The notes below the pieces were generated by a model, which did not search any database, was not told where the DNA came from, and was given only the letters and a program-made list of their open reading frames with translations. The position numbers were made by a program, and so were the translations under genes. From assembly GCF_013046825.1 (NCBI RefSeq), contig NZ_CP053187.1, positions 2,142,001 to 2,206,000 of the forward strand: DNA of 64,000 nucleotides. The letters run 5' to 3'. Position 1 is the first letter of the stretch; each line of letters begins with the position of its first letter. This DNA comes from Turicibacter sanguinis (GTDB lineage: Bacteria > Bacillota_I > Bacilli_A > MOL361 > Turicibacteraceae). Positions 1 to 64,000 of this stretch are shown here, piece by piece.

Positions 1-864
1 AATTATGAAATTGAATCGGAAATTGTTCCATTTTTAACGACGTTAAAAGGCTTTAAATTTGGATTTAATACGCCTTTACGTGCTGAGGTTTTGTTTGTGA
101 ATACGAAAGAGTTCTTAGTTCGATGGGGAACTAAAAATGCCATTAACATGCAAAATCCAAATTTAAAGGGTGGATTACCGATTAGAAGTTTTGGAACATT
201 TACGGTGAAGGTAGATGATTATTTAGCGCTAATTGATCGTATGGCAGGTGTGAAACAACAGGTTACAGTGGATGATGTCAAGGAGCGTGTATTATCAAGA
301 CTCGATCAACTCTTAATGCGTTGGATTTCAAAAGAAGGAAAAGATTTATTTAATTTACAAGCCAATGCATATGAAATTGCTCGTGGGATTAAAATGGATT
401 TAGATATGGAACTGTTAAAGCTTGGATTAACTGTAACAGAGTTTACAATCTCAAGTTTTACTTATCCTGAAAATGTTCAAAAAATGATTGAAAAAACAGC
501 TTCATATGAAATGGTTGGCGATATGAATCAATATCAAAAAATGGCGATGTTAGATTCGATGACGCAAAATCCTGGTACTCAAATGGCGTCGATGGCGCAA
601 GCTGGAGTAGGAATGGCGATGGGAATGGAAATGATGAAGCAAATGGGTTCAATAGCCTCAACACAGGCCCAACAAGCGACTGAAAAATCAACTGAAGTGT
701 CTTGTCAAGGATGTGGGTATCATTTGCAAAAAGAGGCAAAGTTTTGTCCTGAATGTGGAATGAAAGTTTCAGAGAGCGTCAGTAAAAAATTCTGTCCTGA
801 GTGTGGAATGAAAGTAGCACAGGGAGCGAAGTTTTGTAATGAGTGTGGATTTAAATTAAATTAA
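1..864 (+). CDS. SPFH-domain protein with C-terminal zinc ribbons (5' partial)
   Basis: The frame is open from base 1, so the N-terminus lies outside the window; 287 residues are visible. The visible part looks like the second half of an SPFH/band-7 domain of the YdjI ('virion core protein') type, followed by a Met/Gln-rich linker and two zinc-ribbon units with CxxC pairs (CQGC/CPEC and CPEC/CNEC). Family members are membrane-associated scaffold-like proteins without a settled biochemical role. It ends at a bidirectional terminator shared with the convergent LtaS-like gene. The family call rests on domain layout; I am fairly sure of the zinc ribbons and less sure of the subfamily. Confidence 0.75.
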   Translation, partial: NYEIESEIVPFLTTLKGFKFGFNTPLRAEVLFVNTKEFLVRWGTKNAINMQNPNLKGGLPIRSFGTFTVKVDDYLALIDRMAGVKQQVTVDDVKERVLSRLDQLLMRWISKEGKDLFNLQANAYEIARGIKMDLDMELLKLGLTVTEFTISSFTYPENVQKMIEKTASYEMVGDMNQYQKMAMLDSMTQNPGTQMASMAQAGVGMAMGMEMMKQMGSIASTQAQQATEKSTEVSCQGCGYHLQKEAKFCPECGMKVSESVSKKFCPECGMKVAQGAKFCNECGFKLN

Positions 865-898
865 AAAAGACTGAGCATTGATGCTCAGTCTTTTTTTA
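865..898. terminator. Bidirectional intrinsic terminator
   Basis: The stem is GACTGAGCAT / ATGCTCAGTC with a two-base loop, flanked by A-run and T-run, so it can end transcripts from both directions. It serves the SPFH gene and the convergent LtaS-like gene, whose stop codon lies in the T-run. Confidence 0.9.
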
Positions 899-3106
899 TT
901 GAACGTCTTCAGTTGTGGTATCCGTTGGTTGTGTTTCATCTGTTTGTTGAGGCATTAAGATTGATTCAATCGAAATACCATCTAATTGAAGGTTGTTAAT
1001 ATCATATCCAAGTACCTCAAGAGCAGCCTGAACACCAGCAGAATATCCTTCTGTATATCCTTGTTCAAAGTGTTCAGATTGTTCTTCTTCTAATCCGATT
1101 TTGAATTTTTCAGAAGTACTTAAAACATGGTTTGTAACTGTTACTTGTTGAATATAGAATGATTCTGATTCATCCATTGTATAGTTTGGAACAATTAATG
1201 TTTCAGGATCAACATAAGTCGTATCATAAGCAGTTTTATTGATTCGAACACGGCTATAGTCTGTAAAGTTTTGACCTTGAACAATTAAGTTTCCTTCTTC
1301 ATCATTATAGACGTTTGTAATGATAATATCTTTAACTCCCATTTGCATTTTTGTGGGTTCAAATGGGTTAATACCATCATAAATGTATTGGTCTCCATAA
1401 AGCATATCATACTGTAATAACTTTAGATTATCTTGGTAGTCTTCACTATCTTGGAATTGTTGATGATAGTTAACAAGTGTTCCTGTATGGATGTCTAATT
1501 GGTTTAAAACGTGAGCCCCTAATTGGTAGGCCTCGATATCTGCATCTTCTTTTGGTAAGTTGAAGTTGTTCCAAATGACATATTCTGTTTGGAAGATGTC
1601 TCCATTTGATAACTCTTCATCCGTAATATCAAGCGTTGGTAAGTGATCGCCATACATCACAAGGACGGTATCTTCAGGAATCATCGATAGGGCATTGATT
1701 AACTCTCCAATGAATTGGTCCATTTCATGAATTTCGTTGACAAAGTATTCAAATGACGTTAAACGAGCTGGATCATCTAAACCAGATAACGTGATGGTTG
1801 AATGATTCTCAACAGGTGTATCAGGATAATCCCCATGTCCTTGAACCGAAATCGTATAAATATAATCTTGATTTTCAGTGGCATTTAAGGCATCTACGAT
1901 GGATTGTGTTAAGTATTTATCTTTTGCCCAACCAAGTGGTGTTGTTTCCTCAATGTTCATGTATTCAATTGACGTAAAGGTATCAAACCCTAACATTTTA
2001 AAGACTTTTTGGCGCGTATAGAACGTTCCCTTATTATTGTGAATGGCATGTGTGGTATAGCCAATTTGTTTTAAATCGTAAGGGATACTTTCAGCTGTAG
2101 TTTTACGTAAAATAGTTTTGTATGGATACTCTCCAGGTCCAAAGTATTCAAGGTTCATTCCTGAAATGGTCTCAAATTCCGTGTTTGCTGTTCCGGCTCC
2201 AATAGACGGAACACTTAAGAATCCAGATGAGAATTGTTCTTTTAATTTTCTGAAGTTAGGAACTGGATCTGATGAGAACTCAAGATCTTTCATGTAAGTT
2301 GGATCGAAGAATGATTCTAATTGTAACATGATAATGTTTGGTGCTTGTTTTTGAGTAACCTGTAAGTTGTTATCGGTACTAACCGTTAAACTTGAGTCAT
2401 CAAATTCGTTATCATTTGTATCGACATTTAAACTGTTAAAAATTTCTTTTACTTTTTCTTCATTATAAGTCAGTGGGCGTTTAATACCAGTATTTAATAA
2501 CGTATTTGAAAAACAGTATGGGAACCCATAATCTAAGTAAGCAAAGGCAATGTTACCAAAGTATGTTGCAATAACTTCTGATTTAATTGCACTCGTTGTG
2601 ATGAAAGTAAACGTAGCAATTCCAATGGCAAAGATTGATAAATTCTTTTTGTAGTTTACTTTTTCTTTTGATTTAGGTGCGAAGAAGAAAGTCACGATAA
2701 TCCCTATAACGGCAAGGGCGATTCCAACAACGATTAATCCCATTTGGAATTTTGTAAAATATTTTTGTAAAATATCAAACGTCGAAGAAATTAATTTTAA
2801 TTCATTTGCCGTAAAAGGTGTCACACGATTATTTAACACAATCCCGTTTGTAATTCCACCCGCTAACCAAATGATAGAAATTAAAGCGAATAAGGCAATT
2901 TTACGACGTACTAAAAGAACGAGCGATAAGGTTAATAAGATAATGGCCGAGTTGTATGCAAATACAACAGGTGATTCTATTAGATAATGAAAGGCCGCAC
3001 CCACAGAATGGCGACTAAATGACTCAATTAAAAAGTTTAAAACAAATGATGAGATGATACATATAAAATAGAAATTATAAAAATACTTCTTCATGAATTC
3101 TTTCAT
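896..3106 (-). CDS. LTA synthase family sulfatase-fold protein
   Basis: A 736-residue polytopic protein with about five N-terminal membrane segments (roughly residues 10-185) and an extracellular sulfatase/alkaline-phosphatase-fold domain (about 255-600). The motif GAGTANTEFE carries the expected catalytic threonine (about residue 306); LQLESF and YGDHLPT match metal-binding motifs. LtaS-family enzymes transfer glycerol-phosphate from phosphatidylglycerol to build lipoteichoic acid. The region after about residue 610 looks like an extra beta-sandwich of IPT/TIG type and then an acidic tail, which the usual LtaS of about 650 residues lacks. The start has GGGGG seven bases upstream. Polymer specificity cannot be told from sequence; other family members are LTA primases or phosphoethanolamine transferases. 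Confidence 0.85.
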   Translation of the reverse strand: MKEFMKKYFYNFYFICIISSFVLNFLIESFSRHSVGAAFHYLIESPVVFAYNSAIILLTLSLVLLVRRKIALFALISIIWLAGGITNGIVLNNRVTPFTANELKLISSTFDILQKYFTKFQMGLIVVGIALAVIGIIVTFFFAPKSKEKVNYKKNLSIFAIGIATFTFITTSAIKSEVIATYFGNIAFAYLDYGFPYCFSNTLLNTGIKRPLTYNEEKVKEIFNSLNVDTNDNEFDDSSLTVSTDNNLQVTQKQAPNIIMLQLESFFDPTYMKDLEFSSDPVPNFRKLKEQFSSGFLSVPSIGAGTANTEFETISGMNLEYFGPGEYPYKTILRKTTAESIPYDLKQIGYTTHAIHNNKGTFYTRQKVFKMLGFDTFTSIEYMNIEETTPLGWAKDKYLTQSIVDALNATENQDYIYTISVQGHGDYPDTPVENHSTITLSGLDDPARLTSFEYFVNEIHEMDQFIGELINALSMIPEDTVLVMYGDHLPTLDITDEELSNGDIFQTEYVIWNNFNLPKEDADIEAYQLGAHVLNQLDIHTGTLVNYHQQFQDSEDYQDNLKLLQYDMLYGDQYIYDGINPFEPTKMQMGVKDIIITNVYNDEEGNLIVQGQNFTDYSRVRINKTAYDTTYVDPETLIVPNYTMDESESFYIQQVTVTNHVLSTSEKFKIGLEEEQSEHFEQGYTEGYSAGVQAALEVLGYDINNLQLDGISIESILMPQQTDETQPTDTTTEDVQ

Positions 3107-3801
3107 TTGAAACCCCCATAAATTAATAATCTTTATGAAACAAATTTCAAAAAGATGTGAAATTAAGATAAATTTTCCATTTAATTTTGGCTATAGATAG
3201 CCTAAATGACATTTTAACAATGGCTTCCTATAAAATCAAATAGAAAATTTTAGGAAATGGTAGAACACAAATATATATTATACATAAAAAGTAAAATATT
3301 TCATTATTGCTTTTAATTATTGAAAAATATTTAGATTGTTCTTTAAGTTATTCTGAAAAACATAAAAATTGTAAACGTTTTGTTAAGGAAAGGTTAAGTT
3401 TTTGTTGAATATTTGTCGTTTTTTGTAAATAAAATGAGTGAAAAGGAATTTAGATTAAGAAACCAAATAGATTCCTTTTCACAGAATGAAGAGGAGGTAA
3501 AGTAGGGAGAAAATCGATTTGTATAATTAAGTGAAGGAAATCTTTAGATTCCATAAGTCGATATAGATTCAAATCATCAAAGATTTTTAACATTTTAATA
3601 GACAGCTTTACTGGGGTTAATAGTCTATTCTCTTCAAAAATGGAACTCGACCAAAAGCTACAAAAGAATATAAAAAACGAAGAGCCAAACATAATGAGGG
3701 AATGAAGAAAGAAAGACATATATAAGGATATTATTTTTATCAGGAATAAAATTTTGTAAAAACACGAGTTTGTTAAATAATGGATATGGTTTTTGCCATA
3801 A
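3107..3801. other. Gene-poor intergenic region with a 12-bp inverted repeat
   Basis: About 700 AT-rich bases between the LtaS-like gene and sspI. An 89-codon open frame on the minus strand (3450-3719) has no ribosome binding site and low-complexity composition, so I do not call it. The only clear structure is a perfect 12-bp inverted repeat, GTGAAAAGGAAT at 3438-3449 and its complement at 3471-3482, without a T-run. The part near 3107 must hold the ltaS-like promoter on the minus strand, but no convincing -35/-10 pair was found. Confidence 0.5.
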
Positions 3802-3833
3802 TAAAAAGTAGAGCGAGAGTTGCTCTACTTTTT
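3802..3833 (-). terminator. Terminator of sspI
   Basis: Stem AAAAAGTAGAGC / GCTCTACTTTTT with a seven-base loop just downstream of the minus-strand sspI stop. A- and T-rich flanks would allow bidirectional use. Confidence 0.85.
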
Positions 3834-3850
3834 AATTCGAAAGCATACAA

Positions 3851-4069
3851 TTAAATTGCTTTTGGACGTAAACATTCTGTGATACGAGAAACTAATTTTT
3901 CTTTTTCGTTATCATTACTTCCGTTCCATAAAATTTCAAACATAACTCCAAGTCCTGGAAGTGTTTTTTCTTCTCCAGATTCAATAGCATCCATGATTGT
4001 TTCACGAATTTCATCGTAATTAGAATCATCAAGGTTTGCAATAACAGCTTTTCTTAAGTCAAAGTTCAT
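3851..4069 (-). CDS. sspI: Small acid-soluble spore protein SspI
   Basis: A 72-residue protein matching the SspI family throughout: LRKAVIANL near the N-terminus, then DAIESGEEKTLPGLGVMFE, then a C-terminal helix ending RPKAI. SspI is a minor protein of the dormant spore core, made in the forespore under sigma-G. I chose the ATG at 4069 because AGGTG sits six bases upstream; the longer frame would begin with a GTG inside that ribosome binding site. A sigma-G-like promoter precedes it. This is the best marker in the window that the organism sporulates. Confidence 0.93.
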   Translation of the reverse strand: MNFDLRKAVIANLDDSNYDEIRETIMDAIESGEEKTLPGLGVMFEILWNGSNDNEKEKLVSRITECLRPKAI

Positions 4070-4101
4070 AATAATCACCTCGTAAATAGTTCTTTCGGCT
4101 A

Positions 4102-4130
4102 TATTATTTCACATTCTAAAAAACTTATAC
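4102..4130 (-). promoter_or_regulatory. Candidate sigma-G promoter of sspI
   Basis: On the minus strand GTATA (4126-4130) and AATAATA (4102-4108) are 17 bases apart, fitting the sigma-G pattern GNATR / CATNNTA with one mismatch. It lies between sspI and the upstream carbonic anhydrase gene. The regulon is known from Bacillus; the site is inferred from pattern only. Confidence 0.4.
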
Positions 4131-4132
4131 CC

Positions 4133-4639
4133 TTACTTTTGGGATTGATATTCTTTAGAAAGTTCAACATATAGGAGGGCATTTTCAATATTGCACTTGA
4201 GTTCTGATTCGGTTAAAGGACGAATGATTTTCATTGGGTTACCGAGGGCGAGGTGATTAGCTGGTACTTTCTTATTAGGTGGTACCACGCAACCGGCACC
4301 AACCATGGCGCCCGTTTCAATGATGGCTCCATCTAATATAATAGCTCCCATGCCAATTAAAACATCATCCTCTATTGTACAGCCATGTAAAATAGCACCG
4401 TGACCAATCGTAACACGATTTTTTATGAGGGTTGGGTGTTCTTTAGTGACATGGATGCAGACAGCTTCTTGAAGGTTTGTTTGTTCACCCACGCAAATGG
4501 TATTTAAATCAGCGCGCAGGACGGCGTTATACCAGACACTCGATTCTTTTGACAAGATTACTTTTCCAATAAGGGTGGCATTATGTGCGATAAATGCAGT
4601 GGAATCAATTTGTGGAAGATTATTCTGGTAAGAAATCAT
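4133..4639 (-). CDS. Gamma-carbonic anhydrase family hexapeptide-repeat protein
   Basis: A 168-residue left-handed beta-helix protein of the YrdA/PaaY/YtoA group. Hexapeptide repeats run from about residue 15 to 135 (for example IGKVIL, IGHGAILHGCTI, IGMGAII). Histidines in IGHGAILHGC and HVTKEH are in the right places for the metal site of this fold. Members bind zinc or iron and some have carbonic anhydrase activity; many have no tested function. It lies upstream of sspI on the same strand, separated by a possible sspI promoter. The start has AGGAAA ahead of ATG. Confidence 0.85.
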   Translation of the reverse strand: MISYQNNLPQIDSTAFIAHNATLIGKVILSKESSVWYNAVLRADLNTICVGEQTNLQEAVCIHVTKEHPTLIKNRVTIGHGAILHGCTIEDDVLIGMGAIILDGAIIETGAMVGAGCVVPPNKKVPANHLALGNPMKIIRPLTESELKCNIENALLYVELSKEYQSQK

Positions 4640-4772
4640 TTTATTGTTTCCTTTCTTTAAGAGGTTTTGTAACTTTTTAAATTTGTTTGGAAAGTTTCAG
4701 GAGTTATAGTAAAATAATAAGGTATGACATTAAAAAACGAAAGAGTTTTGATGTAGAAAGTAGGTCGAAGAT

Positions 4773-6419
4773 ATGGGGAATCGCTTTTTAAAGGGTGCGA
4801 TGGTTTTAAGTATTAGTATGTTTTTGACTAAATTCTTAGGTATCCTTTATGTTATTCCATTCCAACAGTTAGTTGGAGAATCAGGTATGGCGTTATACCA
4901 ATATGCCTATATACCTTATTCTTTATTCATAAGTTTATCTACCCTCGGAATTCCTGTTGGAATTGCTAAATTCGTATCTAAGTATAATGCAGCGGGTGAG
5001 TATGATACAGCTCGTAAAATGTTTAGGTATGGTATTTATTTTATGATTGGTCTAGGATGTGTTGGTTTCTTACTGCTTTATAATATAGCTCCGTTTTATG
5101 CACAGCATGTTTTGGCAGGAGAGAGTAAGCTAACCAATTCGGTCGAAGATGTCACGATGGTGATTCAAACGATAAGTTTTGCTTTGTTAATTATTCCAGT
5201 AATGGCGATCTTTAGAGGTTTCTTTCAAGGAAATCAAAATATGATTCCCACTTCAGTTTCACAATTTTTAGAACAGGTTGTTCGAATTGTTTTTATTTTA
5301 GCGGGTTCTTACTTTATTATTAATATTAAAGGTGGAACAACTGAAGAAGCGGTTGCTTTTTCCGTGTTTTCTGCTTTTTTAGCTGGCGTTATCGCTTTTG
5401 GGACACTGTACTATTATTGGCTGAAAAATGTAAAAGGGTTCAACCGTTTATTAAAACAGTCTGTTCCGCATGAAGAGCGAGATTATACGAAGTTGTTTAC
5501 GGAATTAATCTCATATGCAATCCCATTTGCTATTTTAGGGTTAACAACTAGTTTATTACAAATGGTAGATCAATCAACATTTAATGAATATATGCTTAAA
5601 GGTGGTTTCCCGACAGAAAAGGTAGAGGTAGCCTTTGGAATGTATGGTGGAAGCTTATATAAAATTATTATGATTCCAGTTTCATTTGCTATCGCATTTG
5701 GGCAGCCATTAATTCCAGAGTTAACACACTATTTAACCTCTGGAAATATGAAACAAGTTCGTAAAAATTTAATGCTTGCGATTCAGTTGACATGTTTTAT
5801 TACAGTTCCAGCTGTTGTTGGGATGTCTTTATTAGCTAAGCCTATTTATATTTTATTCTTTAACTCAAGTACACCGGGATATAATGAAATGGGAGGACAA
5901 ATTTTCTTACTTGGATCATTACTCGGATTATTTATGGCACTTTATAGTATTGTCACTGCCATTTTACAAGGAATAGGTGGGCAATGGTATGGAATTGCTT
6001 TCTTGGTTGTGGGATTACTTATTAAGTATGTTGGAAATGTCATTTTAATCCCGATGTTCTATGCAGACGGTGCGACTTTATCAACCATGCTGGCTTATAC
6101 GTTCTGTATTGGTTGTAGTTTATATGTCATTAAACGTAAGACAGGATTTAAGTTGACAGCACTGGCTCGTCGCTTAGTTGCGATTTTTGTGTTTGTGTTT
6201 GCGATGGGGATCGTTGTATCTTTAGTGAAGTTAATTTTAAATCAAATCCTTCCATATCAAGAACGATATGTTTTTTCGATTTTATATGTTGCCATTACAG
6301 GTGTTATAGGAGCAGGCGTGTACTTCGCCTTAGCATGGTATTTTGATTTACTGACGAATCTATTTGGAACGAAATTTTCACTTGAATCATTGAAAAGACG
6401 CATATCTAAGAAAAAATAA
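4773..6419 (+). CDS. MurJ/SpoVB-like lipid flippase (MOP superfamily)
   Basis: A 548-residue polytopic membrane protein with about 14 membrane segments and the N-terminal pattern of the polysaccharide biosynthesis/SpoVB branch of the MOP (MATE-like) superfamily. The B. subtilis counterpart YtgP (MurJ) sits next to an RsuA-family gene, and a pseudouridine synthase follows here at 7976, supporting a MurJ-type role in moving lipid II across the membrane. A SpoVB role in spore cortex synthesis cannot be excluded from sequence alone. The ATG is preceded by GTAGG. A small membrane-anchored protein follows after a short gap, probably in the same transcript. Confidence 0.82.
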   Translation: MGNRFLKGAMVLSISMFLTKFLGILYVIPFQQLVGESGMALYQYAYIPYSLFISLSTLGIPVGIAKFVSKYNAAGEYDTARKMFRYGIYFMIGLGCVGFLLLYNIAPFYAQHVLAGESKLTNSVEDVTMVIQTISFALLIIPVMAIFRGFFQGNQNMIPTSVSQFLEQVVRIVFILAGSYFIINIKGGTTEEAVAFSVFSAFLAGVIAFGTLYYYWLKNVKGFNRLLKQSVPHEERDYTKLFTELISYAIPFAILGLTTSLLQMVDQSTFNEYMLKGGFPTEKVEVAFGMYGGSLYKIIMIPVSFAIAFGQPLIPELTHYLTSGNMKQVRKNLMLAIQLTCFITVPAVVGMSLLAKPIYILFFNSSTPGYNEMGGQIFLLGSLLGLFMALYSIVTAILQGIGGQWYGIAFLVVGLLIKYVGNVILIPMFYADGATLSTMLAYTFCIGCSLYVIKRKTGFKLTALARRLVAIFVFVFAMGIVVSLVKLILNQILPYQERYVFSILYVAITGVIGAGVYFALAWYFDLLTNLFGTKFSLESLKRRISKKK

Positions 6420-6462
6420 GGAATAATGTAGATATATTCTCAACTTGATGAGGGTGAATCGG

Positions 6463-6861
6463 ATGAAAAGAGCAATTCTATTTTTTGTATTAGGGTTTGT
6501 TGTTGCTTTTTATGTCATGATGAATGGTAGTGGCTCTTCATCACATCCTATGAGTCAATCTCAAGAGGAACGGGTATCTCATGTCGTAAATGCTTTAAGC
6601 GAGTTTAGTAGTGATGTGAAAACATGGTTGTCAGGATTTAAAAATCATGAAAATCCCAAAGAGGAGTCAACGATGAGTACGTCCCTTACTGTTGATTATG
6701 ATGCGGCTTTGAAAATTGTATCCGAAATGATTGAAGATATTGGATCACTTTTAACCGATGATCAAAAAGCAGCATTAGAGCAAGAAGTCAATCAACTATA
6801 CCGTCAAAATTTATTGAAAGAGTATGGTGATTCAACTGAAAATCCTATCTATCGTGAATAA
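6463..6861 (+). CDS. Small membrane-anchored extracytoplasmic protein, unknown
   Basis: A 132-residue protein with one N-terminal membrane segment (about residues 3-22) followed by a hydrophilic domain with two predicted helical parts. I recognise no family. I prefer the ATG at 6463, which has GAGGGTG six bases upstream, over the earlier in-frame TTG/ATG at 6445/6448 that overlap this site. It probably shares a transcript with the flippase gene and ends at a bidirectional terminator. Its place between murJ and the pseudouridine synthase is an insertion relative to the Bacillus order. Confidence 0.65.
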   Translation: MKRAILFFVLGFVVAFYVMMNGSGSSSHPMSQSQEERVSHVVNALSEFSSDVKTWLSGFKNHENPKEESTMSTSLTVDYDAALKIVSEMIEDIGSLLTDDQKAALEQEVNQLYRQNLLKEYGDSTENPIYRE

Positions 6862-6896
6862 AAAAAAGGCTGTATCTTAATGGATACAGCCTTTTT
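6861..6896. terminator. Bidirectional terminator
   Basis: Stem AAAGGCTGTATC / GATACAGCCTTT with A-run before and T-run after, shared by the small membrane protein gene and the convergent N/Q/P-rich repeat gene. Confidence 0.9.
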
Positions 6897-7866
6897 AAAT
6901 GGTGTTATCGGGTCTAAAACCTAGATAACTTTCTACTTTACGAAGACGAATATTAATATTATCGACACGGTTATAAATTTCATCAACTTCATCACGATAA
7001 TCGTCTAGTGGTTCGTAACTTTGAATAGGTGTTTGAGATTGAGATTGATAATAATTTTGGGCAGGTGCTTGAGGTTGAGGTTGGTTATAGTTTTGGGCAG
7101 GTGTTTGAGGTTGAGGTTGGTTATAGTTTTGGGCAGGTGTTTGAGGTTGAGGTTGGTTATAGTTTTGGGCAGGTGCTTGAGGTTGAGGTTGACTAGTGGC
7201 AGGACGTAAGTTTAGTGTGGATGGTTCGTGACCTAATTCGTCAAGTGTGGGTTGAATGAGAGAGGTGAGTTCATTATATTTCCCAGGAAATGAGTTGCTA
7301 CTTCTATCAATTTGAGATTCGTTGCTTGAAAATGTATTTTGAGTTGGGTTATTAAAAGATTGATTATTTAGGAACGGATTTTGAGGTTGGCTGTTAAAGG
7401 ATTGATTGCCGGGAAACATGTTTTGAGGTTGATTGTTAAAGGATTGATTGCCGGGAAACATGTTTTGAGGTTGATTGTTAAAGGATTGATTGCCGGGAAA
7501 CATGTTTTGAGGTTGATTGTTAAAGGATTGATTGCCGGGAAACATATTTTGAGGTTGATTGTTGAAGGATTGATTGCCGGCGAACATGTTTTGAGGTTGG
7601 TTATTAAAGGATTGACTGCTAGGGAACATATTTTGAGATTGAGTATTAAAGGGCATTTGATTAGGTTGGAAATTGTTAAATTGAGGTTGGTTACCCATTC
7701 CTCCAAATCCTTGAGAACCTGGAAGCCCTGGTCCTAAATTATTAGGGAATTGCATTCTATTCACTCCTTGGGGTGGTGTTTTAGGGCTATTTAAAAATTG
7801 ATTGAGATAAAATTGTTCCATTTCTTCAATAGGTGATTGAGCATTTTTTTTATTTTTACCAAACAT
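6895..7866 (-). CDS. N/Q/P-rich tandem-repeat protein with C-terminal coiled coil
   Basis: A 323-residue protein of unknown function. After a short polar N-terminus (1-30) and a Gly/Pro-rich stretch come eight copies of a 14-residue unit related to SFNNQPQNMFPGNQ (residues 72-183), a linker, five copies of a 12-residue unit related to QPQPQTPAQNYN (226-285), and a C-terminal 35-residue segment with heptad-like spacing (about 288-312) ending YLGFRP. There is no signal peptide, membrane segment or cysteine. The ATG has GAAAGGAGGG upstream. In a spore former, a spore-coat or other self-assembling surface role is a natural guess, but nothing here proves it. Confidence 0.7.
   Translation of the reverse strand: MFGKNKKNAQSPIEEMEQFYLNQFLNSPKTPPQGVNRMQFPNNLGPGLPGSQGFGGMGNQPQFNNFQPNQMPFNTQSQNMFPSSQSFNNQPQNMFAGNQSFNNQPQNMFPGNQSFNNQPQNMFPGNQSFNNQPQNMFPGNQSFNNQPQNMFPGNQSFNSQPQNPFLNNQSFNNPTQNTFSSNESQIDRSSNSFPGKYNELTSLIQPTLDELGHEPSTLNLRPATSQPQPQAPAQNYNQPQPQTPAQNYNQPQPQTPAQNYNQPQPQAPAQNYYQSQSQTPIQSYEPLDDYRDEVDEIYNRVDNINIRLRKVESYLGFRPDNTI
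7012..7191 (-). repeat. Five 36-bp in-frame repeats
   Basis: Five tandem 36-bp units encode the 12-residue motif QPQPQ(A/T)PAQNYN, the last copy being the most divergent. The central units are nearly identical in DNA, which makes copy number prone to change by slippage or recombination. Confidence 0.9.
7318..7653 (-). repeat. Eight 42-bp in-frame repeats
   Basis: Eight tandem 42-bp units encode the 14-residue motif SFNNQPQNMFPGNQ. Four central copies encode identical peptides and differ in few or no bases; the outer copies are diverged (AGNQ, LNNQ, SSNE variants), the usual gradient of an array that expands in the middle. Confidence 0.92.
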
Positions 7867-7975
7867 GGGCGAAGCCCTCCTTTCTACAGGTACTATATAC
7901 TATGATTTGAAAAGTAAATGTGTTATGATAATTTGGGTAAAAACCGTTTAATTATTAAAGTTGGAGGATATAACA

Positions 7976-8710
7976 TTGCGTTTAGATAAATTATTGGCTC
8001 ATACAGGATATGGAACACGTACTGAAGTAAAGAAATTATTAAAATCAAAAGAAGTTAAAGTTGATGGTGTCGTGGTTAAAGATGCAAAAGTTAAAGTCGA
8101 CTTATCAAAACAGTGTGTGACGGTGTTTGATGAAGTCGTGGAATATCGTGAGTTTGTTTATTTAATGATGAATAAGCCACAAGATTGTTTGAGTGCAACT
8201 CGTGATCAGAGATATCGCACAGTCATTGATTTGTTAGACGATTATTATTTAATGTTTGATGTAGCACCTGCAGGACGCCTTGACCGTGATACTGAGGGAT
8301 TAGTGTTGTTAACGAATGATGGGAAGTTGGCCCATGAAATTATTTCTCCGAAAAAAGATGTTTATAAACGATATGTTGCACATGTCACAGGCGAGTTGAC
8401 AGATGAAAAACTAAACCAACTAGAAACAGGTGTTGAAATTTTAGATGGAACAGGTGAGGTGTTCTCAACTAAACCCGCCAAAGTGAAAATTTTGCAAAAA
8501 AATGATGAATGGACTGAAGTAGAAATTTGTATCACAGAAGGGAAATTCCATCAAGTTAAGCGTATGTTTGCAAGTGTTGGCGGGAAAGTTATTTATTTAA
8601 AACGATTAGCTATTGGTGGGTTAGAGTTAGATGAATCACTTGAACTAGGTGAATATCGTGAGTTGACAGATGAAGAGTTAGCCCTTTTAACTTTTGCACA
8701 CCAAGAGTAA
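7976..8710 (+). CDS. RsuA/RluB-family rRNA pseudouridine synthase
   Basis: A 244-residue protein with an N-terminal S4 RNA-binding domain (about residues 1-45) and a pseudouridine synthase domain containing PAGRLDRDTEGLVLLTNDG, where the Asp of the RLD motif is catalytic. These enzymes isomerise uridine in 16S or 23S rRNA; the exact target cannot be read from sequence. The start is the TTG at 7976: GGAGG lies eight bases upstream at 7963-7967, whereas the longer frame starts inside that site. It corresponds in position to B. subtilis ytzG next to ytgP. The PHP gene follows after 45 bases with no terminator between. Confidence 0.88.
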   Translation: MRLDKLLAHTGYGTRTEVKKLLKSKEVKVDGVVVKDAKVKVDLSKQCVTVFDEVVEYREFVYLMMNKPQDCLSATRDQRYRTVIDLLDDYYLMFDVAPAGRLDRDTEGLVLLTNDGKLAHEIISPKKDVYKRYVAHVTGELTDEKLNQLETGVEILDGTGEVFSTKPAKVKILQKNDEWTEVEICITEGKFHQVKRMFASVGGKVIYLKRLAIGGLELDESLELGEYRELTDEELALLTFAHQE

Positions 8711-8755
8711 TAGTTGTTGAAAAGATTAAATTAATCAACTGAAGAGGTGGAAATA

Positions 8756-9559
8756 ATGCGTGCTGATTTACACGTTCATACGAACATTTCAGATAGTTCT
8801 TTAAGTACAGAAGCAACCCTTTTATTAGCGAAAGAGCGTGGTTTAACGCATGTTGCGATTACGAATCATGATACTGTTATGGGGCTCAAAGAAGCAATTG
8901 CATTAGGAAAAATGATTGGCATTGAGGTCATTCCAGGGATTGAAATTAGTGCTTATGATTTTAATAGACACGTGAAAGCACATATTTTAGGCTATAATTT
9001 TGATTTAGAGGCGCCTCATATTAAGGCATTAGTAGATGAAACGAATCGTCTTCGAGATGAAAATACGAAATGGCAAGTTCAACAGTTGATTGAAGCGAGA
9101 TATGACTTAACGATGGAAGAAGTTGCAAAGAAGGCCAAAGCTAGTACTGCCTTTTATAAGCAACATATTTTTGATGTCCTAATAGAGAAAGGTTACACAC
9201 GTGATGAGTTAAAACCGTTATTTAAAAAAGGTGGACTTTGTGATCGTGTGATTACGTATGTAGATGGGCGTGATGCAGTGAAAGCAATTAAAGCAGATGG
9301 TGGAATTGCTGTTATTGCACATCCTGGACAATCAAAGTCGTATGATATGATTCCAGATTTAGTAGAAGTTGGATTGGATGGGATTGAAAAATATCATCCT
9401 GATCATCAAGCGTTAGATTATCAACGTATCGATGAATTAGTGAATCGATATCAGTTGATTATAACGACGGGATCAGATTTTCATTCTACTTATGGACCTA
9501 ATCGTCCGTTTGGAACACTCGTCATGGAAGAGTTGCCATTTAAATTAAACGAAAAATAA
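8756..9559 (+). CDS. PHP-domain phosphoesterase (TrpH/YciV-like)
   Basis: A 267-residue PHP-family metal-dependent phosphoesterase. The four typical motif groups are present: DLHVHTNISDSS at the N-terminus, AITNHD, a central AHPGQ and the C-terminal GSDFHS. E. coli YciV (RnaAM) of this family removes 5' nucleotides from short RNAs and from 3',5'-bisphosphonucleotides; TrpH-like relatives are less well defined. The ATG at 8756 has GAGGTGG five bases upstream. Probably co-transcribed with the pseudouridine synthase and ended by a terminator directly after the stop. Confidence 0.85.
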   Translation: MRADLHVHTNISDSSLSTEATLLLAKERGLTHVAITNHDTVMGLKEAIALGKMIGIEVIPGIEISAYDFNRHVKAHILGYNFDLEAPHIKALVDETNRLRDENTKWQVQQLIEARYDLTMEEVAKKAKASTAFYKQHIFDVLIEKGYTRDELKPLFKKGGLCDRVITYVDGRDAVKAIKADGGIAVIAHPGQSKSYDMIPDLVEVGLDGIEKYHPDHQALDYQRIDELVNRYQLIITTGSDFHSTYGPNRPFGTLVMEELPFKLNEK

Positions 9560-9586
9560 AAGTGGATGTGTCATCCACTTTTTTTA
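9558..9586 (+). terminator. Intrinsic terminator
   Basis: Stem AGTGGATG / CATCCACT, three-base loop, followed by seven T. It closes the pseudouridine synthase/PHP transcript. Confidence 0.9.
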
Positions 9587-9729
9587 ATGCTAGGTAGGGA
9601 ACATTCACAATTAAGGCAAGTTGTGATACAATATGACTCGAACTAAAATGAAAATATCGATTTTTGATGAAAAAGGTAAAAAAAATAGTAGGAACTATTT
9701 AGAGATATGAGAAAGGCAACGGTGATAAT

Positions 9730-10383
9730 ATGCGTTTACGAAAAGTTAAGGGAGCAGCAGAAACAATTGCAGCACATCCAAATATCGTGGTTCAAAATGA
9801 AAAAGAATTAAAAGGGAATTGGCAATCCGTTTTTGAAAAAGAGCAACCTCTTTATATTGAAGTTGGAATGGGAAAAGGACAATTTGTGATTGGAATGGCG
9901 CAAAAAAATCCTCATCTAAACTTCATTGGAATTGAAAAGTTTGATTCAGTTATGGTTCGTGCACTTGAAAAAGTGATAGAAGCAGGAGAGTTACCAAACT
10001 TGAAATTATTAAAAATTGACGCAGATGAGTTAACAGAAATTTTTGAAGAAAATGAAGTAGCAGGCGTTTACTTAAACTTCTCAGATCCATGGCCAAAACC
10101 ACGTCATGCAAAACGTCGTTTAACTCATGAAAACTTCTTAAAATTATATCAAACGATTATGAAAGAAGACGGGGCAATCCGATTTAAAACAGATAACCGT
10201 CTATTATTCGAGTACTCGTTAGCGAGCTTAAGTCAATACGGGATGATTTTACAAGATGTGGCGCTTGATTTACATAAGCGTGAAGATTTAGAGTGGAATG
10301 TGATGACAGAATATGAACAAAAATTTAGTGCTAAAGGTCAGCCAATTTACCGTTTAGAAGCTGTTTTTGCTCAAGAAAAGTAA
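9730..10383 (+). CDS. trmB: tRNA (guanine-N7-)-methyltransferase TrmB
   Basis: A 217-residue class I SAM-dependent methyltransferase that makes m7G46 in tRNA variable loops. The SAM-binding motif EVGMGKGQFVIGMA lies at about residues 40-53, and the family signature NFSDPWPKPRHAKRRL at about 118-133. Length is typical. The ATG has GGTG close upstream. It is followed after 12 bases by a DUF84 gene, so the two are probably one transcript; the intergenic region before it holds no obvious other gene. Confidence 0.95.
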   Translation: MRLRKVKGAAETIAAHPNIVVQNEKELKGNWQSVFEKEQPLYIEVGMGKGQFVIGMAQKNPHLNFIGIEKFDSVMVRALEKVIEAGELPNLKLLKIDADELTEIFEENEVAGVYLNFSDPWPKPRHAKRRLTHENFLKLYQTIMKEDGAIRFKTDNRLLFEYSLASLSQYGMILQDVALDLHKREDLEWNVMTEYEQKFSAKGQPIYRLEAVFAQEK

Positions 10384-10395
10384 GAGGATTATGTT

Positions 10396-10911
10396 GTGAA
10401 AATTATTGTGGGATCAACAAATAAAGTAAAAGTGAATGCCGCTAAAGAAGTTTTAGAACCATTTGGCCATGAAATCATAGGTGAAGAAACAGAAAGTGGT
10501 GTGTCAAATCAACCGTTTAGTGATCAGGAAACGGTGGAAGGAGCTTTTAATCGTGCTTCTTTAGCCTGTCTTCATGGTGATATTGGGATTGGACTTGAAG
10601 CAGGTGTTGAGGAACTTAATGGCATTTATTATTTGGTAAATTGGGGTGTTTTAAAAACGTCTGACCAACAAGTGTTTTATGCTGGAGGAACACGTTTACC
10701 TTTACCGATAGAATTGGTAACTCCATTGAAAGAAGGAAAAGAACTTAGTGAAGTGATTGATGCATATTCAAATCGTGTCGATGTTCGTTCTAACGAAGGG
10801 GCTATTGGAATTTTAACGGCTGATTTTTATGGTCGTAAAGAAAATTTTGTGCATATTATTCGACTTTTATGGGGACAATATTTATATCTTCAAGAATGTA
10901 AAAAATTATAA
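10396..10911 (+). CDS. DUF84 (YjjX/NTPase) family protein
   Basis: A 171-residue protein of the inosine/xanthosine triphosphatase (YjjX, DUF84) family, related to the ITPase/Maf fold. Family features visible are the N-terminal VGSTNKVKVNAAKEVL and the central GIGLEAGVE. Such enzymes hydrolyse non-canonical purine nucleoside triphosphates and limit their entry into nucleic acids. The GTG at 10396 follows AGAGG by about nine bases. It sits directly downstream of trmB, and a separate promoter follows it. Activity of this protein is inferred from family only. Confidence 0.85.
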   Translation: MKIIVGSTNKVKVNAAKEVLEPFGHEIIGEETESGVSNQPFSDQETVEGAFNRASLACLHGDIGIGLEAGVEELNGIYYLVNWGVLKTSDQQVFYAGGTRLPLPIELVTPLKEGKELSEVIDAYSNRVDVRSNEGAIGILTADFYGRKENFVHIIRLLWGQYLYLQECKKL

Positions 10912-10912
10912 T

Positions 10913-10942
10913 TTGTGATTGAATCGCTCTCTATGGTATAAT
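10913..10942 (+). promoter_or_regulatory. Sigma-A promoter
   Basis: TTGTGA (10913-10918) and TATAAT (10937-10942) with an 18-base spacer, upstream of the membrane protein gene at 10975. A start site near 10949 would leave the ATG at 10954 almost leaderless, which supports the later TTG start. Confidence 0.7.
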
Positions 10943-10974
10943 AAAGTTGTATTATGCTAAAAGGGGGCGATTTT

Positions 10975-12057
10975 TTGTCGAAACAAAATAAAGATGTTAA
11001 ATCTAATTCCAAGCATCAATCTAACACGACATCAAACCAAATTAAGCAACAACTAAATGAGTTTACCAACTCTTCGAAACGAAAATTACAAGCTCTGAAT
11101 CTAAAAAACAGATTAAAAATTGATCGATTTAAAACGAAAATTTCAGAATCGAAAGTCGATTCTCTATCATATACAACACCTTTACAGACGCAAATAAAAC
11201 CTCATGATTTACGTATGTTAAATCGTTTCACGACCATTTTTAGTGGCGTAGTCATTACAGGATTAAGTGTGGGGTTATTGTTGATGTCACGTCCGATGAT
11301 TACTGAAGCTAATTTTGAGACAAAAATGCAAGAGAGTATTGACTCTGCTTTTCATTATTCAGTGATGGAATCTAATACTAAAAATGATAGCATTACTTAT
11401 CATACACCACGCCAATTTAAGTATTTATATTCACTTGGTGTCAATGATATTATTAAATATAAAGACAATGAGATTATAATGCACTATAATAATCAGTATA
11501 ATATTATTGGTCAAGACATGGATACTTACTATTTGCTTCGTGATGAAAATAAATCCGCAGGTCAAGAAGTCTTTTATAAAAACTTTAGCAATGGTGAACA
11601 AAATGGATTTGTTCAATTAGTTAAAATGGAAGAAAAGTATCTGTTAACTGTGTTTGTAGATGGCACTAAATTATCTGCTCTTGTGGATTACGAAGAAACA
11701 CCTTATATGACTTATAATATGTTAGTAGTCGCGAAAACTGTTAAGAGTACACAACCAGAAACTTCTACAGCTACTGTAGCGACAGGGACTAATCAAGTCA
11801 TTCCTGAGACATCTGAAGCAGCAGATGCTAAAAGTTCAACTCTCCTAGAGGTTCCTGCAATGAGTATGGATGAGTCGGGCCATGTTGAAACAAATATGGA
11901 ACCTGTCACGGATGGGGAACTTTCGACTGTAGAAAGCGAACATGTTATTGATTTTGATTTTAGCACTGAAAAAAGAGGCGAATTTACAGAGACAACACAA
12001 GATTCAACTCAAAATTCAGTCGTAACAGAAGAGGGGAATACAAGTGACGGAAATTAA
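10975..12057 (+). CDS. Single-pass membrane protein with long extracellular part, unknown
   Basis: A 360-residue protein: a basic, Ser/Asn/Lys-rich cytoplasmic N-terminus (1-83), one membrane segment (about 84-104, FSGVVITGLSVGLLLM), an extracellular domain of about 130 residues rich in Tyr and Asn, and a Ser/Thr/Glu-rich tail of about 110 residues. I do not recognise the family. The TTG at 10975 is preferred: AAGGGGGCG lies seven bases upstream and the -10 box is too near the earlier ATG at 10954. Its last 14 bases overlap the thioredoxin gene, so the two are translationally linked. It occupies the slot near ytpQ/ytpR of Bacillus but resembles neither. Confidence 0.7.
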   Translation: MSKQNKDVKSNSKHQSNTTSNQIKQQLNEFTNSSKRKLQALNLKNRLKIDRFKTKISESKVDSLSYTTPLQTQIKPHDLRMLNRFTTIFSGVVITGLSVGLLLMSRPMITEANFETKMQESIDSAFHYSVMESNTKNDSITYHTPRQFKYLYSLGVNDIIKYKDNEIIMHYNNQYNIIGQDMDTYYLLRDENKSAGQEVFYKNFSNGEQNGFVQLVKMEEKYLLTVFVDGTKLSALVDYEETPYMTYNMLVVAKTVKSTQPETSTATVATGTNQVIPETSEAADAKSSTLLEVPAMSMDESGHVETNMEPVTDGELSTVESEHVIDFDFSTEKRGEFTETTQDSTQNSVVTEEGNTSDGN

Positions 12058-12358
12058 TAGTATTGAACAATTCAAAGAATTAATTCAAAATGGTAAGTCC
12101 ATTGTATTATTTACAGCAAACTGGTGTCCAGACTGTATGGTGATTAAACCATTTATGCCAGCAATTGTTGAAAAATATTCAGATTTTAAATTCTATACAG
12201 TGAATCGTGATAATTTAATGGATTTATGTGTAGAACTTGATATTTTTGGAATTCCAAGTTTTGTGGCATTTCATAATGGAGTTGAATCAGGACGCTTTGT
12301 CAATAAAGATCGCAAAACTCGTCAACAAATTGAAGACTTTATCGAATCTTTAGTTTAA
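12044..12358 (+). CDS. ytpP: Thioredoxin-like protein (YtpP-like)
   Basis: A 104-residue thioredoxin-fold protein. The active-site motif is WCPDC (residues about 25-29) with the cis-proline in IPSFVAF (about 69-75). It should take part in thiol-disulfide exchange in the cytoplasm. The symbol follows position upstream of sftA and murC, the same order as B. subtilis ytpP. The GTG start at 12044 overlaps the end of the upstream gene and is preceded by GAGGGG. A strong terminator follows directly. Confidence 0.85.
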   Translation: MTEINSIEQFKELIQNGKSIVLFTANWCPDCMVIKPFMPAIVEKYSDFKFYTVNRDNLMDLCVELDIFGIPSFVAFHNGVESGRFVNKDRKTRQQIEDFIESLV

Positions 12359-12370
12359 TTCAAAAAATAT

Positions 12371-12406
12371 AAAAATCACCGAGGAAATCATCGGTGATTT
12401 TTTTTT
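12371..12406 (+). terminator. Intrinsic terminator
   Basis: Stem AAATCACCGA / TCGGTGATTT with a long T-run, separating the ytpP transcript from sftA. Confidence 0.9.
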
Positions 12407-12412
12407 CCAATC

Positions 12413-12442
12413 TTGTGAAATACAGGGTTTTTCATGTATAAT
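12413..12442 (+). promoter_or_regulatory. Sigma-A promoter of sftA
   Basis: TTGTGA (12413-12418), 18-base spacer, TATAAT (12437-12442) with TG directly before it. It uses the same hexamers and spacing as the promoter at 10913. Confidence 0.7.
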
Positions 12443-12479
12443 TAAGAGTAAACAATTGGGTAATTTAGGGTGTGAAGAT

Positions 12480-14804
12480 ATGAAAAAACGTACAATCTTT
12501 GATATTGAAAAAATTGGTTTTGGCGATGAACTAGATTTAGTACCTAAAAAGGCACCATCAAAACCAAAATTAGAAAACAAAGAAATAAGAACATCATCGA
12601 CTATAGTGAGAACATCGTCGAGTCATAAACAGGTAATGAAGCAAGATGAAATCGAACTGCCTGTTACGAAACAAAAAGCAGAAAGAACTAAAATAACCTC
12701 TTCACCCAAATCATCAAGATTTAAACCCGTTGAATTTGTTTCACCTATAACAGGACGTCGGGAAAAAAGGCCGAAGTATGTTCAGTTAGCATATGGACAA
12801 TATCAGTTTTCAACATCATCTGTTGTTGAAACAGTTGAAGATGCAATGAATGCCTTTTCGAATCAAGGTGATTTAGACTATGATTTACAACAGTACGAAA
12901 ATCAAGAAATGGGAACTGCCGAACTTACAAACAACTTAAGTTCAATTGAAAAGTTAGAAGAAGAGGTTTTAGATGTCTTAACGAATCCGGAGGATGAATT
13001 ATTTGTTTGTCCCTGTGATACAGTTAAGTCAAACTCTAATACGTTGGAAGCAGATGAAACAAAAAATGATTTACAACTTTCATCGCCAACAACACAGACA
13101 TCAGATCAAGAATCATCGCTTGAGGTGATTAAGAATCTAACTAATCATCAACAAGAAGAGATTGAAGTAAAGACGTCATTAATTAAACAAACAGAAGCGG
13201 GAATTATCATAACACCCTCTCAAATGCCGAGTGATGCGGAAGAGGTCGTTTTAGTTGAAACTCCATTGCATGACTTAGAAGAGACGACAGATGACATTGA
13301 CTCTTTTGAAGATGAGAACTTCTGTGATGAAGTCCTAGATAGTGTACTGATTGAAGATGATGAACAAACGGTCACTTATTATGAAACACCTAATGCGTCA
13401 TTATTAAGTGATGCAGATGATGAGCTAGTCTCAGATGACGATTGGATTTTAAGTAAAATGGATATTTTAGAACAAACCTTTAATGATTTTGGTGTTAAAG
13501 TTCGTCTAACAGGTGATTTTACACAAGGACCAACCGTGACTCAGATTGAAATTCAACCAGAGGCAGGAACTAAAATTAGCAAAATATCAAGTCTATATAA
13601 TGATTTAAAACTAAGTTTATCGGTGGAAGAACTTCGAATTGAACCTATTCCAGGAAAAAATATTATAGGGGTTGAAATTCCAAATCGTAAACGAAAAATG
13701 GTACGATTGAAAGAGATTTTATCGACTCCAGAGTTCATGCTACATGAAAGCCCGCTTTGTATCGGATTGGGACAAGATATTGCAGGGGAACCCACTTATG
13801 TTGATATCTTAACAATGCCTCATGGATTAATTGCAGGGCAAACGGGATCAGGAAAAAGTGTTTGCATTAACACCTTACTCATTAGTATCTTAATGAAAGC
13901 AAGCCCTGAAGATGTCCGCATTATGTTAATTGATCCTAAACGTGTAGAGTTAGCTCCATATAATCAAATTCCACATTTAGTGACACCGGTGATTGTTGAT
14001 GCCCAAAAGGCAGCGATGGGATTAAAGTGGGCGGTTGATGAAATGGAACGTCGTTACGAATTATTTGCAAGTAATGGAGTACGAGACATTAAGTCCTTTA
14101 ATAATCGACGTCATGAATTTGAAATGACCTATCCAAAGCTTCCATATATTGTGATTGTTATTGATGAGTTAGCTGATTTAATGATGGTATCTGCACAAGA
14201 GGTTGAAGATTATATCATGCGTATTACGCAAAAAGCTCGTGCAGCTGGAATTCATTTAATAGTGGCAACTCAACGTCCAACGGTCGATGTCATTACAGGA
14301 ACGATTAAATCAAATATTCCTTGTCGTATTGCATTTGCTGTAGCCCAAGGAAATGACTCTCGTGTCATATTAGATGACATGGGAGCTCAAAATTTACTTG
14401 GTCGCGGAGATATGCTTCTTTTAGAGAGTGGATCAAAGGCAAAACGTGTTCAAGGAGCTTATGTATCAGATGAAGAAATTGATGCTGTTGTTGAGTTTGT
14501 GAAAAATCAAGGGAAACCTCAATATTTAATTGAAGATGAAGTGTTTGAAAAAGGGAGTAATGGGATTAAGACAGATTGTGATCCCATGTTAAAAGATGCT
14601 ATGAGATTTTTCTTCGAAAAAGGATATGCAACAGTGTCTTCCTTACAAACCCGTATGGCGATAGGCTATAATCGTGCAGCTCGAATCATTGATACCCTTG
14701 TCTTAAATGGATGGATTGGAGAACCTAATTCATCAAATAAACAACGTGAGATTTTGATTTCTCGTGAAGAGTTCGAATCAATGATGGATGAGACACGGAT
14801 TTAA
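12480..14804 (+). CDS. sftA: DNA translocase SftA (FtsK/SpoIIIE family)
   Basis: A 774-residue FtsK/SpoIIIE-family ATPase. A long acidic, low-complexity N-terminal region (about 1-320) precedes the motor: Walker A GQTGSGKSVC near residue 455, Walker B IVIVIDELADL, and a C-terminal winged-helix gamma domain (about 700-774). No membrane segments are present, which separates SftA from SpoIIIE. SftA helps clear DNA from the closing division septum. The ATG at 12480 follows GGGTG; an earlier TTG frame start at 12456 has no ribosome binding site. Position before murC matches B. subtilis ytpS. Confidence 0.93.
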   Translation: MKKRTIFDIEKIGFGDELDLVPKKAPSKPKLENKEIRTSSTIVRTSSSHKQVMKQDEIELPVTKQKAERTKITSSPKSSRFKPVEFVSPITGRREKRPKYVQLAYGQYQFSTSSVVETVEDAMNAFSNQGDLDYDLQQYENQEMGTAELTNNLSSIEKLEEEVLDVLTNPEDELFVCPCDTVKSNSNTLEADETKNDLQLSSPTTQTSDQESSLEVIKNLTNHQQEEIEVKTSLIKQTEAGIIITPSQMPSDAEEVVLVETPLHDLEETTDDIDSFEDENFCDEVLDSVLIEDDEQTVTYYETPNASLLSDADDELVSDDDWILSKMDILEQTFNDFGVKVRLTGDFTQGPTVTQIEIQPEAGTKISKISSLYNDLKLSLSVEELRIEPIPGKNIIGVEIPNRKRKMVRLKEILSTPEFMLHESPLCIGLGQDIAGEPTYVDILTMPHGLIAGQTGSGKSVCINTLLISILMKASPEDVRIMLIDPKRVELAPYNQIPHLVTPVIVDAQKAAMGLKWAVDEMERRYELFASNGVRDIKSFNNRRHEFEMTYPKLPYIVIVIDELADLMMVSAQEVEDYIMRITQKARAAGIHLIVATQRPTVDVITGTIKSNIPCRIAFAVAQGNDSRVILDDMGAQNLLGRGDMLLLESGSKAKRVQGAYVSDEEIDAVVEFVKNQGKPQYLIEDEVFEKGSNGIKTDCDPMLKDAMRFFFEKGYATVSSLQTRMAIGYNRAARIIDTLVLNGWIGEPNSSNKQREILISREEFESMMDETRI

Positions 14805-14825
14805 ACATTAAATACCCTTATTTTT

Positions 14826-14866
14826 GAACCGCCTTTAGGTCAGACATTTGACTAAAAGGCGGTTTC
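14826..14866 (+). terminator. Probable terminator after sftA
   Basis: Imperfect stem AACCGCCTTTAGGTC / GACTAAAAGGCGGTT with one extra A. The T-run is short (three T), so termination may be partial and murC may also be read from the sftA promoter. Confidence 0.5.
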
Positions 14867-14881
14867 CAAATAATATAGAAG

Positions 14882-14890
14882 TGATATAAT
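14882..14890 (+). promoter_or_regulatory. Extended -10 promoter of murC
   Basis: TGATATAAT is an extended -10 box about 40 bases before the murC start. No good -35 is visible at the usual distance. Confidence 0.5.
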
Positions 14891-14933
14891 ATAAAAGAAA
14901 TAATCGTTAAAGCGAGATAGGAGACGATTCATT

Positions 14934-16247
14934 ATGAGTCAAAGATATCATCTCATTGGGATAAAAGGTTCAGGAATGAGTGCGTTAGCACATATTTTAT
15001 ATGACATGGGGAACTATGTTCAAGGATCAGATATTGAGGAAAAACTATTTACTCAAATTGGATTAGAAGCAAAGGGAATCACCCTATATCCATTCGGAAA
15101 ATCAAAGATTGAACCAGATATGGTTGTGATTATTGGGAATGCGTTTAAAGATGACCATGTGGAAGTGATTCAGGCGAAACAAGCAGGTGCTAAATGTGTT
15201 CGTTATCATGATTTTTTAGGAGATTTAGCCTCTAATTTTACATCGATTGCGATTGCGGGAACTCATGGAAAAACAACAACAACTGGGTTATTAGCACATG
15301 TATTACGCTTAAATTATCCAACTTCATATTTAATTGGAGATGGAACAGGAAAAGGTGTAGAAAATAGTCGTTTCTTTGTTTTTGAAGCCTGCGAATATCA
15401 ACGACACTTTTTAGCATATCGACCTGATTATGCTATTATTACGAATATTGAACATGATCATCCTGATTACTTTACAGATATTGATGACGTTTTAGATGCC
15501 TTCAATGTTTTTTCAAATCAAACCAAAAAAATGGTCATTGCATGTGGTGATGATCCGGAAGTTAAAAAACTACAAACTTCAACGAATATGATGACTTATG
15601 GACTAGAGTCACATAATAATGTAGTCGCTAAAAATATTTTAAAAACGGCTGAGGGAACAGCTTTTGATGTGTTTATTAATGGTGAATTTTATCATACCTT
15701 TAACACGCTATTTTTCGGAGATCACATGGTATTAAATAGTTTAGCGGTGATTACTGTTTGTTATTTAGAAGGATTAGAAGCTTCAATCATTGATAAAGAT
15801 CTAAGATTATTTGAAGGTGTTAAACGACGTTTTGCCCAAAAGAAACACCATACACAAATTATTATTGATGATTATGCTCATCATCCAACGGAAATTGCTG
15901 CAACGTTAAAAGCAGTTCGCCAGAAATTCCCAGACCGTGATTTAGTTGCAGTATTCCAACCTCATACTTTTACACGTACCGCTGCCTTTATTGATGAGTT
16001 TGCACAAAGTTTAAATTTAGCTGATCACATTTATTTAACTGATATTTTTGGGTCAGCTCGAGAAAGTAGTGGGAGTGTAAGTATCCAAACATTAATTGAC
16101 AAATGTCATCATGCCAACTTAATTGAAAAGGAAACAGTTGAACAATTACAACAACATCAAGACTCAGTTGTGGTGTTTATGGGAGCTGGAGATATTAAGA
16201 AGTATGAGGATGCTTATACAAAATTACCTTGGAGAGTTAAACGTTAA
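14934..16247 (+). CDS. murC: UDP-N-acetylmuramate--L-alanine ligase MurC
   Basis: A 437-residue Mur ligase that adds L-alanine to UDP-MurNAc, the first amino acid of the peptidoglycan stem. The N-terminal Rossmann domain begins HLIGIKGSGMSALAHI; the ATP site is GTHGKTTTTG (about residues 109-118); EACEY and DYAHHPTEI lie in the expected central and C-terminal domains. Length is typical. TAGGAG precedes the ATG. The order sftA-murC-ytxG-ytxH matches B. subtilis. Confidence 0.96.
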   Translation: MSQRYHLIGIKGSGMSALAHILYDMGNYVQGSDIEEKLFTQIGLEAKGITLYPFGKSKIEPDMVVIIGNAFKDDHVEVIQAKQAGAKCVRYHDFLGDLASNFTSIAIAGTHGKTTTTGLLAHVLRLNYPTSYLIGDGTGKGVENSRFFVFEACEYQRHFLAYRPDYAIITNIEHDHPDYFTDIDDVLDAFNVFSNQTKKMVIACGDDPEVKKLQTSTNMMTYGLESHNNVVAKNILKTAEGTAFDVFINGEFYHTFNTLFFGDHMVLNSLAVITVCYLEGLEASIIDKDLRLFEGVKRRFAQKKHHTQIIIDDYAHHPTEIAATLKAVRQKFPDRDLVAVFQPHTFTRTAAFIDEFAQSLNLADHIYLTDIFGSARESSGSVSIQTLIDKCHHANLIEKETVEQLQQHQDSVVVFMGAGDIKKYEDAYTKLPWRVKR

Positions 16248-16279
16248 GGTCCTAGGAGAGTTGAAAGGATAGGGAATTT

Positions 16280-16543
16280 ATGACATTTACGATCACGTTA
16301 TCAGACTTATTAATTTTAGTTATTATGACATGTTTAATTGTTTTAACCGTTTATCTTGTTTTTACACTAAAATCTTTAATTCGTTTATTGAATGAATCTA
16401 CGACGTTAGTGAATGAAAGTTCTAAAATCGTTGAAGATGTACAAGAAAAAACAAAAGTTGTCGAAAACTATGTGACACAAGCGGTCGCAAATGGACAAGG
16501 TGTCTTTAAAGCTGTTTCATTCGTAAATAAAATGAAACGATAA
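16280..16543 (+). CDS. YtxG-like DUF948 membrane protein
   Basis: An 87-residue protein with one N-terminal membrane segment (about residues 8-30) followed by an amphipathic helix rich in Val/Glu/Ser, as in the YtxG/DUF948 family. In Bacillus ytxG and ytxH follow murC and belong to the sigma-B general stress group; here the same order is kept. The protein is shorter than most Bacillus YtxG. No sigma-B promoter is seen. The function in the family is not established. Confidence 0.75.
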   Translation: MTFTITLSDLLILVIMTCLIVLTVYLVFTLKSLIRLLNESTTLVNESSKIVEDVQEKTKVVENYVTQAVANGQGVFKAVSFVNKMKR

Positions 16544-16597
16544 TACATAAACTATAATTTGTTATCTTATTTAAAAAAGAATGGAAGGTGTATCTAA

Positions 16598-17188
16598 ATG
16601 AAAAAAAGAAATGTATTTGTATTAGGTGCCTTAATGGGTGCAGCGGCTGTGGCTTTATTAACACCAAAATCAGGTAAAGAAATGCAAAAAGAGTTATTAA
16701 ACAAAGTAGACGAGATCCAAAATAAAATTAAAGATATCGAAATTGAAGATGTGAAACAAAGTTTTACAGCGAAATTAGATGAAATTAAAGACTTAGTCAA
16801 TAACTTTGATTGGGAAAGCTCAAAAGCAGAGTTAGAAAGCAAAGTGAATGATGTCAAAGAAAAGCTAAATGATATGCTTGTTCGTGTTGAAGAAGCAAAA
16901 GATACAGTGAAAGACGAGGTCAAATCATTCGGTGATGATTTAGAAGATGATTTTACCATTGTGATTGATGCTGTTAAAGACGGTGCGAAAGATGTAAAAG
17001 AAAAGGCAACAGAAGCTGCATCAAATGTTGTTGAAACAGTAAAAGAAGTAGCCATTGATGCAAAAGATAAAGCAAAAGTAGCTGCTTCAAATGTGGCGGA
17101 TACAACAAAAGAAGTGGCGACTGATATGGTAGATGCTGTCAGTCAAGCAGCGCTTGAAGCTAAAAAAGAAGTGACTGACAATAAATAA
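16598..17188 (+). CDS. YtxH-like general stress protein
   Basis: A 196-residue protein with the YtxH signature at the N-terminus: a short hydrophobic segment with Gly/Ala pattern (residues 7-21), then LLTPKSGKEM. The rest is a highly charged, Lys/Glu/Val-rich helix with repeated 11-residue-like units (VKEKATEAASNVVETVKEVA and similar), resembling LEA/apolipoprotein-type amphipathic repeats. It is longer than many YtxH proteins because of this repeat tail. Stress-related protection is inferred from family and repeats. AGAATGGAAGGTG lies upstream of the ATG. Confidence 0.8.
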   Translation: MKKRNVFVLGALMGAAAVALLTPKSGKEMQKELLNKVDEIQNKIKDIEIEDVKQSFTAKLDEIKDLVNNFDWESSKAELESKVNDVKEKLNDMLVRVEEAKDTVKDEVKSFGDDLEDDFTIVIDAVKDGAKDVKEKATEAASNVVETVKEVAIDAKDKAKVAASNVADTTKEVATDMVDAVSQAALEAKKEVTDNK

Positions 17189-17214
17189 AAAGGTAGCGAA
17201 AGCTACCTTTTTAT
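17186..17214. terminator. Bidirectional terminator
   Basis: GGTAGC / GCTACC stem with GAAA-type loop, extended by A- and T-runs. It closes the murC-ytxGH group and can end a minus-strand transcript from 17428. Confidence 0.88.
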
Positions 17215-17221
17215 TTTGGTT

Positions 17222-17428
17222 CTAATAAGTCGCAAAAATAGTGAAACTAGTGAGTAGATACTGTGGGATAAACTTTATTTGACATGGTTTAATTAATGGA
17301 GCTAGTTCATAGGCATACGTGGTAACGCCTGTAATTGAATTAGCATAAAAGATAAAGTCATCAACGTCAGGATCGAATAATCCCCATTGTTCTTGTGAAT
17401 AACAGTATTGTATGAATAACTCTTTCAT
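17222..17428 (-). CDS. Small hypothetical protein
   Basis: A 68-residue open frame on the minus strand, starting at ATG 17428 with AGGAG about 12 bases upstream, a somewhat long spacing. It stops just before a bidirectional terminator, which supports a real transcript. The segment WGLFDPDVDDFIFYANSIT faintly resembles small phage XkdX-type proteins, but the likeness is too weak to name it. It may also be chance coding. Confidence 0.4.
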   Translation of the reverse strand: MKELFIQYCYSQEQWGLFDPDVDDFIFYANSITGVTTYAYELAPLIKPCQIKFIPQYLLTSFTIFATY

Positions 17429-17440
17429 CGTATCAAACAC

Positions 17441-17790
17441 TCCTATCTCAAGATGAATCCAGATGTATTTTTTATGATTGAAAAACTTTTGAATTCCCTA
17501 CCAGTAGAGGATACCTCTTTGAGGGCAAGAAGCTCCCCACACGATTTGATTCCACATTTTATTAGATGAGTGCCTAGGTTAAGTAGTCACAAGGTCTTTA
17601 GTTTTTTCCTTCTAATGGGGAAAATCCTCGATGATAGAATATCTTAGTACTAAAGGAATCTAATCATTGAGACCGATTTGAAAAACATCAAGATAGTACT
17701 GTTTTATATGGTGGGGATTAATGTAGTTAAATTATATAATGATGAAAAAGTAATTTTTGTCGTAATTGGCACGAGAGATAAAATTAAAAA
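17441..17790. other. Intergenic region with a degenerate copy of the rpmF-downstream repeat
   Basis: No gene is seen. On the minus strand, bases 17491-17536 read CCCTC-AAA-GAGG-TAT-CCTC, closely matching the CCCTC-GAA-GAGGG-TAT-CCTC core of the repeats at 22462 and 22683. The other conserved blocks of that repeat are not recognisable, so it is at most a decayed or partial copy. Confidence 0.4.
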
Positions 17791-19062
17791 TTAGGATAGG
17801 AGAAGTGACTCATGGTATTTGGATAATTTGTCTTGTGTTTGAAAGGCCATCTTATATTTTCCTTTTTCTAAGTAGAGATTAATCAAAGCAGTGGCATAAC
17901 GTTCATATTGATGGAAATCTGCTGATTGGATGGCGACAGGGATTGCCTCTTTAAGTAGAAAAATTCGAAATAAGTCACCATAAGGATCATGAGTTAAGAA
18001 TTCATAGTATTTAATCAAATAAATGATTTCTTGAGGTAAATCTTTATTTAGTTTAACTTTTTGTATCAGAGATACTTGCTTTGTTGATTGAGCTGACTGA
18101 TAGTATAAATGGAGTAATTTCATTAATGAGGAGGGTGCAGTTGATTCTGAAAATAGCGCTTTTTTATAATATCTTTCGGCTTGATTGTATTCTTTTATCT
18201 TGAAATAATAGTCGCCCATCAAATTTAGTAATCGATTAAGGTAATGGAAAGGATCATCAAGTTTTAGTTGATGATAAAGCTTAAACATGAGGGGAGGAAC
18301 CTTCGTATAGACGTGATTTTTGATGTAATCCTCGCATAAGAGCAACTCGCATTCAAGGGTATATTTCATTAAATATCGACTTGAAAAGCCTTGGAGAGCA
18401 TCGTTTAGATGATGAATAGCTTGAATGGAATGATTGAAATTGAAATAATATTGGGCTAAGTGTAAAGAGAGAAGTGAATTTTCAAGTTTTAAGTGCTGAC
18501 TAAGTTTAAAGGCTAATCGATAATATTTAATGGTTAATATTGGGTTTTTAAGTTTTAAATGGTAGACTCCAACAAAGTGATAGAAGAGGAGACATTCTTC
18601 GAGGGACATATAAGGTTGAAAATTTAATAAGTATTCGTAGGTCAGATGAATCTGATTCAAATGAGATAAAGTCAGATTAATCACGAATTGTTTTAATACC
18701 GTCTGATAAGGGTACGGTTCGGACGATATTTGATAGATAGATTCTAAATAATGGAGGTTACCTTGATCAAGGACTAATCGAAATGAACTCAACCAGTCAT
18801 GATGGGGACTTTTTTTTATGTCAGGGATTGAATCCAGAGTTAGGCGCTTGAGTAAATTTTGAAGGATTTTAGGAGAAGGGTGAATCATTCCTAACTCAAT
18901 TTTGGATAAGGTTGCAGGAGTACAAATTTTATCTGAAACAAATTCGAGCGTTTGATGTTGCCTGATTCGAGATTCTCGAAGGGTTAACCCAACATGAGAA
19001 ATTGGTTTTGGGGAATTAATTTTCATTTCAAGTACTTGTAAGGCATTTTTATAATAATTCAT
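17791..19062 (-). CDS. XRE-family HTH regulator with TPR-like repeats (Rgg/PlcR-type architecture)
   Basis: A 423-residue protein with an N-terminal helix-turn-helix (about residues 24-76, containing RIRQHQTLEFVSDKICTPATLSKIE) and a long all-helical C-terminal part with TPR-like repeats (for example GDYYFKIKEYNQAERYYKKAL). This is the layout of RRNPP regulators (Rgg, PlcR, NprR), which bind a secreted signalling peptide. No obvious peptide gene with a signal sequence lies beside it, so peptide control is inference. CAAGGAGA precedes the ATG by seven bases. The upstream gene reads the same way but has its own terminator. Confidence 0.78.
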   Translation of the reverse strand: MNYYKNALQVLEMKINSPKPISHVGLTLRESRIRQHQTLEFVSDKICTPATLSKIELGMIHPSPKILQNLLKRLTLDSIPDIKKSPHHDWLSSFRLVLDQGNLHYLESIYQISSEPYPYQTVLKQFVINLTLSHLNQIHLTYEYLLNFQPYMSLEECLLFYHFVGVYHLKLKNPILTIKYYRLAFKLSQHLKLENSLLSLHLAQYYFNFNHSIQAIHHLNDALQGFSSRYLMKYTLECELLLCEDYIKNHVYTKVPPLMFKLYHQLKLDDPFHYLNRLLNLMGDYYFKIKEYNQAERYYKKALFSESTAPSSLMKLLHLYYQSAQSTKQVSLIQKVKLNKDLPQEIIYLIKYYEFLTHDPYGDLFRIFLLKEAIPVAIQSADFHQYERYATALINLYLEKGKYKMAFQTQDKLSKYHESLLLS

Positions 19063-19158
19063 AGCGTTCTCCTTGGATATTCAAGATAGTTTTAATTTTA
19101 AAGCGCTTTATCGAATTATGGTATAGATAAATTTGCTATGAACATGGATAAAATTGAT

Positions 19159-19194
19159 GAAAAAAGAGGGATGATGTACCATCATCCCTCTTTT
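19159..19194 (-). terminator. Terminator of the mrp-like gene
   Basis: Perfect 15-bp stem AAAAGAGGGATGATG / CATCATCCCTCTTTT with a three-base loop, flanked by A- and T-rich sequence. It lies just after the minus-strand mrp-like stop. Confidence 0.9.
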
Positions 19195-19198
19195 GAAA

Positions 19199-20218
19199 TT
19201 ATTTAAAAGATTTAATTACTTTATTAGCAAGCCCTAAGTAAGCTAGACCGATTTCTTCATCCATTCCAAAAATAGATTGAGATTGTCCGTTTTGTGGTTG
19301 ACCAATTGGTAGTTGTGCTAATAATTCAACCCCTAATTTTGTGGCCACTTTTTCTCCACCACCAGAACCGAAGATGGCATCAAACGTGTTGCTAACTGGA
19401 TTTGGATAGTATGACATGTTTTCAACAACCCCTAAGATGTTATGTTTCAATGATTTCGCCATATAACCAGATTTAACAGCGATATGAGAAGCCGTTGGGT
19501 GAGGAGTTGAAACTACAATTACGTGAGCTTCTGGGATTAATTTTTGAATATCAATTGCGACGTCTCCTGTTCCTGGAGGTAAATCGATTAACATAAAGTC
19601 AAGATCTTTATCCCATACGACATCATTAAAGAAATGATTTAACATACGATTAAGCATTGGACCACGCCACATTAAAGGTTCATCATTTTCTAAGAAGAAC
19701 TCTGTTGAGATGAGTGGAATGTTTTGAGCTTTTGGTGGGTAGATACGATTTTTGGCATCCACTTCAAATCCTGTTTTCTCCATTTCAAAAATATGAGGAA
19801 TACTAGGACCGTAGATGTCAGCATCGATAATTCCAACCTTTTTACCCAAACGAGAGAGAGCAACAGCTAAGTTCGCCGTAACCGTTGATTTTCCTACGCC
19901 ACCTTTACCTGATGTAATGGCGATGTACTGTGTTTTCTTTTCATTTAATGGTGTTTCTTCCTCTGATTTTGGAAGTTGCTCAAATTGTAACTTGATTCCT
20001 TTGAATTTATAATCAATTTTAACTAATTTTGCAATTTGACGGCTTAGTGTTTTTTCTTCTGATCCGCCTAATGTATCGATAGCCACAATTAATGTGACGA
20101 TTGAATCCTCTTCGTTGACTGCTAAATGACGAATACTTTGTGTTTCGCCAAGAGATTTATTTGTACTAGGATCAACTAGTTGTTCTAATGCTTGTTTAAT
20201 TTGATCTTTTAAACTCAT
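19199..20218 (-). CDS. Mrp/NBP35-family iron-sulfur carrier ATPase
   Basis: A 339-residue P-loop ATPase. The N-terminal domain (about 1-90) is MIP18-like; then [20 protein letters not shown] (deviant Walker A), [12 protein letters not shown] and [12 protein letters not shown] follow as in ApbC/Mrp/SalA proteins, which carry or insert Fe-S clusters. The CxxC pair that some members have near NMSYY is missing here: the sequence reads [11 protein letters not shown] chose the ATG at 20218 with AGGAGA upstream; the longer frame start at 20263 has no ribosome binding site. Confidence 0.87.
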
Positions 20219-20284
20219 GACCGATGTCTCCTTTGTTAATGTTCTGTGCTCATTATACACCAAAATCCTAAAATAAGTTAATGA

Positions 20285-21478
20285 TTAACTCTTTAAAAAA
20301 ATCGGGAAATTCTTAAATTCCGCTTGAATGAGAGTTGTACAGTGAGGTTCGGGTAAAATACAACTATAAGCAGCTGTTACCGCCTGCTCGTGAAGTAAGA
20401 ACGGATGTCCCTTTGAATCAAATTTGCTATAAATGGGCACGTTAATTTGTTTCTTATGAAGTTTTAAATACTGTCTTCCTTTAGATGAAGCGCCTAAAAT
20501 TCGAATATAAGGCGCTCCTTTGTCTAATTCCTGTACCAATTCTTTTGTGGTATGCGTCAAAATGTTAGCACAAATTCGTTGAAGTCTTGTTCTAGTATAG
20601 CGTTTTGTTTTAACTTTTTTCATAAAGTCTTCAAAATCTGTACTATCCATCATGGCAGCGTATAGACGATGCTCAATTCCTTCTTCAACGTCATGAATCA
20701 TTTTTAAAGACCTAGGCGTTAGGGTTAAAATTTTCTGTTTTAGGAATGGAAAATAAGATTCCCACGTGTGATAGGTCTTGGTTAGTTCATAATTTTGTTC
20801 TAAAAGTTGATGCACTATTTTGGGAACATAGTTTTCATAAGGTTGCCCTGTTTCTCTTAAATGACGAATTGAGGTAGCACTCGAGAGTTCATGATGAGTA
20901 GGTAACACATCATGGTAATCACTATGAAGACGCTTGATGGTTTTGACGGATAGATTACTCTTTAAATCGTTAACGGCACGAATATAGTAAACCCCAAGGG
21001 TATTATTAGGCAGTGTTCCGAGTGTCGTATCTAAGTTTAAAGAGGTTAACGCTTTTTGATGAGCGAGTGGGACACTGTCCCCAAGTTTAATGAAGTTTTG
21101 AAGCTCTTTTTGAAAGTTTTCACTTTTAGAAATAGACTCCAATCTTTTTAAATCGTCAATTTTTCCGCTTTCGCTACCAAAAATTAAGTCATTCGCATGT
21201 ATTTGTGTTAAAATAGAAACAGCCCCTTTAGCAAATAGGTCCGCGTGCTGGCAACTAAAGACATATGGAAGCTCGATCACTAAATCAGCTCCATTTGCTA
21301 AAGCCATTTTTGTACGTTCCCATTTGTTAATGACGGCTGGTTCGCCACGTTGAGTAAAATGCCCGCTCATTACGACAATTAATACATCTCCTTGAGATTG
21401 TTTTAAACTCTGTTTTAAATGATACAGATGTCCATTATGAAACGGATTATATTCAACAATTAAGCCAGTGGCCTTCAT
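20285..21478 (-). CDS. tmcAL: tRNA(Met) cytidine acetate ligase TmcAL (YlbM)
   Basis: A 397-residue protein of the TmcAL family, which acetylates the wobble cytidine of elongator tRNA-Met using acetate and ATP. The N-terminal nucleotidyltransferase motif is VEYNPFHNGHLYHL (residues 8-21), followed by VVMSGHFTQRGEPA and FGSESG. Length matches the family. It stands divergent from the DUF177-rpmF operon, the same arrangement as ylbM/ylbN-rpmF in Bacillus. GGAAGGTGATACC lies upstream of the ATG. Confidence 0.93.
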   Translation of the reverse strand: MKATGLIVEYNPFHNGHLYHLKQSLKQSQGDVLIVVMSGHFTQRGEPAVINKWERTKMALANGADLVIELPYVFSCQHADLFAKGAVSILTQIHANDLIFGSESGKIDDLKRLESISKSENFQKELQNFIKLGDSVPLAHQKALTSLNLDTTLGTLPNNTLGVYYIRAVNDLKSNLSVKTIKRLHSDYHDVLPTHHELSSATSIRHLRETGQPYENYVPKIVHQLLEQNYELTKTYHTWESYFPFLKQKILTLTPRSLKMIHDVEEGIEHRLYAAMMDSTDFEDFMKKVKTKRYTRTRLQRICANILTHTTKELVQELDKGAPYIRILGASSKGRQYLKLHKKQINVPIYSKFDSKGHPFLLHEQAVTAAYSCILPEPHCTTLIQAEFKNFPIFLKS

Positions 21479-21618
21479 GGTATCACCTTCCTATTCATTA
21501 TTATATCAAAGATGCATTGAGATTAATATGATGGATGGTTATATTCAGGTTAAGTGTCGGCTTAGACATAAAAAATTAAGATTAGTAAGACTACGACATC
21601 TTTTTTTGATTTGAGTTG

Positions 21619-21647
21619 TTGACAATGAAGAAAAAAGTATGTATAAT
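21619..21647 (+). promoter_or_regulatory. Consensus sigma-A promoter of the DUF177-rpmF operon
   Basis: TTGACA (21619-21624), 17-base spacer, TATAAT (21642-21647): a perfect match to consensus in both boxes and spacing. The likely start site is near 21654, consistent with the ATG at 21677. Confidence 0.9.
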
Positions 21648-21676
21648 GTAGTCTGTTGCAATTAGAGGTGATTGTA

Positions 21677-22198
21677 ATGAAATGGGCTATCGCTCAGCTT
21701 ATAAAACAAGGTTCACAAATCTTTGAAATTGACGAATTAGTTGATTTTTCAGATGTTGTGAAGCATCATGATGAAATTCGTAAACTATCGAAAGTTAAAG
21801 TCACAGGAACTGGACAATTACAAGGTAAAAAAGTAGTGTTCAACCTTCATATTGAAGGAAGCATGACATTACCGTGTGCATTAACACTTGAAGATGTAGA
21901 ATATCCATTTAGCGTTGATACAGTTGAGATCTTCGTTTTAGATAGTGCTCTATATGAAGAAGGTGACGATGAAATCCTAGTAACTGGAACAACTGTCGAA
22001 TTAGCACCGGTTATCTTACAAAATATCATGTTAGAGAAACCTTTACGTGTCGTAAAAGAAGGTGCTTACGAAGAAATGAAAAAACAAGGGATCGAATTCG
22101 AATCAGAAGAAGATTTGCACGAATCAGAACCTGTTCAAAAAATAGATCCTCGATTAGCAGTTTTATCAAAATTGCTAAATGATACTCAAGATAATTAG
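21677..22198 (+). CDS. YceD/DUF177 family protein (YlbN)
   Basis: A 173-residue protein of the DUF177 family, found upstream of rpmF in most bacteria. The [19 protein letters not shown] segment is the typical core, here with a single cysteine. The plant homologue helps 23S rRNA accumulate, and the bacterial protein is thought to act in ribosome assembly. ATG 21677 is preferred over the upstream TTG, with AGAGGTG six bases before it. It is 11 bases from rpmF and shares its strong promoter. Confidence 0.9.
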
Positions 22199-22209
22199 GA
22201 GGTGTCAAA

Positions 22210-22389
22210 ATGGCTGTACCACAAAGAAGAACATCTAAAACTGCAAAACGTAAACGTCGTACTCACTTCAAATTAGAAGTACCAGGTATGGTAGCTTGCC
22301 CACAATGTGGAGAAATGAAATTATCTCACCGTGTATGTGGAACTTGCGGAACTTACAAAGGACGCGAAGTAGTAAAAACTGAAGAATAA
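22210..22389 (+). CDS. rpmF: 50S ribosomal protein L32
   Basis: A 59-residue protein, [20 protein letters not shown] at the start, with CPQC and CGTC pairs forming a zinc ribbon (the C+ form of L32). GGAGGTG lies just before the ATG and overlaps the end of the upstream gene region. It is part of the large ribosomal subunit. A perfect palindrome and then an intrinsic terminator follow the stop. Confidence 0.98.
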
Positions 22390-22397
22390 TACTTTGT

Positions 22398-22413
22398 TAA
22401 TGGGCCCATTAAT
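22398..22413. repeat. 16-bp perfect palindrome
   Basis: TTAATGGG / CCCATTAA lies between the rpmF stop and its terminator. It could be a protein-binding site or an RNA stem without a loop; nothing nearby identifies the binder. Confidence 0.7.
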
Positions 22414-22423
22414 AAAGGTTTGG

Positions 22424-22453
22424 AACCAGAGCAGAAATGCTCTGGTTTTTGTT
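22424..22453 (+). terminator. Terminator of the DUF177-rpmF operon
   Basis: Stem AACCAGAGCA / TGCTCTGGTT with a GAAA loop and a T-run. Confidence 0.92.
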
Positions 22454-22455
22454 TG

Positions 22456-22657
22456 TGGGGTCCCCATCCCTCGAAGAGGGTATCCTCAAATGATGGGGCT
22501 TTTCCTTATGGTGTTAAGTGACTTAACTCACCGCTTTAGTGCAACTATACTCCGTGCTCGGCGGAGTTATCCTTAAATGGTAGTCGAGGCGAGGGCAAAG
22601 ACCATACGATAAGAAATAATCTAGATTAAAGAAGCAATCGAAAGGTTGCTTCTTTTT
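22456..22657 (+). ncRNA. Candidate structured RNA, copy 1 of a tandem family
   Basis: Three parts are visible. First, an outer stem CCCCAT (22462-22467) / ATGGGG (22493-22498) encloses the hairpin CCCTC-GAA-GAGGG; GAGG can instead pair with the CCTC that follows. Second, a conserved block TTAAGTGACTTAACTCACC (from 22514) with CTTTAGT leads to a hairpin ACTCCG (22549-22554) / CGGAGT (22562-22567) with a seven-base loop. Third, a terminator AAAGAAGCAA / TTGCTTC plus T-run ends it at 22657. No open frame of note covers it. The rpmF terminator lies directly upstream, so a promoter of its own or readthrough would be needed. I know no Rfam family that it matches. Confidence 0.55.
22628..22657 (+). 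terminator. Terminator ending RNA copy 1
   Basis: GAAGCAA / TTGCTTC stem, eight-base loop, five T. Confidence 0.85.
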
Positions 22658-22682
22658 ATGTGCTTCGAAAATTTTAGGGGGG

Positions 22683-22845
22683 CCCCATCCCTCGAAGAGG
22701 GTATCCTCAAATGATGGGGCTTTTCCTTGTGGTGTTAAGTGACTTAACTTACCACTTTAGTGCAACTATATGCCGAGTGAAGCGAGGCGATTTCATAGTT
22801 GATAGTCGAGGTGTGAGCAAAGACCATATTAGAAGAAGAAGTCGA
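22683..22845 (+). ncRNA. Candidate structured RNA, copy 2
   Basis: Bases 22683-22769 repeat 22462-22548 with three substitutions in 87. The variable part then diverges: the hairpin becomes a GCC/GGC stem (about 22772-22788), and the AACTAT / ATAGTT pairing around it is complete. AGTCGAG and GCAAAGACCATA are kept. It has no terminator of its own and runs into copy 3. Identity this high beside changed but paired stems suggests RNA structure under selection. Confidence 0.55.
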
Positions 22846-22991
22846 TATTAAGTGACTGAAATTACCGCTTTAGTATAACGATACTTCAGGTATGGTGGAG
22901 TGATCCTTCATCAGTAGGTGAGTCGAGAGCTGAACGTATCTGATAAGAAATAGTCTAATTTTAAAGGAGCGACCAATGGTTGCCTCTTTTT
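22846..22991 (+). ncRNA. Candidate structured RNA, copy 3 (lacks the 5' hairpin)
   Basis: The most diverged copy. It has ATTAAGTGACTGAAATTACC and CTTTAGTATAACGATA in place of the copy 1 core. The hairpin is ACTTCA (22883-22888) / TGGAGT (22896-22901), again six pairs and a seven-base loop although the sequence differs from copy 1. AGTCGAG and GATAAGAAATA follow. An imperfect terminator stem with TTTTT ends it at about 22991. The CCCCAT...ATGGGG domain is absent. Confidence 0.5.
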
Positions 22992-23084
22992 ATGTGGCGT
23001 GGAGTTGAGGATTAAAAAAGAGGAACTAGAGAATTTTCTATTAGATAAGCATAAATTATTTAATAGAATTTTTTTATTTTGGTA

Positions 23085-23460
23085 AAATAATGGGATTAAT
23101 GTTCGAATAGAGAATGTTCCGGGGAATCAGGATCAATAGGTCAATCATTAATAGGGTGTTTAAGGTAGTCCCAGAAGAGATCGGCGAGACACCTTAACTT
23201 TTAATCAGTAAAAGGGAGGTTATAAGTGTTTGATGATCAATTTGATTTCGATTATTAGCTATTAATTAACTAAATTTTGAGTTTAAATTGTATCGATACG
23301 ATATATGATAATGTTTACATATTTAAAATTGTACGTATAAAAAAGCTCTAATTTATCTATAATTGTGTTACAATTAGGACGAAAAAGACATAACCATTTA
23401 CGAGAGTGTATGAGTTTTCTCGCGATCATCATTAAACATTGTGTTTTTTAGATAGAAGGA
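23085..23460 (+). other. Leader-like region before the choline-kinase-like gene, with a 10-codon frame
   Basis: Bases around 23155-23195 can form GGTGTTT / AGACACC with further pairing inside, without a T-run. A reading frame GTG 23226 to TAG 23258 would encode the acidic peptide MFDDQFDFDY; GGGAGG stands eight bases before it. A TATAAT lies at 23358-23363 but without a -35 at normal distance. Nothing here matches a riboswitch I know. Confidence 0.35.
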
Positions 23461-23469
23461 GTGACACTT

Positions 23470-24351
23470 ATGGAATCAATTATCAAATCTGTAACGGCAA
23501 AAGCTTTAGGAGTAGATGAATCAAATGTTATCATTGATCATCGTTTAATGGGGGGGATGTCAAACTTCACTTATGTGGTTGAAGTAGAAGGAGCTAAATA
23601 TACGTTTAGAATTCCTGGAAAAAATGCAGAAGTGTTTGTTGACCGCCAAGAAGAAAAAGAAAATATCGCGATTATTGATGCAGTAGGAATCAATAATGAG
23701 ACGATTTATGTCGATGTTGAAAAAGGATATAAAATTGCTAAGTTTGTGGAGGGAACTCCATTGAGTGAAGCAGAAGATGCACAACCTTACTTAGATGAAG
23801 TGGCAGTTGTTTTGCATAAACTTCATGATTCAGGATTAAAAGCGGTGAATGATTATCGCCCTTATGACCGATTAGATGCTTATGAAAAGTTGGTAAGTGA
23901 TAAGGGTGAGTATCATACTGAGAAATATTTTGAATTAAAAGAAGAATTTTTAGGATATCGTTCCTTCTTAGATCAATTTCCATTAGTGATTTGTCACAAT
24001 GATAGCCAAATTTCAAACATGGTGGTTGAAGCAGATCACACGTATTTATTAGATTGGGAGTTTGCAGGAAATAATGATCCGATGTATGATGTGGCTTGTG
24101 TTGGAAACAAGGATTTCGAGTTAGCATTAGCCTTTTTGCCGATTTATTTAGGCCGTGAGCCAAAAGTCGAGGAGTTAAAGCGTCTTTATTTATGGCGTGC
24201 TTTCCAATGCTTACAATGGCATAATGTTGCGTTATATAAAGACTTAATTGGATTAAGTGAGGACCTTCATTTAAATTTCAAGACGATTGCAAGCATGTAT
24301 TCAATGAAAGCTGAACAGTTCCTAACAGAAGTTAAACAATTTGAAGCATAG
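23470..24351 (+). CDS. Choline/ethanolamine kinase-like phosphotransferase (APH fold)
   Basis: A 293-residue protein of the APH/choline kinase superfamily. Visible motifs are GGMSNFTY (nucleotide-binding loop), VICHNDSQISNM (catalytic HND loop) and LLDWEFAGNNDPMYDVA (metal-binding DWE). LicA-type choline kinases and thiamine kinases share this layout, so the substrate is uncertain. No lic operon lies nearby. ATG 23470 has AGGAG eight bases upstream. A terminator follows. Confidence 0.82.
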   Translation: MESIIKSVTAKALGVDESNVIIDHRLMGGMSNFTYVVEVEGAKYTFRIPGKNAEVFVDRQEEKENIAIIDAVGINNETIYVDVEKGYKIAKFVEGTPLSEAEDAQPYLDEVAVVLHKLHDSGLKAVNDYRPYDRLDAYEKLVSDKGEYHTEKYFELKEEFLGYRSFLDQFPLVICHNDSQISNMVVEADHTYLLDWEFAGNNDPMYDVACVGNKDFELALAFLPIYLGREPKVEELKRLYLWRAFQCLQWHNVALYKDLIGLSEDLHLNFKTIASMYSMKAEQFLTEVKQFEA

Positions 24352-24353
24352 TC

Positions 24354-24385
24354 AAAGGCTGAGAAGAAATTCTCAGCTTTTTTGT
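24354..24385 (+). terminator. Intrinsic terminator
   Basis: GCTGAGAA / TTCTCAGC stem with a GAAA-type loop and six T. Confidence 0.92.
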
Positions 24386-24470
24386 TTCAAATAAGAGGGA
24401 TTGGTCAAAACTATTCATATCTATTAGATGAACAGATTAAAATGATAAAGATGGAAAGAAGGGGTTAAAC

Positions 24471-25121
24471 ATGTGGCTCATAGCGATTTATCAAATGTTA
24501 TTTAGTGTTGTTAATTGGTCGACGTCTATGGGTCAAGAGATAGTGGAGGAGATTGAGATGCAAGGATTTAAAATCATGACACTACAAGAACGATATGGTG
24601 ATGAAGTAAAACAATGGGTTTATTTAGATGAAAGTGTTTTGGGTTATGATGATTTACGTTATTTATCGGTATTGCATTTTGGTTTTGATGGATATATTTA
24701 TGAAGGTGAAATCATTGTTAATCAAAAAGTAGCGGATGAGGTGCTATCTATTTTTAAAGAGTTATACGGGATGAGATATCCGATTGAAAAAATGAAAGTG
24801 ATGAGCTGTTATGGTGGTTCAGATGAGTTATCAATGATGGATAACAACAGCAGTGGATTTAATTTTAGAGAAATAACAGATGGTGGGAAGTTATCAAAGC
24901 ATGCGCTTGGACTTGCAATTGATTTAAACCCACGGATTAATCCGTATATTAAATCAGGCACTGTATTGCCAAGCAATGGGGTTAGCTTTGTAGACCGAAA
25001 TCAATGCATTCAGGGAATGATTAAACAGGGAGATTGTGTGTATCAGATTTTTAAGCGATATGGTTGGACATGGGGGGGAGATTGGACATCGCTTAAAGAT
25101 TATCAACATTTTGAAAAATAA
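24471..25121 (+). CDS. M15-family D,D- or L,D-peptidase (VanY/CwlK-like)
   Basis: A 216-residue protein. The N-terminal hydrophobic stretch (about 1-18) may be a membrane anchor. The M15 zinc motif SKHALGLAIDLNP (H and D ligands, about residues 141-153) and the C-terminal KDYQHFE are present. M15_4 enzymes cut the peptide stem of peptidoglycan. A run GSDELSMMDNNSSGFNFR precedes the zinc motif, as in related proteins. GAAGGGG lies before ATG 24471. It ends on a terminator shared with ispH. Confidence 0.85.
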   Translation: MWLIAIYQMLFSVVNWSTSMGQEIVEEIEMQGFKIMTLQERYGDEVKQWVYLDESVLGYDDLRYLSVLHFGFDGYIYEGEIIVNQKVADEVLSIFKELYGMRYPIEKMKVMSCYGGSDELSMMDNNSSGFNFREITDGGKLSKHALGLAIDLNPRINPYIKSGTVLPSNGVSFVDRNQCIQGMIKQGDCVYQIFKRYGWTWGGDWTSLKDYQHFEK

Positions 25122-25150
25122 ATAAAGCCAGGACAATCCTGGCTTTATTT
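25121..25150. terminator. Bidirectional terminator
   Basis: AATAAAGCCAGGA / TCCTGGCTTTATT with a three-base loop, lying between the M15 peptidase gene and the convergent ispH. Confidence 0.9.
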
Positions 25151-26086
25151 GCGTTTAAATAACACTTTATCACTTGTAATATGTGAGGTTGTATCCCACG
25201 TTGAGGCATCTAATTCATCATAAGCTTCTAAGAAATCAATGACTTCTTTGGTGATTGGAGTTGGAGTTGAAGCTCCTGCCGTAATCGCAACTGTTTCAAC
25301 GCCCTTTAACCACTCTAAATTTAAATCACTTAAATCTGCGATTCGATAGGATGGTGTGTTAGCACGTTCAACTGAAATTTGTGATAAACGGGCCGTATTA
25401 TTACTGTGTGGATCCCCTACGACAATTGTTAAATCGGCTGCACCTGCTTGATTTGCTACCGCTTCTTGACGAACCTGAGTTGCGTTACAAATTTCTTTAA
25501 TGAAGATCGCTTTTGGGAATTTTTCTTTGATTTTTTCAGAAAGAGAAAAAACATCCCATAAACTCATCGTCGTTTGATTGGTAATGATGATTTTATCATT
25601 GGAGATTTGTAAGTTTTCAAGTTCGTTGGCATTTGAAATTAAATGAATGTGATGTTCATCAACACCAAGTGCGCCCTCTGTTTCTGGATGACCATTTTTT
25701 CCAATATAAATGACATCATACCCTAAGTCAATGTGTTCTTTCATTAACGTATGTGTTTTAATCACATCTTTACAGCTAGCGTCAATGACATAAAGTCCTT
25801 TGTCAATTGCTTTTTGTTTAACGATGGGAGAGATACCATGTGCTGTGAAAATAACGGTTCCTGATTCAATTTGATCAAGAAGCTCAGCACGTGTTTTTTT
25901 CTTATCATCAATGGTAATCACCCCGAGTTGATTGATAGCATCTGTTATATGTTCATTATGAACAATCATTCCTAAAACATAGATTGGGCGTGGAAGTGTC
26001 TCATCATGTGCCGCGCTTTGAACTATATTTAAAGCACTGATCACACCTTGGCAATAACCACGTGGAGCAATTTTAATGACGTTCAT
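25145..26086 (-). CDS. ispH: 4-hydroxy-3-methylbut-2-enyl diphosphate reductase IspH
   Basis: A 313-residue Fe-S enzyme, last step of the MEP isoprenoid pathway (HMBPP to IPP and DMAPP). The three cluster cysteines are visible in GYCQGV (C12-13), DASCKDV and EICNATQ, and the catalytic region TNQTTMS is present. Together with ispG at 29865 it shows that this organism uses the MEP route. Divergent from cshB, as B. subtilis keeps ispH (yqfP) close to cshB and nfo. AGAGGTGACTATCC lies upstream of the start. Confidence 0.95.
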
Positions 26087-26289
26087 GGATAGTCACCTCT
26101 TTTTATAATTTGTCTTATTATATCATATTTTAGTGTTTATCTCCTAATAATAAAGAATATAGGTTGAATTTGGTGGTCAAACTTTGGTAAGATAGAATTT
26201 GTGCGTAAAAAGGAATTACAACTTAGATAGAAATCATGGTTTATGAATGATTAAAGTTAGTCATACTAACAATTGAAGGAGTGGTATTA

Positions 26290-27591
26290 ATGTCTGAACG
26301 TTTTCAAGATTTAAATATAAAGCCATACTTAAAGGCAGCGATTGAAGATTTACACTTTGAGGAATTAACTCAAATTCAAGAACAAGTTATCCCATTAGCA
26401 TTAGAAGGTAAAGATATTATTGGTCAGTCTCAAACAGGGAGTGGAAAAACACATGCGTTTTTAATTCCAATCTTTGAGTCACTAAAAGAAGACGTGCAAC
26501 AAGTGCAAGCGGTGATTACAACCCCAACACGCGAACTTGCTGAACAAATTTATATTGTAGCAAGTCATTTAGCGTCATTTAGCGAAACACCAATTAAAAT
26601 TGGACGTTATGTGGGGGGAACGGATAAAAAGCAAACGATTGAAAGATTAGGGGTACAACCTCAAATCGTGATCGGAACACCAGGACGTATTAAAGACTTA
26701 GCCATCAATGAACGTGCGTTATTAGTTCATACAGCTAAAATGTTTGTCGTTGATGAAGCAGATATGACACTTGAAACAGGATTCTTAACAGATATCGATC
26801 AAATTGCAGGTACAATGGGAAAAGACTTACAAATGATGGTCTTCTCAGCAACAATTCCTCAAGCATTAAAGCCGTTCTTAAAGAAATATATGACAGTTCC
26901 AACTCATATTCACATTCAACCACGTCAACAAACAGCGGTTAAAATCAATCATATTTTATATCCAACGAAACACCGCAGCCGTGTTAATATTGTGGCAAAT
27001 TTACTTAAAACCATTAATCCATACTTAGCGATTATCTTCGTTAATACCAAACAACATGCCACAGAAGTTTCGAATGCTTTAACATCACAAGGGCTACAAG
27101 TTGGGCAGATCCATGGGGATTTAACACCACGTCAACGCCGTCAAATGATGCAACGTATTCGTAATTTAGATTTCCAATACATCGTGGCAACGGATATTGC
27201 AGCACGTGGAATCGATATTGAAGGAGTTAGCCATGTTATTAACTATGAACTTCCTCAGGATTTAGAGTTTTATATCCATCGTGTTGGTCGTACAGCGCGT
27301 GGAAATTATGATGGAGTAGCTATTACATTATATGATTCAGCCGAAGAAGAATTATTACAAGAGTTAGAAGAACGTGGAATTAAATTCAACTATAAAGAAT
27401 TAAAAAACGGTGAATTGGTAACGGTTAATGCTCGTAATAGTCGCCAAAAGCGTGAAAAGAAAGAAAATGAAATTGATAAAATTGCAAAGGCAAAAGTTCG
27501 TAAACCGAAAAAAGTAACACCAGGTTATAAAAAGAAAATGAAGTTTGAAATGGATAAAGTAAAACGTCAAGAGCGTCGTAAAAGAAAGTAA
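26290..27591 (+). CDS. cshB: DEAD-box RNA helicase CshB
   Basis: A 433-residue DEAD-box helicase: Q motif GLN-like start with IQEQVIPL, Walker A SQTGSGKTH, VVDEADM, FSAT, and C-terminal HRVGRTARG, followed by a basic tail of about 70 residues rich in Lys/Arg. CshB-type helicases act on structured RNA in ribosome assembly and cold adaptation. The symbol rests on similarity plus position next to ispH and nfo. ATG 26290 follows GGAG by eight bases. Confidence 0.9.
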   Translation: MSERFQDLNIKPYLKAAIEDLHFEELTQIQEQVIPLALEGKDIIGQSQTGSGKTHAFLIPIFESLKEDVQQVQAVITTPTRELAEQIYIVASHLASFSETPIKIGRYVGGTDKKQTIERLGVQPQIVIGTPGRIKDLAINERALLVHTAKMFVVDEADMTLETGFLTDIDQIAGTMGKDLQMMVFSATIPQALKPFLKKYMTVPTHIHIQPRQQTAVKINHILYPTKHRSRVNIVANLLKTINPYLAIIFVNTKQHATEVSNALTSQGLQVGQIHGDLTPRQRRQMMQRIRNLDFQYIVATDIAARGIDIEGVSHVINYELPQDLEFYIHRVGRTARGNYDGVAITLYDSAEEELLQELEERGIKFNYKELKNGELVTVNARNSRQKREKKENEIDKIAKAKVRKPKKVTPGYKKKMKFEMDKVKRQERRKRK

Positions 27592-27601
27592 GGTGAGCTA
27601 G

Positions 27602-28501
27602 ATGTTAAAAATCGGATCTCATGTTGGGATGGCTGGAAAAGAGATGTTACTTGGAGCTGCTAAGGAAGCTCATTCATATGGAGCGAATACGTTTATGATT
27701 TATACGGGTGCTCCTCAAAATACACGTCGTAAAGCAATTGAAGAGTTAAATATCGATGCGGGATGGAACTATATGAATGAACATGGGATTTCTGATATTG
27801 TGGTTCATGCGCCTTATATTATTAACTTAGCGAACACTGTAAAGCCTGAAACATTTGAATTAGCGGTTGAGTTTTTAGCTAAAGAGATTGAGCGTTCGGT
27901 TGCCTTGCGTGCGAAAACGATTGTTTTACATCCTGGTGCTCATGTTGGTGCAGGCGTGGAAGCGGGACTTGATAAAATTGTTGAAGGATTAAATGAAGTC
28001 TTAACAAAAGATACAGCGATTACGATTGCACTTGAGACAATGGCCGGTAAAGGAACTGAAATTGGACGTAGTTTTGAAGAATTAGCCTATATTTTTGAAC
28101 ATGTCGTTCATAATGAAAAATTACGCGTTTGTTTTGATACATGCCACGTTCATGATGCAGGTTATGATATCGTGAATGACTTCGCTGGCGTTTTAGAATC
28201 ATTTGATCGTTTGATTGGAAAAAAACAAATCGCTGCTTTTCATATCAATGACAGTAAAAATATATCTGGCGCTAAAAAAGACCGCCATGAAAACATCGGA
28301 TTTGGTGAAATCGGATTTGATGCGTTAAAATATATTATGTATCATAAAGATTTTGAGAAAGTTCCTAAAATTTTAGAAACACCTTATGTTGGGATGGAAG
28401 GTTCGAAAGATAAAGTCCCACCGTATAAACAAGAAATTGAAATGTTTAAAAAAGGTGAATTTGATCCAAAGAACTTAGAACGCATTTTAGGACGTTTATA
28501 A
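27602..28501 (+). CDS. nfo: Endonuclease IV (Nfo)
   Basis: A 299-residue AP endonuclease of the TIM-barrel Nfo family, which cuts 5' of abasic sites in base-excision repair. Zinc-site motifs are visible: [28 protein letters not shown] and FHINDSKN. Eleven bases separate it from cshB, so the two form an operon. AAGGTGAG precedes ATG. A strong terminator follows. Confidence 0.95.
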
Positions 28502-28502
28502 C

Positions 28503-28546
28503 AAAAAAGACAGGAAACCCTCATTGGGATTATCCTGTCTTTTTTG
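28503..28546. terminator. Bidirectional terminator
   Basis: AAAAAAGACAGGA / TCCTGTCTTTTTT stem with internal loop, between nfo and the convergent small gene. Confidence 0.88.
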
Positions 28547-28549
28547 TTA

Positions 28550-28819
28550 TTATCTTTTGTTAAAAATGATATTTCGTTTGATAGACGTAATGAGTTCATG
28601 ATATTTTGATAGATTATATAGATTGCAATGTTTGCTAAGCGTATCGTCAATCAGAGATAGAGAGGATTCATCCATCAACTCTTGCCAATGTTCGGTTAAC
28701 AAGTGATGGAAAATCTCTAAGTCAGAACCCTCAATGCGCAAATCATTTTTTTGATTCAAAGATTGCAATTCATCGAAGGTCAATTTCATTAAGGTTGCTT
28801 TAATGTTATCATACATCAT
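28550..28819 (-). CDS. Small DUF2624-like protein (YqfT-like)
   Basis: An 89-residue, mostly helical protein. The opening KATLMKLTFDELQSL and the spacing of later helices resemble DUF2624 (B. subtilis YqfT), which also lies next to nfo, but identity is low. There are two adjacent ATG codons; AGGGGGG lies upstream at workable distance from either. Unlike in Bacillus, it is on the strand opposite nfo. Function is unknown in the family. Confidence 0.55.
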   Translation of the reverse strand: MMYDNIKATLMKLTFDELQSLNQKNDLRIEGSDLEIFHHLLTEHWQELMDESSLSLIDDTLSKHCNLYNLSKYHELITSIKRNIIFNKR

Positions 28820-29022
28820 GCGTCCCCCCTTAAGTATAAATGATGTAAGCTTTCATTTATACTATGCAGTTTATTGCAAAAGGTTCTAAAAAATGACGTT
28901 TTTTTTTAAGACAACGGTTACGTCATTGATGAAAGGGTTTTAAATAGAGAAATTATATATTAATAGAGAGACGCTTTGGATATAATGAATTTAATCTAAA
29001 TGGCTTTAGGGGGAGGAGTTAA

Positions 29023-29710
29023 ATGTTTACACGAATCAATAGGGAATGACATCAATTACAAGAACAAGTCGCGACTTATCAACGAAATGAAGATTGTTTA
29101 AAATGATTAAAGCAGCGTCAACGGGAATTAGAAGGTCAAATGCGTGAGTTAGAATCAAAATTAAGAGCTGAGCAATTAGACGTTGAAAATTTGACACATC
29201 ACAAGGTTATCAAGACGTTTTATCAATTGCTTGGAAATTATCAAGCAAAAATTAAAAAAGAAGAAAATGAGGTTTTAGAAGCAAAATTAAGATATGCTCA
29301 GGCAAAGCGTCAGTTAGAAGAGTGCTAAGAGTTTTGGTGTATTTGACATGGTTGGCGGCGGGGTGGTTGCTGATATTGCCAAACATTCATCTCTTCATCA
29401 AGCGCGAGATAATGCTAGCAAAACTCAGTCCTTAATGAATCGATTCAAAAGAGAGCTCACAGAGGTTAAATTGAAGACGAATTTTCAAATTGAGATGGAC
29501 GGCTTTACGAAGGTTGCTGATTTCTTTTTTAATGGATTCTTGATGGGCTTTTTAGTTCAATCCAAAATTAATGCTTCCTATGATGACATTTCTTCAGTTA
29601 AAAGACAGGTGAGCCAAGTTTTATCGCAACTATCGTCGATGAAGAATAAGGTTGAATCTGATATCATTAGTAAACAAGTTGAACTTGAAACGTTCATTCA
29701 TCAAGCCTAA
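29023..29710 (+). pseudogene. Decayed coiled-coil protein gene
   Basis: ATG 29023 has GGGAGGAG upstream and would begin MFTRINRE, but the frame meets TGA at 29047 and again at 29104 before continuing as a helical coiled-coil-like segment to a TAA at about 29326. A second segment in another frame (29348-29710) begins near FDMVGGGVVADIAKHS and ends ETFIHQA. Together they read like one protein broken by two stops and a frameshift or deletion near 29326-29345. Both TGA codons stand where a tryptophan would fit, but TGA is used as a true stop by intact genes in this window (for example 53342), so recoding is unlikely. Confidence 0.7.
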
Positions 29711-29829
29711 TAAAAAAACGCTGAAATAATCTGCGTGTTGATATGGGGAGGTAAGCAAAAAAGCGAAACGTTTCTTTTTTAGCAAGGCAGGAGAGCGTAT
29801 CTTTCTTGTTGTCCAATTCTCCCATTAAT

Positions 29830-29860
29830 AAAAAGGTGATATCAAGAGATATCACCTTTC
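29830..29860 (-). terminator. Terminator of ispG
   Basis: AAAGGTGATATC / GATATCACCTTT with an AAGA loop; read on the minus strand it ends in a T-run. Confidence 0.9.
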
Positions 29861-29864
29861 ATTT

Positions 29865-30950
29865 TTAAGCTAAGCTTTCGCGTTCTTTAATTAAAATTTG
29901 AATTTCTTCAACTAAGGTATCAAACATTTCAGCTTCCGGAACTTTACGAACGATTTCTCCATTTTTGATAAGAAGTCCTTCACCGCGTCCACCTGCAATT
30001 CCAATATCAGCATTTTTAGCTTCACCAGGCCCGTTTACCGCGCATCCCATGACAGCAACTTTGATATCATGAGGAACCGTTGTTAAATAATCTTCAACGC
30101 GTTGTGCAAGGGGAATTAAATTATATTGGATACGACCACATGTTGGGCAAGAAATTAAGGTTGCCATATTTTTAATTAAGCCGAAATTCTTTAAAATTTC
30201 GCGTGCGACTTTAATTTCTTCCACCGGATCTGCACTTAATGACACACGCATCGTATTTCCAATCCCTTGATTTAATAAAATTCCAAGTCCAATAGCACTT
30301 TTAATGGTTCCAGAGAAGACCGTTCCGGCTTCTGTGATTCCTAAATGCAATGGATATGGGAATGTTTTAGCGGCTAACTCATAAGCTTCAATCGCTAAGT
30401 CAGTATCTGAGGCTTTAAGTGAAATAATAATATCTTCAAACCCTAGTTTTTCTAAAATTTCAACGTGGAATTTGGCACTTTCAACCATTCCTTCCGCCGT
30501 TGGTTTCCCATATTTTTTTAAGATTTCTTTTTCTAATGAACCGGCATTCACACCGATACGAATCGCAACTTTTTTCGCTTTAGCTGCTTCAACAATTTGG
30601 CGCACACGGTCTTCATTTCCAATATTACCTGGATTGATGCGAATTTTATCAACGCCACCTTCAATTGCGATTAACGCCAAGCGATAGTCAAAATGAATAT
30701 CAACAACTAAAGGAATGCTAATACGTTCTTTAATCGCTTTGACTGCTTTTGCATCTTCTTCATCTAAACAAGCGACGCGGACGAGTTGACATCCTGCGGC
30801 AGCTAATCGGTTGATTTGTTCAACCGTTGCTTCAATATCGTGCGTTTTAGTGGTGGTCATACTTTGAATAATGACTTCATTTGCACCACCGATAAAGAGA
30901 TTACCTACTTGAACTTTTTTTGTATTTTGACGATGTGTTATTAAAGACAT
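29865..30950 (-). CDS. ispG: (E)-4-hydroxy-3-methylbut-2-enyl-diphosphate synthase IspG
   Basis: A 361-residue GcpE-family Fe-S enzyme of the MEP pathway, making HMBPP for IspH. The TIM-barrel half holds [11 protein letters not shown]-like sequence and [11 protein letters not shown]-type motifs; cluster cysteines lie in LISCPTCGR and [15 protein letters not shown] 30950 has GGGGTGAG upstream; the longer frame starts with a GTG in that site. It is divergent from sodA, as in B. subtilis where ispG and sodA are neighbours. Confidence 0.95.
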
Positions 30951-31080
30951 CGGGCTCACCCCACATTTTATCTCTTTTTTGGATAAATTATCGAAAAACT
31001 AACGCTATCCATCAATCATTATATAATAATTCTGAAGTCTTTCAAACCATAATACTTAAATTTAGGGGAGTTGATTTTTG

Positions 31081-31704
31081 ATGGCTGATTTTATGTTACC
31101 ACCATTGCCTTATTCTTATAATGCACTAGAACCTTATTTAGATGCACAAACGATGGAAATTCATTACACGAAACATCATCAAACGTATACGAATAATTTA
31201 AATGCCTTAGTTAAAGGACATGAAGAATTTTTTGATGGAAAAACAATTGAAGAAATTCTAAGTGATGTTGAGGCAATTCCAGCTGATATTCGTCAAGGCG
31301 TGATTAATCAAGGTGGCGGATACGCAAATCATAACATGTATTGGAGCGTTCTTTCACCAAATGGTGGGGGTGAACCATTTGGAAAATTAGCTAAACACGT
31401 AAAACAGACGTTTGGTAGTTGCGATAAGATGAAAAAATTAATTTCACAGGCAGCTATCAGTCAATTTGGATCAGGATGGGGATGGCTTGTTTTAACTGAA
31501 AACAAAGAGTTAGAGGTGATGAATACATTAAATCAAAACTCACCTTTGAGTATCGGAAAAACGCCTCTTTTACTGATTGATGTATGGGAACATGCGTATT
31601 ATTTAAAATATCAAAATCGCCGAGCTGAATTTGTGGAAGCCATATGGAACGTTATTAACTGGGATGAAGTGGAAAGACGCTATGAAGAAGCATTGAAAAA
31701 GTAA
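31081..31704 (+). CDS. sodA: Superoxide dismutase (Fe/Mn family)
   Basis: A 207-residue SOD. Metal ligands are visible: H in IHYTKHHQTYTNNLN, H in ANHNMYW, and D and H in LLIDVWEHAYYLKY. It converts superoxide to hydrogen peroxide and oxygen. The residues here do not let me choose iron over manganese. The ATG at 31081 is preferred to the TTG three bases earlier; GGGGAG is about ten bases upstream. Notable for a gut-type anaerobe if the organism guess is right. Confidence 0.93.
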   Translation: MADFMLPPLPYSYNALEPYLDAQTMEIHYTKHHQTYTNNLNALVKGHEEFFDGKTIEEILSDVEAIPADIRQGVINQGGGYANHNMYWSVLSPNGGGEPFGKLAKHVKQTFGSCDKMKKLISQAAISQFGSGWGWLVLTENKELEVMNTLNQNSPLSIGKTPLLLIDVWEHAYYLKYQNRRAEFVEAIWNVINWDEVERRYEEALKK

Positions 31705-31715
31705 GGAAAATTAGG

Positions 31716-31744
31716 AAACTGCCACACTTAGAGGCAGTTTTTTA
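31716..31744 (+). terminator. Terminator of sodA
   Basis: AACTGCC / GGCAGTT stem followed by six T. Confidence 0.88.
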
Positions 31745-31812
31745 TTATACGCAGATAAAGTCAAAATTAGTTTTATTTTTACATAAAAAATGCAAATGGC
31801 TTTTTGTGAGTG

Positions 31813-31821
31813 TGATATAAT
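31813..31821 (+). promoter_or_regulatory. Extended -10 promoter of the PBP gene
   Basis: TGATATAAT, a perfect extended -10, about 40 bases before the start; no clear -35. Confidence 0.5.
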
Positions 31822-31862
31822 AATGAGGAAGTTTAGATTTGGAGTTTAGAAAGGTGCGTCAT

Positions 31863-34064
31863 ATGGTAGATAAGATTTTAAAGCTAATCAAGTCATTAGT
31901 TTTTCGAATACATATTTTAAAGATTGTCAGTATTGTTTTGTTTTTAGTGATTTGTTTTCGACTATATTCAATTCAAGTTACGTATTCACCGGATTACACG
32001 AATTATATTGAACGCTCGACGACGGTTGAGCTCCAAAAAAATGTCCCACGTGGGGTTATTTATGATCGTAACTTTGATGTTTTAGTGGATAATGAGGCCG
32101 TTAATACCATTACGTATCAACTTTACTCAGATGTTTCTAAGTCACAAATGAAAGACATTGCGAGTCAATTAGCGAATTTAATCGAGGTTGATTTCTCAAA
32201 ACTAACCTCTCGTGATTTAAAAGACTTATATCTTGAGGTTTTCAAAGAGGAAGCGAATGAATTAGTGACTGCTAAAGAAATCAAAGAGTTAGATGATAAT
32301 GAAATTTATCAACTACAATTAAGTCGTATTACAGATGAGATGCTTGAAAAGTTAAGTGATCATGATAAAGAGACGCAAGCCATTTATATTAATATGAATA
32401 AGGGGACGAATTTAACGTCTAATATCATTAAAAAAGGAGCCACTCAAGATGAAATTGCCATTGTAAGTGAGCATCTAGAATCACTACCAGGTGTGAATAC
32501 AGATGTCGATTGGGATCGCACTTATCCAAGTGTCGCGGGAATAAGTCCAATTTATGGACGTGTTTCATCGTATGAGCAAGGGTTACCAGCCAATTTGTCA
32601 GGCTATTATAAAGCGCATGATTATCAATCAAATGACCGCGTTGGGCTCTCACAATTAGAGCTTTATTACGAAGCTTTATTACGTGGAAGCAAATCTCAAT
32701 ATGTACTCAAAAATGAGAATGAGGTTTCAAACTATCAAGAAATTTATGAGGGACAACGTGGTTATGAGCTAGTTTTATCACTTGATGCCGAGCTTCAAGC
32801 AGCGCTCAATAAAATTGTTGAAGATGAGTTGATAGCGGCTAAAACGAATCGCCCGGTTGCCACACAGTATTTACGTGAAGCATATGTGGTCATGTTAAAT
32901 CCAAATACAGGTGAAGTTTTATCGATGACGGGAAAAGTCATTGAATATAACGAAGAAACAAAACAATATGAGATATATGATAATTCTCTTGGAACTATTC
33001 AAAATGCCTTTACAATGGGATCAGTTGTCAAAGGGGCAAGTTTATTAGCAGGTTATCATTACGGAGTAACGGATATCAATCAATATATTACAGACGGTCC
33101 ATTATCATTTAAAGGTGGATTGATTAAAAAGTCATGGAAAACACTCGGCTATATTAATGATTCAGACGCCTTAAAGTTCTCAAGTAACGTTTATTTCATG
33201 TTACAAACAATTCGTCTTGGAGGTGGAACTTACGTCCCAGGAGGACCATTAGTGTTAGACGTTAGTGCTTTTGATCAGTATCGCGAGTTCTTTAATCAAT
33301 TTGGTCTTGGAGTCAGTACAGGAATTGATTTGCCAAATGAATCAATTGGGTTAATTGAAACGAATAAGACATCAGGGAAATTGCTTGACTTTTCAATTGG
33401 ACAGGCGGATATTTATACGACGATGCAATTAGCACAATATGTCTCAACTATTGCGACAAGTGGCCGTCGTTATGCACCTCAAATTGTCAAAGATGTGTAT
33501 TTACCTTCAAATGAGGAAGTAGATGGAAAGCAATTGGTGAAGTCGTTTGAACCGAAACTATTAAATATCGTTCAAATGGATCAAAAATATTACGATCGTG
33601 TTCATGAAGGATTTAAACGCGCCTTACAAGAATCAGGCGGGACAGGTTACTCGGTCTTTTATAAAGCAGACTTTAATCCAGCCGGAAAAACCGGGACAGC
33701 TCAGGAATATCTTCGCGATACTGAAACAGGGCGTTATGTAAAAGATGAAAATGGCGATTTTATTGAGGTCTACAATCGTACCTTAATTGCCTATGCACCT
33801 GCTGACAATCCGGAAGTAGCGATTGCAGTGGTCATTCCACAGGCAGAATTACCGACTCAATCGGATGCAGCGTCACTTAACATTGGATATGAAGCATTAA
33901 AGGCTTATTTTGACTTAAATAAGCAACGGATTCAAACAACTCCGACACCGCAAAATCAAGACTCAATTCCAGTTGGAGAAACAGAAGGAGGAGCTGAAAC
34001 TGATCAAGTAGGGGAAACACCAACGCAAGATCAGCCTAGCACACCAAATATTTCAGAAGATTGA
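31863..34064 (+). CDS. Class B penicillin-binding protein (PBP2/PbpA-like transpeptidase)
   Basis: A 733-residue protein with a short cytoplasmic start, one membrane segment (about 17-38), a PBP dimerisation domain and a transpeptidase domain. Active-site motifs are SVVK near residue 386, SSN near 440 and KTGT near 608. It cross-links peptidoglycan; position after sodA matches B. subtilis pbpA, which acts in cell elongation. The C-terminal 45 residues are a Pro/Thr/Gln/Glu-rich tail. ATG 31863 follows AGGTG; the upstream TTG frame start has no site. Confidence 0.92.
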   Translation: MVDKILKLIKSLVFRIHILKIVSIVLFLVICFRLYSIQVTYSPDYTNYIERSTTVELQKNVPRGVIYDRNFDVLVDNEAVNTITYQLYSDVSKSQMKDIASQLANLIEVDFSKLTSRDLKDLYLEVFKEEANELVTAKEIKELDDNEIYQLQLSRITDEMLEKLSDHDKETQAIYINMNKGTNLTSNIIKKGATQDEIAIVSEHLESLPGVNTDVDWDRTYPSVAGISPIYGRVSSYEQGLPANLSGYYKAHDYQSNDRVGLSQLELYYEALLRGSKSQYVLKNENEVSNYQEIYEGQRGYELVLSLDAELQAALNKIVEDELIAAKTNRPVATQYLREAYVVMLNPNTGEVLSMTGKVIEYNEETKQYEIYDNSLGTIQNAFTMGSVVKGASLLAGYHYGVTDINQYITDGPLSFKGGLIKKSWKTLGYINDSDALKFSSNVYFMLQTIRLGGGTYVPGGPLVLDVSAFDQYREFFNQFGLGVSTGIDLPNESIGLIETNKTSGKLLDFSIGQADIYTTMQLAQYVSTIATSGRRYAPQIVKDVYLPSNEEVDGKQLVKSFEPKLLNIVQMDQKYYDRVHEGFKRALQESGGTGYSVFYKADFNPAGKTGTAQEYLRDTETGRYVKDENGDFIEVYNRTLIAYAPADNPEVAIAVVIPQAELPTQSDAASLNIGYEALKAYFDLNKQRIQTTPTPQNQDSIPVGETEGGAETDQVGETPTQDQPSTPNISED

Positions 34065-34123
34065 ATATCAGAACTAGAAAATACCGTTTTAGATGAATAA
34101 ATCATGAAAAATGGTTAAAAATG

Positions 34124-34151
34124 AAAAGAGAGCATAGATGCTCTTTTTTTA
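34124..34151 (+). terminator. Terminator of the PBP gene
   Basis: AAAGAGAGCAT / ATGCTCTTTTTTT with a two-base loop. Confidence 0.88.
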
Positions 34152-34288
34152 TTTTGGAATTAAGATGCATTTTAGTAAAAATTACAGAAAAATAATGCTT
34201 GAGTCATCTACAAGCATTTGTTATAATTTTTACACACGAGTAAAAAAAACATAATTCGCCTTATAGTGTGAAAAAACTAAAAAATACT

Positions 34289-34317
34289 TTGTGTTTTTTC
34301 GTGGTGCATGCTATAAT
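34289..34317 (+). promoter_or_regulatory. Sigma-A promoter of rpmG
   Basis: TTGTGT (34289-34294), 17-base spacer ending TGC, TATAAT (34312-34317): an extended -10 promoter. Confidence 0.8.
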
Positions 34318-34349
34318 GTAGAAGTTGTTATTAGATTGGAGGGATTTTA

Positions 34350-34499
34350 GTGCGAGTAAATCTTACATTAAAATGTACAGTTTGCGGTGAAGAAAACTAC
34401 ATTTCTAAAAAAAATAAACGTAATAACCCAGAACGTCTTGAGATGAATAAATATTGCCCACGTTGTAAAAAAGCAACTGCTCATCGCGAGAAAAAATAA
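34350..34499 (+). CDS. rpmG: 50S ribosomal protein L33
   Basis: A 49-residue protein, [17 protein letters not shown] at the start, with CTVC and CPRC pairs forming a zinc ribbon (C+ form). It starts with GTG and has GGAGGG upstream. Its place after the class B PBP gene matches one of the Bacillus rpmG copies. It has its own strong promoter and terminator. Confidence 0.97.
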
Positions 34500-34516
34500 G
34501 GAGCTATTCCTTTTTC

Positions 34517-34549
34517 AAAATCCTGTTTATACAGGATTTTTTTTTTTTT
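34517..34549 (+). terminator. Terminator of rpmG
   Basis: AAAATCCTGT / ACAGGATTTT with a TTAT loop and a T-run of about 13. Confidence 0.93.
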
Positions 34550-34895
34550 GCTCATTTTTAGAAAAAGGCTTTATTTGAGATGAACGAGAATGTTATGGAG
34601 AAAATTGAAGCATAATAAAAAGAGAATGATTCAATAGAGAGGTTAAACTTCTTCGTATGAGATTCATTCTAAAACAGAAGGCTTAATAAGATATCGATAT
34701 AAAATGAGCAGTATGCTGAATTTCGTTCCATGTAAAAGAAAATGGTTTCAAATTTAAAAGGTTATAATCTTTAAGAAGTCGATGAATCACTTTTAAACGA
34801 AATATGTTTTAGAAGAAAATGAAAAATGTCAAAATGTCAAAAAACGTATCGAAATAAGACGAAAACGTTTTAATGAAAAAAAGAGGTCATAATGT
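34550..34895. other. Intergenic region before ldh
   Basis: About 350 AT-rich bases without a supported gene. A minus-strand open frame covering part of this region and of ldh is a shadow. The only clear pattern is a short palindrome AAAACGTTTT at 34862-34871. Confidence 0.5.
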
Positions 34896-34924
34896 TTGTG
34901 AATAAATGAATTATAGGATATAAT
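34896..34924 (+). promoter_or_regulatory. Sigma-A promoter of ldh
   Basis: TTGTGA (34896-34901), 17-base spacer, TATAAT (34919-34924). The leader to the ATG at 35029 is about 100 bases. TTGTGAATAAAT resembles half of a Rex redox-repressor site (TTGTGAA...), but the second half is not there, so Rex control is only a possibility. Confidence 0.7.
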
Positions 34925-35028
34925 GGAATTAAATGAGGCATCGGTTACATCTTGAATTTTCAAATAAGGTGATTTCAAGTCATAAAAATAAATGATGCAC
35001 TCAAATAACATAAATAGAGGTGACAGCC

Positions 35029-35973
35029 ATGAAAACTGGAGTAAGACGTGTTGTCTTAGTAGGAACAGGATTTGTAGGAATGAGCTTTGCTTATTCAATG
35101 TTAAACCAAGGTGGATTAGAAGAATTCGTCTTAATCGATGTAAACAAAGACAAAGCTGAAGGGGAAGCAATGGACTTAAGCCACGGGTTACCTTTCGCAC
35201 CACATAAAATGGATATTTGGGCAGGAACATATGAAGATTGCCGTACAGCTGATATCGTTGTAATCACAGCGGGAGCTGCACAACAACCAGGTGAAACACG
35301 TTTAGATTTAGTTGAGAAAAATGCACGTATTATGCGTGGAATTGTTCGTGACATCATGAAATCAGGATTCAACGGAATCTTAGTCATTGCAAGTAACCCG
35401 GTTGACGTTTTAACTTATGTAGCTTGGCAAGAATCAGGATTACCACGCCACCGTGTAATCGGATCAGGAACAACTTTAGATACAGCTCGTTTACGTTATG
35501 AAATCGGTAAATACTTAAATGTTGACCCACGTAACGTTCACGGATATATCGTTGGAGAACACGGAGATACTGAGTTCCCATTATGGTCTCATACAACAGT
35601 TGGGGTAATGCCATTATTAGATATCATCAATGATAACCCACAATATAAATTTGAAGATTTAGAACAAATCTACGTTAATGTACGTGACGCAGCTTACCAC
35701 ATCATCGATCGTAAAAAAGCAACTTACTACGGAATCGGTATGGCATTAACTCGTATTGTTAAAGCTATTTTAAGTGATGAAAACAGTTCATTATCAGTAT
35801 CTGTTTACTTAAATGGACAATATGGACAAAATGATGTATTCGTAGGGGTTCCTGCTATCATTAACCGTAACGGAGTACGTGAAGTATTTGAATTAAATAT
35901 CACAGGATCTGAACGCGATAAATTAGCTAAATCAGTGGCTGTTTTAAAAGAAACGTTAGACTCTGTACGTTAA
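35029..35973 (+). CDS. ldh: L-lactate dehydrogenase
   Basis: A 314-residue NAD-dependent LDH. The N-terminal Rossmann motif is [12 protein letters not shown], the substrate-binding stretch [11 protein letters not shown], and the catalytic histidine is in [13 protein letters not shown]. It regenerates NAD by reducing pyruvate to lactate, consistent with fermentation. Codon use is strongly biased to a few codons compared with neighbours, which suggests high expression. GAGGTG lies seven bases before ATG 35029. Confidence 0.95.
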
Positions 35974-35987
35974 TTTAACGTTACCTT

Positions 35988-36023
35988 AAACACACTACTT
36001 TTATGAAGTAGTGTGTTTTTTTT
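35988..36023 (+). terminator. Terminator of ldh
   Basis: AAACACACTACTT / AAGTAGTGTGTTT with a five-base loop and eight T. Confidence 0.93.
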
Positions 36024-36192
36024 AATGATATGTAACGGGTTAGCTTTTGAGGATGGAAGGGTTTCATCTTTATATTTGAGAAGAGTTATGTTAAAATATT
36101 ATTCGAAAATATTAAATCTCGATTCGACAGATATTGAATCATATTCATAAATGAACGTAAGATCATTCAAACTTAGAAGGAGGACAAAAGAG

Positions 36193-37134
36193 ATGAAAAA
36201 ATACGTATTCGGAATTGATGTTGGGGGGACAACAGTCAAGTGTGGATTATTCTCTTCTAAAGGTGAATTATTAGAAGCATGGGAAATTGTAACGAACAAA
36301 GATAATAATGGTGAAAATATTCTTTCAGATATTGCTAAAACAATTGACGCTAAATGCGCTGAAAAAGGAATTAACAAAGATGAAGTTGAAGGAGTAGGGG
36401 TGGGAGTACCTGGTCCTGTTAATAATGAAGGAATTGTAGTAGTCGCTGTTAACTTAGGTTGGTCGACAAAAAATGTTAAAGAAGAGTTAGAATCGTTAGT
36501 TAACTTACCGGTGGCTGTTGGAAATGATGCAAACGTTGCGGCTTTAGGAGAATTATGGTTAGGAGCAGCAGCAGGTGCTAAAGATGCTATCATGTTCACA
36601 TTAGGAACAGGAGTGGGTGGTGGTGTCATCATCGACGGTAAAGTGATTGCAGGTGTTCACGGTGCTGGTGGAGAAATTGGACATATCGCAGTTGTTTTAG
36701 AAGATGGAAATCAATGTAACTGTGGAAAAAAAGGATGTTTAGAAACGGTTGCTTCAGCAACTGGAATTGTTCGTGAAACAGAAAAATATTTAGCAGCAAC
36801 TGAAGAGGCATCAACGTTACGCGATTTAGAAAAAATCGAGGCAAAAGACGTTTTCGATGCAGCTAAAGCAGGAGATGTAGTTGGAATCAAAATGGTAGAT
36901 CAATTAGGACGCTACATTGGATTAACAGCGGCTAACTTAGCAGCAACAACGGATCCTGAAAAAATCATTATTGGTGGTGGAGTTTCAAAAGCAGGAGATA
37001 TCTTAATTGAAACGATTAAAAAACATTACCAAGCCTTCGCATTCAGTGCGGTTCGTGAAACAGAATTTGTATTAGCTGAACTTGGAAATGACGCTGGAAT
37101 CGTCGGATCAGCTTATTTAGCAAAAACATTATAA
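36193..37134 (+). CDS. glcK: ROK-family glucokinase
   Basis: A 313-residue ROK sugar kinase. The phosphate-binding motif GIDVGGTTVKCGLF is at the N-terminus; GTGVGGGVIIDGKV, and the zinc motif QCNCGKKGCLETVAS follow. It phosphorylates glucose with ATP to feed glycolysis. ATG 36193 has AAGGAGGAC about ten bases upstream; the longer frame start at 36151 lacks a site. The order glcK then yqgX is that of B. subtilis. Confidence 0.93.
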   Translation: MKKYVFGIDVGGTTVKCGLFSSKGELLEAWEIVTNKDNNGENILSDIAKTIDAKCAEKGINKDEVEGVGVGVPGPVNNEGIVVVAVNLGWSTKNVKEELESLVNLPVAVGNDANVAALGELWLGAAAGAKDAIMFTLGTGVGGGVIIDGKVIAGVHGAGGEIGHIAVVLEDGNQCNCGKKGCLETVASATGIVRETEKYLAATEEASTLRDLEKIEAKDVFDAAKAGDVVGIKMVDQLGRYIGLTAANLAATTDPEKIIIGGGVSKAGDILIETIKKHYQAFAFSAVRETEFVLAELGNDAGIVGSAYLAKTL

Positions 37135-37147
37135 TCACTTCGGATTA

Positions 37148-37171
37148 AGCACCCTATTTATTAGGGTGCTT
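37148..37171. other. Hairpin between glcK and the MBL hydrolase gene
   Basis: AAGCACCCT / AGGGTGCTT with a six-base loop but no T-run. It may be an mRNA stabilising or processing stem rather than a terminator. Confidence 0.5.
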
Positions 37172-37194
37172 CCGTCGTCAATGAGGTGTTAAAA

Positions 37195-37821
37195 ATGAAA
37201 GTTTTCCCACTTATTTTAGGGCCTGTTCAAACAGCCTGTTACCTTGTCTCAAATGGCAATAAAGCCGTCGTCATTGATCCGGCTGCGAATGCGCAAACGA
37301 TTATTAGACACCTAAAAACGAAAGGATTAGAACTTGAAGCTATTTTACTGACACATGGTCATTTTGATCATATTGGAGCAGTCAATGAATTAGCAACTCA
37401 TTACCAAGTTCCCATTTATGCGCATAAAAAAGAAAAAGAATATTTTGAAAATCCAGATGTTAATTTATCACCTATGATTTATGAACGTCTTGTGTTAAAT
37501 CCTAATTTTGATTATCAATTTTTAGCAGATGGAGCCGAATTTGATTGCATCGATACAAACATTCAAGCTTTCCATGTGCCAGGACATACAACAGGAAGTT
37601 TGTGTTTTTATTTTAAAGAAGGTGACATGCTCTTTACAGGGGATACCTTATTCAAAGGATCCATTGGTCGCACCGACTTTATTTATGGAAATCATGATCA
37701 GTTAGTAACTGGTATTAAGAAAAAGCTGCTAACATTACCCAAAAATACCCTTGTTTATCCAGGGCATGGTGATTGTACAACGATTGAAGAAGAAACAAAT
37801 CATAATCCATTTTTAAAATAA
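37195..37821 (+). CDS. MBL-fold metal hydrolase, YqgX/glyoxalase II-like
   Basis: A 208-residue metallo-beta-lactamase-fold protein. The metal motif THGHFDHIG (HxHxDH), later histidines in HVPGHTTGS and YPGHGDCTT, and Asp in FTGDTLF are all present. Family members are hydroxyacylglutathione hydrolase-like thioesterases; B. subtilis YqgX acts on bacillithiol-linked substrates. ATG 37195 has GAGGTG six bases upstream. Probably co-transcribed with glcK; ends at a bidirectional terminator. Confidence 0.87.
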   Translation: MKVFPLILGPVQTACYLVSNGNKAVVIDPAANAQTIIRHLKTKGLELEAILLTHGHFDHIGAVNELATHYQVPIYAHKKEKEYFENPDVNLSPMIYERLVLNPNFDYQFLADGAEFDCIDTNIQAFHVPGHTTGSLCFYFKEGDMLFTGDTLFKGSIGRTDFIYGNHDQLVTGIKKKLLTLPKNTLVYPGHGDCTTIEEETNHNPFLK

Positions 37822-37848
37822 AAAGTCGCTCATATAGCGACTTTTTTT
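37819..37848. terminator. Bidirectional terminator
   Basis: AAAAGTCGCT / AGCGACTTTT with a five-base loop and flanking A- and T-runs. Confidence 0.92.
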
Positions 37849-38827
37849 AGTCTTCTAAATCTTTTGGAACGTCGATCAAGGGTTCTTTTAAATCATTTTC
37901 AATGAGATTGATTTGATTTCCTTGTAAAATATTATGGCTTTGTAAGTTATGATAGCCATTCATTAAGATTCCAATACTATTGTAATGAACCACAACGTTT
38001 TGAGAGATTTTATTGTGACTACCATTAAGATTTATACCTGTTTGATGGCCGCTTTGAATGGTATTTCCTGTAATCTCACTGTAGTCAGTATATAAATCAA
38101 GTCCGGTTTCATTCGCTTTTAAGGTATTTTGACAGATGGTGGCTTGATTGTGACCGATTAAAATCCCGCAAGCATGACAGTGGCTAATATTGTTTTTAAC
38201 GAGCTGCGAACTTCCGTTTTGAACTAAAATTCCATATTTCGAATCATCAATTGTATTTTTGTAAAAAATATGATGTTTTGATCCATTTGAGACAATCCCA
38301 AGAGCATACGTTTCGATATGAGTTAAAAGATTTTTGATGAAATAATTATGGCAAGAAGGACCTAAGGCGACCACTCCACGGGAACAGTTTTGAACTCGAT
38401 TCGCCTTGAAAATATTATGGTTTCCCGAAAATGAAATGGCGCTACTTTTATTATCCATGAGGTGACAGTGCAGAAGTTGGTTATGGTGTCCTATAAACGA
38501 AATACCACTTTGTTGATGATTAGCACACGTGATTTGGTAAAAGGTATTATAATTTCCAATTGAGACAATACCTGCTATAAAGTTAATGATTTGCACTCCT
38601 TGGATTTGGATGTGATGTGAGTCGATTTCAATGCCAATATTAGCTTGATTTTCTCCGTCAAGGATGACGCTTCCAGGGTGGGCCAGCAGATAGAGATGTT
38701 CTTTTTTTATGATTTGAAGTGATTCATGATAGATACCAGGTTTAATCCTAATGGTATCGCCACTATGAGCAGCGTTAATAGCGGCTTGTATGGTTTTGTA
38801 ATGATGTGGGACGTTTAAAGTACTCAT
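37847..38827 (-). CDS. Right-handed parallel beta-helix protein (NosD/pectate-lyase-like fold)
   Basis: A 326-residue protein. The N-terminus, YKTIQAAINAAHSGDTIRIKPGIY, is the typical cap of NosD-like and pectin-lyase-like beta-helices. About ten coils of roughly 22 residues follow, rich in Asn, His, Gly and Ile (SGNHNIFKANRVQNC and similar). It has no signal peptide, so it may be cytoplasmic or assembled into a structure such as the spore surface. It is not an obvious polysaccharide lyase: no catalytic set can be assigned. GGGAGTG precedes the ATG. The next gene, aroK, has its own terminator. Confidence 0.8.
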   Translation of the reverse strand: MSTLNVPHHYKTIQAAINAAHSGDTIRIKPGIYHESLQIIKKEHLYLLAHPGSVILDGENQANIGIEIDSHHIQIQGVQIINFIAGIVSIGNYNTFYQITCANHQQSGISFIGHHNQLLHCHLMDNKSSAISFSGNHNIFKANRVQNCSRGVVALGPSCHNYFIKNLLTHIETYALGIVSNGSKHHIFYKNTIDDSKYGILVQNGSSQLVKNNISHCHACGILIGHNQATICQNTLKANETGLDLYTDYSEITGNTIQSGHQTGINLNGSHNKISQNVVVHYNSIGILMNGYHNLQSHNILQGNQINLIENDLKEPLIDVPKDLED

Positions 38828-38896
38828 ATTTTCACTCCCTGATTTAAGCTTGGTTATAGTATTAATTTATTCTAAGTGGGAGGTTTTGTGCCTAAA

Positions 38897-38931
38897 TAAA
38901 AAGCAATGAACCGTCTGGACATTGCTTTTTT
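38897..38931 (-). terminator. Terminator downstream of aroK
   Basis: AAAAGCAATG / CATTGCTTTTTT with an eleven-base loop. It can end the comG-aroK transcript on the minus strand. Confidence 0.85.
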
Positions 38932-38936
38932 GGAGG

Positions 38937-39440
38937 TTAATAAAGTTTTAACGCAGATTTAATATAATCAACAGTTTCTAAAATTCCTAGTTCATCAATT
39001 TCAATCGTTAAATGAGCGCAAGACTCATACCATTGATGTCGTTTTTTATATAGGGTTTCAAGTTTTGTTTGAATGTCTTCATCTTGAAGCAGTGGACGAT
39101 TTGTTGGATTAATGCGATGAATTAAGGTTTTAATTTCTGCTTTTAAATAGATGACGGTTGCCTCATTTTGAATCAGGTGACGATTAGCCTCAGTTACAAT
39201 GATTCCACCACCCGTTGAAATGATATCAACATGTGATAGAAGCTCTGAAAGGGCATGAGTTTCACAATCTCTAAAGTAAGATTCACCGTGATGTTCAAAT
39301 AAGTAAGAAATGCTTTGTTGTTCTTTTTCTTCAATGTATTGATCGGTATCGACCCAGGATTTAGATAAGTCAGCCGCTAATGCTTGACCAATTGTTGTCT
39401 TGCCACTGCCCATCATCCCAATTAAAATGATTGATTTCAT
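38937..39440 (-). CDS. aroK: Shikimate kinase
   Basis: A 167-residue nucleoside-monophosphate-kinase-fold protein: Walker A LIGMMGSGKTTIGQAL at the N-terminus, DTDQYIEEKEQ (shikimate-binding Asp), STGGGI and NRPLL lid region. It phosphorylates shikimate in the aromatic amino acid pathway. Six bases separate it from the last comG gene, so it is probably read from the comG operon, a linkage seen in other Firmicutes. No other aro genes are in the window. Confidence 0.92.
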   Translation of the reverse strand: MKSIILIGMMGSGKTTIGQALAADLSKSWVDTDQYIEEKEQQSISYLFEHHGESYFRDCETHALSELLSHVDIISTGGGIIVTEANRHLIQNEATVIYLKAEIKTLIHRINPTNRPLLQDEDIQTKLETLYKKRHQWYESCAHLTIEIDELGILETVDYIKSALKLY

Positions 39441-39446
39441 GAATAA

Positions 39447-39833
39447 TCACCCGTGTACTAGTGTATAGGTTTTACTTTTTTTATCGTAAGATACTTTTGC
39501 TTTACCTAAATACTCATTATAGTAGACCTGATAAGTGACATCAAGGCTTTGGGTATAATTTGAATATTTTAGCATCGCACTTGACCCATTACTTAGGGTA
39601 ATCGTTTTAGAAGATTCATATTTAGGAATTGTTTGCAAAGGATCTGTGATTTCATCAAGCACGAATTTCAGACATTCCTTTTCAAGTAAGGTCAACGTGA
39701 GATACTCTCTTCTTTTTTCAAACAGTAAGGTCTGGCTTTGAAGCTGTTGCGATAAGGTTAGCAAGAGGGTGGCCATAATCAAGGCAAGGGTAAGCGTAAG
39801 ACAAAGAATGCTTCCCTTTTCATTATTAATCAT
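39447..39833 (-). CDS. comGG: ComGG-like competence pseudopilus protein
   Basis: A 128-residue protein with a short basic start, NEKGSILCLTLTLALIMATLLLTL, a type IV prepilin-like hydrophobic segment without a perfect cleavage motif, then a variable domain. ComGG proteins are poorly conserved, so the name rests on position as seventh gene of the operon and on size. It overlaps the upstream gene by eight bases. In B. subtilis ComGG is a minor component of the DNA-uptake pseudopilus. Confidence 0.75.
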   Translation of the reverse strand: MINNEKGSILCLTLTLALIMATLLLTLSQQLQSQTLLFEKRREYLTLTLLEKECLKFVLDEITDPLQTIPKYESSKTITLSNGSSAMLKYSNYTQSLDVTYQVYYNEYLGKAKVSYDKKSKTYTLVHG

Positions 39834-40494
39834 CAGACATCAACTCCTCATTAATCATTTCATCTTCAACGATTAGATCATCATCTCTTTCTTCAAAGAA
39901 CTCCTCATTTGGAAAGGGGACATCGAGACTGTCTTCAGAGAACTCTTTGTCTAGTAATGAATGATTATTATTTTCTTCTAGAGGGAATGAGAGATCATCT
40001 AGCTCTTCTAAAAGCTCCTCATCTTCAAGTAATTCAATAGTAGGAAGCGGAAGATTAAAGGTGTTTAAATATACAGTCATACTTTGAGAAGAGGTTTTTA
40101 AATGAATGGTGGCATAATTAGCTTGATGATCCTTTACATTTAAGGTTTTACAATGATACAAGGCAATCTCGCCGCCTTTTCCATTGACCTGACGCATCAA
40201 TCGCTCATCGGAGATAAAGTAAGAAATAGTGTCTCCATTTGATTGGTGAAGATTAAGGATTTGATGATTAGGAGAAGAAAAATAAAGGGAAAGTCGAGCT
40301 TCAATTTGGATTTGTGTGGCGAGAGCTTCTAGTTCATTTAATAAAACAGCATCAGTATTCGAGGCATATAATTTTGTGACTTGAATAAGGCTAAGTAAGG
40401 TAATAAGTAATAGTGAGGTGATGATGAGTGCAATTAAATGTTCAAGCAATAGAAATCCTTTTGAATTAAGCTTACAAACAAAGTGTTTTTTCAT
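39826..40494 (-). CDS. comGF: ComGF-like minor pseudopilin with unusual acidic tail
   Basis: A 222-residue protein. Residues 1-150 fit ComGF: NSKGFLLLEHLIALIITSLL with prepilin-like N-terminus, then a short globular part. The last 65-70 residues are an extension rich in Glu/Asp (LLEDEELLEELDDLSFPLEE and onward), with no counterpart in the ComGF proteins I know, which are about 130-150 residues. The tail is in frame, ends just inside the next gene and shows no stop or frameshift. GGAG lies seven bases before the ATG. It overlaps comGE by 23 bases. Confidence 0.75.
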   Translation of the reverse strand: MKKHFVCKLNSKGFLLLEHLIALIITSLLLITLLSLIQVTKLYASNTDAVLLNELEALATQIQIEARLSLYFSSPNHQILNLHQSNGDTISYFISDERLMRQVNGKGGEIALYHCKTLNVKDHQANYATIHLKTSSQSMTVYLNTFNLPLPTIELLEDEELLEELDDLSFPLEENNNHSLLDKEFSEDSLDVPFPNEEFFEERDDDLIVEDEMINEELMSDD

Positions 40495-40783
40495 AAGTTG
40501 CTCCTAAGGGATAATGGGCACAAACTTGATGGGGTGAAAAGGTTATTTTATAAGGAAGCTGGGAGTCAAAATATAGGGTGTCTGGAAATGTTTTTTGTTG
40601 ATATAAAAGTTCATCTTTAAGTTGATAGATTTGATTGAAAATAAGTTGTTCTTGAGTGAGTTGATGACGGGCCATTAAAAGATTCGGAAGCATTTGAAGC
40701 AAGGTGCTCAACACGACACCCAAAATAATCAAACTGATTAAGCACTCATATAAAATAAATCCTGATTCACGCTTAAGTTTCAT
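40472..40783 (-). CDS. comGE: ComGE-like minor pseudopilin
   Basis: A 103-residue protein with a basic start and the hydrophobic prepilin segment GFILYECLISLIILGVVLST, including the conserved Glu at +5 of type IV pilins. The rest is a short variable domain with two cysteines near the end. The name comes from order and size. It overlaps comGD by four bases (ATGA type), so translation is coupled. Confidence 0.75.
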   Translation of the reverse strand: MKLKRESGFILYECLISLIILGVVLSTLLQMLPNLLMARHQLTQEQLIFNQIYQLKDELLYQQKTFPDTLYFDSQLPYKITFSPHQVCAHYPLGATYEKTLCL

Positions 40784-41220
40784 CTAATATCTACACCTCC
40801 TGCGCCGATTGAAAAGACAATCGATTTTTTGAAATGACGACTATTGACGACAATGGTTTGACCTTTATCAATATGACCAAAAATATTGAATGATAAGGTG
40901 ATAATGGATTCAGAAGCATTAAGGCTGACACCTGGAGGCAAATAGCGACGAAAATAGATCGTTTTTTCATCGGTGGAAGAAACATCATAGTAACCTTGTT
41001 GTCGATAAATTTTTAGTTGGATGAGCTGTGATGATTTTGGCATCATGTTCGCTTGACGAATATAAGCGAGATCCGCTTGGATGGTGGCTAACGTTTGATT
41101 CAGATTAATGTAATCATAGAGTTTCATGAAAGAGGTTGAAGTCGCTAAAATAAGGATACTCGTAATAGAAAGCGCGATGAGTGCTTCAATTAAGGTGAAA
41201 CCTTTTTGATTTTTAAGCAT
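40780..41220 (-). CDS. comGD: ComGD-like minor pseudopilin
   Basis: A 146-residue protein with a clear prepilin start, NQKGFTLIEALIALSITSIL, cleaved after the Gly by a prepilin peptidase (ComC, not in this window). A beta-rich domain follows. Fourth gene of the operon, nine bases after comGC. Confidence 0.82.
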   Translation of the reverse strand: MLKNQKGFTLIEALIALSITSILILATSTSFMKLYDYINLNQTLATIQADLAYIRQANMMPKSSQLIQLKIYRQQGYYDVSSTDEKTIYFRRYLPPGVSLNASESIITLSFNIFGHIDKGQTIVVNSRHFKKSIVFSIGAGGVDIR

Positions 41221-41229
41221 CGCTATCTA

Positions 41230-41502
41230 CTATTCAATACCATCGTTAGTATCCACAAGAGAATCACTAGTACAAAGTTTTTGAATTATTTTAGGATCTT
41301 CACTTACTGTAGGTTCTCCAATAAATGAATTTGCTGTGTTTTGGGCTACAATAGATGCTTTGTAAGCAACACATCCATCTTCATTGGCCTTTGTAATGTA
41401 TTTAGCTGCATTTGGAATAATGAGTAGGGTTAGAATACTTACCACTATTAAAACAATCATCATTTCAATTAGGGTAAATCCTTTTTGGTTTAATTTTTTC
41501 AT
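41230..41502 (-). CDS. comGC: Major competence pseudopilin ComGC
   Basis: A 90-residue prepilin: NQKGFTLIEMMIVLIVVSIL with the G/F cleavage site and Glu+5, then a short domain with two cysteines (DGCVAYK and KLCTSDS) that could form a disulfide. ComGC is the main subunit of the transformation pilus. AGGAGGAAC lies just before ATG. It is smaller than pilins of type IV pili, as usual for ComGC. Confidence 0.9.
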   Translation of the reverse strand: MKKLNQKGFTLIEMMIVLIVVSILTLLIIPNAAKYITKANEDGCVAYKASIVAQNTANSFIGEPTVSEDPKIIQKLCTSDSLVDTNDGIE

Positions 41503-41522
41503 TGTTGTTCCTCCTAGAGTTT

Positions 41523-42551
41523 TTAGATGATGTCAATCATTTGAAAGACGGGTTGTAAGATACTTAAGTAGATCAAGATGATGATAATGCCAATGAGCAT
41601 TAACAGACTGAATTGAAGAATTTTGAAGCTTTGACTTAGCAAGGCAGATAACTGTTTGAATTCTGAGTGAGAGTAGTAAGCAAGCTCAGCTTGAATACTT
41701 CCAAGGGTTAGGGCATGAGCCATCGTGAGCCTGAAGTAGGGGGTAAAATACGGAGATTGATGGAAGGCAAGTTCTAGTGGTGTTCCAGCTTCAAGGGTTT
41801 GATTGAATTCTTTGATGATGAGTTTGATAAAGGGGATGGTTTCAAATTTTAGCATCATCTCAAGACTTTCTTTTAAGGATAAGCCACAGGTTAAGAAGAT
41901 AAGCCATTGACTGCTAAAATAGTAGCTAAAGATTTTTTGCATGAGAGAACGTAATAAGGGGAGTTTAAATAACCATTGTTTGACGTGGGCTTGAAAGGGG
42001 ATAGACCGCCATTTCAAAATGAGGGTCATGAGGATGGTTAGTAAAGCGATGACTCCGATCAAGCATCCAATGATGATAAAGATCGTTTGCAAGAAGTCAG
42101 TATTGCCGGATAAATTGAAACTATCGTAAAAGCTTTGAATTTTTGGCATGAAGAGAATAAACACGGCGATTAAAATGAGACTCATGAGGCCAAATAAGGT
42201 GAGGGGATAGCGAATTTTTTTAGAGAGGTCTGACCGATTTTTAAGATGGAAGTCACTATAATCAGCGGCCTTTTGTAAGCCTTGTAGTAAGGCTCCTGCT
42301 TGCTCACTACTACGAATCATGTAAATAATCCGATGTTCGAAGTGGCACTCTTCTAAGGTGTCGGCAAAGTTTTGACCTTGTAAGCAGGCAATAATCATAG
42401 GATCAACGGCTTGTTTTTTAAATAGAGTTTTCATGATAGCAAGGGCATCGGCAATCGAGAAGCCATTTTCTAACAGTTGACTAAAGCGGGATAAAAATTT
42501 TTGTTGCATACTTAAGTTCCAATATGATTTTAGGCTCTTTGTTGTTGGCAT
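41523..42551 (-). CDS. comGB: Pseudopilus membrane platform protein ComGB
   Basis: A 342-residue GspF/PilC-family protein with two similar halves, each with membrane segments (about 115-140, 155-185 and 315-340). Family markers include LLENGFSIADAL near the N-terminus and GLSLKESLEM in the second half. It forms the inner-membrane platform under the pilus. Its start overlaps comGA by 22 bases. Confidence 0.9.
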   Translation of the reverse strand: MPTTKSLKSYWNLSMQQKFLSRFSQLLENGFSIADALAIMKTLFKKQAVDPMIIACLQGQNFADTLEECHFEHRIIYMIRSSEQAGALLQGLQKAADYSDFHLKNRSDLSKKIRYPLTLFGLMSLILIAVFILFMPKIQSFYDSFNLSGNTDFLQTIFIIIGCLIGVIALLTILMTLILKWRSIPFQAHVKQWLFKLPLLRSLMQKIFSYYFSSQWLIFLTCGLSLKESLEMMLKFETIPFIKLIIKEFNQTLEAGTPLELAFHQSPYFTPYFRLTMAHALTLGSIQAELAYYSHSEFKQLSALLSQSFKILQFSLLMLIGIIIILIYLSILQPVFQMIDII

Positions 42552-43501
42552 TGTGAAAACTCCTCATCTAGTGTGAGATAGGATGGTTGAACTGGACTTC
42601 CTTCATTTAAATGATGGAATAAGACGTCAAGATGATCATCAAAACAAAGTTCAAAAAGAGCCTTTTGTTCATCATCAAATTTAATGAGACGCTGATTCGC
42701 TACACCAATGACTCCTTGTTCTAGTTCTTGAAGAGTAATGCCTAAATCAAGTAGACGGTTAATCGTTCCGAGCACATTTTTAGCATGCACCGTGGAAATC
42801 ACCAAATGACCCGTAAAAGCGGCACGTAGAGCCTGTCTCGCTGTTTGACTGTCTCGAATTTCACCAATGATAATAACATCGGGATCATGACGTAAAATCT
42901 CTTTAATCCCAACATCATACGTCATGCCCATTGTTTCATTCACTTGCATCTGAATGATGTCTGGCTGCTGATATTCGACTGGATCCTCAATGGTTACAAT
43001 ACTTTTTCCAAGCTCTTGCTTCAAATAATCAATTAGCGCATAAGTCGTTGTTGTTTTGCCAGAACCAGTCGGACCACTAATTAGCAAAAGTCCTGCTTGT
43101 TTCGTCGCCATCTGCTGAAGCGCGGCTACATTTCGATAAAAATACGGAATCTCATGAAGTTGCTTTTGGTGTGTGTGATTAATCAGCCGCAACACAAGGC
43201 TTTGATAGTGTTGAGTGGGAAGAATGGAGACCCGACAATAATAGGTAAGTTCTTGATTTTGAAGCCTCAAGAGACCTGATTGAGGTTGTTTGGGGTGCAT
43301 GAGTGAGAGTGAGGCTTGGAATTTAATATAGGCTAATAGACTTTCATATTGAGTGATTAAAAGTTCTTCGTATGGGACCATAAACGCTCCGACTCGAAAT
43401 TCGATGCACATCTTTTCATTCTTCATGACAAAGTGAATGTCACTCGCTTTTAATTCGTGAGCACGTTCTAAGATAGCTAAAAGTTTGGATTGAATTGGCA
43501 T
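42530..43501 (-). CDS. comGA: Pilus assembly ATPase ComGA
   Basis: A 323-residue GspE/PilB-family ATPase. Walker A is ISGPTGSGKTTTTYAL, the Asp box VTIEDPVEY, Walker B PDVIIIGEIRDSQTARQALRAA and the His box TGHLVISTVHA. It powers pilus assembly for DNA uptake. Length is slightly short of B. subtilis ComGA. GGAGGTGAAG is six bases before the ATG. First gene of a complete comGA-GG operon. Confidence 0.94.
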   Translation of the reverse strand: MPIQSKLLAILERAHELKASDIHFVMKNEKMCIEFRVGAFMVPYEELLITQYESLLAYIKFQASLSLMHPKQPQSGLLRLQNQELTYYCRVSILPTQHYQSLVLRLINHTHQKQLHEIPYFYRNVAALQQMATKQAGLLLISGPTGSGKTTTTYALIDYLKQELGKSIVTIEDPVEYQQPDIIQMQVNETMGMTYDVGIKEILRHDPDVIIIGEIRDSQTARQALRAAFTGHLVISTVHAKNVLGTINRLLDLGITLQELEQGVIGVANQRLIKFDDEQKALFELCFDDHLDVLFHHLNEGSPVQPSYLTLDEEFSQCQQQRA

Positions 43502-43649
43502 TGATCTTCACCTCCTGACATATATTACGCTTGAAACTTTAGGTTTCTTTTTTTTGTTTGAAAAAGATGAACGGGGTAGATACCGTTTCACGCCAACGAA
43601 ATGTGATTATACTATAGTAACGAAATTTTATTAAAATAGGTGAACAGAT
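43502..43649. promoter_or_regulatory. Divergent promoter region, comGA / EcsC-family gene
   Basis: On the minus strand TATAAT lies at 43606-43611, about 100 bases before comGA; on the plus strand TATACT overlaps it at 43608-43613. No -35 of quality is seen for either. GAAAC-TTTAG-GTTTC (43530-43544) forms a small hairpin in the comGA leader. I see no ComK box of the AAAA-N5-TTTT type and no streptococcal ComX box, so the competence activator is not revealed. Confidence 0.4.
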
Positions 43650-44270
43650 ATGAACAATAAAATAACAGAAGATAAAATGTTACAGGTTTTAGATACTTGT
43701 TATGAAAAAGCTATTCAAGGGCTACCAGGTTTTGAAACTGCTCAAGAACTTGGAGATAAATATTTAGAAAAATATCAAGATGTTGAGAAAGCCATTGATA
43801 AATTTATCGCTTTTCAAGAAGCGAAATGTATGACAAGTGGATTTATAACTGGATTGGGAGGAGTGTTAACTTTGCCGGTTGCTATCCCTGCCAATGTAGC
43901 ATCGGTTTTATATGTTCAAATTCGAATGATTGCTGCTATTGCCCATATGAGAGGATATGATGTGTTAGATGACCAAGTTAAAACATTTATTTATGTGGCG
44001 TTAACTGGGAATTCTGCAGGAGAAATTTTAAAACAAAGTGGCATTCAAATTGGTGTCAAAATGGGGACATCTTTAGTAAAAAAAATCCCAGGTAAAGTGT
44101 TAACTAAAATTAATCAAAAAGTCGGATTTCGATTATTGACCAAAATGGGGAAAACAGGTGCAATTAATTTAATTAAATTAGTTCCGATTACAGGTGGAAT
44201 TGTGGGAGGAGGTTTTGATTTGATTAGTACAGCTACAATTGCTAAAACAGCTAAAAAAATTTTTGTCTAA
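43650..44270 (+). CDS. EcsC-family protein
   Basis: A 206-residue protein of the EcsC family: the N-terminal GLPGFETAQELGDKYL and the hydrophobic SGFITGLGGVLTLPVAIPANVASVLYVQ stretch, followed by further amphipathic or membrane segments rich in Gly/Ala/Ile. EcsC lies with the EcsAB transporter in Bacillus, but no ecsAB is near here and the function is not known. AGGTG is a suitable distance from ATG 43650. It is divergent from comGA. Confidence 0.83.
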   Translation: MNNKITEDKMLQVLDTCYEKAIQGLPGFETAQELGDKYLEKYQDVEKAIDKFIAFQEAKCMTSGFITGLGGVLTLPVAIPANVASVLYVQIRMIAAIAHMRGYDVLDDQVKTFIYVALTGNSAGEILKQSGIQIGVKMGTSLVKKIPGKVLTKINQKVGFRLLTKMGKTGAINLIKLVPITGGIVGGGFDLISTATIAKTAKKIFV

Positions 44271-44359
44271 AACTTCATCCGAACTTCATGGAAAAATATT
44301 GCATAATTGATTAGAAGTCAGTAGAATAGGATTATAATTGATGAAAGTGATGTGAGAGA

Positions 44360-45064
44360 ATGTTTTGGACAATTCCCTTTTTTATAACTGGCGGTGTTCC
44401 GTTTATTTTAGTTTTAATTGCCTTATTTCAAAAGATAGAGTGGCGTGGTGAAATTAAACGACATGCACGTGCTCAATTTCAAAATAATTCATGGGCTAAA
44501 TTTGCACTAATTTATGCTGGAATTTGGATTGTGATGGCGATTGTGTCTAATCTGATTTCCTTTATCCCGCTTTTAAATGTGTTACTGAATATGGCAGTGA
44601 CTGGATTGGTTGGGTATGGGTCTGTTGATGTCCTAAGAAAAATTCGTCGTGGTGAAGATTTTACGATTCGTGACTTTTTCCCGACTGATGAGTTAGGGTC
44701 GGTGATGGCCTTAACGTTTGTAAAGGATATTTACCTCTTTTTATGGTCATTATTATTTGTCATTCCAGGCATCATTAAGGGCTATTCGTATTCACAAGTT
44801 TATTATATTGCGAATGAAAATCCAGGGATGTCAGTGGATGATATCATTACTGAAAGCCGTGAAATGATGGATGGACATAAATGGGAGTTATTTATTTTAC
44901 AAGTTAGTTTTATTGGTTGGGGAATTTTAGCTGCCTTAACGTTAGGGTTAGTAGGACTTTACATTTTGCCACTATACTCAATGTCTCTTTATCTATTCCA
45001 CGAGTATGTCAAAAAGGGCTATCTTCAATCAAACACTCATAAAAATGTGTACACAATTTATTAA
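44360..45064 (+). CDS. DUF975 family membrane protein
   Basis: A 234-residue protein with about six membrane segments. The segment ITESREMMDGHKWELFILQ is a hallmark of DUF975. Its N-terminus carries an extra membrane segment (MFWTIPFFITGGVPFILVLI) before the KRHARAQFQNNSWAKF motif that usually starts the domain. The function is unknown. A terminator follows directly. Confidence 0.8.
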   Translation: MFWTIPFFITGGVPFILVLIALFQKIEWRGEIKRHARAQFQNNSWAKFALIYAGIWIVMAIVSNLISFIPLLNVLLNMAVTGLVGYGSVDVLRKIRRGEDFTIRDFFPTDELGSVMALTFVKDIYLFLWSLLFVIPGIIKGYSYSQVYYIANENPGMSVDDIITESREMMDGHKWELFILQVSFIGWGILAALTLGLVGLYILPLYSMSLYLFHEYVKKGYLQSNTHKNVYTIY

Positions 45065-45091
45065 GAAGGGACTGAAAAGTCCCTTTTTTAT
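45065..45091 (+). terminator. Intrinsic terminator
   Basis: AAGGGACT / AGTCCCTT with a GAAA loop and six T. Confidence 0.92.
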
Positions 45092-45358
45092 GACGTGAAA
45101 TCTGATGAGAAGAGAGGGAGATGATGAATGAGATTGAGATAAAATGGGATAATCTTTAAACCTAAAAACATTAGAATTTAGACTAAAATAAGGATTGTTT
45201 TTATGTCAAATGGGTTTTTCTTTAATAAATGAATTCAAAGTAGAAATATTGATTTATTAAAGAAAGGTAAAACATGTTAAGAATTGACTGTTTTTGTTTT
45301 TTCATTAATATAATTGAAATTTGAGAGGATAATTTTGAGTATCTTAAAGGAGGAATCG

Positions 45359-46138
45359 ATGATGTTATATCTTGTTTATATTTTCGCAGGAATAGGGGCA
45401 GGTGTTGTAACAGGACTTGCAGGTCTTTCGGCGGCAGTCATCATTACACCTTTACTAGTCAGTATTTGTGGATGGAAGAGTTATGATGCTGTAACAGTTG
45501 CGCTTGCAGCAGATGTTTTGGCTAGTTTATTGACGGCATATACTTACTATAAAAACAAAAATATTGATTTAAAGCATGGGATGCTAGTAGCAATGACTGC
45601 TTTTGTCGGAACGATTGTTGGGAGTTACAGTGGATTTCTTTTTTCTCAGTCGCAACCAGATGGACTTGGCTATATTTCAATGTTAACAACTATTTTTCTC
45701 GGGATCAAGTTTTTAGTCAAACCCATTGAGGAAGGGCATGATGCAGAAGCTGGACTAGAACAGATTAGTAAGAAAAAAATGATACAGGCCATGATTTTTG
45801 GATGTGGAATCGGTTGGATTTGTGGTTTTACTGGAAGTGGCGGAGGAATTTTAATGCTGACAGTGTTCACTTTACATCTGGGTTATAATTTAAAAGTAGC
45901 GGTCGGAACAAGTACGATGATTATGACACTAGTGGCTTTAATTGGAACGATTAGTCATTTTTCTATGGGGGCAAGCATACAGGTTATTCCGATGTTAGTC
46001 GTGATTATCTGTTGTGTAGTAGCGGCTTATGTGAGTGCTAAATTTGCGAACAAGTGTGAGATTAAAACGTTAAATAAAGTAGTAGGAATGTGCCTTGGTA
46101 TTCTTGGAATCATCACGATTTTAATCAAATTAATATAA
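45359..46138 (+). CDS. TauE/SafE-family sulfite/sulfonate exporter-like permease
   Basis: A 259-residue protein with about eight membrane segments in two repeats. Each half has the family loop: GLAGLSAAVIITPLL in the first and GFTGSGGGILMLTVF in the second. TauE/SafE proteins move anions such as sulfite, sulfonates or sulfoacetate; the substrate here cannot be set. AAAGGAGG lies before two adjacent ATG codons (45359 and 45362); either may start. No sulfur genes are nearby. The upstream 270 bases hold no gene. Confidence 0.85.
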   Translation: MMLYLVYIFAGIGAGVVTGLAGLSAAVIITPLLVSICGWKSYDAVTVALAADVLASLLTAYTYYKNKNIDLKHGMLVAMTAFVGTIVGSYSGFLFSQSQPDGLGYISMLTTIFLGIKFLVKPIEEGHDAEAGLEQISKKKMIQAMIFGCGIGWICGFTGSGGGILMLTVFTLHLGYNLKVAVGTSTMIMTLVALIGTISHFSMGASIQVIPMLVVIICCVVAAYVSAKFANKCEIKTLNKVVGMCLGILGIITILIKLI

Positions 46139-46175
46139 TTGAGGTTGATCAGTTACCATTTAAAATAATGGCGAT

Positions 46176-46210
46176 AACAAAAAGGATGTCTTGCTGACAT
46201 CCTTTTTGTT
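46176..46210. terminator. Bidirectional terminator
   Basis: AACAAAAAGGATGTC / GACATCCTTTTTGTT with a five-base loop, between convergent genes. Confidence 0.92.
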
Positions 46211-46234
46211 AGTTCTATTAAGATAGCGTATTGA

Positions 46235-46792
46235 TTAGAGCGGAAGAATAGATCTTGTAATATGATAATTGAGCTTATAATCTCCGAGTGCGTCTTCAAC
46301 GGATAAGATAATGGCATAGTTTCCTGTTTTTTTGATTTTTAGATGGTTGTAATAAGAGGTCGAATCGGTTATTTCAAACTCATCGATAACGCCGGTTTCA
46401 TTGATTAGATAGTAATGATAAACGCCACTAGAGGTTGGGATAACTTCAAATTCTAGAGTTAGCTTGCTACCACGTGTTAAATTTCCTTCGTGAACGAGAT
46501 AAAGACTCGTTTGAGGTTCAACAATAGCTCCACCTATTGTATAATTCACTGGAATAAACGGTTTTTGTTTGGGATAAGAGAAACGAGTCTCTGTCTTTAA
46601 GTCACTTAATTCATAGGTTACACCTGTTTCAGTGGATGTAATTTGCTCAGCGATATGATCTAAGACGGCATCACAAACCGTTGAAGTGGTGATGGTTGAA
46701 AAGGCAAAAGGACCTAATAACAGTGCTCCACTCAATGTGATAAAAATTCCTGTTATGATGATGACGAGTAAATATTTTTTGATAATAGACAT
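46235..46792 (-). CDS. Membrane-anchored extracytoplasmic protein, unknown
   Basis: A 185-residue protein with an N-terminal membrane segment or signal anchor (about 6-32) followed by a beta-rich domain of about 150 residues. No lipobox. The domain pattern (alternating hydrophobic residues, YHYYLINETG, NYAIILSVEDALGDYKLNY) suggests an Ig-like or jelly-roll sandwich, but I recognise no family. GGGGGAGGG lies seven bases before the ATG. Confidence 0.65.
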   Translation of the reverse strand: MSIIKKYLLVIIITGIFITLSGALLLGPFAFSTITTSTVCDAVLDHIAEQITSTETGVTYELSDLKTETRFSYPKQKPFIPVNYTIGGAIVEPQTSLYLVHEGNLTRGSKLTLEFEVIPTSSGVYHYYLINETGVIDEFEITDSTSYYNHLKIKKTGNYAIILSVEDALGDYKLNYHITRSILPL

Positions 46793-47097
46793 GCTACCCT
46801 CCCCCTTAAAGTAACCGCTTACTAATAGTGTATCACATGTCTGTTTATGACGAAAGCCTTAATAGAAAAAGTTTTTTTATGGCTTAAGAAAAATAATTTC
46901 AAAAGGCATGAGAATCTCTGAAGCATTCATCTTTAGTGGCAATACTCTCTTACTTTACCGTTTACTAGATTAACTAGGGGACGGAATAGGCTCTGTGTTT
47001 TATTTGAATGATCATGTTACCTACTCTTTAAAACGTCTTATTTTAAGGGAGTTTTATCAGTGCGGAAACGTTAAATGAAATTTTTAAGTCGATTTGT
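46793..47097. other. Intergenic region, no gene seen
   Basis: About 300 bases between divergent genes, with AT-rich sequence and no open frame with a ribosome binding site, stable hairpin or repeat that I could find. Confidence 0.5.
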
Positions 47098-47105
47098 GCT
47101 ATAAT
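47098..47105 (+). promoter_or_regulatory. Extended -10 promoter
   Basis: TGCTATAAT-type extended -10 ending at 47105, 27 bases before the start of the FAD-protein gene. It also shows that the upstream GTG at 47094 cannot be the start of translation. Confidence 0.5.
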
Positions 47106-47132
47106 AGGTTAGTTAAGAAAGTGAGTGATGAT

Positions 47133-48728
47133 ATGATCCGAGTATCGCAGATTAAAATTTCAATTGAGGATCCGATTGAAAAAGTAAAAGAATTAGTGTT
47201 AGCACAATTAAAGCTTCGTGAAGAAGATTTACTGGAATATAGAATTTATAAACAGTCAATTGATGCGCGTCGTCGCGGAAAAATGGAGTTCGTTTATACC
47301 GTCGATATTGCCCTTAAAAATGAAGACCAAATTTTGAAGTTAAATCGACCAAATATCGTTAAAACACCTGAATTAAATTATGCGTATCCCTCTATGGGAG
47401 AAAAACCGATGTCTCACCGTCCAGTAGTCGTTGGCTTTGGACCTGCTGGGATGTTTTCAGCATTAATTTTAGCGGAAATGGGGTATAAACCAATCGTTCT
47501 TGAGCGTGGTGGAAGTGTGGATGACCGTGTGAAATCGATTGAGGAATTTTGGAGCGAAGGAAAGTTAGATCCAAATTCAAATGTTCAATTTGGTGAAGGT
47601 GGAGCCGGAACGTTCTCAGATGGGAAGTTAACGACTCGTGTTAAAGATTTACGTGGACGTAAGGTGTTAGAAGCGTTAGTTGAAGCGGGAGCACCAGAAG
47701 ATATTTTATATATGGCACATCCTCATGTTGGGACGGATTTATTACGTGGTGTCGTTAAAAATATTCGTGAAAAAATTATTTCGCTTGGTGGAGAAGTTCG
47801 CTTCAATACACAAGTGACAGATTTTATCGTCGAAAATAATCAAATCACAGGAGTTAAAGTAAAAGGTGGAGACGTCATTGAATCTAATCATGTGATTGTG
47901 GCAATTGGACATAGTGCACGTGATACGTTCTATCACATGTATGATCGTGGGGTTCAATTTACAGCTAAACCATTTGCAGTAGGAGTTCGTGTTGAACATC
48001 CTCAAACGCTAATTGATCAAGCTCAGTATAAAGAATTTGCAGGTCATGAGAAATTAGGAGCAGCAGAATATCGTTTAACACATACGGCATCAAATGGTCG
48101 AGGCGTTTATACGTTCTGTATGTGCCCAGGTGGTTTAGTCGTTCCATCAAGTTCTGAAAAAGGGCGTCTCGTAACGAATGGAATGAGTGAACATGCGCGT
48201 GATCAAGAAAATGCGAATAGTGCCTTATTAGTGCAAGTATTTCCAGAAGACTTTGGATCAGATCATCCATTAGCAGGGGTGGAGTTCCAACGTCGTTTAG
48301 AAGAAAAAGCTTTTGGTATGGGTGGAAGTAATTACACAGCCCCAGCTCAACTTGTTGGGGACTTCTTAAAAGGACAAGCGTCTAAAAAACTTGGAAGTGT
48401 GACCCCTTCTTATGCATTAGGTGTTAAATTAACGAATTTGAATAAATTATTACCAGATTATATTACAGATGCCATGCGTGAAGGCTTAATTGCATTTGAT
48501 CGTAAACTAAAAGGATTTGGGATGCATGACGCTGTGATGACGGGAGTCGAGTCTCGTTCATCTTCTCCAGTACGTATTGATCGTGATAGCGAAAGTTTAC
48601 AATCATTAACGGTTAAAGGGATTTATCCATCAGGTGAAGGAGCTGGATTTGCAGGTGGAATCGTCTCAGCGGGTATCGATGGAATTAAATGTGCTGAGGC
48701 ATTGGTTCGTGAATTTCACAAAATGTAA
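47133..48728 (+). CDS. FAD-dependent oxidoreductase of the COG2509 family
   Basis: A 531-residue flavoprotein. An N-terminal domain of about 85 residues typical for the family (ISIEDPIEKVKELVLAQL) precedes the FAD-binding site RPVVVGFGPAGMFSALILAE; the region QFGEGGAGTFSDGKLTTR is the second signature, and the C-terminal PSGEGAGFAGGIVSAG the third. These are uncharacterised dehydrogenases, perhaps acting on a quinone or an amino-acid-like substrate; no evidence fixes a substrate. The ATG at 47133 follows GTGAGTGATG. It appears to be a single-gene unit. Confidence 0.88.
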   Translation: MIRVSQIKISIEDPIEKVKELVLAQLKLREEDLLEYRIYKQSIDARRRGKMEFVYTVDIALKNEDQILKLNRPNIVKTPELNYAYPSMGEKPMSHRPVVVGFGPAGMFSALILAEMGYKPIVLERGGSVDDRVKSIEEFWSEGKLDPNSNVQFGEGGAGTFSDGKLTTRVKDLRGRKVLEALVEAGAPEDILYMAHPHVGTDLLRGVVKNIREKIISLGGEVRFNTQVTDFIVENNQITGVKVKGGDVIESNHVIVAIGHSARDTFYHMYDRGVQFTAKPFAVGVRVEHPQTLIDQAQYKEFAGHEKLGAAEYRLTHTASNGRGVYTFCMCPGGLVVPSSSEKGRLVTNGMSEHARDQENANSALLVQVFPEDFGSDHPLAGVEFQRRLEEKAFGMGGSNYTAPAQLVGDFLKGQASKKLGSVTPSYALGVKLTNLNKLLPDYITDAMREGLIAFDRKLKGFGMHDAVMTGVESRSSSPVRIDRDSESLQSLTVKGIYPSGEGAGFAGGIVSAGIDGIKCAEALVREFHKM

Positions 48729-48830
48729 TTAAAATTAAATAATTAGATAAAACGCGTTATAAATTCATCGTATTTCATCATATTATGATAGGGATTAAAG
48801 AGCATTAAAATCATATTACGAGGTGAATTT

Positions 48831-49421
48831 ATGGCGCGTCTTTTATATATAAAGGCTAATCCGAAAGCTAATGATCAGTCGTTAACCTTTACATTATCTG
48901 ATTTTTTTATTAAACAATATCAATTATCACATCCAAATGACACGGTCGAAGTGTTAGATTTGTATCAAACGATTATGCCGATTATGGATTGTGAGCGATT
49001 AGCATTGTATAATCAAGGAAAAGAAACAGAAATTCGGCATTTAGCAGAGCAATTTAAATCTTTTGATAAGTGTGTGATTGCGGCCCCCGTTTGGAATCAT
49101 AGTTTTCCAGCGATGCTAAAAATTTATTTAGATAATATCGTGTATCGTCATGTGACATTTGGTTATCAAGACGGAAAAGTAGCTGGTCTTTGTTCGGATA
49201 TGAAAGTGATGTATATTTCAACATCCGGACAACCTTATAGCGGCAATCGTTCTTTTTTAAATCATCATGTTTCGCAAGTTGAAGCTGTGCTGAGTCTCGT
49301 TGGAATTACTGACGTGGATTCAATTACCCTTTGGGGACGTAACAGTTTTAACGAGGATCAACTCAAACAACAAATTTGTTTACTACAAAATCAAATGGTT
49401 CAAAAAGCCAAACAGTTTTAA
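48831..49421 (+). CDS. FMN-dependent NADH-azoreductase/quinone reductase (AzoR-like)
   Basis: A 196-residue flavodoxin-fold protein. The phosphate-binding start is YIKANPKANDQSLTF, and AAPVWNHSFPAMLKIYLDNI carries the FMN-contact residues typical of AzoR (family PMYNFSIPAQLK). AzoR enzymes reduce quinones and azo dyes with NADH. ACGAGGTG precedes the ATG. A shared terminator follows. Confidence 0.87.
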   Translation: MARLLYIKANPKANDQSLTFTLSDFFIKQYQLSHPNDTVEVLDLYQTIMPIMDCERLALYNQGKETEIRHLAEQFKSFDKCVIAAPVWNHSFPAMLKIYLDNIVYRHVTFGYQDGKVAGLCSDMKVMYISTSGQPYSGNRSFLNHHVSQVEAVLSLVGITDVDSITLWGRNSFNEDQLKQQICLLQNQMVQKAKQF

Positions 49422-49461
49422 AAAAAAGGTCACAAAGCCAAATGCTTCGTGACCTTTTTTT
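49420..49461. terminator. Bidirectional terminator
   Basis: AAAAAAAGGTCAC / GTGACCTTTTTTT with further AAGC/GCTT pairing in the loop, between convergent genes. Confidence 0.92.
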
Positions 49462-49768
49462 AAGGCTTCAATTTAATTACTTGACCAGGTGCTAATTGTA
49501 AATCTTCATTTAACATCAATAATTCTTCAGGTGTTAATTTAAACCGAATGAGTAGATCTTGAATCGTTTCATCTGATTTAACGACGTGTTGATTGAGATG
49601 TGGAAGTAGGGGAACTTTAATTTGACGGTTAGCTTTAATAATGAGGGGTTGATTTCCATTCAGTTGGATCAATACTTTTGGAGTAGTTTGAAACAGATTG
49701 GCAATCGTTTGAATTGAATCAGTCGATTTAATCATATAATTTGCTACTTCAATACGTTCATTTTCCAT
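49460..49768 (-). CDS. Two-LysM-domain protein
   Basis: A 102-residue protein composed of two LysM domains: residues about 8-50 (YMIKSTDSIQTIANLF ... IKVPLL) and about 58-102 (VVKSDETIQDLLIRF ... GQVIKLKP). It has no signal peptide or membrane segment, so it may act in the mother cell, for example on the spore coat (compare SafA or YaaH), rather than at the cell wall; this is inference. The ATG at 49768 is favoured by the domain start; the ribosome binding site (GGAAGTGAG) is moderate. A start at 49795 is possible. Confidence 0.78.
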   Translation of the reverse strand: MENERIEVANYMIKSTDSIQTIANLFQTTPKVLIQLNGNQPLIIKANRQIKVPLLPHLNQHVVKSDETIQDLLIRFKLTPEELLMLNEDLQLAPGQVIKLKP

Positions 49769-49946
49769 ACGACTCACTTCCTTCCTTTTCTTCACGTCAT
49801 GATGTAAGAAATCGCTTTATCTACTATAACGTATGCAAAGAGATTGGGCAATTGACCTATTTTAACTCATTATTTTAGTCATCAAATAAACACAATTTTG
49901 ACTTTCACTCATACCATACAGTAAAAGAGTGAAAGGAGGAGTACAG

Positions 49947-50501
49947 ATGAGTAATATTTTAATTGCTTGGGTAACCTATACGATTGTCTTACATCTTGAA
50001 ATGAACAGTTCATTGCACGAAGAATTAGAAGCAGACATCAATCAGCTTATTATTTTAGGTTCATTACTTCATAGTAATGAAGTAAGTACGACTCTTCGTT
50101 CTCGACTTGAAAAAGGGGCTTTGCTTCTTCATGAAAATCCTCAGCTACGTGTCATTGTGACGGGAGGAAATGGAACAGATTTGAAACTTCCAGAGGCCCA
50201 TATCATGAAAAACGTATTGATAGAAGAATTTGGGATTTCAGAAGATCGTATTATCGTTGAAGATTTAGCCAGAAATACATTTGAAAATTTATTGTTTTGT
50301 AAACCTTTAATTAAAGAAGAACGCGTTGCGATTGTAACCAGTGAATTTCACAGCATTAGAACGAGATTACTTGCTCACCGATTACATCTTAACTGTCAGC
50401 TTATTGGAGCGAAAACTGATTCAAGAAAACGATATAAGTGGGAATTAAGGGAACAGTTAGCACTTGTGAAATCTTTATTTTTAGATCGAGAAAAACGGTA
50501 A
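49947..50501 (+). CDS. YdcF-like DUF218 family protein
   Basis: A 184-residue protein of the DUF218/SanA/YdcF family. Visible motifs are INQLIILGSLL near the N-terminus, VIVTGGNG, EDLARNTFENL and IVTSEFHSIRT. Unlike many homologues it has no membrane segment. Family members bind nucleotide-like ligands; the function is unsettled, though some are linked to envelope metabolism. AAAGGAGGAG lies eight bases before ATG 49947. Confidence 0.82.
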   Translation: MSNILIAWVTYTIVLHLEMNSSLHEELEADINQLIILGSLLHSNEVSTTLRSRLEKGALLLHENPQLRVIVTGGNGTDLKLPEAHIMKNVLIEEFGISEDRIIVEDLARNTFENLLFCKPLIKEERVAIVTSEFHSIRTRLLAHRLHLNCQLIGAKTDSRKRYKWELREQLALVKSLFLDREKR

Positions 50502-50588
50502 AATTTAATCATATTTGTTAGGAATTGATGTTTTTACAAGAAAGTATTGAACTTTCTATTCTGAAGGACTATAATCAACTCATCAGTC

Positions 50589-50650
50589 GAAACTATAAGT
50601 CCCGATAAGTTTTCTAGAGTTTTTGAAAACTTTAACAAGACTATAGTTTC
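50589..50650. repeat. 62-nt nested inverted repeat upstream of the ArsR gene
   Basis: Outer arms GAAACTAT-A-AGTC (50589-50601) and GACTATAGTTTC (50639-50650) pair over 12 bp with one bulged A; inner arms AAGTTTTC (50607-50614) and GAAAACTT (50625-50632) pair over 8 bp. No T-run follows, so it is not a simple terminator. It lies between the DUF218 gene and the ArsR gene. Confidence 0.75.
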
Positions 50651-50732
50651 TATTCGTACTAAAGTATTTGAATAATGATGACTGAAATCAGATCGTGACA
50701 GGATTAATCAGTCAGTATATAGAGGTGAGTTC

Positions 50733-51083
50733 GTGGAAGCATGTTGTGTTGATTCAATTCATAATGATGTCATTAAAAAAGTAAAAGATGTCATGCCAAG
50801 TGATGAAGAATTACTGAAATTATCAGATTTATATAAAGCGATGGGAGACTTGACTCGTATTCGAATCATCTCAGCCCTTGTTAACTCGGAAATGTGTGTG
50901 TGTGATTTAGCCTCCTTACTAGATATGACACACTCAGCGATTTCACATCAGTTACGTGTTTTAAGACAGGCTCATTTAGTCTCGTTTCGTAAAGAGGGAA
51001 AAGTCGTTTACTATTCTTTAGATGATAATCATATTAAAATGTTATATGAACAAGGATTAGTCCATGTTTTACATCAACATTAA
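50733..51083 (+). CDS. ArsR/SmtB-family metalloregulator (CadC-like)
   Basis: A 116-residue winged-helix repressor. The alpha3 site EMCVCDLA (for CadC ELCVCDL) and N-terminal CC (residues 4-5) provide Cys ligands for soft metals such as Cd/Pb/Zn; the C-terminal helix has D-x-H ... H-x2-H (DDNHIKM ... HVLHQH), the alpha5 zinc site of SmtB/CzrA. Both site types seem present. The recognition helix is MTHSAISHQLRVLRQ. No metal pump or chaperone gene is beside it. GTG 50733 follows AGAGGTGAG. Regulation of a distant target or of itself through the upstream repeats is inferred. Confidence 0.87.
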   Translation: MEACCVDSIHNDVIKKVKDVMPSDEELLKLSDLYKAMGDLTRIRIISALVNSEMCVCDLASLLDMTHSAISHQLRVLRQAHLVSFRKEGKVVYYSLDDNHIKMLYEQGLVHVLHQH

Positions 51084-51119
51084 AAAAGAAATCAGTGCGT
51101 ACCGCTGATTTCTTTTTTG
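51082..51119 (+). terminator. Terminator of the ArsR gene
   Basis: AAAAAAGAAATCAG / CTGATTTCTTTTTT with a nine-base loop. Confidence 0.92.
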
Positions 51120-51177
51120 CTTTTTGCACACTAAATGAGAGAGAGGAAGATATTCATTAGAGAAAGGGGGATAAAAA

Positions 51178-51597
51178 ATGATGAGAATATTAATGATTGT
51201 CGTCTTATTAGTCATTGTTGATTTTTTTACTGGCTATGTGAAGGCCTATTTGAAGTGTCAGTTAAATAGTTCAGTGGGATTAGATGGATTGATTCGTAAG
51301 GCCATGATTTTATTTTCGATGCTTGTGTTTAAATTACTCGATGAGATGCTTGGCTTTAATTTACTCAATTTATTACCAAGTGAGGGGATGTTATTTTTTT
51401 GTGAAATGGGAGTGGAGAACGTCGGATTAATGGAGATTTTAGGAGGTGGTGTAGTGTTGCAAGAGGGGACCTCGATTTTAGAAAATCTTCATGAACTCGG
51501 AGTACCTATTCCTACGGTTTTGGCGCGACGTATTGAACGAATTAAAGAGGTGTTTTTGGATGAAAGGGGAGATAAATACGAATCAACCGACGGATGA
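51178..51597 (+). CDS. Phage holin family (Holin_4/TcdE-like) protein
   Basis: A 139-residue protein with three or four membrane segments. The start VVLLVIVDFFTGYVKAYLK and the end SILENLHELGVPIPTVLARRIERIKE are typical of the toxin-secretion/phage-lysis holin family. Holins form membrane lesions to release endolysins or large proteins. No phage structural genes lie nearby; the only candidate partner, an amidase, is 5 kb downstream. AAAGGGGG precedes two adjacent ATG codons. Confidence 0.85.
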   Translation: MMRILMIVVLLVIVDFFTGYVKAYLKCQLNSSVGLDGLIRKAMILFSMLVFKLLDEMLGFNLLNLLPSEGMLFFCEMGVENVGLMEILGGGVVLQEGTSILENLHELGVPIPTVLARRIERIKEVFLDERGDKYESTDG

Positions 51598-51837
51598 TGG
51601 GATGATTGCAGCAAGGGTTAGGGCTTAAATTAAATTGGGATGAGAAATGAATGATGAGCTTTTCTGTTTAACGAATATATGAGACGACGGTTAAAGAGAT
51701 ATCACGAAATAGTTTTTTTGTCATAGGATGTAGTATAAACAGTGAGATAAATGAATAAATTGATACAAATGAGGGTTTGTATCCTGAAAAAGAGTAGCGT
51801 GTAACTACTCTTTTTTTGTACCAGGGGGAGTGAGAAC
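51598..51837. other. Intergenic region after the holin gene
   Basis: A second short frame, ATG 51560 to TAA 51628, 22 codons, overlaps the holin end in another frame and has AGAGGTG upstream; it may be the remnant of a lost downstream gene. The remainder holds only a terminator. Confidence 0.4.
51789..51818 (+). terminator. Intrinsic terminator
   Basis: AGAGTAG / CTACTCT stem with a seven-base loop and T-run, about 190 bases after the holin stop. Confidence 0.85.
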
Positions 51838-52386
51838 ATGATTGTGAATGAAGAAGGAATTTTAGAGTTTTTAAGTCAAACGAAAGACGCATTAGACTCT
51901 TATATCAATTTACGAAATACAAATATCTTAAGTGTTGCCTTTACAAAGGATGAATATGATGATTTTTTAAGTTTACTCTTTCATTTACAAATGTATGAAC
52001 GCGAGTTAAACGAACTCATTGAAACGGAAGACTTAAAAGATGAACTTGTTCTGTGCTTAGCTGAGTTACTTATTTTCGATATTATTGAAGTTTGCCGTGA
52101 ATTGCATGATGATTACGGCGAAGAAGCTCAATTAAAAGTTAGATATGGAGAACTTGATGAAGCTAAAATTGCGGTCATTCGATTGCTAAAAGGATTTCAC
52201 CGGCCTTTAGTGGCAGATTGGCAGACACTTGATGAGGTCGCGACTGATGCTAAATTATTTATTACGATTGAAACTAAAGGAGACTATGCCTATTTTAAAT
52301 CACATGAAACACAAAAAGACGCGTATTTGTATGCTATTAGTCATGGGATTGCAAAAGATCAGGTGTTTAATCGATTATTAATATGA
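51838..52386 (+). CDS. Hypothetical helical protein
   Basis: A 182-residue acidic, cytoplasmic, mostly helical protein (about 1-105) with a C-terminal alpha/beta-like part of about 70 residues. I recognise no family. It has a good ribosome binding site (GGGGGAG) and its own flanking terminators, and codon use is normal for the window, so I regard it as a real single-gene unit. It is not visibly related to the holin before it. Confidence 0.65.
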   Translation: MIVNEEGILEFLSQTKDALDSYINLRNTNILSVAFTKDEYDDFLSLLFHLQMYERELNELIETEDLKDELVLCLAELLIFDIIEVCRELHDDYGEEAQLKVRYGELDEAKIAVIRLLKGFHRPLVADWQTLDEVATDAKLFITIETKGDYAYFKSHETQKDAYLYAISHGIAKDQVFNRLLI

Positions 52387-52409
52387 CCTCTTAGGAGGTC
52401 TTTTTTTGA
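52384..52409 (+). terminator. Intrinsic terminator
   Basis: GACCTC / GAGGTC stem, TTAG loop, seven T. Confidence 0.9.
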
Positions 52410-52552
52410 TAGGGATAACTGAAGATTCAACAAAGAAAAGGCTTTTGTCGCTATCTTTTATTAGAGGGGAATGTCAGGAAATATCTTCAATTAGCGTAAT
52501 AAAATGAGGGGCGAGAAGCGTATAGTTTAATATAAAGTAAGGGGGGATCAGG

Positions 52553-53344
52553 GTGGGAATCAATCGCTTTAAACGATGGGTTTGGCAAGGTCGTTATCTT
52601 ATTTTTTGTATCGTTACAATGATAATGGTTGTTTGTTTTTTACGTACTAAAGGAACAAATTCACAAGAAAGTGGGATAGCTCCGTATCAAGAAGAAAGTG
52701 TCCAAGTTTTGAAAAAATTAGAGGAAGTGAGTGTGAGTGAAGTACTAGACATGATTGCAAATAAACAAGCTAAAGAGCCCGATAGATTAGAAATAAATCA
52801 AGAAGAATGTGATTTTAAACAATACTTTGCGTCTTCTGTTTTTATGGGAGACTCGATTGTTGAGGCCTTTACCGCGTATGATTATTTAGATCCTTCTTCT
52901 GTTGTAGCGAAAGTTGGACTTCGACTTGCAACAGCAGAGGAAGAAGTTCAAAAAGTCATTCGTTTAAGTCCTGATGAAGTCTTTTTACTTTTCGGTGCGA
53001 ATGATTTACTCGTCTATAAAACGGCGGATCAATACATTGAACGATATGAGGCCTTAATTCAAGAAATGAAACAGGCATTACCTCATTTAAAGGTTTATAT
53101 TGTGTCTATTTTTCCGATTCGAGAAGATATCGCCAAAAATATACCTGAGTTAAGTTTAGAACGTGTCACAGTTTTTAATGAGGCATTAAAGACATTATGT
53201 GAGGTGTCAGATTATCGTTTTTTAGATGTGGCTTCTTATGTGAGGGAAGACATGTATGAACCGGATGGAATTCATGTAAAATCGACGTTTTATCCGATTT
53301 GGATGCAAGTGATTAAAGCGTATAAGGAGGCAGAGCCAAAGTGA
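52553..53344 (+). CDS. Membrane-anchored SGNH/GDSL hydrolase
   Basis: A 263-residue protein with an N-terminal membrane anchor (about 14-32) and an SGNH fold: block I FMGDSIVEAF (Ser), block III FGANDLLVY (Asn) and block V EPDGIHV (Asp/His). It is the first gene of a four-gene set (SGNH, DUF4358, MBOAT, DHHW). In such sets it probably acts as an acetyl esterase or acetyltransferase on an extracellular polysaccharide, by analogy with PatB and AlgX. The GTG start follows AGGGGGG. It overlaps the next gene by four bases. Confidence 0.85.
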   Translation: MGINRFKRWVWQGRYLIFCIVTMIMVVCFLRTKGTNSQESGIAPYQEESVQVLKKLEEVSVSEVLDMIANKQAKEPDRLEINQEECDFKQYFASSVFMGDSIVEAFTAYDYLDPSSVVAKVGLRLATAEEEVQKVIRLSPDEVFLLFGANDLLVYKTADQYIERYEALIQEMKQALPHLKVYIVSIFPIREDIAKNIPELSLERVTVFNEALKTLCEVSDYRFLDVASYVREDMYEPDGIHVKSTFYPIWMQVIKAYKEAEPK

Positions 53345-53802
53345 TGAAAAAGTTAAGCATCTTGGTTTTAGGAAGCTTTATTTTAATCAGTATGTTAACA
53401 GGATGCGAGAAAGCAACCAATGTCTCACTAGAGCAGATTAAAGAGGCGCTACTCGTCGATGAAACGCGGGTTAAAGAGGTGGGGAGTAAGGAGTTAAGAC
53501 GGTTCATTGGAGTTAATCCAAATGAGATTTCGGGTTATGTTTATTACGTGTCGATTTCATCGATGGAAGTTGAAGAGATATTGGTTGTCGAGGTTAAAGA
53601 TCGTTCGCAACTTGAGGACATCGAGTCAATGGTTGAGGCTCGCGTTGAAAGTCAAATCAATCGTTTTAGCGGCTATAAGCCAGAAAATTGTAGCTTACTA
53701 GATAACTATGAGCTAAAAGTTCGAGGGAGTTATTTGTTTTTTGCGGTATCAAACGAAGTCGACACATACTGTGATGCCTTTTTGAATGCATTTAGGAAGT
53801 AG
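53341..53802 (+). CDS. DUF4358 lipoprotein
   Basis: A 153-residue lipoprotein: basic start MMKKLS, hydrophobic segment, lipobox LTGC (Cys about residue 22). The rest matches DUF4358, a small domain usually found with MBOAT/DHHW acetylation genes. Its GTG overlaps the stop of the SGNH gene; an ATG three bases later is also possible, with GGAGG upstream. It probably acts on the outer face of the membrane with the neighbouring enzymes; the role is inferred from linkage. Confidence 0.82.
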   Translation: MMKKLSILVLGSFILISMLTGCEKATNVSLEQIKEALLVDETRVKEVGSKELRRFIGVNPNEISGYVYYVSISSMEVEEILVVEVKDRSQLEDIESMVEARVESQINRFSGYKPENCSLLDNYELKVRGSYLFFAVSNEVDTYCDAFLNAFRK

Positions 53803-53813
53803 GGTGAGAATCA

Positions 53814-55202
53814 ATGGTTTTTAGTAGCTTGTTTTTCATGTTTGTCTTTTTTCCTATCGTGTTTCTGGCTTATTTTTTGATGCCAAGACGGGGACGAAAT
53901 CTCGTTTTATTAATCGCAAGTTTAGTATTTTATGCGTGGGGAGAGCCAAAATATATCGTCTTGATGCTTTTATCCATTGTTGTTAATTACGTGTTGGTTC
54001 TTTTGATGGAAAAAAATCCGAATCAAAAAAAAATCTTATTTATGGTGGCACTTCTTTTTAATTTAGGGTTACTTGGATTTTTTAAATACTATGATTTTTT
54101 CATTGAAAATGTTAATTACCTCTTTCATTTAAGCTTAGAGGGTCAACATATCCCGCTTCCGATTGGAATTTCATTTTACACGTTTCAAATTTTATCGTAT
54201 GTTATTGATGCATATACTGGAAAAACTAAAGCGCAACAAAATATTATTTCATTCGCCTTGTATGTCACGATGTTTCCACAACTTGTAGCGGGACCGATTG
54301 TCAAATACACTGACATCCAAATTCAATTAAGCGAACGTCAGGAGAGTTTTGAAAAGATTGGATTAGGTGCGGAGCGCTTTATCGCAGGTCTTGCTAAAAA
54401 GGTGTTGCTTGCGAATACTATTGGGTATTTATTTACAACGATTCAAGAGATGGAATTTGGTAGTTTGTCAGTCCTAACGGCATGGCTTGGTATGATTGCT
54501 TTTACATTACAAATTTACTTTGATTTTAGTGGATATTCAGATATGGCGATCGGTCTTGGAAAAATGTTTGGCTTCGATTTTTTAGAAAATTTTAATGATC
54601 CGTATATTTCAAAAAGTGTCACGGAGTTTTGGCGACGTTGGCACATGTCACTGGGAGGGTGGTTTCGAGAATATGTTTATATTCCACTTGGAGGAAATCG
54701 ATTAGGAATAAAAAAACAAATCAGGAATTTACTGATTGTATGGTTATTAACTGGACTTTGGCATGGAGCGAGTTGGAATTTTGTGATATGGGGCGTTTAT
54801 TATGGCGTCTTGCTTTTTATTGAAAAAATCATCTTAAAGCAATGGCTTGAAAAATGGCCTTCATGGTTAAGACATGCGTATACATTAATCCTTGTGAGCA
54901 TAGGTTGGACGTTTTTTAGTATTGAAAATCTAGGGGACGCCTTTTCTTATTTAAAGGTGATGTTTGGATTTTCAGGACACGCGTTGTATGATAAAACGTC
55001 GATGTATTATTTGATGAGTTATGGCCTCTTATTGATTCTAGGAGTTATTTGTTCGACGCCACTTTTAAAACAGATTCAAATGACCTTAAAAAGCACCAAG
55101 TGGGGTGGATTACTGCTAGTGGTGCAAGTCACGCTCCTTCTTTTAAGTACGGCTTATTTGGTGACAACGACGTATAATCCATTTCTATATTTCAGATTTT
55201 AG
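53814..55202 (+). CDS. MBOAT-family O-acyltransferase (AlgI/PatA-like)
   Basis: A 462-residue polytopic protein with about 11 membrane segments. The MBOAT signature is clear: WRRWHMSLGGWFREYVYIPLGG followed by GLWHGASWNFVIWG with the catalytic His. It should carry acetyl groups across the membrane from cytoplasmic acetyl-CoA to extracellular acceptors, as AlgI does for alginate and PatA for peptidoglycan. Overlap-free but only 11 bases from the genes on each side, so operon membership is clear. Confidence 0.92.
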   Translation: MVFSSLFFMFVFFPIVFLAYFLMPRRGRNLVLLIASLVFYAWGEPKYIVLMLLSIVVNYVLVLLMEKNPNQKKILFMVALLFNLGLLGFFKYYDFFIENVNYLFHLSLEGQHIPLPIGISFYTFQILSYVIDAYTGKTKAQQNIISFALYVTMFPQLVAGPIVKYTDIQIQLSERQESFEKIGLGAERFIAGLAKKVLLANTIGYLFTTIQEMEFGSLSVLTAWLGMIAFTLQIYFDFSGYSDMAIGLGKMFGFDFLENFNDPYISKSVTEFWRRWHMSLGGWFREYVYIPLGGNRLGIKKQIRNLLIVWLLTGLWHGASWNFVIWGVYYGVLLFIEKIILKQWLEKWPSWLRHAYTLILVSIGWTFFSIENLGDAFSYLKVMFGFSGHALYDKTSMYYLMSYGLLLILGVICSTPLLKQIQMTLKSTKWGGLLLVVQVTLLLLSTAYLVTTTYNPFLYFRF

Positions 55203-55213
55203 GAGATGAGCTC

Positions 55214-56338
55214 ATGAGGAAAGGGATGTATTGGAGTAGTTTAGCGTGTGTGTGGGTGATTTTTATTTTTGTGTTTTTTACGTTGAATTTATTAAGTGAT
55301 AATGTAGCATTTTCAGAAATGGAGAACCGGAGCTTAGCACAAAAACCAACGTTTAAATGGGATCGGGTGCTAGAAGGTCGTTATAGCAGTAAATATGAAA
55401 AATATGTAAACGATCAGTTTTTTGGGCGAGATGCTTGGGTCCAAATGAAGTCTCAAACCGATTTGTTACTTGGACAAAAGGAGAATAATGGTGTCTACTT
55501 TGGATCTGATGATTATTTAATAGAGGCTTTTCATCCCGCTTCAGAGGAGATTCTTAATCAAAATCTGATAGCGATTAATGATTTTTCTAAGGAGTTAAAA
55601 ACGTCTTTTTTAATGGTTCCCAATGCGGTCTATGTGTTAAGTGACAAACTTCCAAGAGAGGCACCGGTTATCGATCAACAGGCGTCTATTTTAAATTTTG
55701 CGAGTCAGTTAAGAGAGGATATCTTATTTGTAAATGCTACTGAAGCATTGAAATCGCATAAAGAAGAAGCGATTTACTATAAGAATGATCACCACTGGTC
55801 AACTCTTGGTGCCTACTATACATTTTTACAGTTGGCAAAGAGTTTGGATTTAGAAGTGGATTTGGACTATCATGTTTTGACGGTCACGGAGTCATTTGAT
55901 GGAACGTTGAGTGCGAAAAGTGGATTTGAAGCGAGAAGTTTAGATACGATTGAGGTGTATTTACCACAAACGGATGTTTTGTATGTCGTAACGTATGTAG
56001 AAGAACAGCAAAAAAGCACTACGGTTTATCAAACAGAGGCGTTAGAGGGAAGAGATAAATACACTGTTTTTTTAGGTGGCAATCATTCGCTAGTTAAAAT
56101 TCAAACGACCTCTTCAAGTGAGAATCGGTTGCTAGTCCTTAAAGATTCTTATGCCAATGCCTTGATTCCTTTTTTGATTCCGTATTATGATGAGATTTTA
56201 GTGGTGGATCCGCGTTATTATTTTGATGATTTAGAGGCACTCATTGAAAAGGAAAAGATTAATGAATTGTTATATGTCTATAATGCGAATACTTTTTTTA
56301 GCGATAATTCTTTGAATTTAGTCTTAAATAATGACTAA
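55214..56338 (+). CDS. DHHW-motif protein (AlgJ/AlgX-like acetyl transfer partner)
   Basis: A 374-residue protein with one N-terminal membrane segment (about 8-28) and an extracytoplasmic SGNH-like domain. The NDHHWSTLGAYYTF motif (about residues 192-205) defines the DHHW family; VLKDSYANALIPFL is the likely Ser block. It works with the MBOAT protein in O-acetylation of surface polymers. RBS AGGAGATGAG before ATG 55214. No terminator of quality follows until 57243. Confidence 0.87.
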   Translation: MRKGMYWSSLACVWVIFIFVFFTLNLLSDNVAFSEMENRSLAQKPTFKWDRVLEGRYSSKYEKYVNDQFFGRDAWVQMKSQTDLLLGQKENNGVYFGSDDYLIEAFHPASEEILNQNLIAINDFSKELKTSFLMVPNAVYVLSDKLPREAPVIDQQASILNFASQLREDILFVNATEALKSHKEEAIYYKNDHHWSTLGAYYTFLQLAKSLDLEVDLDYHVLTVTESFDGTLSAKSGFEARSLDTIEVYLPQTDVLYVVTYVEEQQKSTTVYQTEALEGRDKYTVFLGGNHSLVKIQTTSSSENRLLVLKDSYANALIPFLIPYYDEILVVDPRYYFDDLEALIEKEKINELLYVYNANTFFSDNSLNLVLNND

Positions 56339-56441
56339 AAAAAGCAGAGCAAAAAAGAGACATTGGCAAAACGCCCATTCCTCTATTGTGCTTTTCGCAT
56401 ATATAAATAGTGGGCACTTATTAAAATAGAGGAGTGATAGA

Positions 56442-57236
56442 ATGCCTTATATTGTAGTGGATGCAGGACATGGTGGACATGATAAAGGAGCTCATTATCA
56501 TGGGTATAATGAAAAAGATATTACCTTAACAGTGGCAACCAAAGTAACAGCTCGCTTAAGAGAGCTTGGATTTAAGGTGACACAGTTACGAACAGATGAT
56601 ACATATGTTGGAAATGCCTCAGCCAGAGGACGCGAAATTGCTGAATTACAACCTAATTTAGCGATTAGTATTCATGTTAATAGCGCAGGTGGTGGAGGGG
56701 AATCAAGTGGAGCGGAGATCTATACCCCACTTAAAGAAGATAGTGCACGTTTTGAATATTATTTAAAACAAGAATTAAGTCGTTTAAATAATTTCCGTGC
56801 GATTTATTCAAAAGCCTATACAGGTGAGCTTTATGAACGATTTATTGATCCTGAAACCTTAAGATATACACAAACGTATAATTATACGGATTATTATGGA
56901 ATTATCCGTGAATCTTGGCGTGGAGGTGTTTCAACGGATATTATTGAAATGTTTTATTTAGATAATGAAGCGGATTTATATACGTTCTTAAATCAAGAAG
57001 ATGCTTATGTTGAAGCAATTGTTGTCTCATTATGTAAAGCGTTTAATGTAGATTATGAACGTGGAGGACTACGAACAGAAGAATCAGACTTAGTGAAAGA
57101 AACGAAAAAAGAAACCTATTATCGTGTGATTTGTGGTTCTTATTCAAGCTTAAATGATGCGAAACAAGTTCAACAAAATTTAGTGAATCAAAATTATTCA
57201 GGGGTATGGATTCAACCGGTTGAAATGAAACGTTAA
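56442..57236 (+). CDS. N-acetylmuramoyl-L-alanine amidase with SPOR domain
   Basis: A 264-residue protein: an Amidase_3 catalytic domain (residues 1-205; zinc ligands in VVDAGHGGHDKG, an internal Glu, and SIHVNSAG) and a C-terminal SPOR-like domain (about 222-262, YYRVICGSYSSLNDAKQVQQ). It has no signal peptide, which fits either a holin-dependent endolysin or a mother-cell lytic enzyme in sporulation. It cuts the MurNAc-L-Ala bond. The upstream 100 bases separate it from the acetylation genes. GAGGAGTG precedes ATG. Confidence 0.9.
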   Translation: MPYIVVDAGHGGHDKGAHYHGYNEKDITLTVATKVTARLRELGFKVTQLRTDDTYVGNASARGREIAELQPNLAISIHVNSAGGGGESSGAEIYTPLKEDSARFEYYLKQELSRLNNFRAIYSKAYTGELYERFIDPETLRYTQTYNYTDYYGIIRESWRGGVSTDIIEMFYLDNEADLYTFLNQEDAYVEAIVVSLCKAFNVDYERGGLRTEESDLVKETKKETYYRVICGSYSSLNDAKQVQQNLVNQNYSGVWIQPVEMKR

Positions 57237-57242
57237 CGAAAT

Positions 57243-57273
57243 GAAAAGGTAAGATTCTCTTACCTTTTTTTTT
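57243..57273 (+). terminator. Terminator of the amidase gene
   Basis: AAAAGGTAAGA / TCTTACCTTTT with a three-base loop and nine T. Confidence 0.92.
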
Positions 57274-57318
57274 ATGTTATCATAAATTTAACGAGGTGAA
57301 TCAGGAGCGTTTTACATG

Positions 57319-57927
57319 TGTTAAATGGAAGGATGCAGTTTAATGAATTTAAGTGAGCGAATCGGATGAAACCAGGAGAGGGATATGTTTTATTTAATCA
57401 AGCAATGTATGTGAAAGGGAAAAGCTATTATCTTTTCTGAATCATCTAGTTAAACTCGAATTAAAGCGTGAAAAATCACCTCAAAAGAATATTAAGCTAT
57501 TGTCCTACAGTTGTTCATTCCATTAGTGATAAATTTATTTAGTCAAATCAGATTTTATTTTAAACACGATCTGTTTGGTCAACTGAATCAGTTGAGATTA
57601 ATTGCTCTTTTAGAATAGATTAACTTTCAAGGAATGATTTCTCTAAAAGCTCAAGGCTAAAGGAAACGGGCGCTTTAATTTACTATCGTCAGTTCGTTTG
57701 TCAAAGGAAATGAAAAGTCTTTTTATCAAAAAGAAGCGGTGATTCAATGTTTGAGTTACGTTGAAGAAGGATAAAAAATTAAGGCTTACATCAAGTTAAA
57801 CCCCAATAAGAGCAAAGAGGACTTGATCTTGTCCTTGGTGAAACAAGGTGAAGCTGATGGACTGCGTTAATTGATGAAGGTCGAAAAAAATAAAGAAAAG
57901 GTTAGCAAGGATGGGGAAGCAACATGA
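57319..57927 (+). pseudogene. Decayed gene upstream of the YgjP-like peptidase
   Basis: Several in-phase fragments lie in order. Frame 57319 onward reads GRMQFNEFK, a TGA, then ANRMKPGEGYVLFNQAMYVK and a second TGA near 57438. A shifted frame reads NHLVKLELKREKSPQKNIKL and stops. The last part, from about 57694, reads SFVKGNEKSFYQKEAVIQCL and continues with two in-frame TAA codons to a TGA at 57925-57927. That TGA overlaps the ATG of the next gene, as a once-coupled gene would. I do not recognise the family. Fragments with sense codon bias argue against chance. Confidence 0.6.
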
Positions 57928-58583
57928 AATTACAATTCGAGACGTTTGAAGTTTTACTTGAACGTAAAAATATTAAAAATATGTACTTAAAAATTAGACC
58001 AAGTGGTGAAATTGTCGTGACGGCGAATTCGAAGATGGAACTTTCGTTTATTAAAGACTTTATTTTATCTAAAGAAACTTGGATCCATCAAAAGCTGCAG
58101 CAGATAGCGAATACTTCAACGGTTCTGTCAAAAGATGAGATTCGTTATTTGGGGCAGACATTAAAAAAGCGTCGATTGGCTTCTAATCACACGTGTTTTT
58201 CAATTGAGGCAGATAGTTTACGACAAGAAATGCCGCCAAGTGTCAGCGAAGAGAGGGCTGAACGGTTATGTGAGGCGTGGCTTCAAAAGCAGTTAGAAGC
58301 GTTAATTCATCAATATATGAGAAAGTATTGGCGATATTTTGAGCAGTCAGGAATTCGGCCTGTTGAAGTGAAATATCGTCAAATGACATCAACATGGGGT
58401 GTTTGCCGTCCTGTTAGAGGGAGTATTACGTTTAATAAGCGTTTGATCCATGAGAAAGAGACGTTTATTGAATATGTGGTGGTTCACGAATTATGCCATT
58501 TGATTCATCCTAATCATAGTACGAAGTTTTATGAGTTAGTCGCTTGTTTATTACCTCAGTGGAAAGTATATGCTAAAAAATAA
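57924..58583 (+). CDS. YgjP-like M48/DUF45 metallopeptidase domain protein
   Basis: A 219-residue protein of the YgjP/DUF45 (SprT-like) family. The zinc motif VVHELCHLIHPNHSTKFYELV has HExxH with a third His and is complete. Family members are cytoplasmic and lack proven substrates; they often accompany DNA restriction or repair genes. The N-terminal YLKIRPSGEIVVTA is typical. The ATG overlaps the end of the decayed gene before it. Confidence 0.87.
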   Translation: MKLQFETFEVLLERKNIKNMYLKIRPSGEIVVTANSKMELSFIKDFILSKETWIHQKLQQIANTSTVLSKDEIRYLGQTLKKRRLASNHTCFSIEADSLRQEMPPSVSEERAERLCEAWLQKQLEALIHQYMRKYWRYFEQSGIRPVEVKYRQMTSTWGVCRPVRGSITFNKRLIHEKETFIEYVVVHELCHLIHPNHSTKFYELVACLLPQWKVYAKK

Positions 58584-58623
58584 TTTTTCAAAAAAAACAG
58601 TAAACTTTTCCATAAAATGGTAA

Positions 58624-58629
58624 TATAAT
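58624..58629 (+). promoter_or_regulatory. -10 box of the amtB leader
   Basis: TATAAT, 13 bases before the first hairpin of the amtB leader. The -35 is weak. Confidence 0.45.
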
Positions 58630-58636
58630 GAGGTAT

Positions 58637-58703
58637 AGACAAAGAGGTCTTAGATAAAAGATAAAAGGTGGACAAAGGCGTTCTCAAAAGAGGACGCCTT
58701 TTT
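58637..58703 (+). promoter_or_regulatory. ANTAR-type antitermination leader of amtB (candidate)
   Basis: Hairpin P1: AGAC (58637-58640), loop AAAGAG, GTCT (58647-58650). Hairpin P2: GGAC (58670-58673), loop AAAGGC, GTTC (58680-58683). Both loops are six bases with A at position 1 and G at position 4, the rule for ANTAR-protein RNA targets. P2 uses bases that form the 5' arm of the terminator at 58674-58703, so binding to P1/P2 would prevent termination. Such leaders are known in Firmicutes nitrogen genes under EutV/AmiR-type regulators. The regulator gene is not in the window. Confidence 0.7.
58674..58703 (+). terminator. Leader terminator (attenuator) of amtB
   Basis: 12-bp stem AAAGGCGTTCTC / GAGGACGCCTTT with an AAAA loop and five T, located about 90 bases before the amtB start and inside its transcript leader. 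Confidence 0.88.
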
Positions 58704-58790
58704 GATTTTCTTCTGACGTCAAAGAACAATCGTAACTCACCCCATTTCGTTAAAGAAAACAGTTTTTTAAAAATTGAGGAGGGAATGAAT

Positions 58791-60047
58791 ATGACGATTG
58801 ATTTAAGTGTAGTGATTGATACGCTATGGATGGTCATAGCATCCATTTTAGTGTTTTCGATGCAAGCTGGTTTTGCTTTAGTAGAAAGTGGATTTACACG
58901 GTCTAAAAATGCCGCCAACATTATGATGAAAAACTTTATGGATTATTCCATTGGAACGATTATTTTCTTTATTGTTGGGTTTTCACTTATGTTCCATGGT
59001 AGTGTTGCCGGTTTATTTGGTATTCCGGATTTATGTGTAAGTGGTGATTATACCTCTTTAGGATTGATAGTTCCGCTACTTGCTTTCGTCTTTTTCCAAA
59101 GTGTGTTTTGCTCAACTTCAGTGACGATTGTTTCAGGAGCCGTAGCTGAACGAATGAAATTTTCAAGCTATCTGATTTTTAGTTCCTTGATGACGGCTAT
59201 TATTTATCCGATTAGTGGTCACTGGGTTTGGGGTGGCGGTTGGTTAGCACAACTTGGATTTCATGATTTCGCTGGTTCATCAGTTGTCCATGCGCTAGGT
59301 GGATTTGCCGCTCTTGCTGGTATTATATTGCCTGGAGCTCGGCGTGGAAAATTTAATCAAGATGGGAGTTCAAATACTATTCATGGTCATAGCCTAACAA
59401 TGGCTGCTCTTGGTGTTTTTATTTTATGGATTGGATGGTTTGGATTTAATGCAGGTTCAACATTAACTGCGAGCGATCCATGGGCCATTGCTCATGTTGT
59501 CATGACCACCAATTTAGCACCAGCAGCGGCGGCTGTTACAACGTTGATGATGTCATGGTTCAAAGGCAAACCAAGTGTGGGAGCGGCATTAAATGGTTCA
59601 TTGGCTGGATTAGTCGCTATCACGGCAGGTTGTGATTTAGTTTCACCACTAGGAGCGATTGCGATTGGGGTCATTGCCGGAATGGTTATGATGTTTGGAA
59701 ATGATTTATTAGAGCGAAAATTTAAACTTGATGATGCAGTAGGGGCAATTCCTGTTCACGGTTTTTGTGGGGTTGTCGGAACAATTTTGACTGGACTATT
59801 TAGTACAAGCAACGGCTTGTTTTATACCGGAAGCTTTAGCTTTTTAGGAATTCAAATAATAGGTGCCTTCGTGATTGCTTTGTGGGGATTTGTCATGGGA
59901 TATCTTCTACTAGCTCTTTTGAAAAAAATCAGTGGAATACGGGTAAGTGCAACAGAGGAAGAGAATGGATTGGATTTATCTGAACATGCTGAATCTGCTT
60001 ACGGTGAATTTTTACTCAAAGAAGATGTCAAAACATCTGAAAACTAA
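58791..60047 (+). CDS. amtB: Ammonium transporter AmtB
   Basis: A 418-residue Amt/MEP/Rh-family channel with 11 membrane segments. Both conserved channel histidines are visible, in GHSLTMAALGVFILW and in IPVHGFCGVVGTI, with FGFNAGST and GHWVWGGGWL. It takes up ammonium. ATG 58791 has GAGGAGGG seven bases upstream; the ATG at 58785 is too near this site. A glnK (PII) gene usually follows but is absent here. The acidic C-terminal tail (about 25 residues) is long. Confidence 0.94.
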   Translation: MTIDLSVVIDTLWMVIASILVFSMQAGFALVESGFTRSKNAANIMMKNFMDYSIGTIIFFIVGFSLMFHGSVAGLFGIPDLCVSGDYTSLGLIVPLLAFVFFQSVFCSTSVTIVSGAVAERMKFSSYLIFSSLMTAIIYPISGHWVWGGGWLAQLGFHDFAGSSVVHALGGFAALAGIILPGARRGKFNQDGSSNTIHGHSLTMAALGVFILWIGWFGFNAGSTLTASDPWAIAHVVMTTNLAPAAAAVTTLMMSWFKGKPSVGAALNGSLAGLVAITAGCDLVSPLGAIAIGVIAGMVMMFGNDLLERKFKLDDAVGAIPVHGFCGVVGTILTGLFSTSNGLFYTGSFSFLGIQIIGAFVIALWGFVMGYLLLALLKKISGIRVSATEEENGLDLSEHAESAYGEFLLKEDVKTSEN

Positions 60048-60048
60048 A

Positions 60049-60085
60049 AAAACACCCTAGCTCTGAATTGAACTAGGGTGTTTAA
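60049..60085 (+). terminator. Terminator of amtB
   Basis: AAACACCCTAG / CTAGGGTGTTT with a 12-base loop; T-run is short. Confidence 0.75.
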
Positions 60086-60401
60086 CTATCAAAAAGGAGG
60101 CCAATAGGCCTCATGAAAAGTAAATAAATTTGGGGTAAATTTATTGGTTCTCTGGAAAAGAGAGTAAACTAGATTGGTTCATCTAATTTTCAAAATATAG
60201 AAAAGAACAGCCATTCAAGTGGCTTGTTTCAATAATAACATATTTTTCCTTAAAATGAAAGTGTTTTTGGATAAAAATGTAATAAAAAGCCAATAAATGT
60301 AATAAAATGTTATCTAAAAGAGGTGCAATTCTTTCTAAACTCTAAAATAGAGGATTTAATTGAAAGGGGAGTGAAATTGTAAAGAAAGGAAGCAAGTGAA
60401 G
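60086..60401. other. Intergenic region after amtB
   Basis: About 300 bases without a gene. A hairpin GAGGCC / GGCCTC with an AATA loop lies at about 60096-60111 without a T-run. The rest is AT-rich. Confidence 0.4.
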
Positions 60402-60467
60402 ATGAGATCAATGCGTTTAAATAGTGTTAGCTATCTTATTTTAGTTGGAACTCGTTTAGTTGTTTAA
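60402..60467 (+). other. Possible 21-residue peptide gene in a small transcript
   Basis: ATG 60402 to TAA 60467 would encode MRSMRLNSVSYLILVGTRLVV, with AAGGAAG about ten bases upstream. A 9-bp hairpin, CGTTTAGTT (60453-60461) / AACTAAACG (60474-60482), covers the end of the frame, and a good terminator follows at 60536. The unit could be a small membrane peptide, a leader peptide or an sRNA; coding is not proven. Confidence 0.35.
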
Positions 60468-60535
60468 TGAAAAAACTAAACGACCTAGCGTAAATAAATA
60501 ATATGACTATTTATGAAACCTTGTTAAAGGATTAG

Positions 60536-60570
60536 AAAAAAGAAGTGTTCTCTCGGACACTTCTTTTTTT
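60536..60570 (+). terminator. Intrinsic terminator
   Basis: AAAAAAGAAGTGTTC / GGACACTTCTTTTTTT with a four-base loop (TCTC, last pairs include a wobble). It ends the small unit before the SOS-type promoter. Confidence 0.92.
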
Positions 60571-60601
60571 CGGAGTTTTAATGGTATATTTTTTCACAAT
60601 C

Positions 60602-60670
60602 CGAACAAAAGTTTAGTTTTCATTGACACAAAAGGTAAATCTTATGCTATACTATAACAAACAAACGTTC
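60602..60670 (+). promoter_or_regulatory. SOS-type promoter with two LexA-like boxes
   Basis: A promoter TTGACA (60623-60628) / TGC-TATACT (60648-60653, 19-base spacer) is framed by CGAAC-AAAA-GTTTA (60602-60615) and ACAAC-AAAC-GTTCG (60657-60670). The Firmicutes LexA (DinR) site is CGAAC-RNRY-GTTYC; each box has one perfect or near-perfect half. Control by LexA fits the downstream Y-family polymerase. Confidence 0.6.
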
Positions 60671-60686
60671 GAAAGAAGTGGTAAGA

Positions 60687-61941
60687 ATGGAAACGAAAAC
60701 TAGGTTTCGTTCTATTTTGTGTATTGATTTGAAAAGTTTTTATGCTAGTTGCGAGTGTGTCGCTAGAGGGTATGATCCCTTTCAGGTTTCCCTTGCCGTT
60801 GTTGGAAGAATGGGGGAATCAGGGAGCATCGTTCTCGCAGTTTCCCCCCGCTTTAAAAAGACAAGGAGCTAAATCAAGGTGTCGAGTTTATGAGTTAGAA
60901 GGTTATCAAAATGTATGGTTTGTCCCATGTAGAATGAATCACTATTTGAAAGTATCACAAGATATTTTGAAAATATATTTGAGGTATGTTTCTTATGAGG
61001 ACCTTCATATTTATTCAATTGATGAGGTATTCATCGACATCACGTCATATTTGCGTTTATACAAATGTGATGCATACACGTTAGCTAAGCAGATGATGTG
61101 CGATATTTTAAAAGAGACGGGAATTCCCTCAACTTGTGGAATTGGTCCGAATTTATTACTTGCTAAAGTTGCCCTTGATATAGAAGCAAAGAAGGCCGTT
61201 AATGGCATTGCACAGTGGAGTTATACAGATGTTAAGACAAAATTATGGCCATTGACCCCGTTATCTAAGATGTGGGGAATCGGTATTCAGCTTGAAAAAC
61301 GTTTAAACCGGATGGGGATGTATTGTGTTGGAGATATTGCACAATATCCACTTGACTTTTTAAAACGTGAATTTGGTGTTTTAGGTGAACAATTATATCA
61401 GCATAGTCATGGAATTGACGAGAGTGATTTACATGACGTTTATCAAAGTAGGTATCCAACAATCGGAGGAGGTCAGGTTTTAATGCGAGATTATTATGCT
61501 TATGATATTAAAACAATCTTACTAGAGCAGGTTGAGGAAGTGATGTTCCGCTTACGAAAGAAAAATCTTTATTGTGAAGTGGTGCATCTGGCAATCGGCT
61601 ATAGTAAATCCGTTAGAGGTGGATTTTCTAGACAAACAAAACTTTCTCAGGCAACTGATTTGACAGAATCCGTATTTGAAGCCTGCTTGAGACTATTCGA
61701 GGCCAATTACACAGGACAACCGATTCGAAAAGTGTCCATTTCACTTGGTGGATTAGTTGAGCGTGGGCAAACTCAACTTAGCTTATTTGAAGACGTGACG
61801 AAAAAACAGCAGTTGAGTTATGCGATGGATGAAATTAGAATAAAGCATGGTAAAAATGCCTTGTTACGAGCTATTTCTTATGAAAAGGGAGCAACAGGAC
61901 GTTATCGTAATACGTTAATGGGTGGTCATCAGGCAGAATAA
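60687..61941 (+). pseudogene. Y-family DNA polymerase (UvrX/YqjW-like), frameshifted at a C6 run
   Basis: Residues FRSILCIDLKSFYASCECVA (metal-binding palm motif) begin in the frame of ATG 60687, which has a moderate upstream AAGAAGTGG. That frame ends at 60872. The rest of the polymerase, from ALKRQGAKSRCRVYE through YSIDEVFIDIT, the HhH region and the little finger, is in the next frame to 61941. The switch falls in or just after a run of six C at 60844-60849; five C would restore one protein of about 418 residues. It may be a slippage-controlled gene, a mutation or a sequencing error. Followed by a YolD-like gene, as in Bacillus uvrX-yolD pairs. Family function is error-prone translesion synthesis. 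Confidence 0.8.
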
Positions 61942-61957
61942 AGAGGAGGTGATAACG

Positions 61958-62281
61958 ATGAAAGATCGAGGGATGATGAAATGGAAAGCCTTTGTCTCGA
62001 TAGTAGAACAACAACAAGCTATTGAGGAGGTTCTAAACGAATTGTCAAAGATAGAAAAACCACTACTAGATGAGTGGCAACATGAGCAAAACTCTAATTT
62101 AGTTGTTGAAGGCTTTTTAAATCAAACAACCATTACGCTTGTTTACTTTGAGCGAGGACAGTTACTTAGGGTAAAGGGAAACGTTGAAAAAATCAATGAG
62201 GCCTATCGTTATTTTATCCTATCGGATGGTCACCAAAGAAAGAAGATTTCATTTAGTAGTGTCGTCGAAGTAAAAGGATAG
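61958..62281 (+). CDS. YolD-like family protein
   Basis: A 107-residue protein of the YolD family: KDRGMMKWKAFVSIVEQ near the N-terminus and a small beta-rich core. YolD proteins are encoded next to UvrX/YqjW polymerases in many Firmicutes and plasmids and are predicted to be partners of them. The ATG at 61958 is selected by AGAGGAGGTG seven bases before it. Seventeen bases after the polymerase gene, it should share the SOS promoter. Confidence 0.87.
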   Translation: MKDRGMMKWKAFVSIVEQQQAIEEVLNELSKIEKPLLDEWQHEQNSNLVVEGFLNQTTITLVYFERGQLLRVKGNVEKINEAYRYFILSDGHQRKKISFSSVVEVKG

Positions 62282-62304
62282 AAAAGGTCATCTTTATATT
62301 TTTA

Positions 62305-62313
62305 TGGTATAAT
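62305..62313 (+). promoter_or_regulatory. Extended -10 promoter
   Basis: TGGTATAAT; a start site near 62320 excludes the ATG at 62312 as a translation start. Confidence 0.55.
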
Positions 62314-62344
62314 GGGGAGAAGTTATGAATTAGGAGAGATTAGT

Positions 62345-63472
62345 TTGGAGCAGTTTTTAGTTGAGATTGATTATGTCCTTGAATTGTTAAATCAAGCCCA
62401 TTGGACTGATTATTTAGTGATTACCCTTATGTATCTAATTTTAATTTTAATGATGATAGGAAAGTGGAAAAAAAGTAAGCGACAAATTTGGTATAACTAT
62501 TTGTGGCTGATGTTATGTCCACCTGTTGGAATTTATTTAGTTAGCCAGAACCGTAAAATTAAAAAGAAAGAAAAAAAACAAGTCATTACCATTTCAGTAA
62601 CAGGATGGGCCATTATATTATCCTCTATTTTCATTTATTTAGGATGGATGCCAAAACCACAGTATCAAGAAAGTCTAAATCAAAGTCATGTTGGACTTGA
62701 AGTTCGGCCTAGTCATCAAGAACTCCAGGTTCATTTTATTGATATTGGACAGGGGGATTCGACCCTGATTATTTATGATGATTTTCATATTTTAATTGAT
62801 GGTGGAAATAATGGAGCAGAAGATATTTTATTAAATTATTTAGAAGCCGTTGGTGTTGATGATTTAGAAATTGTGGTGGCAACTCATCCCGATGCCGATC
62901 ATATTGGAGGATTGGCAGAAGTGCTACAGACATACTCGGTTGATTTGATTATTGATTCGGGCGAAGCCCATACCTCTCAAACTTATAAAGCGTATTTAAA
63001 GCAAGTTGAAGAACAAAAACAACTAGGGGCTCAATACTTAGAAGATGATGATTTAGTATTTGAACTTGCAGATGGAGTGACGTTTGAAGTAATCGAAACG
63101 GGTGATGATAACGGTGATCGTAACAATAACTCAGTTGTAACGAAGTTAACATATAATGATGTTGCCTTCTTATTTACAGGAGATATGGAATCTGACGTTG
63201 AAAAGAAAATTTTATCTCGGGATTTAGATGTAGATATTTTAAAGGCAGGACATCACGGTTCAAAAACGTCGTCTTCGATGGCTTTTTTAGAGGTGGTAAA
63301 GCCTAAAACAGTCGTGATTAGTGCTGGAAAAAACAATACCTATGGGCATCCACATCCGGTTTTATTAAACCGCTTAAAAGCTTATACGGAGGATATTTAT
63401 GTGACAGCTGATCTTGGACATATCGTGATTACGACGGATGGCCAAACATATGAGGTAGAGACTGTTAAATAG
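62345..63472 (+). CDS. ComEC-C-terminal-like MBL-fold hydrolase with membrane segments
   Basis: A 375-residue protein: two membrane segments at about 22-40 and 83-103, separated by a basic loop, then a metallo-beta-lactamase domain with HFIDIGQGDSTLI, ATHPDADHIGGL (HxDxDH), FTGDMES and KAGHHGSKTS. This matches the ComEC/Rec2 nuclease-like domain that exists alone in many Firmicutes. It is not ComEC itself because the competence channel domain is missing. I chose TTG 62345, with AGGAGAG eight bases upstream. Substrate unknown; DNA or nucleotide-type phosphodiester is plausible. Confidence 0.84.
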   Translation: MEQFLVEIDYVLELLNQAHWTDYLVITLMYLILILMMIGKWKKSKRQIWYNYLWLMLCPPVGIYLVSQNRKIKKKEKKQVITISVTGWAIILSSIFIYLGWMPKPQYQESLNQSHVGLEVRPSHQELQVHFIDIGQGDSTLIIYDDFHILIDGGNNGAEDILLNYLEAVGVDDLEIVVATHPDADHIGGLAEVLQTYSVDLIIDSGEAHTSQTYKAYLKQVEEQKQLGAQYLEDDDLVFELADGVTFEVIETGDDNGDRNNNSVVTKLTYNDVAFLFTGDMESDVEKKILSRDLDVDILKAGHHGSKTSSSMAFLEVVKPKTVVISAGKNNTYGHPHPVLLNRLKAYTEDIYVTADLGHIVITTDGQTYEVETVK

Positions 63473-63516
63473 CACAATATTTTACAAGTATAGACGCTTT
63501 ATTAAAGTGGGAAACT

Positions 63517-63544
63517 AAAAGTAGCAAAAAATGCTACTTTTTTT
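63517..63544 (+). terminator. Intrinsic terminator
   Basis: AAAGTAGCA / TGCTACTTT with a five-base loop and T-run. Confidence 0.92.
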
Positions 63545-63564
63545 ACTTTAATGAGGTGATGGTC

Positions 63565-64000
63565 TTGAAAAAATCGATAAGTTTCTTACTTATTGTGATG
63601 AGTTGGTTTGTAGTCTCACAAATCATTCAAGCTCATGCTGAATCGATAGATGAGACGGCTGTAAAAGTCATAGAACCTAAAAAAAATTATCAAGGATTTT
63701 ATTCGATAGATCCGGAAACATTTGATTATTTATATACGTTCAAGCAAACAGACTCCAAGCACTTTGCCAATTTTATTGATGGATTGATTGAACATGATGC
63801 GTATGGGAATTTAGTTGGCGCTGTTGCTAGTCATTGGGAAAGTAATGAGGATGCAACGATTTGGACGTTTAAGTTGAAAGAAGGAATTAAATGGTATACA
63901 GATGAGGGGAGTGTTTACGATGAAGTCAGGGCGCATGATTTTGTGGCTGGACTTTGGCATGCTGCTGATTTTCAATCTCAAACCTTATATCTTGTCAAAG
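63565..64000 (+). CDS. Oligopeptide ABC transporter substrate-binding protein (3' partial)
   Basis: The first 145 residues of a family 5 solute-binding protein (OppA/DppA-like). A Sec signal peptide (about 1-25, ending QAHAES) has no lipobox Cys, unusual for a Gram-positive binding protein. Typical stretches follow: DGLIEHDAYGNLVGAVASHW and WTFKLKEGIKWYTDEG. The start is TTG 63565 with GAGGTG six bases before. It continues beyond the window. Confidence 0.85.
   Translation, partial: MKKSISFLLIVMSWFVVSQIIQAHAESIDETAVKVIEPKKNYQGFYSIDPETFDYLYTFKQTDSKHFANFIDGLIEHDAYGNLVGAVASHWESNEDATIWTFKLKEGIKWYTDEGSVYDEVRAHDFVAGLWHAADFQSQTLYLVK

What the first reader, a model, noticed from the sequence alone, without database searches (positions are those of the whole stretch)
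58637..58703. ANTAR-protein antitermination target upstream of amtB
The leader has two 4-bp hairpins with six-base loops, AAAGAG and AAAGGC, each with A1 and G4. The second hairpin takes its right arm from the 5' half of a 12-bp terminator (58674-58703), so the two states exclude each other. This is the architecture described for ANTAR-domain regulators (EutV, AmiR, NasT type), and Firmicutes nitrogen genes are known targets. Nothing in the window encodes the regulator. The loop rule, the overlap and the amtB context together make chance unlikely, although each 4-bp stem alone is weak.
Basis: partly seen in the sequence, partly recalled or inferred. Interest (0 to 1): 0.75.

Follow-up and report, generated by a model that had tools for sequence, protein, structure and literature searches.

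The report
ANTAR antitermination leader upstream of amtB
The RNA made just ahead of an ammonium-transporter gene in the gut bacterium Turicibacter carries a two-hairpin switch for an RNA-binding "anti-stop" protein; the one such protein in the genome lies next to the glutamine synthetase gene, which carries the same switch, so the two genes of ammonium capture are probably controlled together.

Summary
P1 (AGAC-AAAGAG-GTCT, 58637-58650) and P2 (GGAC-AAAGGC-GTTC, 58670-58683) are hexaloop hairpins with A1 and G4, and P2's right arm lies inside the 5' arm of a 12-bp terminator. The combination occurs once in the window and in none of 2,000 shuffles. The ANTAR reading is strongly supported. The Turicibacter genome encodes exactly one ANTAR protein. 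Its gene sits directly upstream of the only glutamine synthetase gene, and the gap holds a second promoter, dual-hexaloop and terminator unit. A covariance model built only from glnA leaders ranks the amtB leader second in the genome. The leader is conserved in all three Turicibacter genomes with amtB and, more loosely, in other ANTAR-bearing genera; stems show compensatory changes. ANTAR targets before ammonium-transporter and glutamine synthetase genes are already described (Ramesh 2012; NitR of Clostridium), so this is a new member of a known kind. What differs: a degenerate receiver domain; no HisKA_2 kinase, PII or recognisable GlnR/TnrA found; and P1-P2 linkers of 15-36 nt, against 5-12 in eut leaders. 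The signal input is unknown; feedback-inhibited glutamine synthetase is an untested candidate. No binding or expression data exist here.

The parts
58624..58629 (+). -10 box TATAAT of the probable amtB promoter; transcript start about 58636
   Evidence: Sequence; kept in the alignment of three Turicibacter amtB leaders and at nearly the same distance from P1 in glnA leaders. The -35 is weak: TAAACT at 17 nt, 3 of 6, not flagged by the promoter scan.
58637..58650 (+). P1 hairpin AGAC-AAAGAG-GTCT, A1 and G4
   Evidence: P1 pairs 100% kept in 15 leaders with two compensated pairs
58651..58669 (+). 19-nt linker between P1 and P2 (longer than the 5-12 nt of E. faecalis eut leaders)
   Evidence: comparison PMC3369931
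58670..58683 (+). P2 hairpin (antiterminator) GGAC-AAAGGC-GTTC, A1 and G4
58674..58703 (+). Intrinsic terminator: 12-bp stem 58674-58701, loop AAAA 58686-58689, U run to 58703; its 5' arm contains P2's loop and 3' arm
58776..58783 (+). Ribosome-binding site GAGGAGGG of amtB
   Evidence: Sequence, conserved in relatives
58791..60047 (+). amtB, ammonium transporter, 418 aa (TIGR00836 444.9 bits, cut-off 343.3; PF00909)

Best explanation
58637-58703 is a cis-acting target of an ANTAR-domain antitermination protein and controls read-through into amtB. By default the nascent leader folds the 12-bp terminator and transcription stops at about 58703. When the ANTAR protein encoded next to glnA is active, probably under nitrogen limitation, it binds the P1 and P2 hexaloops. 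P2 is thereby held, the 5' arm of the terminator is captured, and RNA polymerase reads on into amtB. The same protein reads an equivalent leader before glnA, so glnA and amtB form a two-target ammonium-assimilation regulon. Shown here: the RNA architecture, its conservation and covariation, the single ANTAR gene, its glnA-leader twin, and the co-occurrence across genomes. Inferred: binding, the direction (activation on nitrogen limitation), and the signal input.
For: Architecture exact and beyond chance (0 of 2,000 shuffles). One ANTAR protein in the genome (PF03861 41.7 bits, cut-off 27.3), aligning end to end with the ANTAR regulators Rv1626 (1S8N) and EutV (6WSH). The ANTAR-glnA gap holds promoter, P1 AGAC-AAGGGC-GTCT, P2 GAAC-AATGGG-GTTC and terminator. 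A model built only from glnA leaders (R1) ranks the amtB leader second in the 3.0-Mb genome: 32.5 bits, E 0.009, next hit 23.6 bits. A promoter-free pattern finds only the glnA leader, the amtB leader and one coding hit. The amtB leader is conserved in 3 of 3 Turicibacter genomes with amtB; the G006 amtB leader has both A1/G4 loops, G051 has a good P2 with a P1 loop AACTAG (G4 lost), G029 a single hexaloop overlapping its terminator; G037, with amtB but no ANTAR gene, has none. All 13 ANTAR genes in 12 genomes are followed at once by a hexaloop hairpin (12 with A1/G4 in the first) and, in 12 of 13, by glnA. Leader hits fall in 10 of 12 ANTAR genomes and 1 of 48 others, Fisher 9e-9; without the five seed genomes 5 of 7 and 1 of 48. 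Compensatory changes at 5 of 8 pairs, 96.7% of cells paired against 85.4% in shuffles and at most 46% when slid.
Against: No binding, term-seq or mutant data. Stems are only 4 bp and on its own the terminator is far more stable than the P2 state (-21.4 against -9.9 kcal/mol for amtB), as expected for protein-dependent antitermination but not proof of it. Linkers are 15-36 nt, while EutV fails when its linker is changed to 14 nt or lengthened by 20 nt. P1 in the G051 amtB leader and in the second G006 ANTAR leader lacks G4; P2 stems of the G029 and G040 glnA leaders form only two pairs. Part of R1's score comes from the -10 box.
Confidence: 0.93

Rival explanations
1. Plain intrinsic terminator of the upstream gene (57924-58583), with the hexaloops there by chance.
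For: A strong 12-bp terminator lies about 90 bp after the upstream stop codon; each 4-bp stem alone is weak.
Against: A TATAAT box sits between the upstream gene and the terminator. Loops and stems are conserved with compensatory changes while the linker varies. Same unit before glnA next to the ANTAR gene. 0 of 2,000 shuffles.
Confidence: 0.03
2. A small-molecule riboswitch or T-box-type attenuator of amtB.
For: Leader with a terminator and an alternative hairpin.
Against: No Rfam family at gathering score in the window. Mainly two 14-nt hairpins are conserved, too little for a ligand-binding aptamer. Co-occurrence with ANTAR genes.
Confidence: 0.01
3. amtB is under GlnR/TnrA-type control at its promoter and the leader only tunes it.
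For: GlnR/TnrA is the usual control of glnA and amtB in many Bacilli (established knowledge; GlnR-GS circuit in PMC9249791).
Against: Six MerR-type proteins in the genome, none a GlnR/TnrA: best score to NCBIfam's TnrA model 37 bits against a cut-off of 140. No site better than 6 of 8 defined bases at either leader, scored from 150 nt before P1 to 300 nt after its start. No PII.
Confidence: 0.03

Closest known systems
EutV dual-hexaloop leaders of eut genes, Enterococcus faecalis (PMC3369931, PMC8934654)
   Same: P1 and P2 hexaloops with A1 and G4; P2 overlaps an intrinsic terminator; REC-coiled coil-ANTAR protein; residues that contact RNA in EutV (Lys149, Glu160, Met172) are kept in all or nearly all 13 members (K144, E155, M167 of the own protein).
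   Different: Linker 15-36 nt rather than 5-12; receiver degenerate and no HisKA_2 partner found; EutV Tyr164, which stacks on G4, is an invariant His here; targets are amtB and glnA, not eut.
NitR of Clostridium saccharobutylicum (ANTAR regulator of GS/GOGAT genes; cited in PMC6316151)
   Same: ANTAR protein linked to glutamine synthetase, reported to induce nitrogen-assimilation genes on nitrogen limitation by antitermination.
   Different: The primary paper was not held, so protein and leader sequences were not compared; here the regulon reaches the unlinked amtB.
ANTAR leaders upstream of ammonium transporters and glutamine synthetase predicted across bacteria (Ramesh 2012, PMC3369931; Stewart and van Tilbeurgh 2012, PMC3369936)
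   Same: Same RNA motif, same gene classes.
   Different: Turicibacter is not named in the main text; supplementary tables could not be read here.
AmiR/AmiC and NasT/NasS (ANTAR proteins whose pseudo-receiver or receiver is held by a ligand-binding partner protein; PMC7496416, PMC3795266)
   Same: ANTAR output with input not by a kinase: a likely parallel for this protein.
   Different: No AmiC- or NasS-like neighbour seen; the constant neighbour is glnA.
GlnR-GlnA operon of Gram-positive bacteria (PMC9249791, abstract)
   Same: Nitrogen regulator encoded directly upstream of glnA; nitrogen control of glutamine synthetase.
   Different: GlnR is a DNA-binding repressor; here an RNA-binding antiterminator takes that place.

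Membership tests
ANTAR-responsive dual-hexaloop leader | Two short hairpins with six-base loops, A at 1 and G at 4 in both | tested here: met
   0 of 2,000 shuffles have it with an overlapping terminator
ANTAR-responsive dual-hexaloop leader | P2 overlaps the 5' arm of an intrinsic terminator | tested here: met
ANTAR-responsive dual-hexaloop leader | An ANTAR protein in the same genome | tested here: met
   Exactly one
ANTAR-responsive dual-hexaloop leader | Stems kept by compensatory change in relatives | tested here: met
   96.7% of cells paired, 5 of 8 pairs with double changes
ANTAR-responsive dual-hexaloop leader | A1/G4 conserved in relatives' amtB leaders | tested here: met
   Both loops in Turicibacter G000, G003, G004 and in G006; exceptions: P1 of G051 (AACTAG) and a single hexaloop in G029
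ANTAR-responsive dual-hexaloop leader | P1-P2 linker: variable in the published motif definition (5-12 nt in E. faecalis eut leaders) | tested here: inconclusive
   19-21 nt in Turicibacter amtB leaders, 30-32 nt in Turicibacter glnA leaders counted from 4-bp P2. Outside the range that works for EutV, but the motif as defined in Ramesh 2012 allows a variable linker
ANTAR-responsive dual-hexaloop leader | ANTAR protein binds the leader and read-through depends on it | not testable with these tools
   Needs EMSA, in-vitro transcription, deletion strain
EutVW-type kinase-driven ANTAR system | Receiver with acidic pair, phospho-Asp, Thr/Ser, Lys | tested here: not met
   Own protein keeps Asp and Lys but has SQ for the acidic pair; members in G018, G029, G040, G047 and G051 lack the Asp; PF00072 below its cut-off, 21.6 against 30.2 bits
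EutVW-type kinase-driven ANTAR system | HisKA_2-type sensor kinase in the genome | tested here: not met
   No PF07568 match; other kinase families not searched

The most novel reading that the evidence does not exclude
The ANTAR protein with its degenerate receiver is controlled directly by glutamine synthetase: glutamine-bound, feedback-inhibited GlnA sequesters it, so glnA and amtB terminate when nitrogen is plentiful. This would be an RNA-level counterpart of the Bacillus GS-GlnR/TnrA switch, in a lineage where GlnR, TnrA and PII were not found.
Probability: 0.25. Interest if true: 0.75.

Novelty: new member of a known kind. Interest (0 to 1): 0.42.

Why it matters
It supplies the likely nitrogen-control circuit of Turicibacter, a common gut genus: one ANTAR antiterminator, one glutamine synthetase, one ammonium transporter, and no recognisable GlnR, TnrA or PII. 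It gives a small regulon in which ANTAR recognition with long linkers, single hexaloops and a degenerate receiver can be tested, and it poses a sharp question: what is the signal input if the phosphorylation site is not usable?

Tried and rejected
Rfam scan of the window: no family at gathering score. The THF riboswitch model RF01831 was searched in the own genome; it is not an ANTAR model and nothing rang anywhere, so it is uninformative. PF03861 hits in G034, G038 and G056 look like the ends of MurQ-type sugar-phosphate etherases, not ANTAR (my reading of the sequences), and were not counted. The other R1 hits in the own genome (E 0.56 to 7.8) lack two A1/G4 hexaloops of four or more pairs: rejected as further targets. 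The third pattern hit at 297602 lies inside a 468-aa ORF: rejected. MAFFT alignments A2 and A3 misaligned the G006 leader and were not used. A8 was built from hairpins already delimited by eye, so its pairing counts lean towards the structure. The G044 leader hit (E 0.084, no ANTAR gene) lies inside a coding frame: treated as chance. No match in phage records, uninformative.

Full report
OBSERVATION. The finding is exact. Upstream of amtB the sequence reads TATAAT (58624-58629), then AGAC-AAAGAG-GTCT (58637-58650), a 19-nt linker, and GGAC-AAAGGC-GTTC (58670-58683). Both loops have A at position 1 and G at position 4. A 12-bp intrinsic terminator occupies 58674-58701 with a U run to 58703; its 5' arm includes the loop and 3' arm of the second hairpin, so the two cannot form together. 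On either strand of the 64 kb no other place has two A1/G4 hexaloops with an overlapping terminator, and 0 of 2,000 dinucleotide shuffles of the intergenic stretch and none of six shuffled windows have one. The leader folds far better than its shuffles (z -4.4). The gene is an ammonium transporter; its start is taken as ATG 58791 behind GAGGAGGG, not the in-frame GTG at 58668.

THE REGULATOR. The window lies in a 3.0-Mb single-contig genome whose nearest named relative by the ANTAR protein (74% identity) is a Turicibacter sp.; the genus assignment rests on that relative. The genome has exactly one ANTAR protein. Its gene lies directly upstream of glnA, the only glutamine synthetase gene. The gap between them contains TTGATT-17-TATAAT, then AGAC-AAGGGC-GTCT, GAAC-AATGGG-GTTC and a terminator: the same unit as before amtB, with an identical P1 stem.

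HELD-OUT TEST. A covariance model built from five Turicibacter glnA leaders only (R1) was run on the whole genome. The glnA leader scores 97.7 bits and the amtB leader is second with 32.5 bits (E 0.009); the next hit has 23.6 bits. That model includes the -10 box. A promoter-free pattern of two loops gave three matches: glnA leader, amtB leader, and one inside a coding frame.

RELATIVES. amtB is present in three of five Turicibacter genomes, and all three have the leader, with P1 identical and P2 GGAC/GAAC-AAAGGC or AATGGC-GTTC. Outside the genus, G006 has a full dual hexaloop before amtB, G051 a P2 with a P1 that lost G4 (AACTAG), and G029 one 3-bp hexaloop (AAC-AATGGC-GTT) overlapping the terminator; G037, with amtB but no ANTAR gene, has none. 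Of 13 ANTAR genes in 12 genomes, all are followed directly by a hexaloop hairpin (12 with A1/G4 in the first), and 12 by glnA; the exception precedes what reads as pyrG. A model of both leader types (R2) hits 10 of 12 ANTAR genomes and 1 of 48 others (Fisher 9e-9). Removing the five seed genomes leaves 5 of 7 against 1 of 48 (my count). Genomes are related, so these are not independent trials. Pair counting on 15 leaders shows 96.7% of cells paired, five of eight pairs with double changes, against 85.4% in column shuffles and at most 46% when slid.

PROTEIN. The protein aligns end to end with Rv1626 (1S8N) and EutV (6WSH). Of the EutV residues reported to contact RNA, Lys149, Glu160 and Met172 are kept; Tyr164, which stacks on G4, is an invariant His here (the correspondence is mine, by alignment). 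The receiver is degenerate: the acidic pair is SQ in this genome, and in G018, G029, G040, G047 and G051 the phospho-acceptor Asp is absent. No HisKA_2 kinase, no PII, and no MerR protein that scores as TnrA were found. Other kinase families were not searched.

MECHANISM. Most likely: terminator by default; under nitrogen need the ANTAR protein binds P1 and P2, stabilises P2 and lets polymerase read into amtB and glnA. This follows the mechanism shown for EutV (PMC3369931, PMC8934654) and the nitrogen-limitation response reported for NitR (PMC6316151). Energies agree with a default-off switch: -21.4 free against -9.9 kcal/mol with P2 forced. Not shown here: binding, direction and signal. The missing phosphorylation residues and the nearly constant glnA neighbour suggest input by protein contact, as for AmiR or NasT, perhaps with glutamine synthetase itself; that is inference.

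KNOWN OR NEW. Ramesh 2012 lists ANTAR leaders before ammonium transporters and glutamine synthesis genes, so the class is known, and this is a new member. Differences worth testing are the long linkers (15-36 nt against 5-12, with EutV failing at 14), single-hexaloop variants in relatives (in line with the single-hexaloop minimal motif of PMC8934654), and the degenerate receiver.

Noticed in passing
window 58709-58723; L004, L005; L015, L017, L019: A few bases past the terminator, amtB leaders carry a palindrome whose centre differs between species but stays palindromic (TGACGTCA / TTTTGAGCTCAAAG / TTTTGGGCCCAAAG), followed by a conserved ACAATCG-like stretch; three glnA leaders have TTTTGATCAA or CTTTGATCAAGG at the matching place. 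Possible second shared element.
   Followed up: partly
L016 1675-1850 (G030): ANTAR gene followed by a single A1/G4 hexaloop AAAGAC-AAAGGC-GTCTTT near the probable transcript start, overlapping a terminator, before a gene that reads as pyrG (CTP synthase, glutamine-using) instead of glnA.
   Followed up: partly
L011 1420-1500 (G029): amtB leader with a single 3-bp hexaloop AAC-AATGGC-GTT overlapping a terminator; the amtB match there comes in three pieces with stops.
   Followed up: partly
L027, L053 (G006): A second ANTAR gene in G006, again followed by a leader and a second glnA-like gene; its P1 loop AATAGT lacks G4.
   Followed up: no
window 60400-60567: Between amtB and the next gene (a DinB-like polymerase by eye): a short frame MRSMRLNSVSYLILVGTRLVV ending in an inverted repeat (CGTTTAGTT/AACTAAACG), then a terminator-like hairpin GAAGTGT-ACACTTC with a T run; looks like a leader-peptide attenuator.
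   Followed up: no
L022, L025, L026: The Pfam ANTAR model (PF03861) rings weakly on the C-terminal part of MurQ-like proteins, a false-positive source for ANTAR counts.
   Followed up: partly
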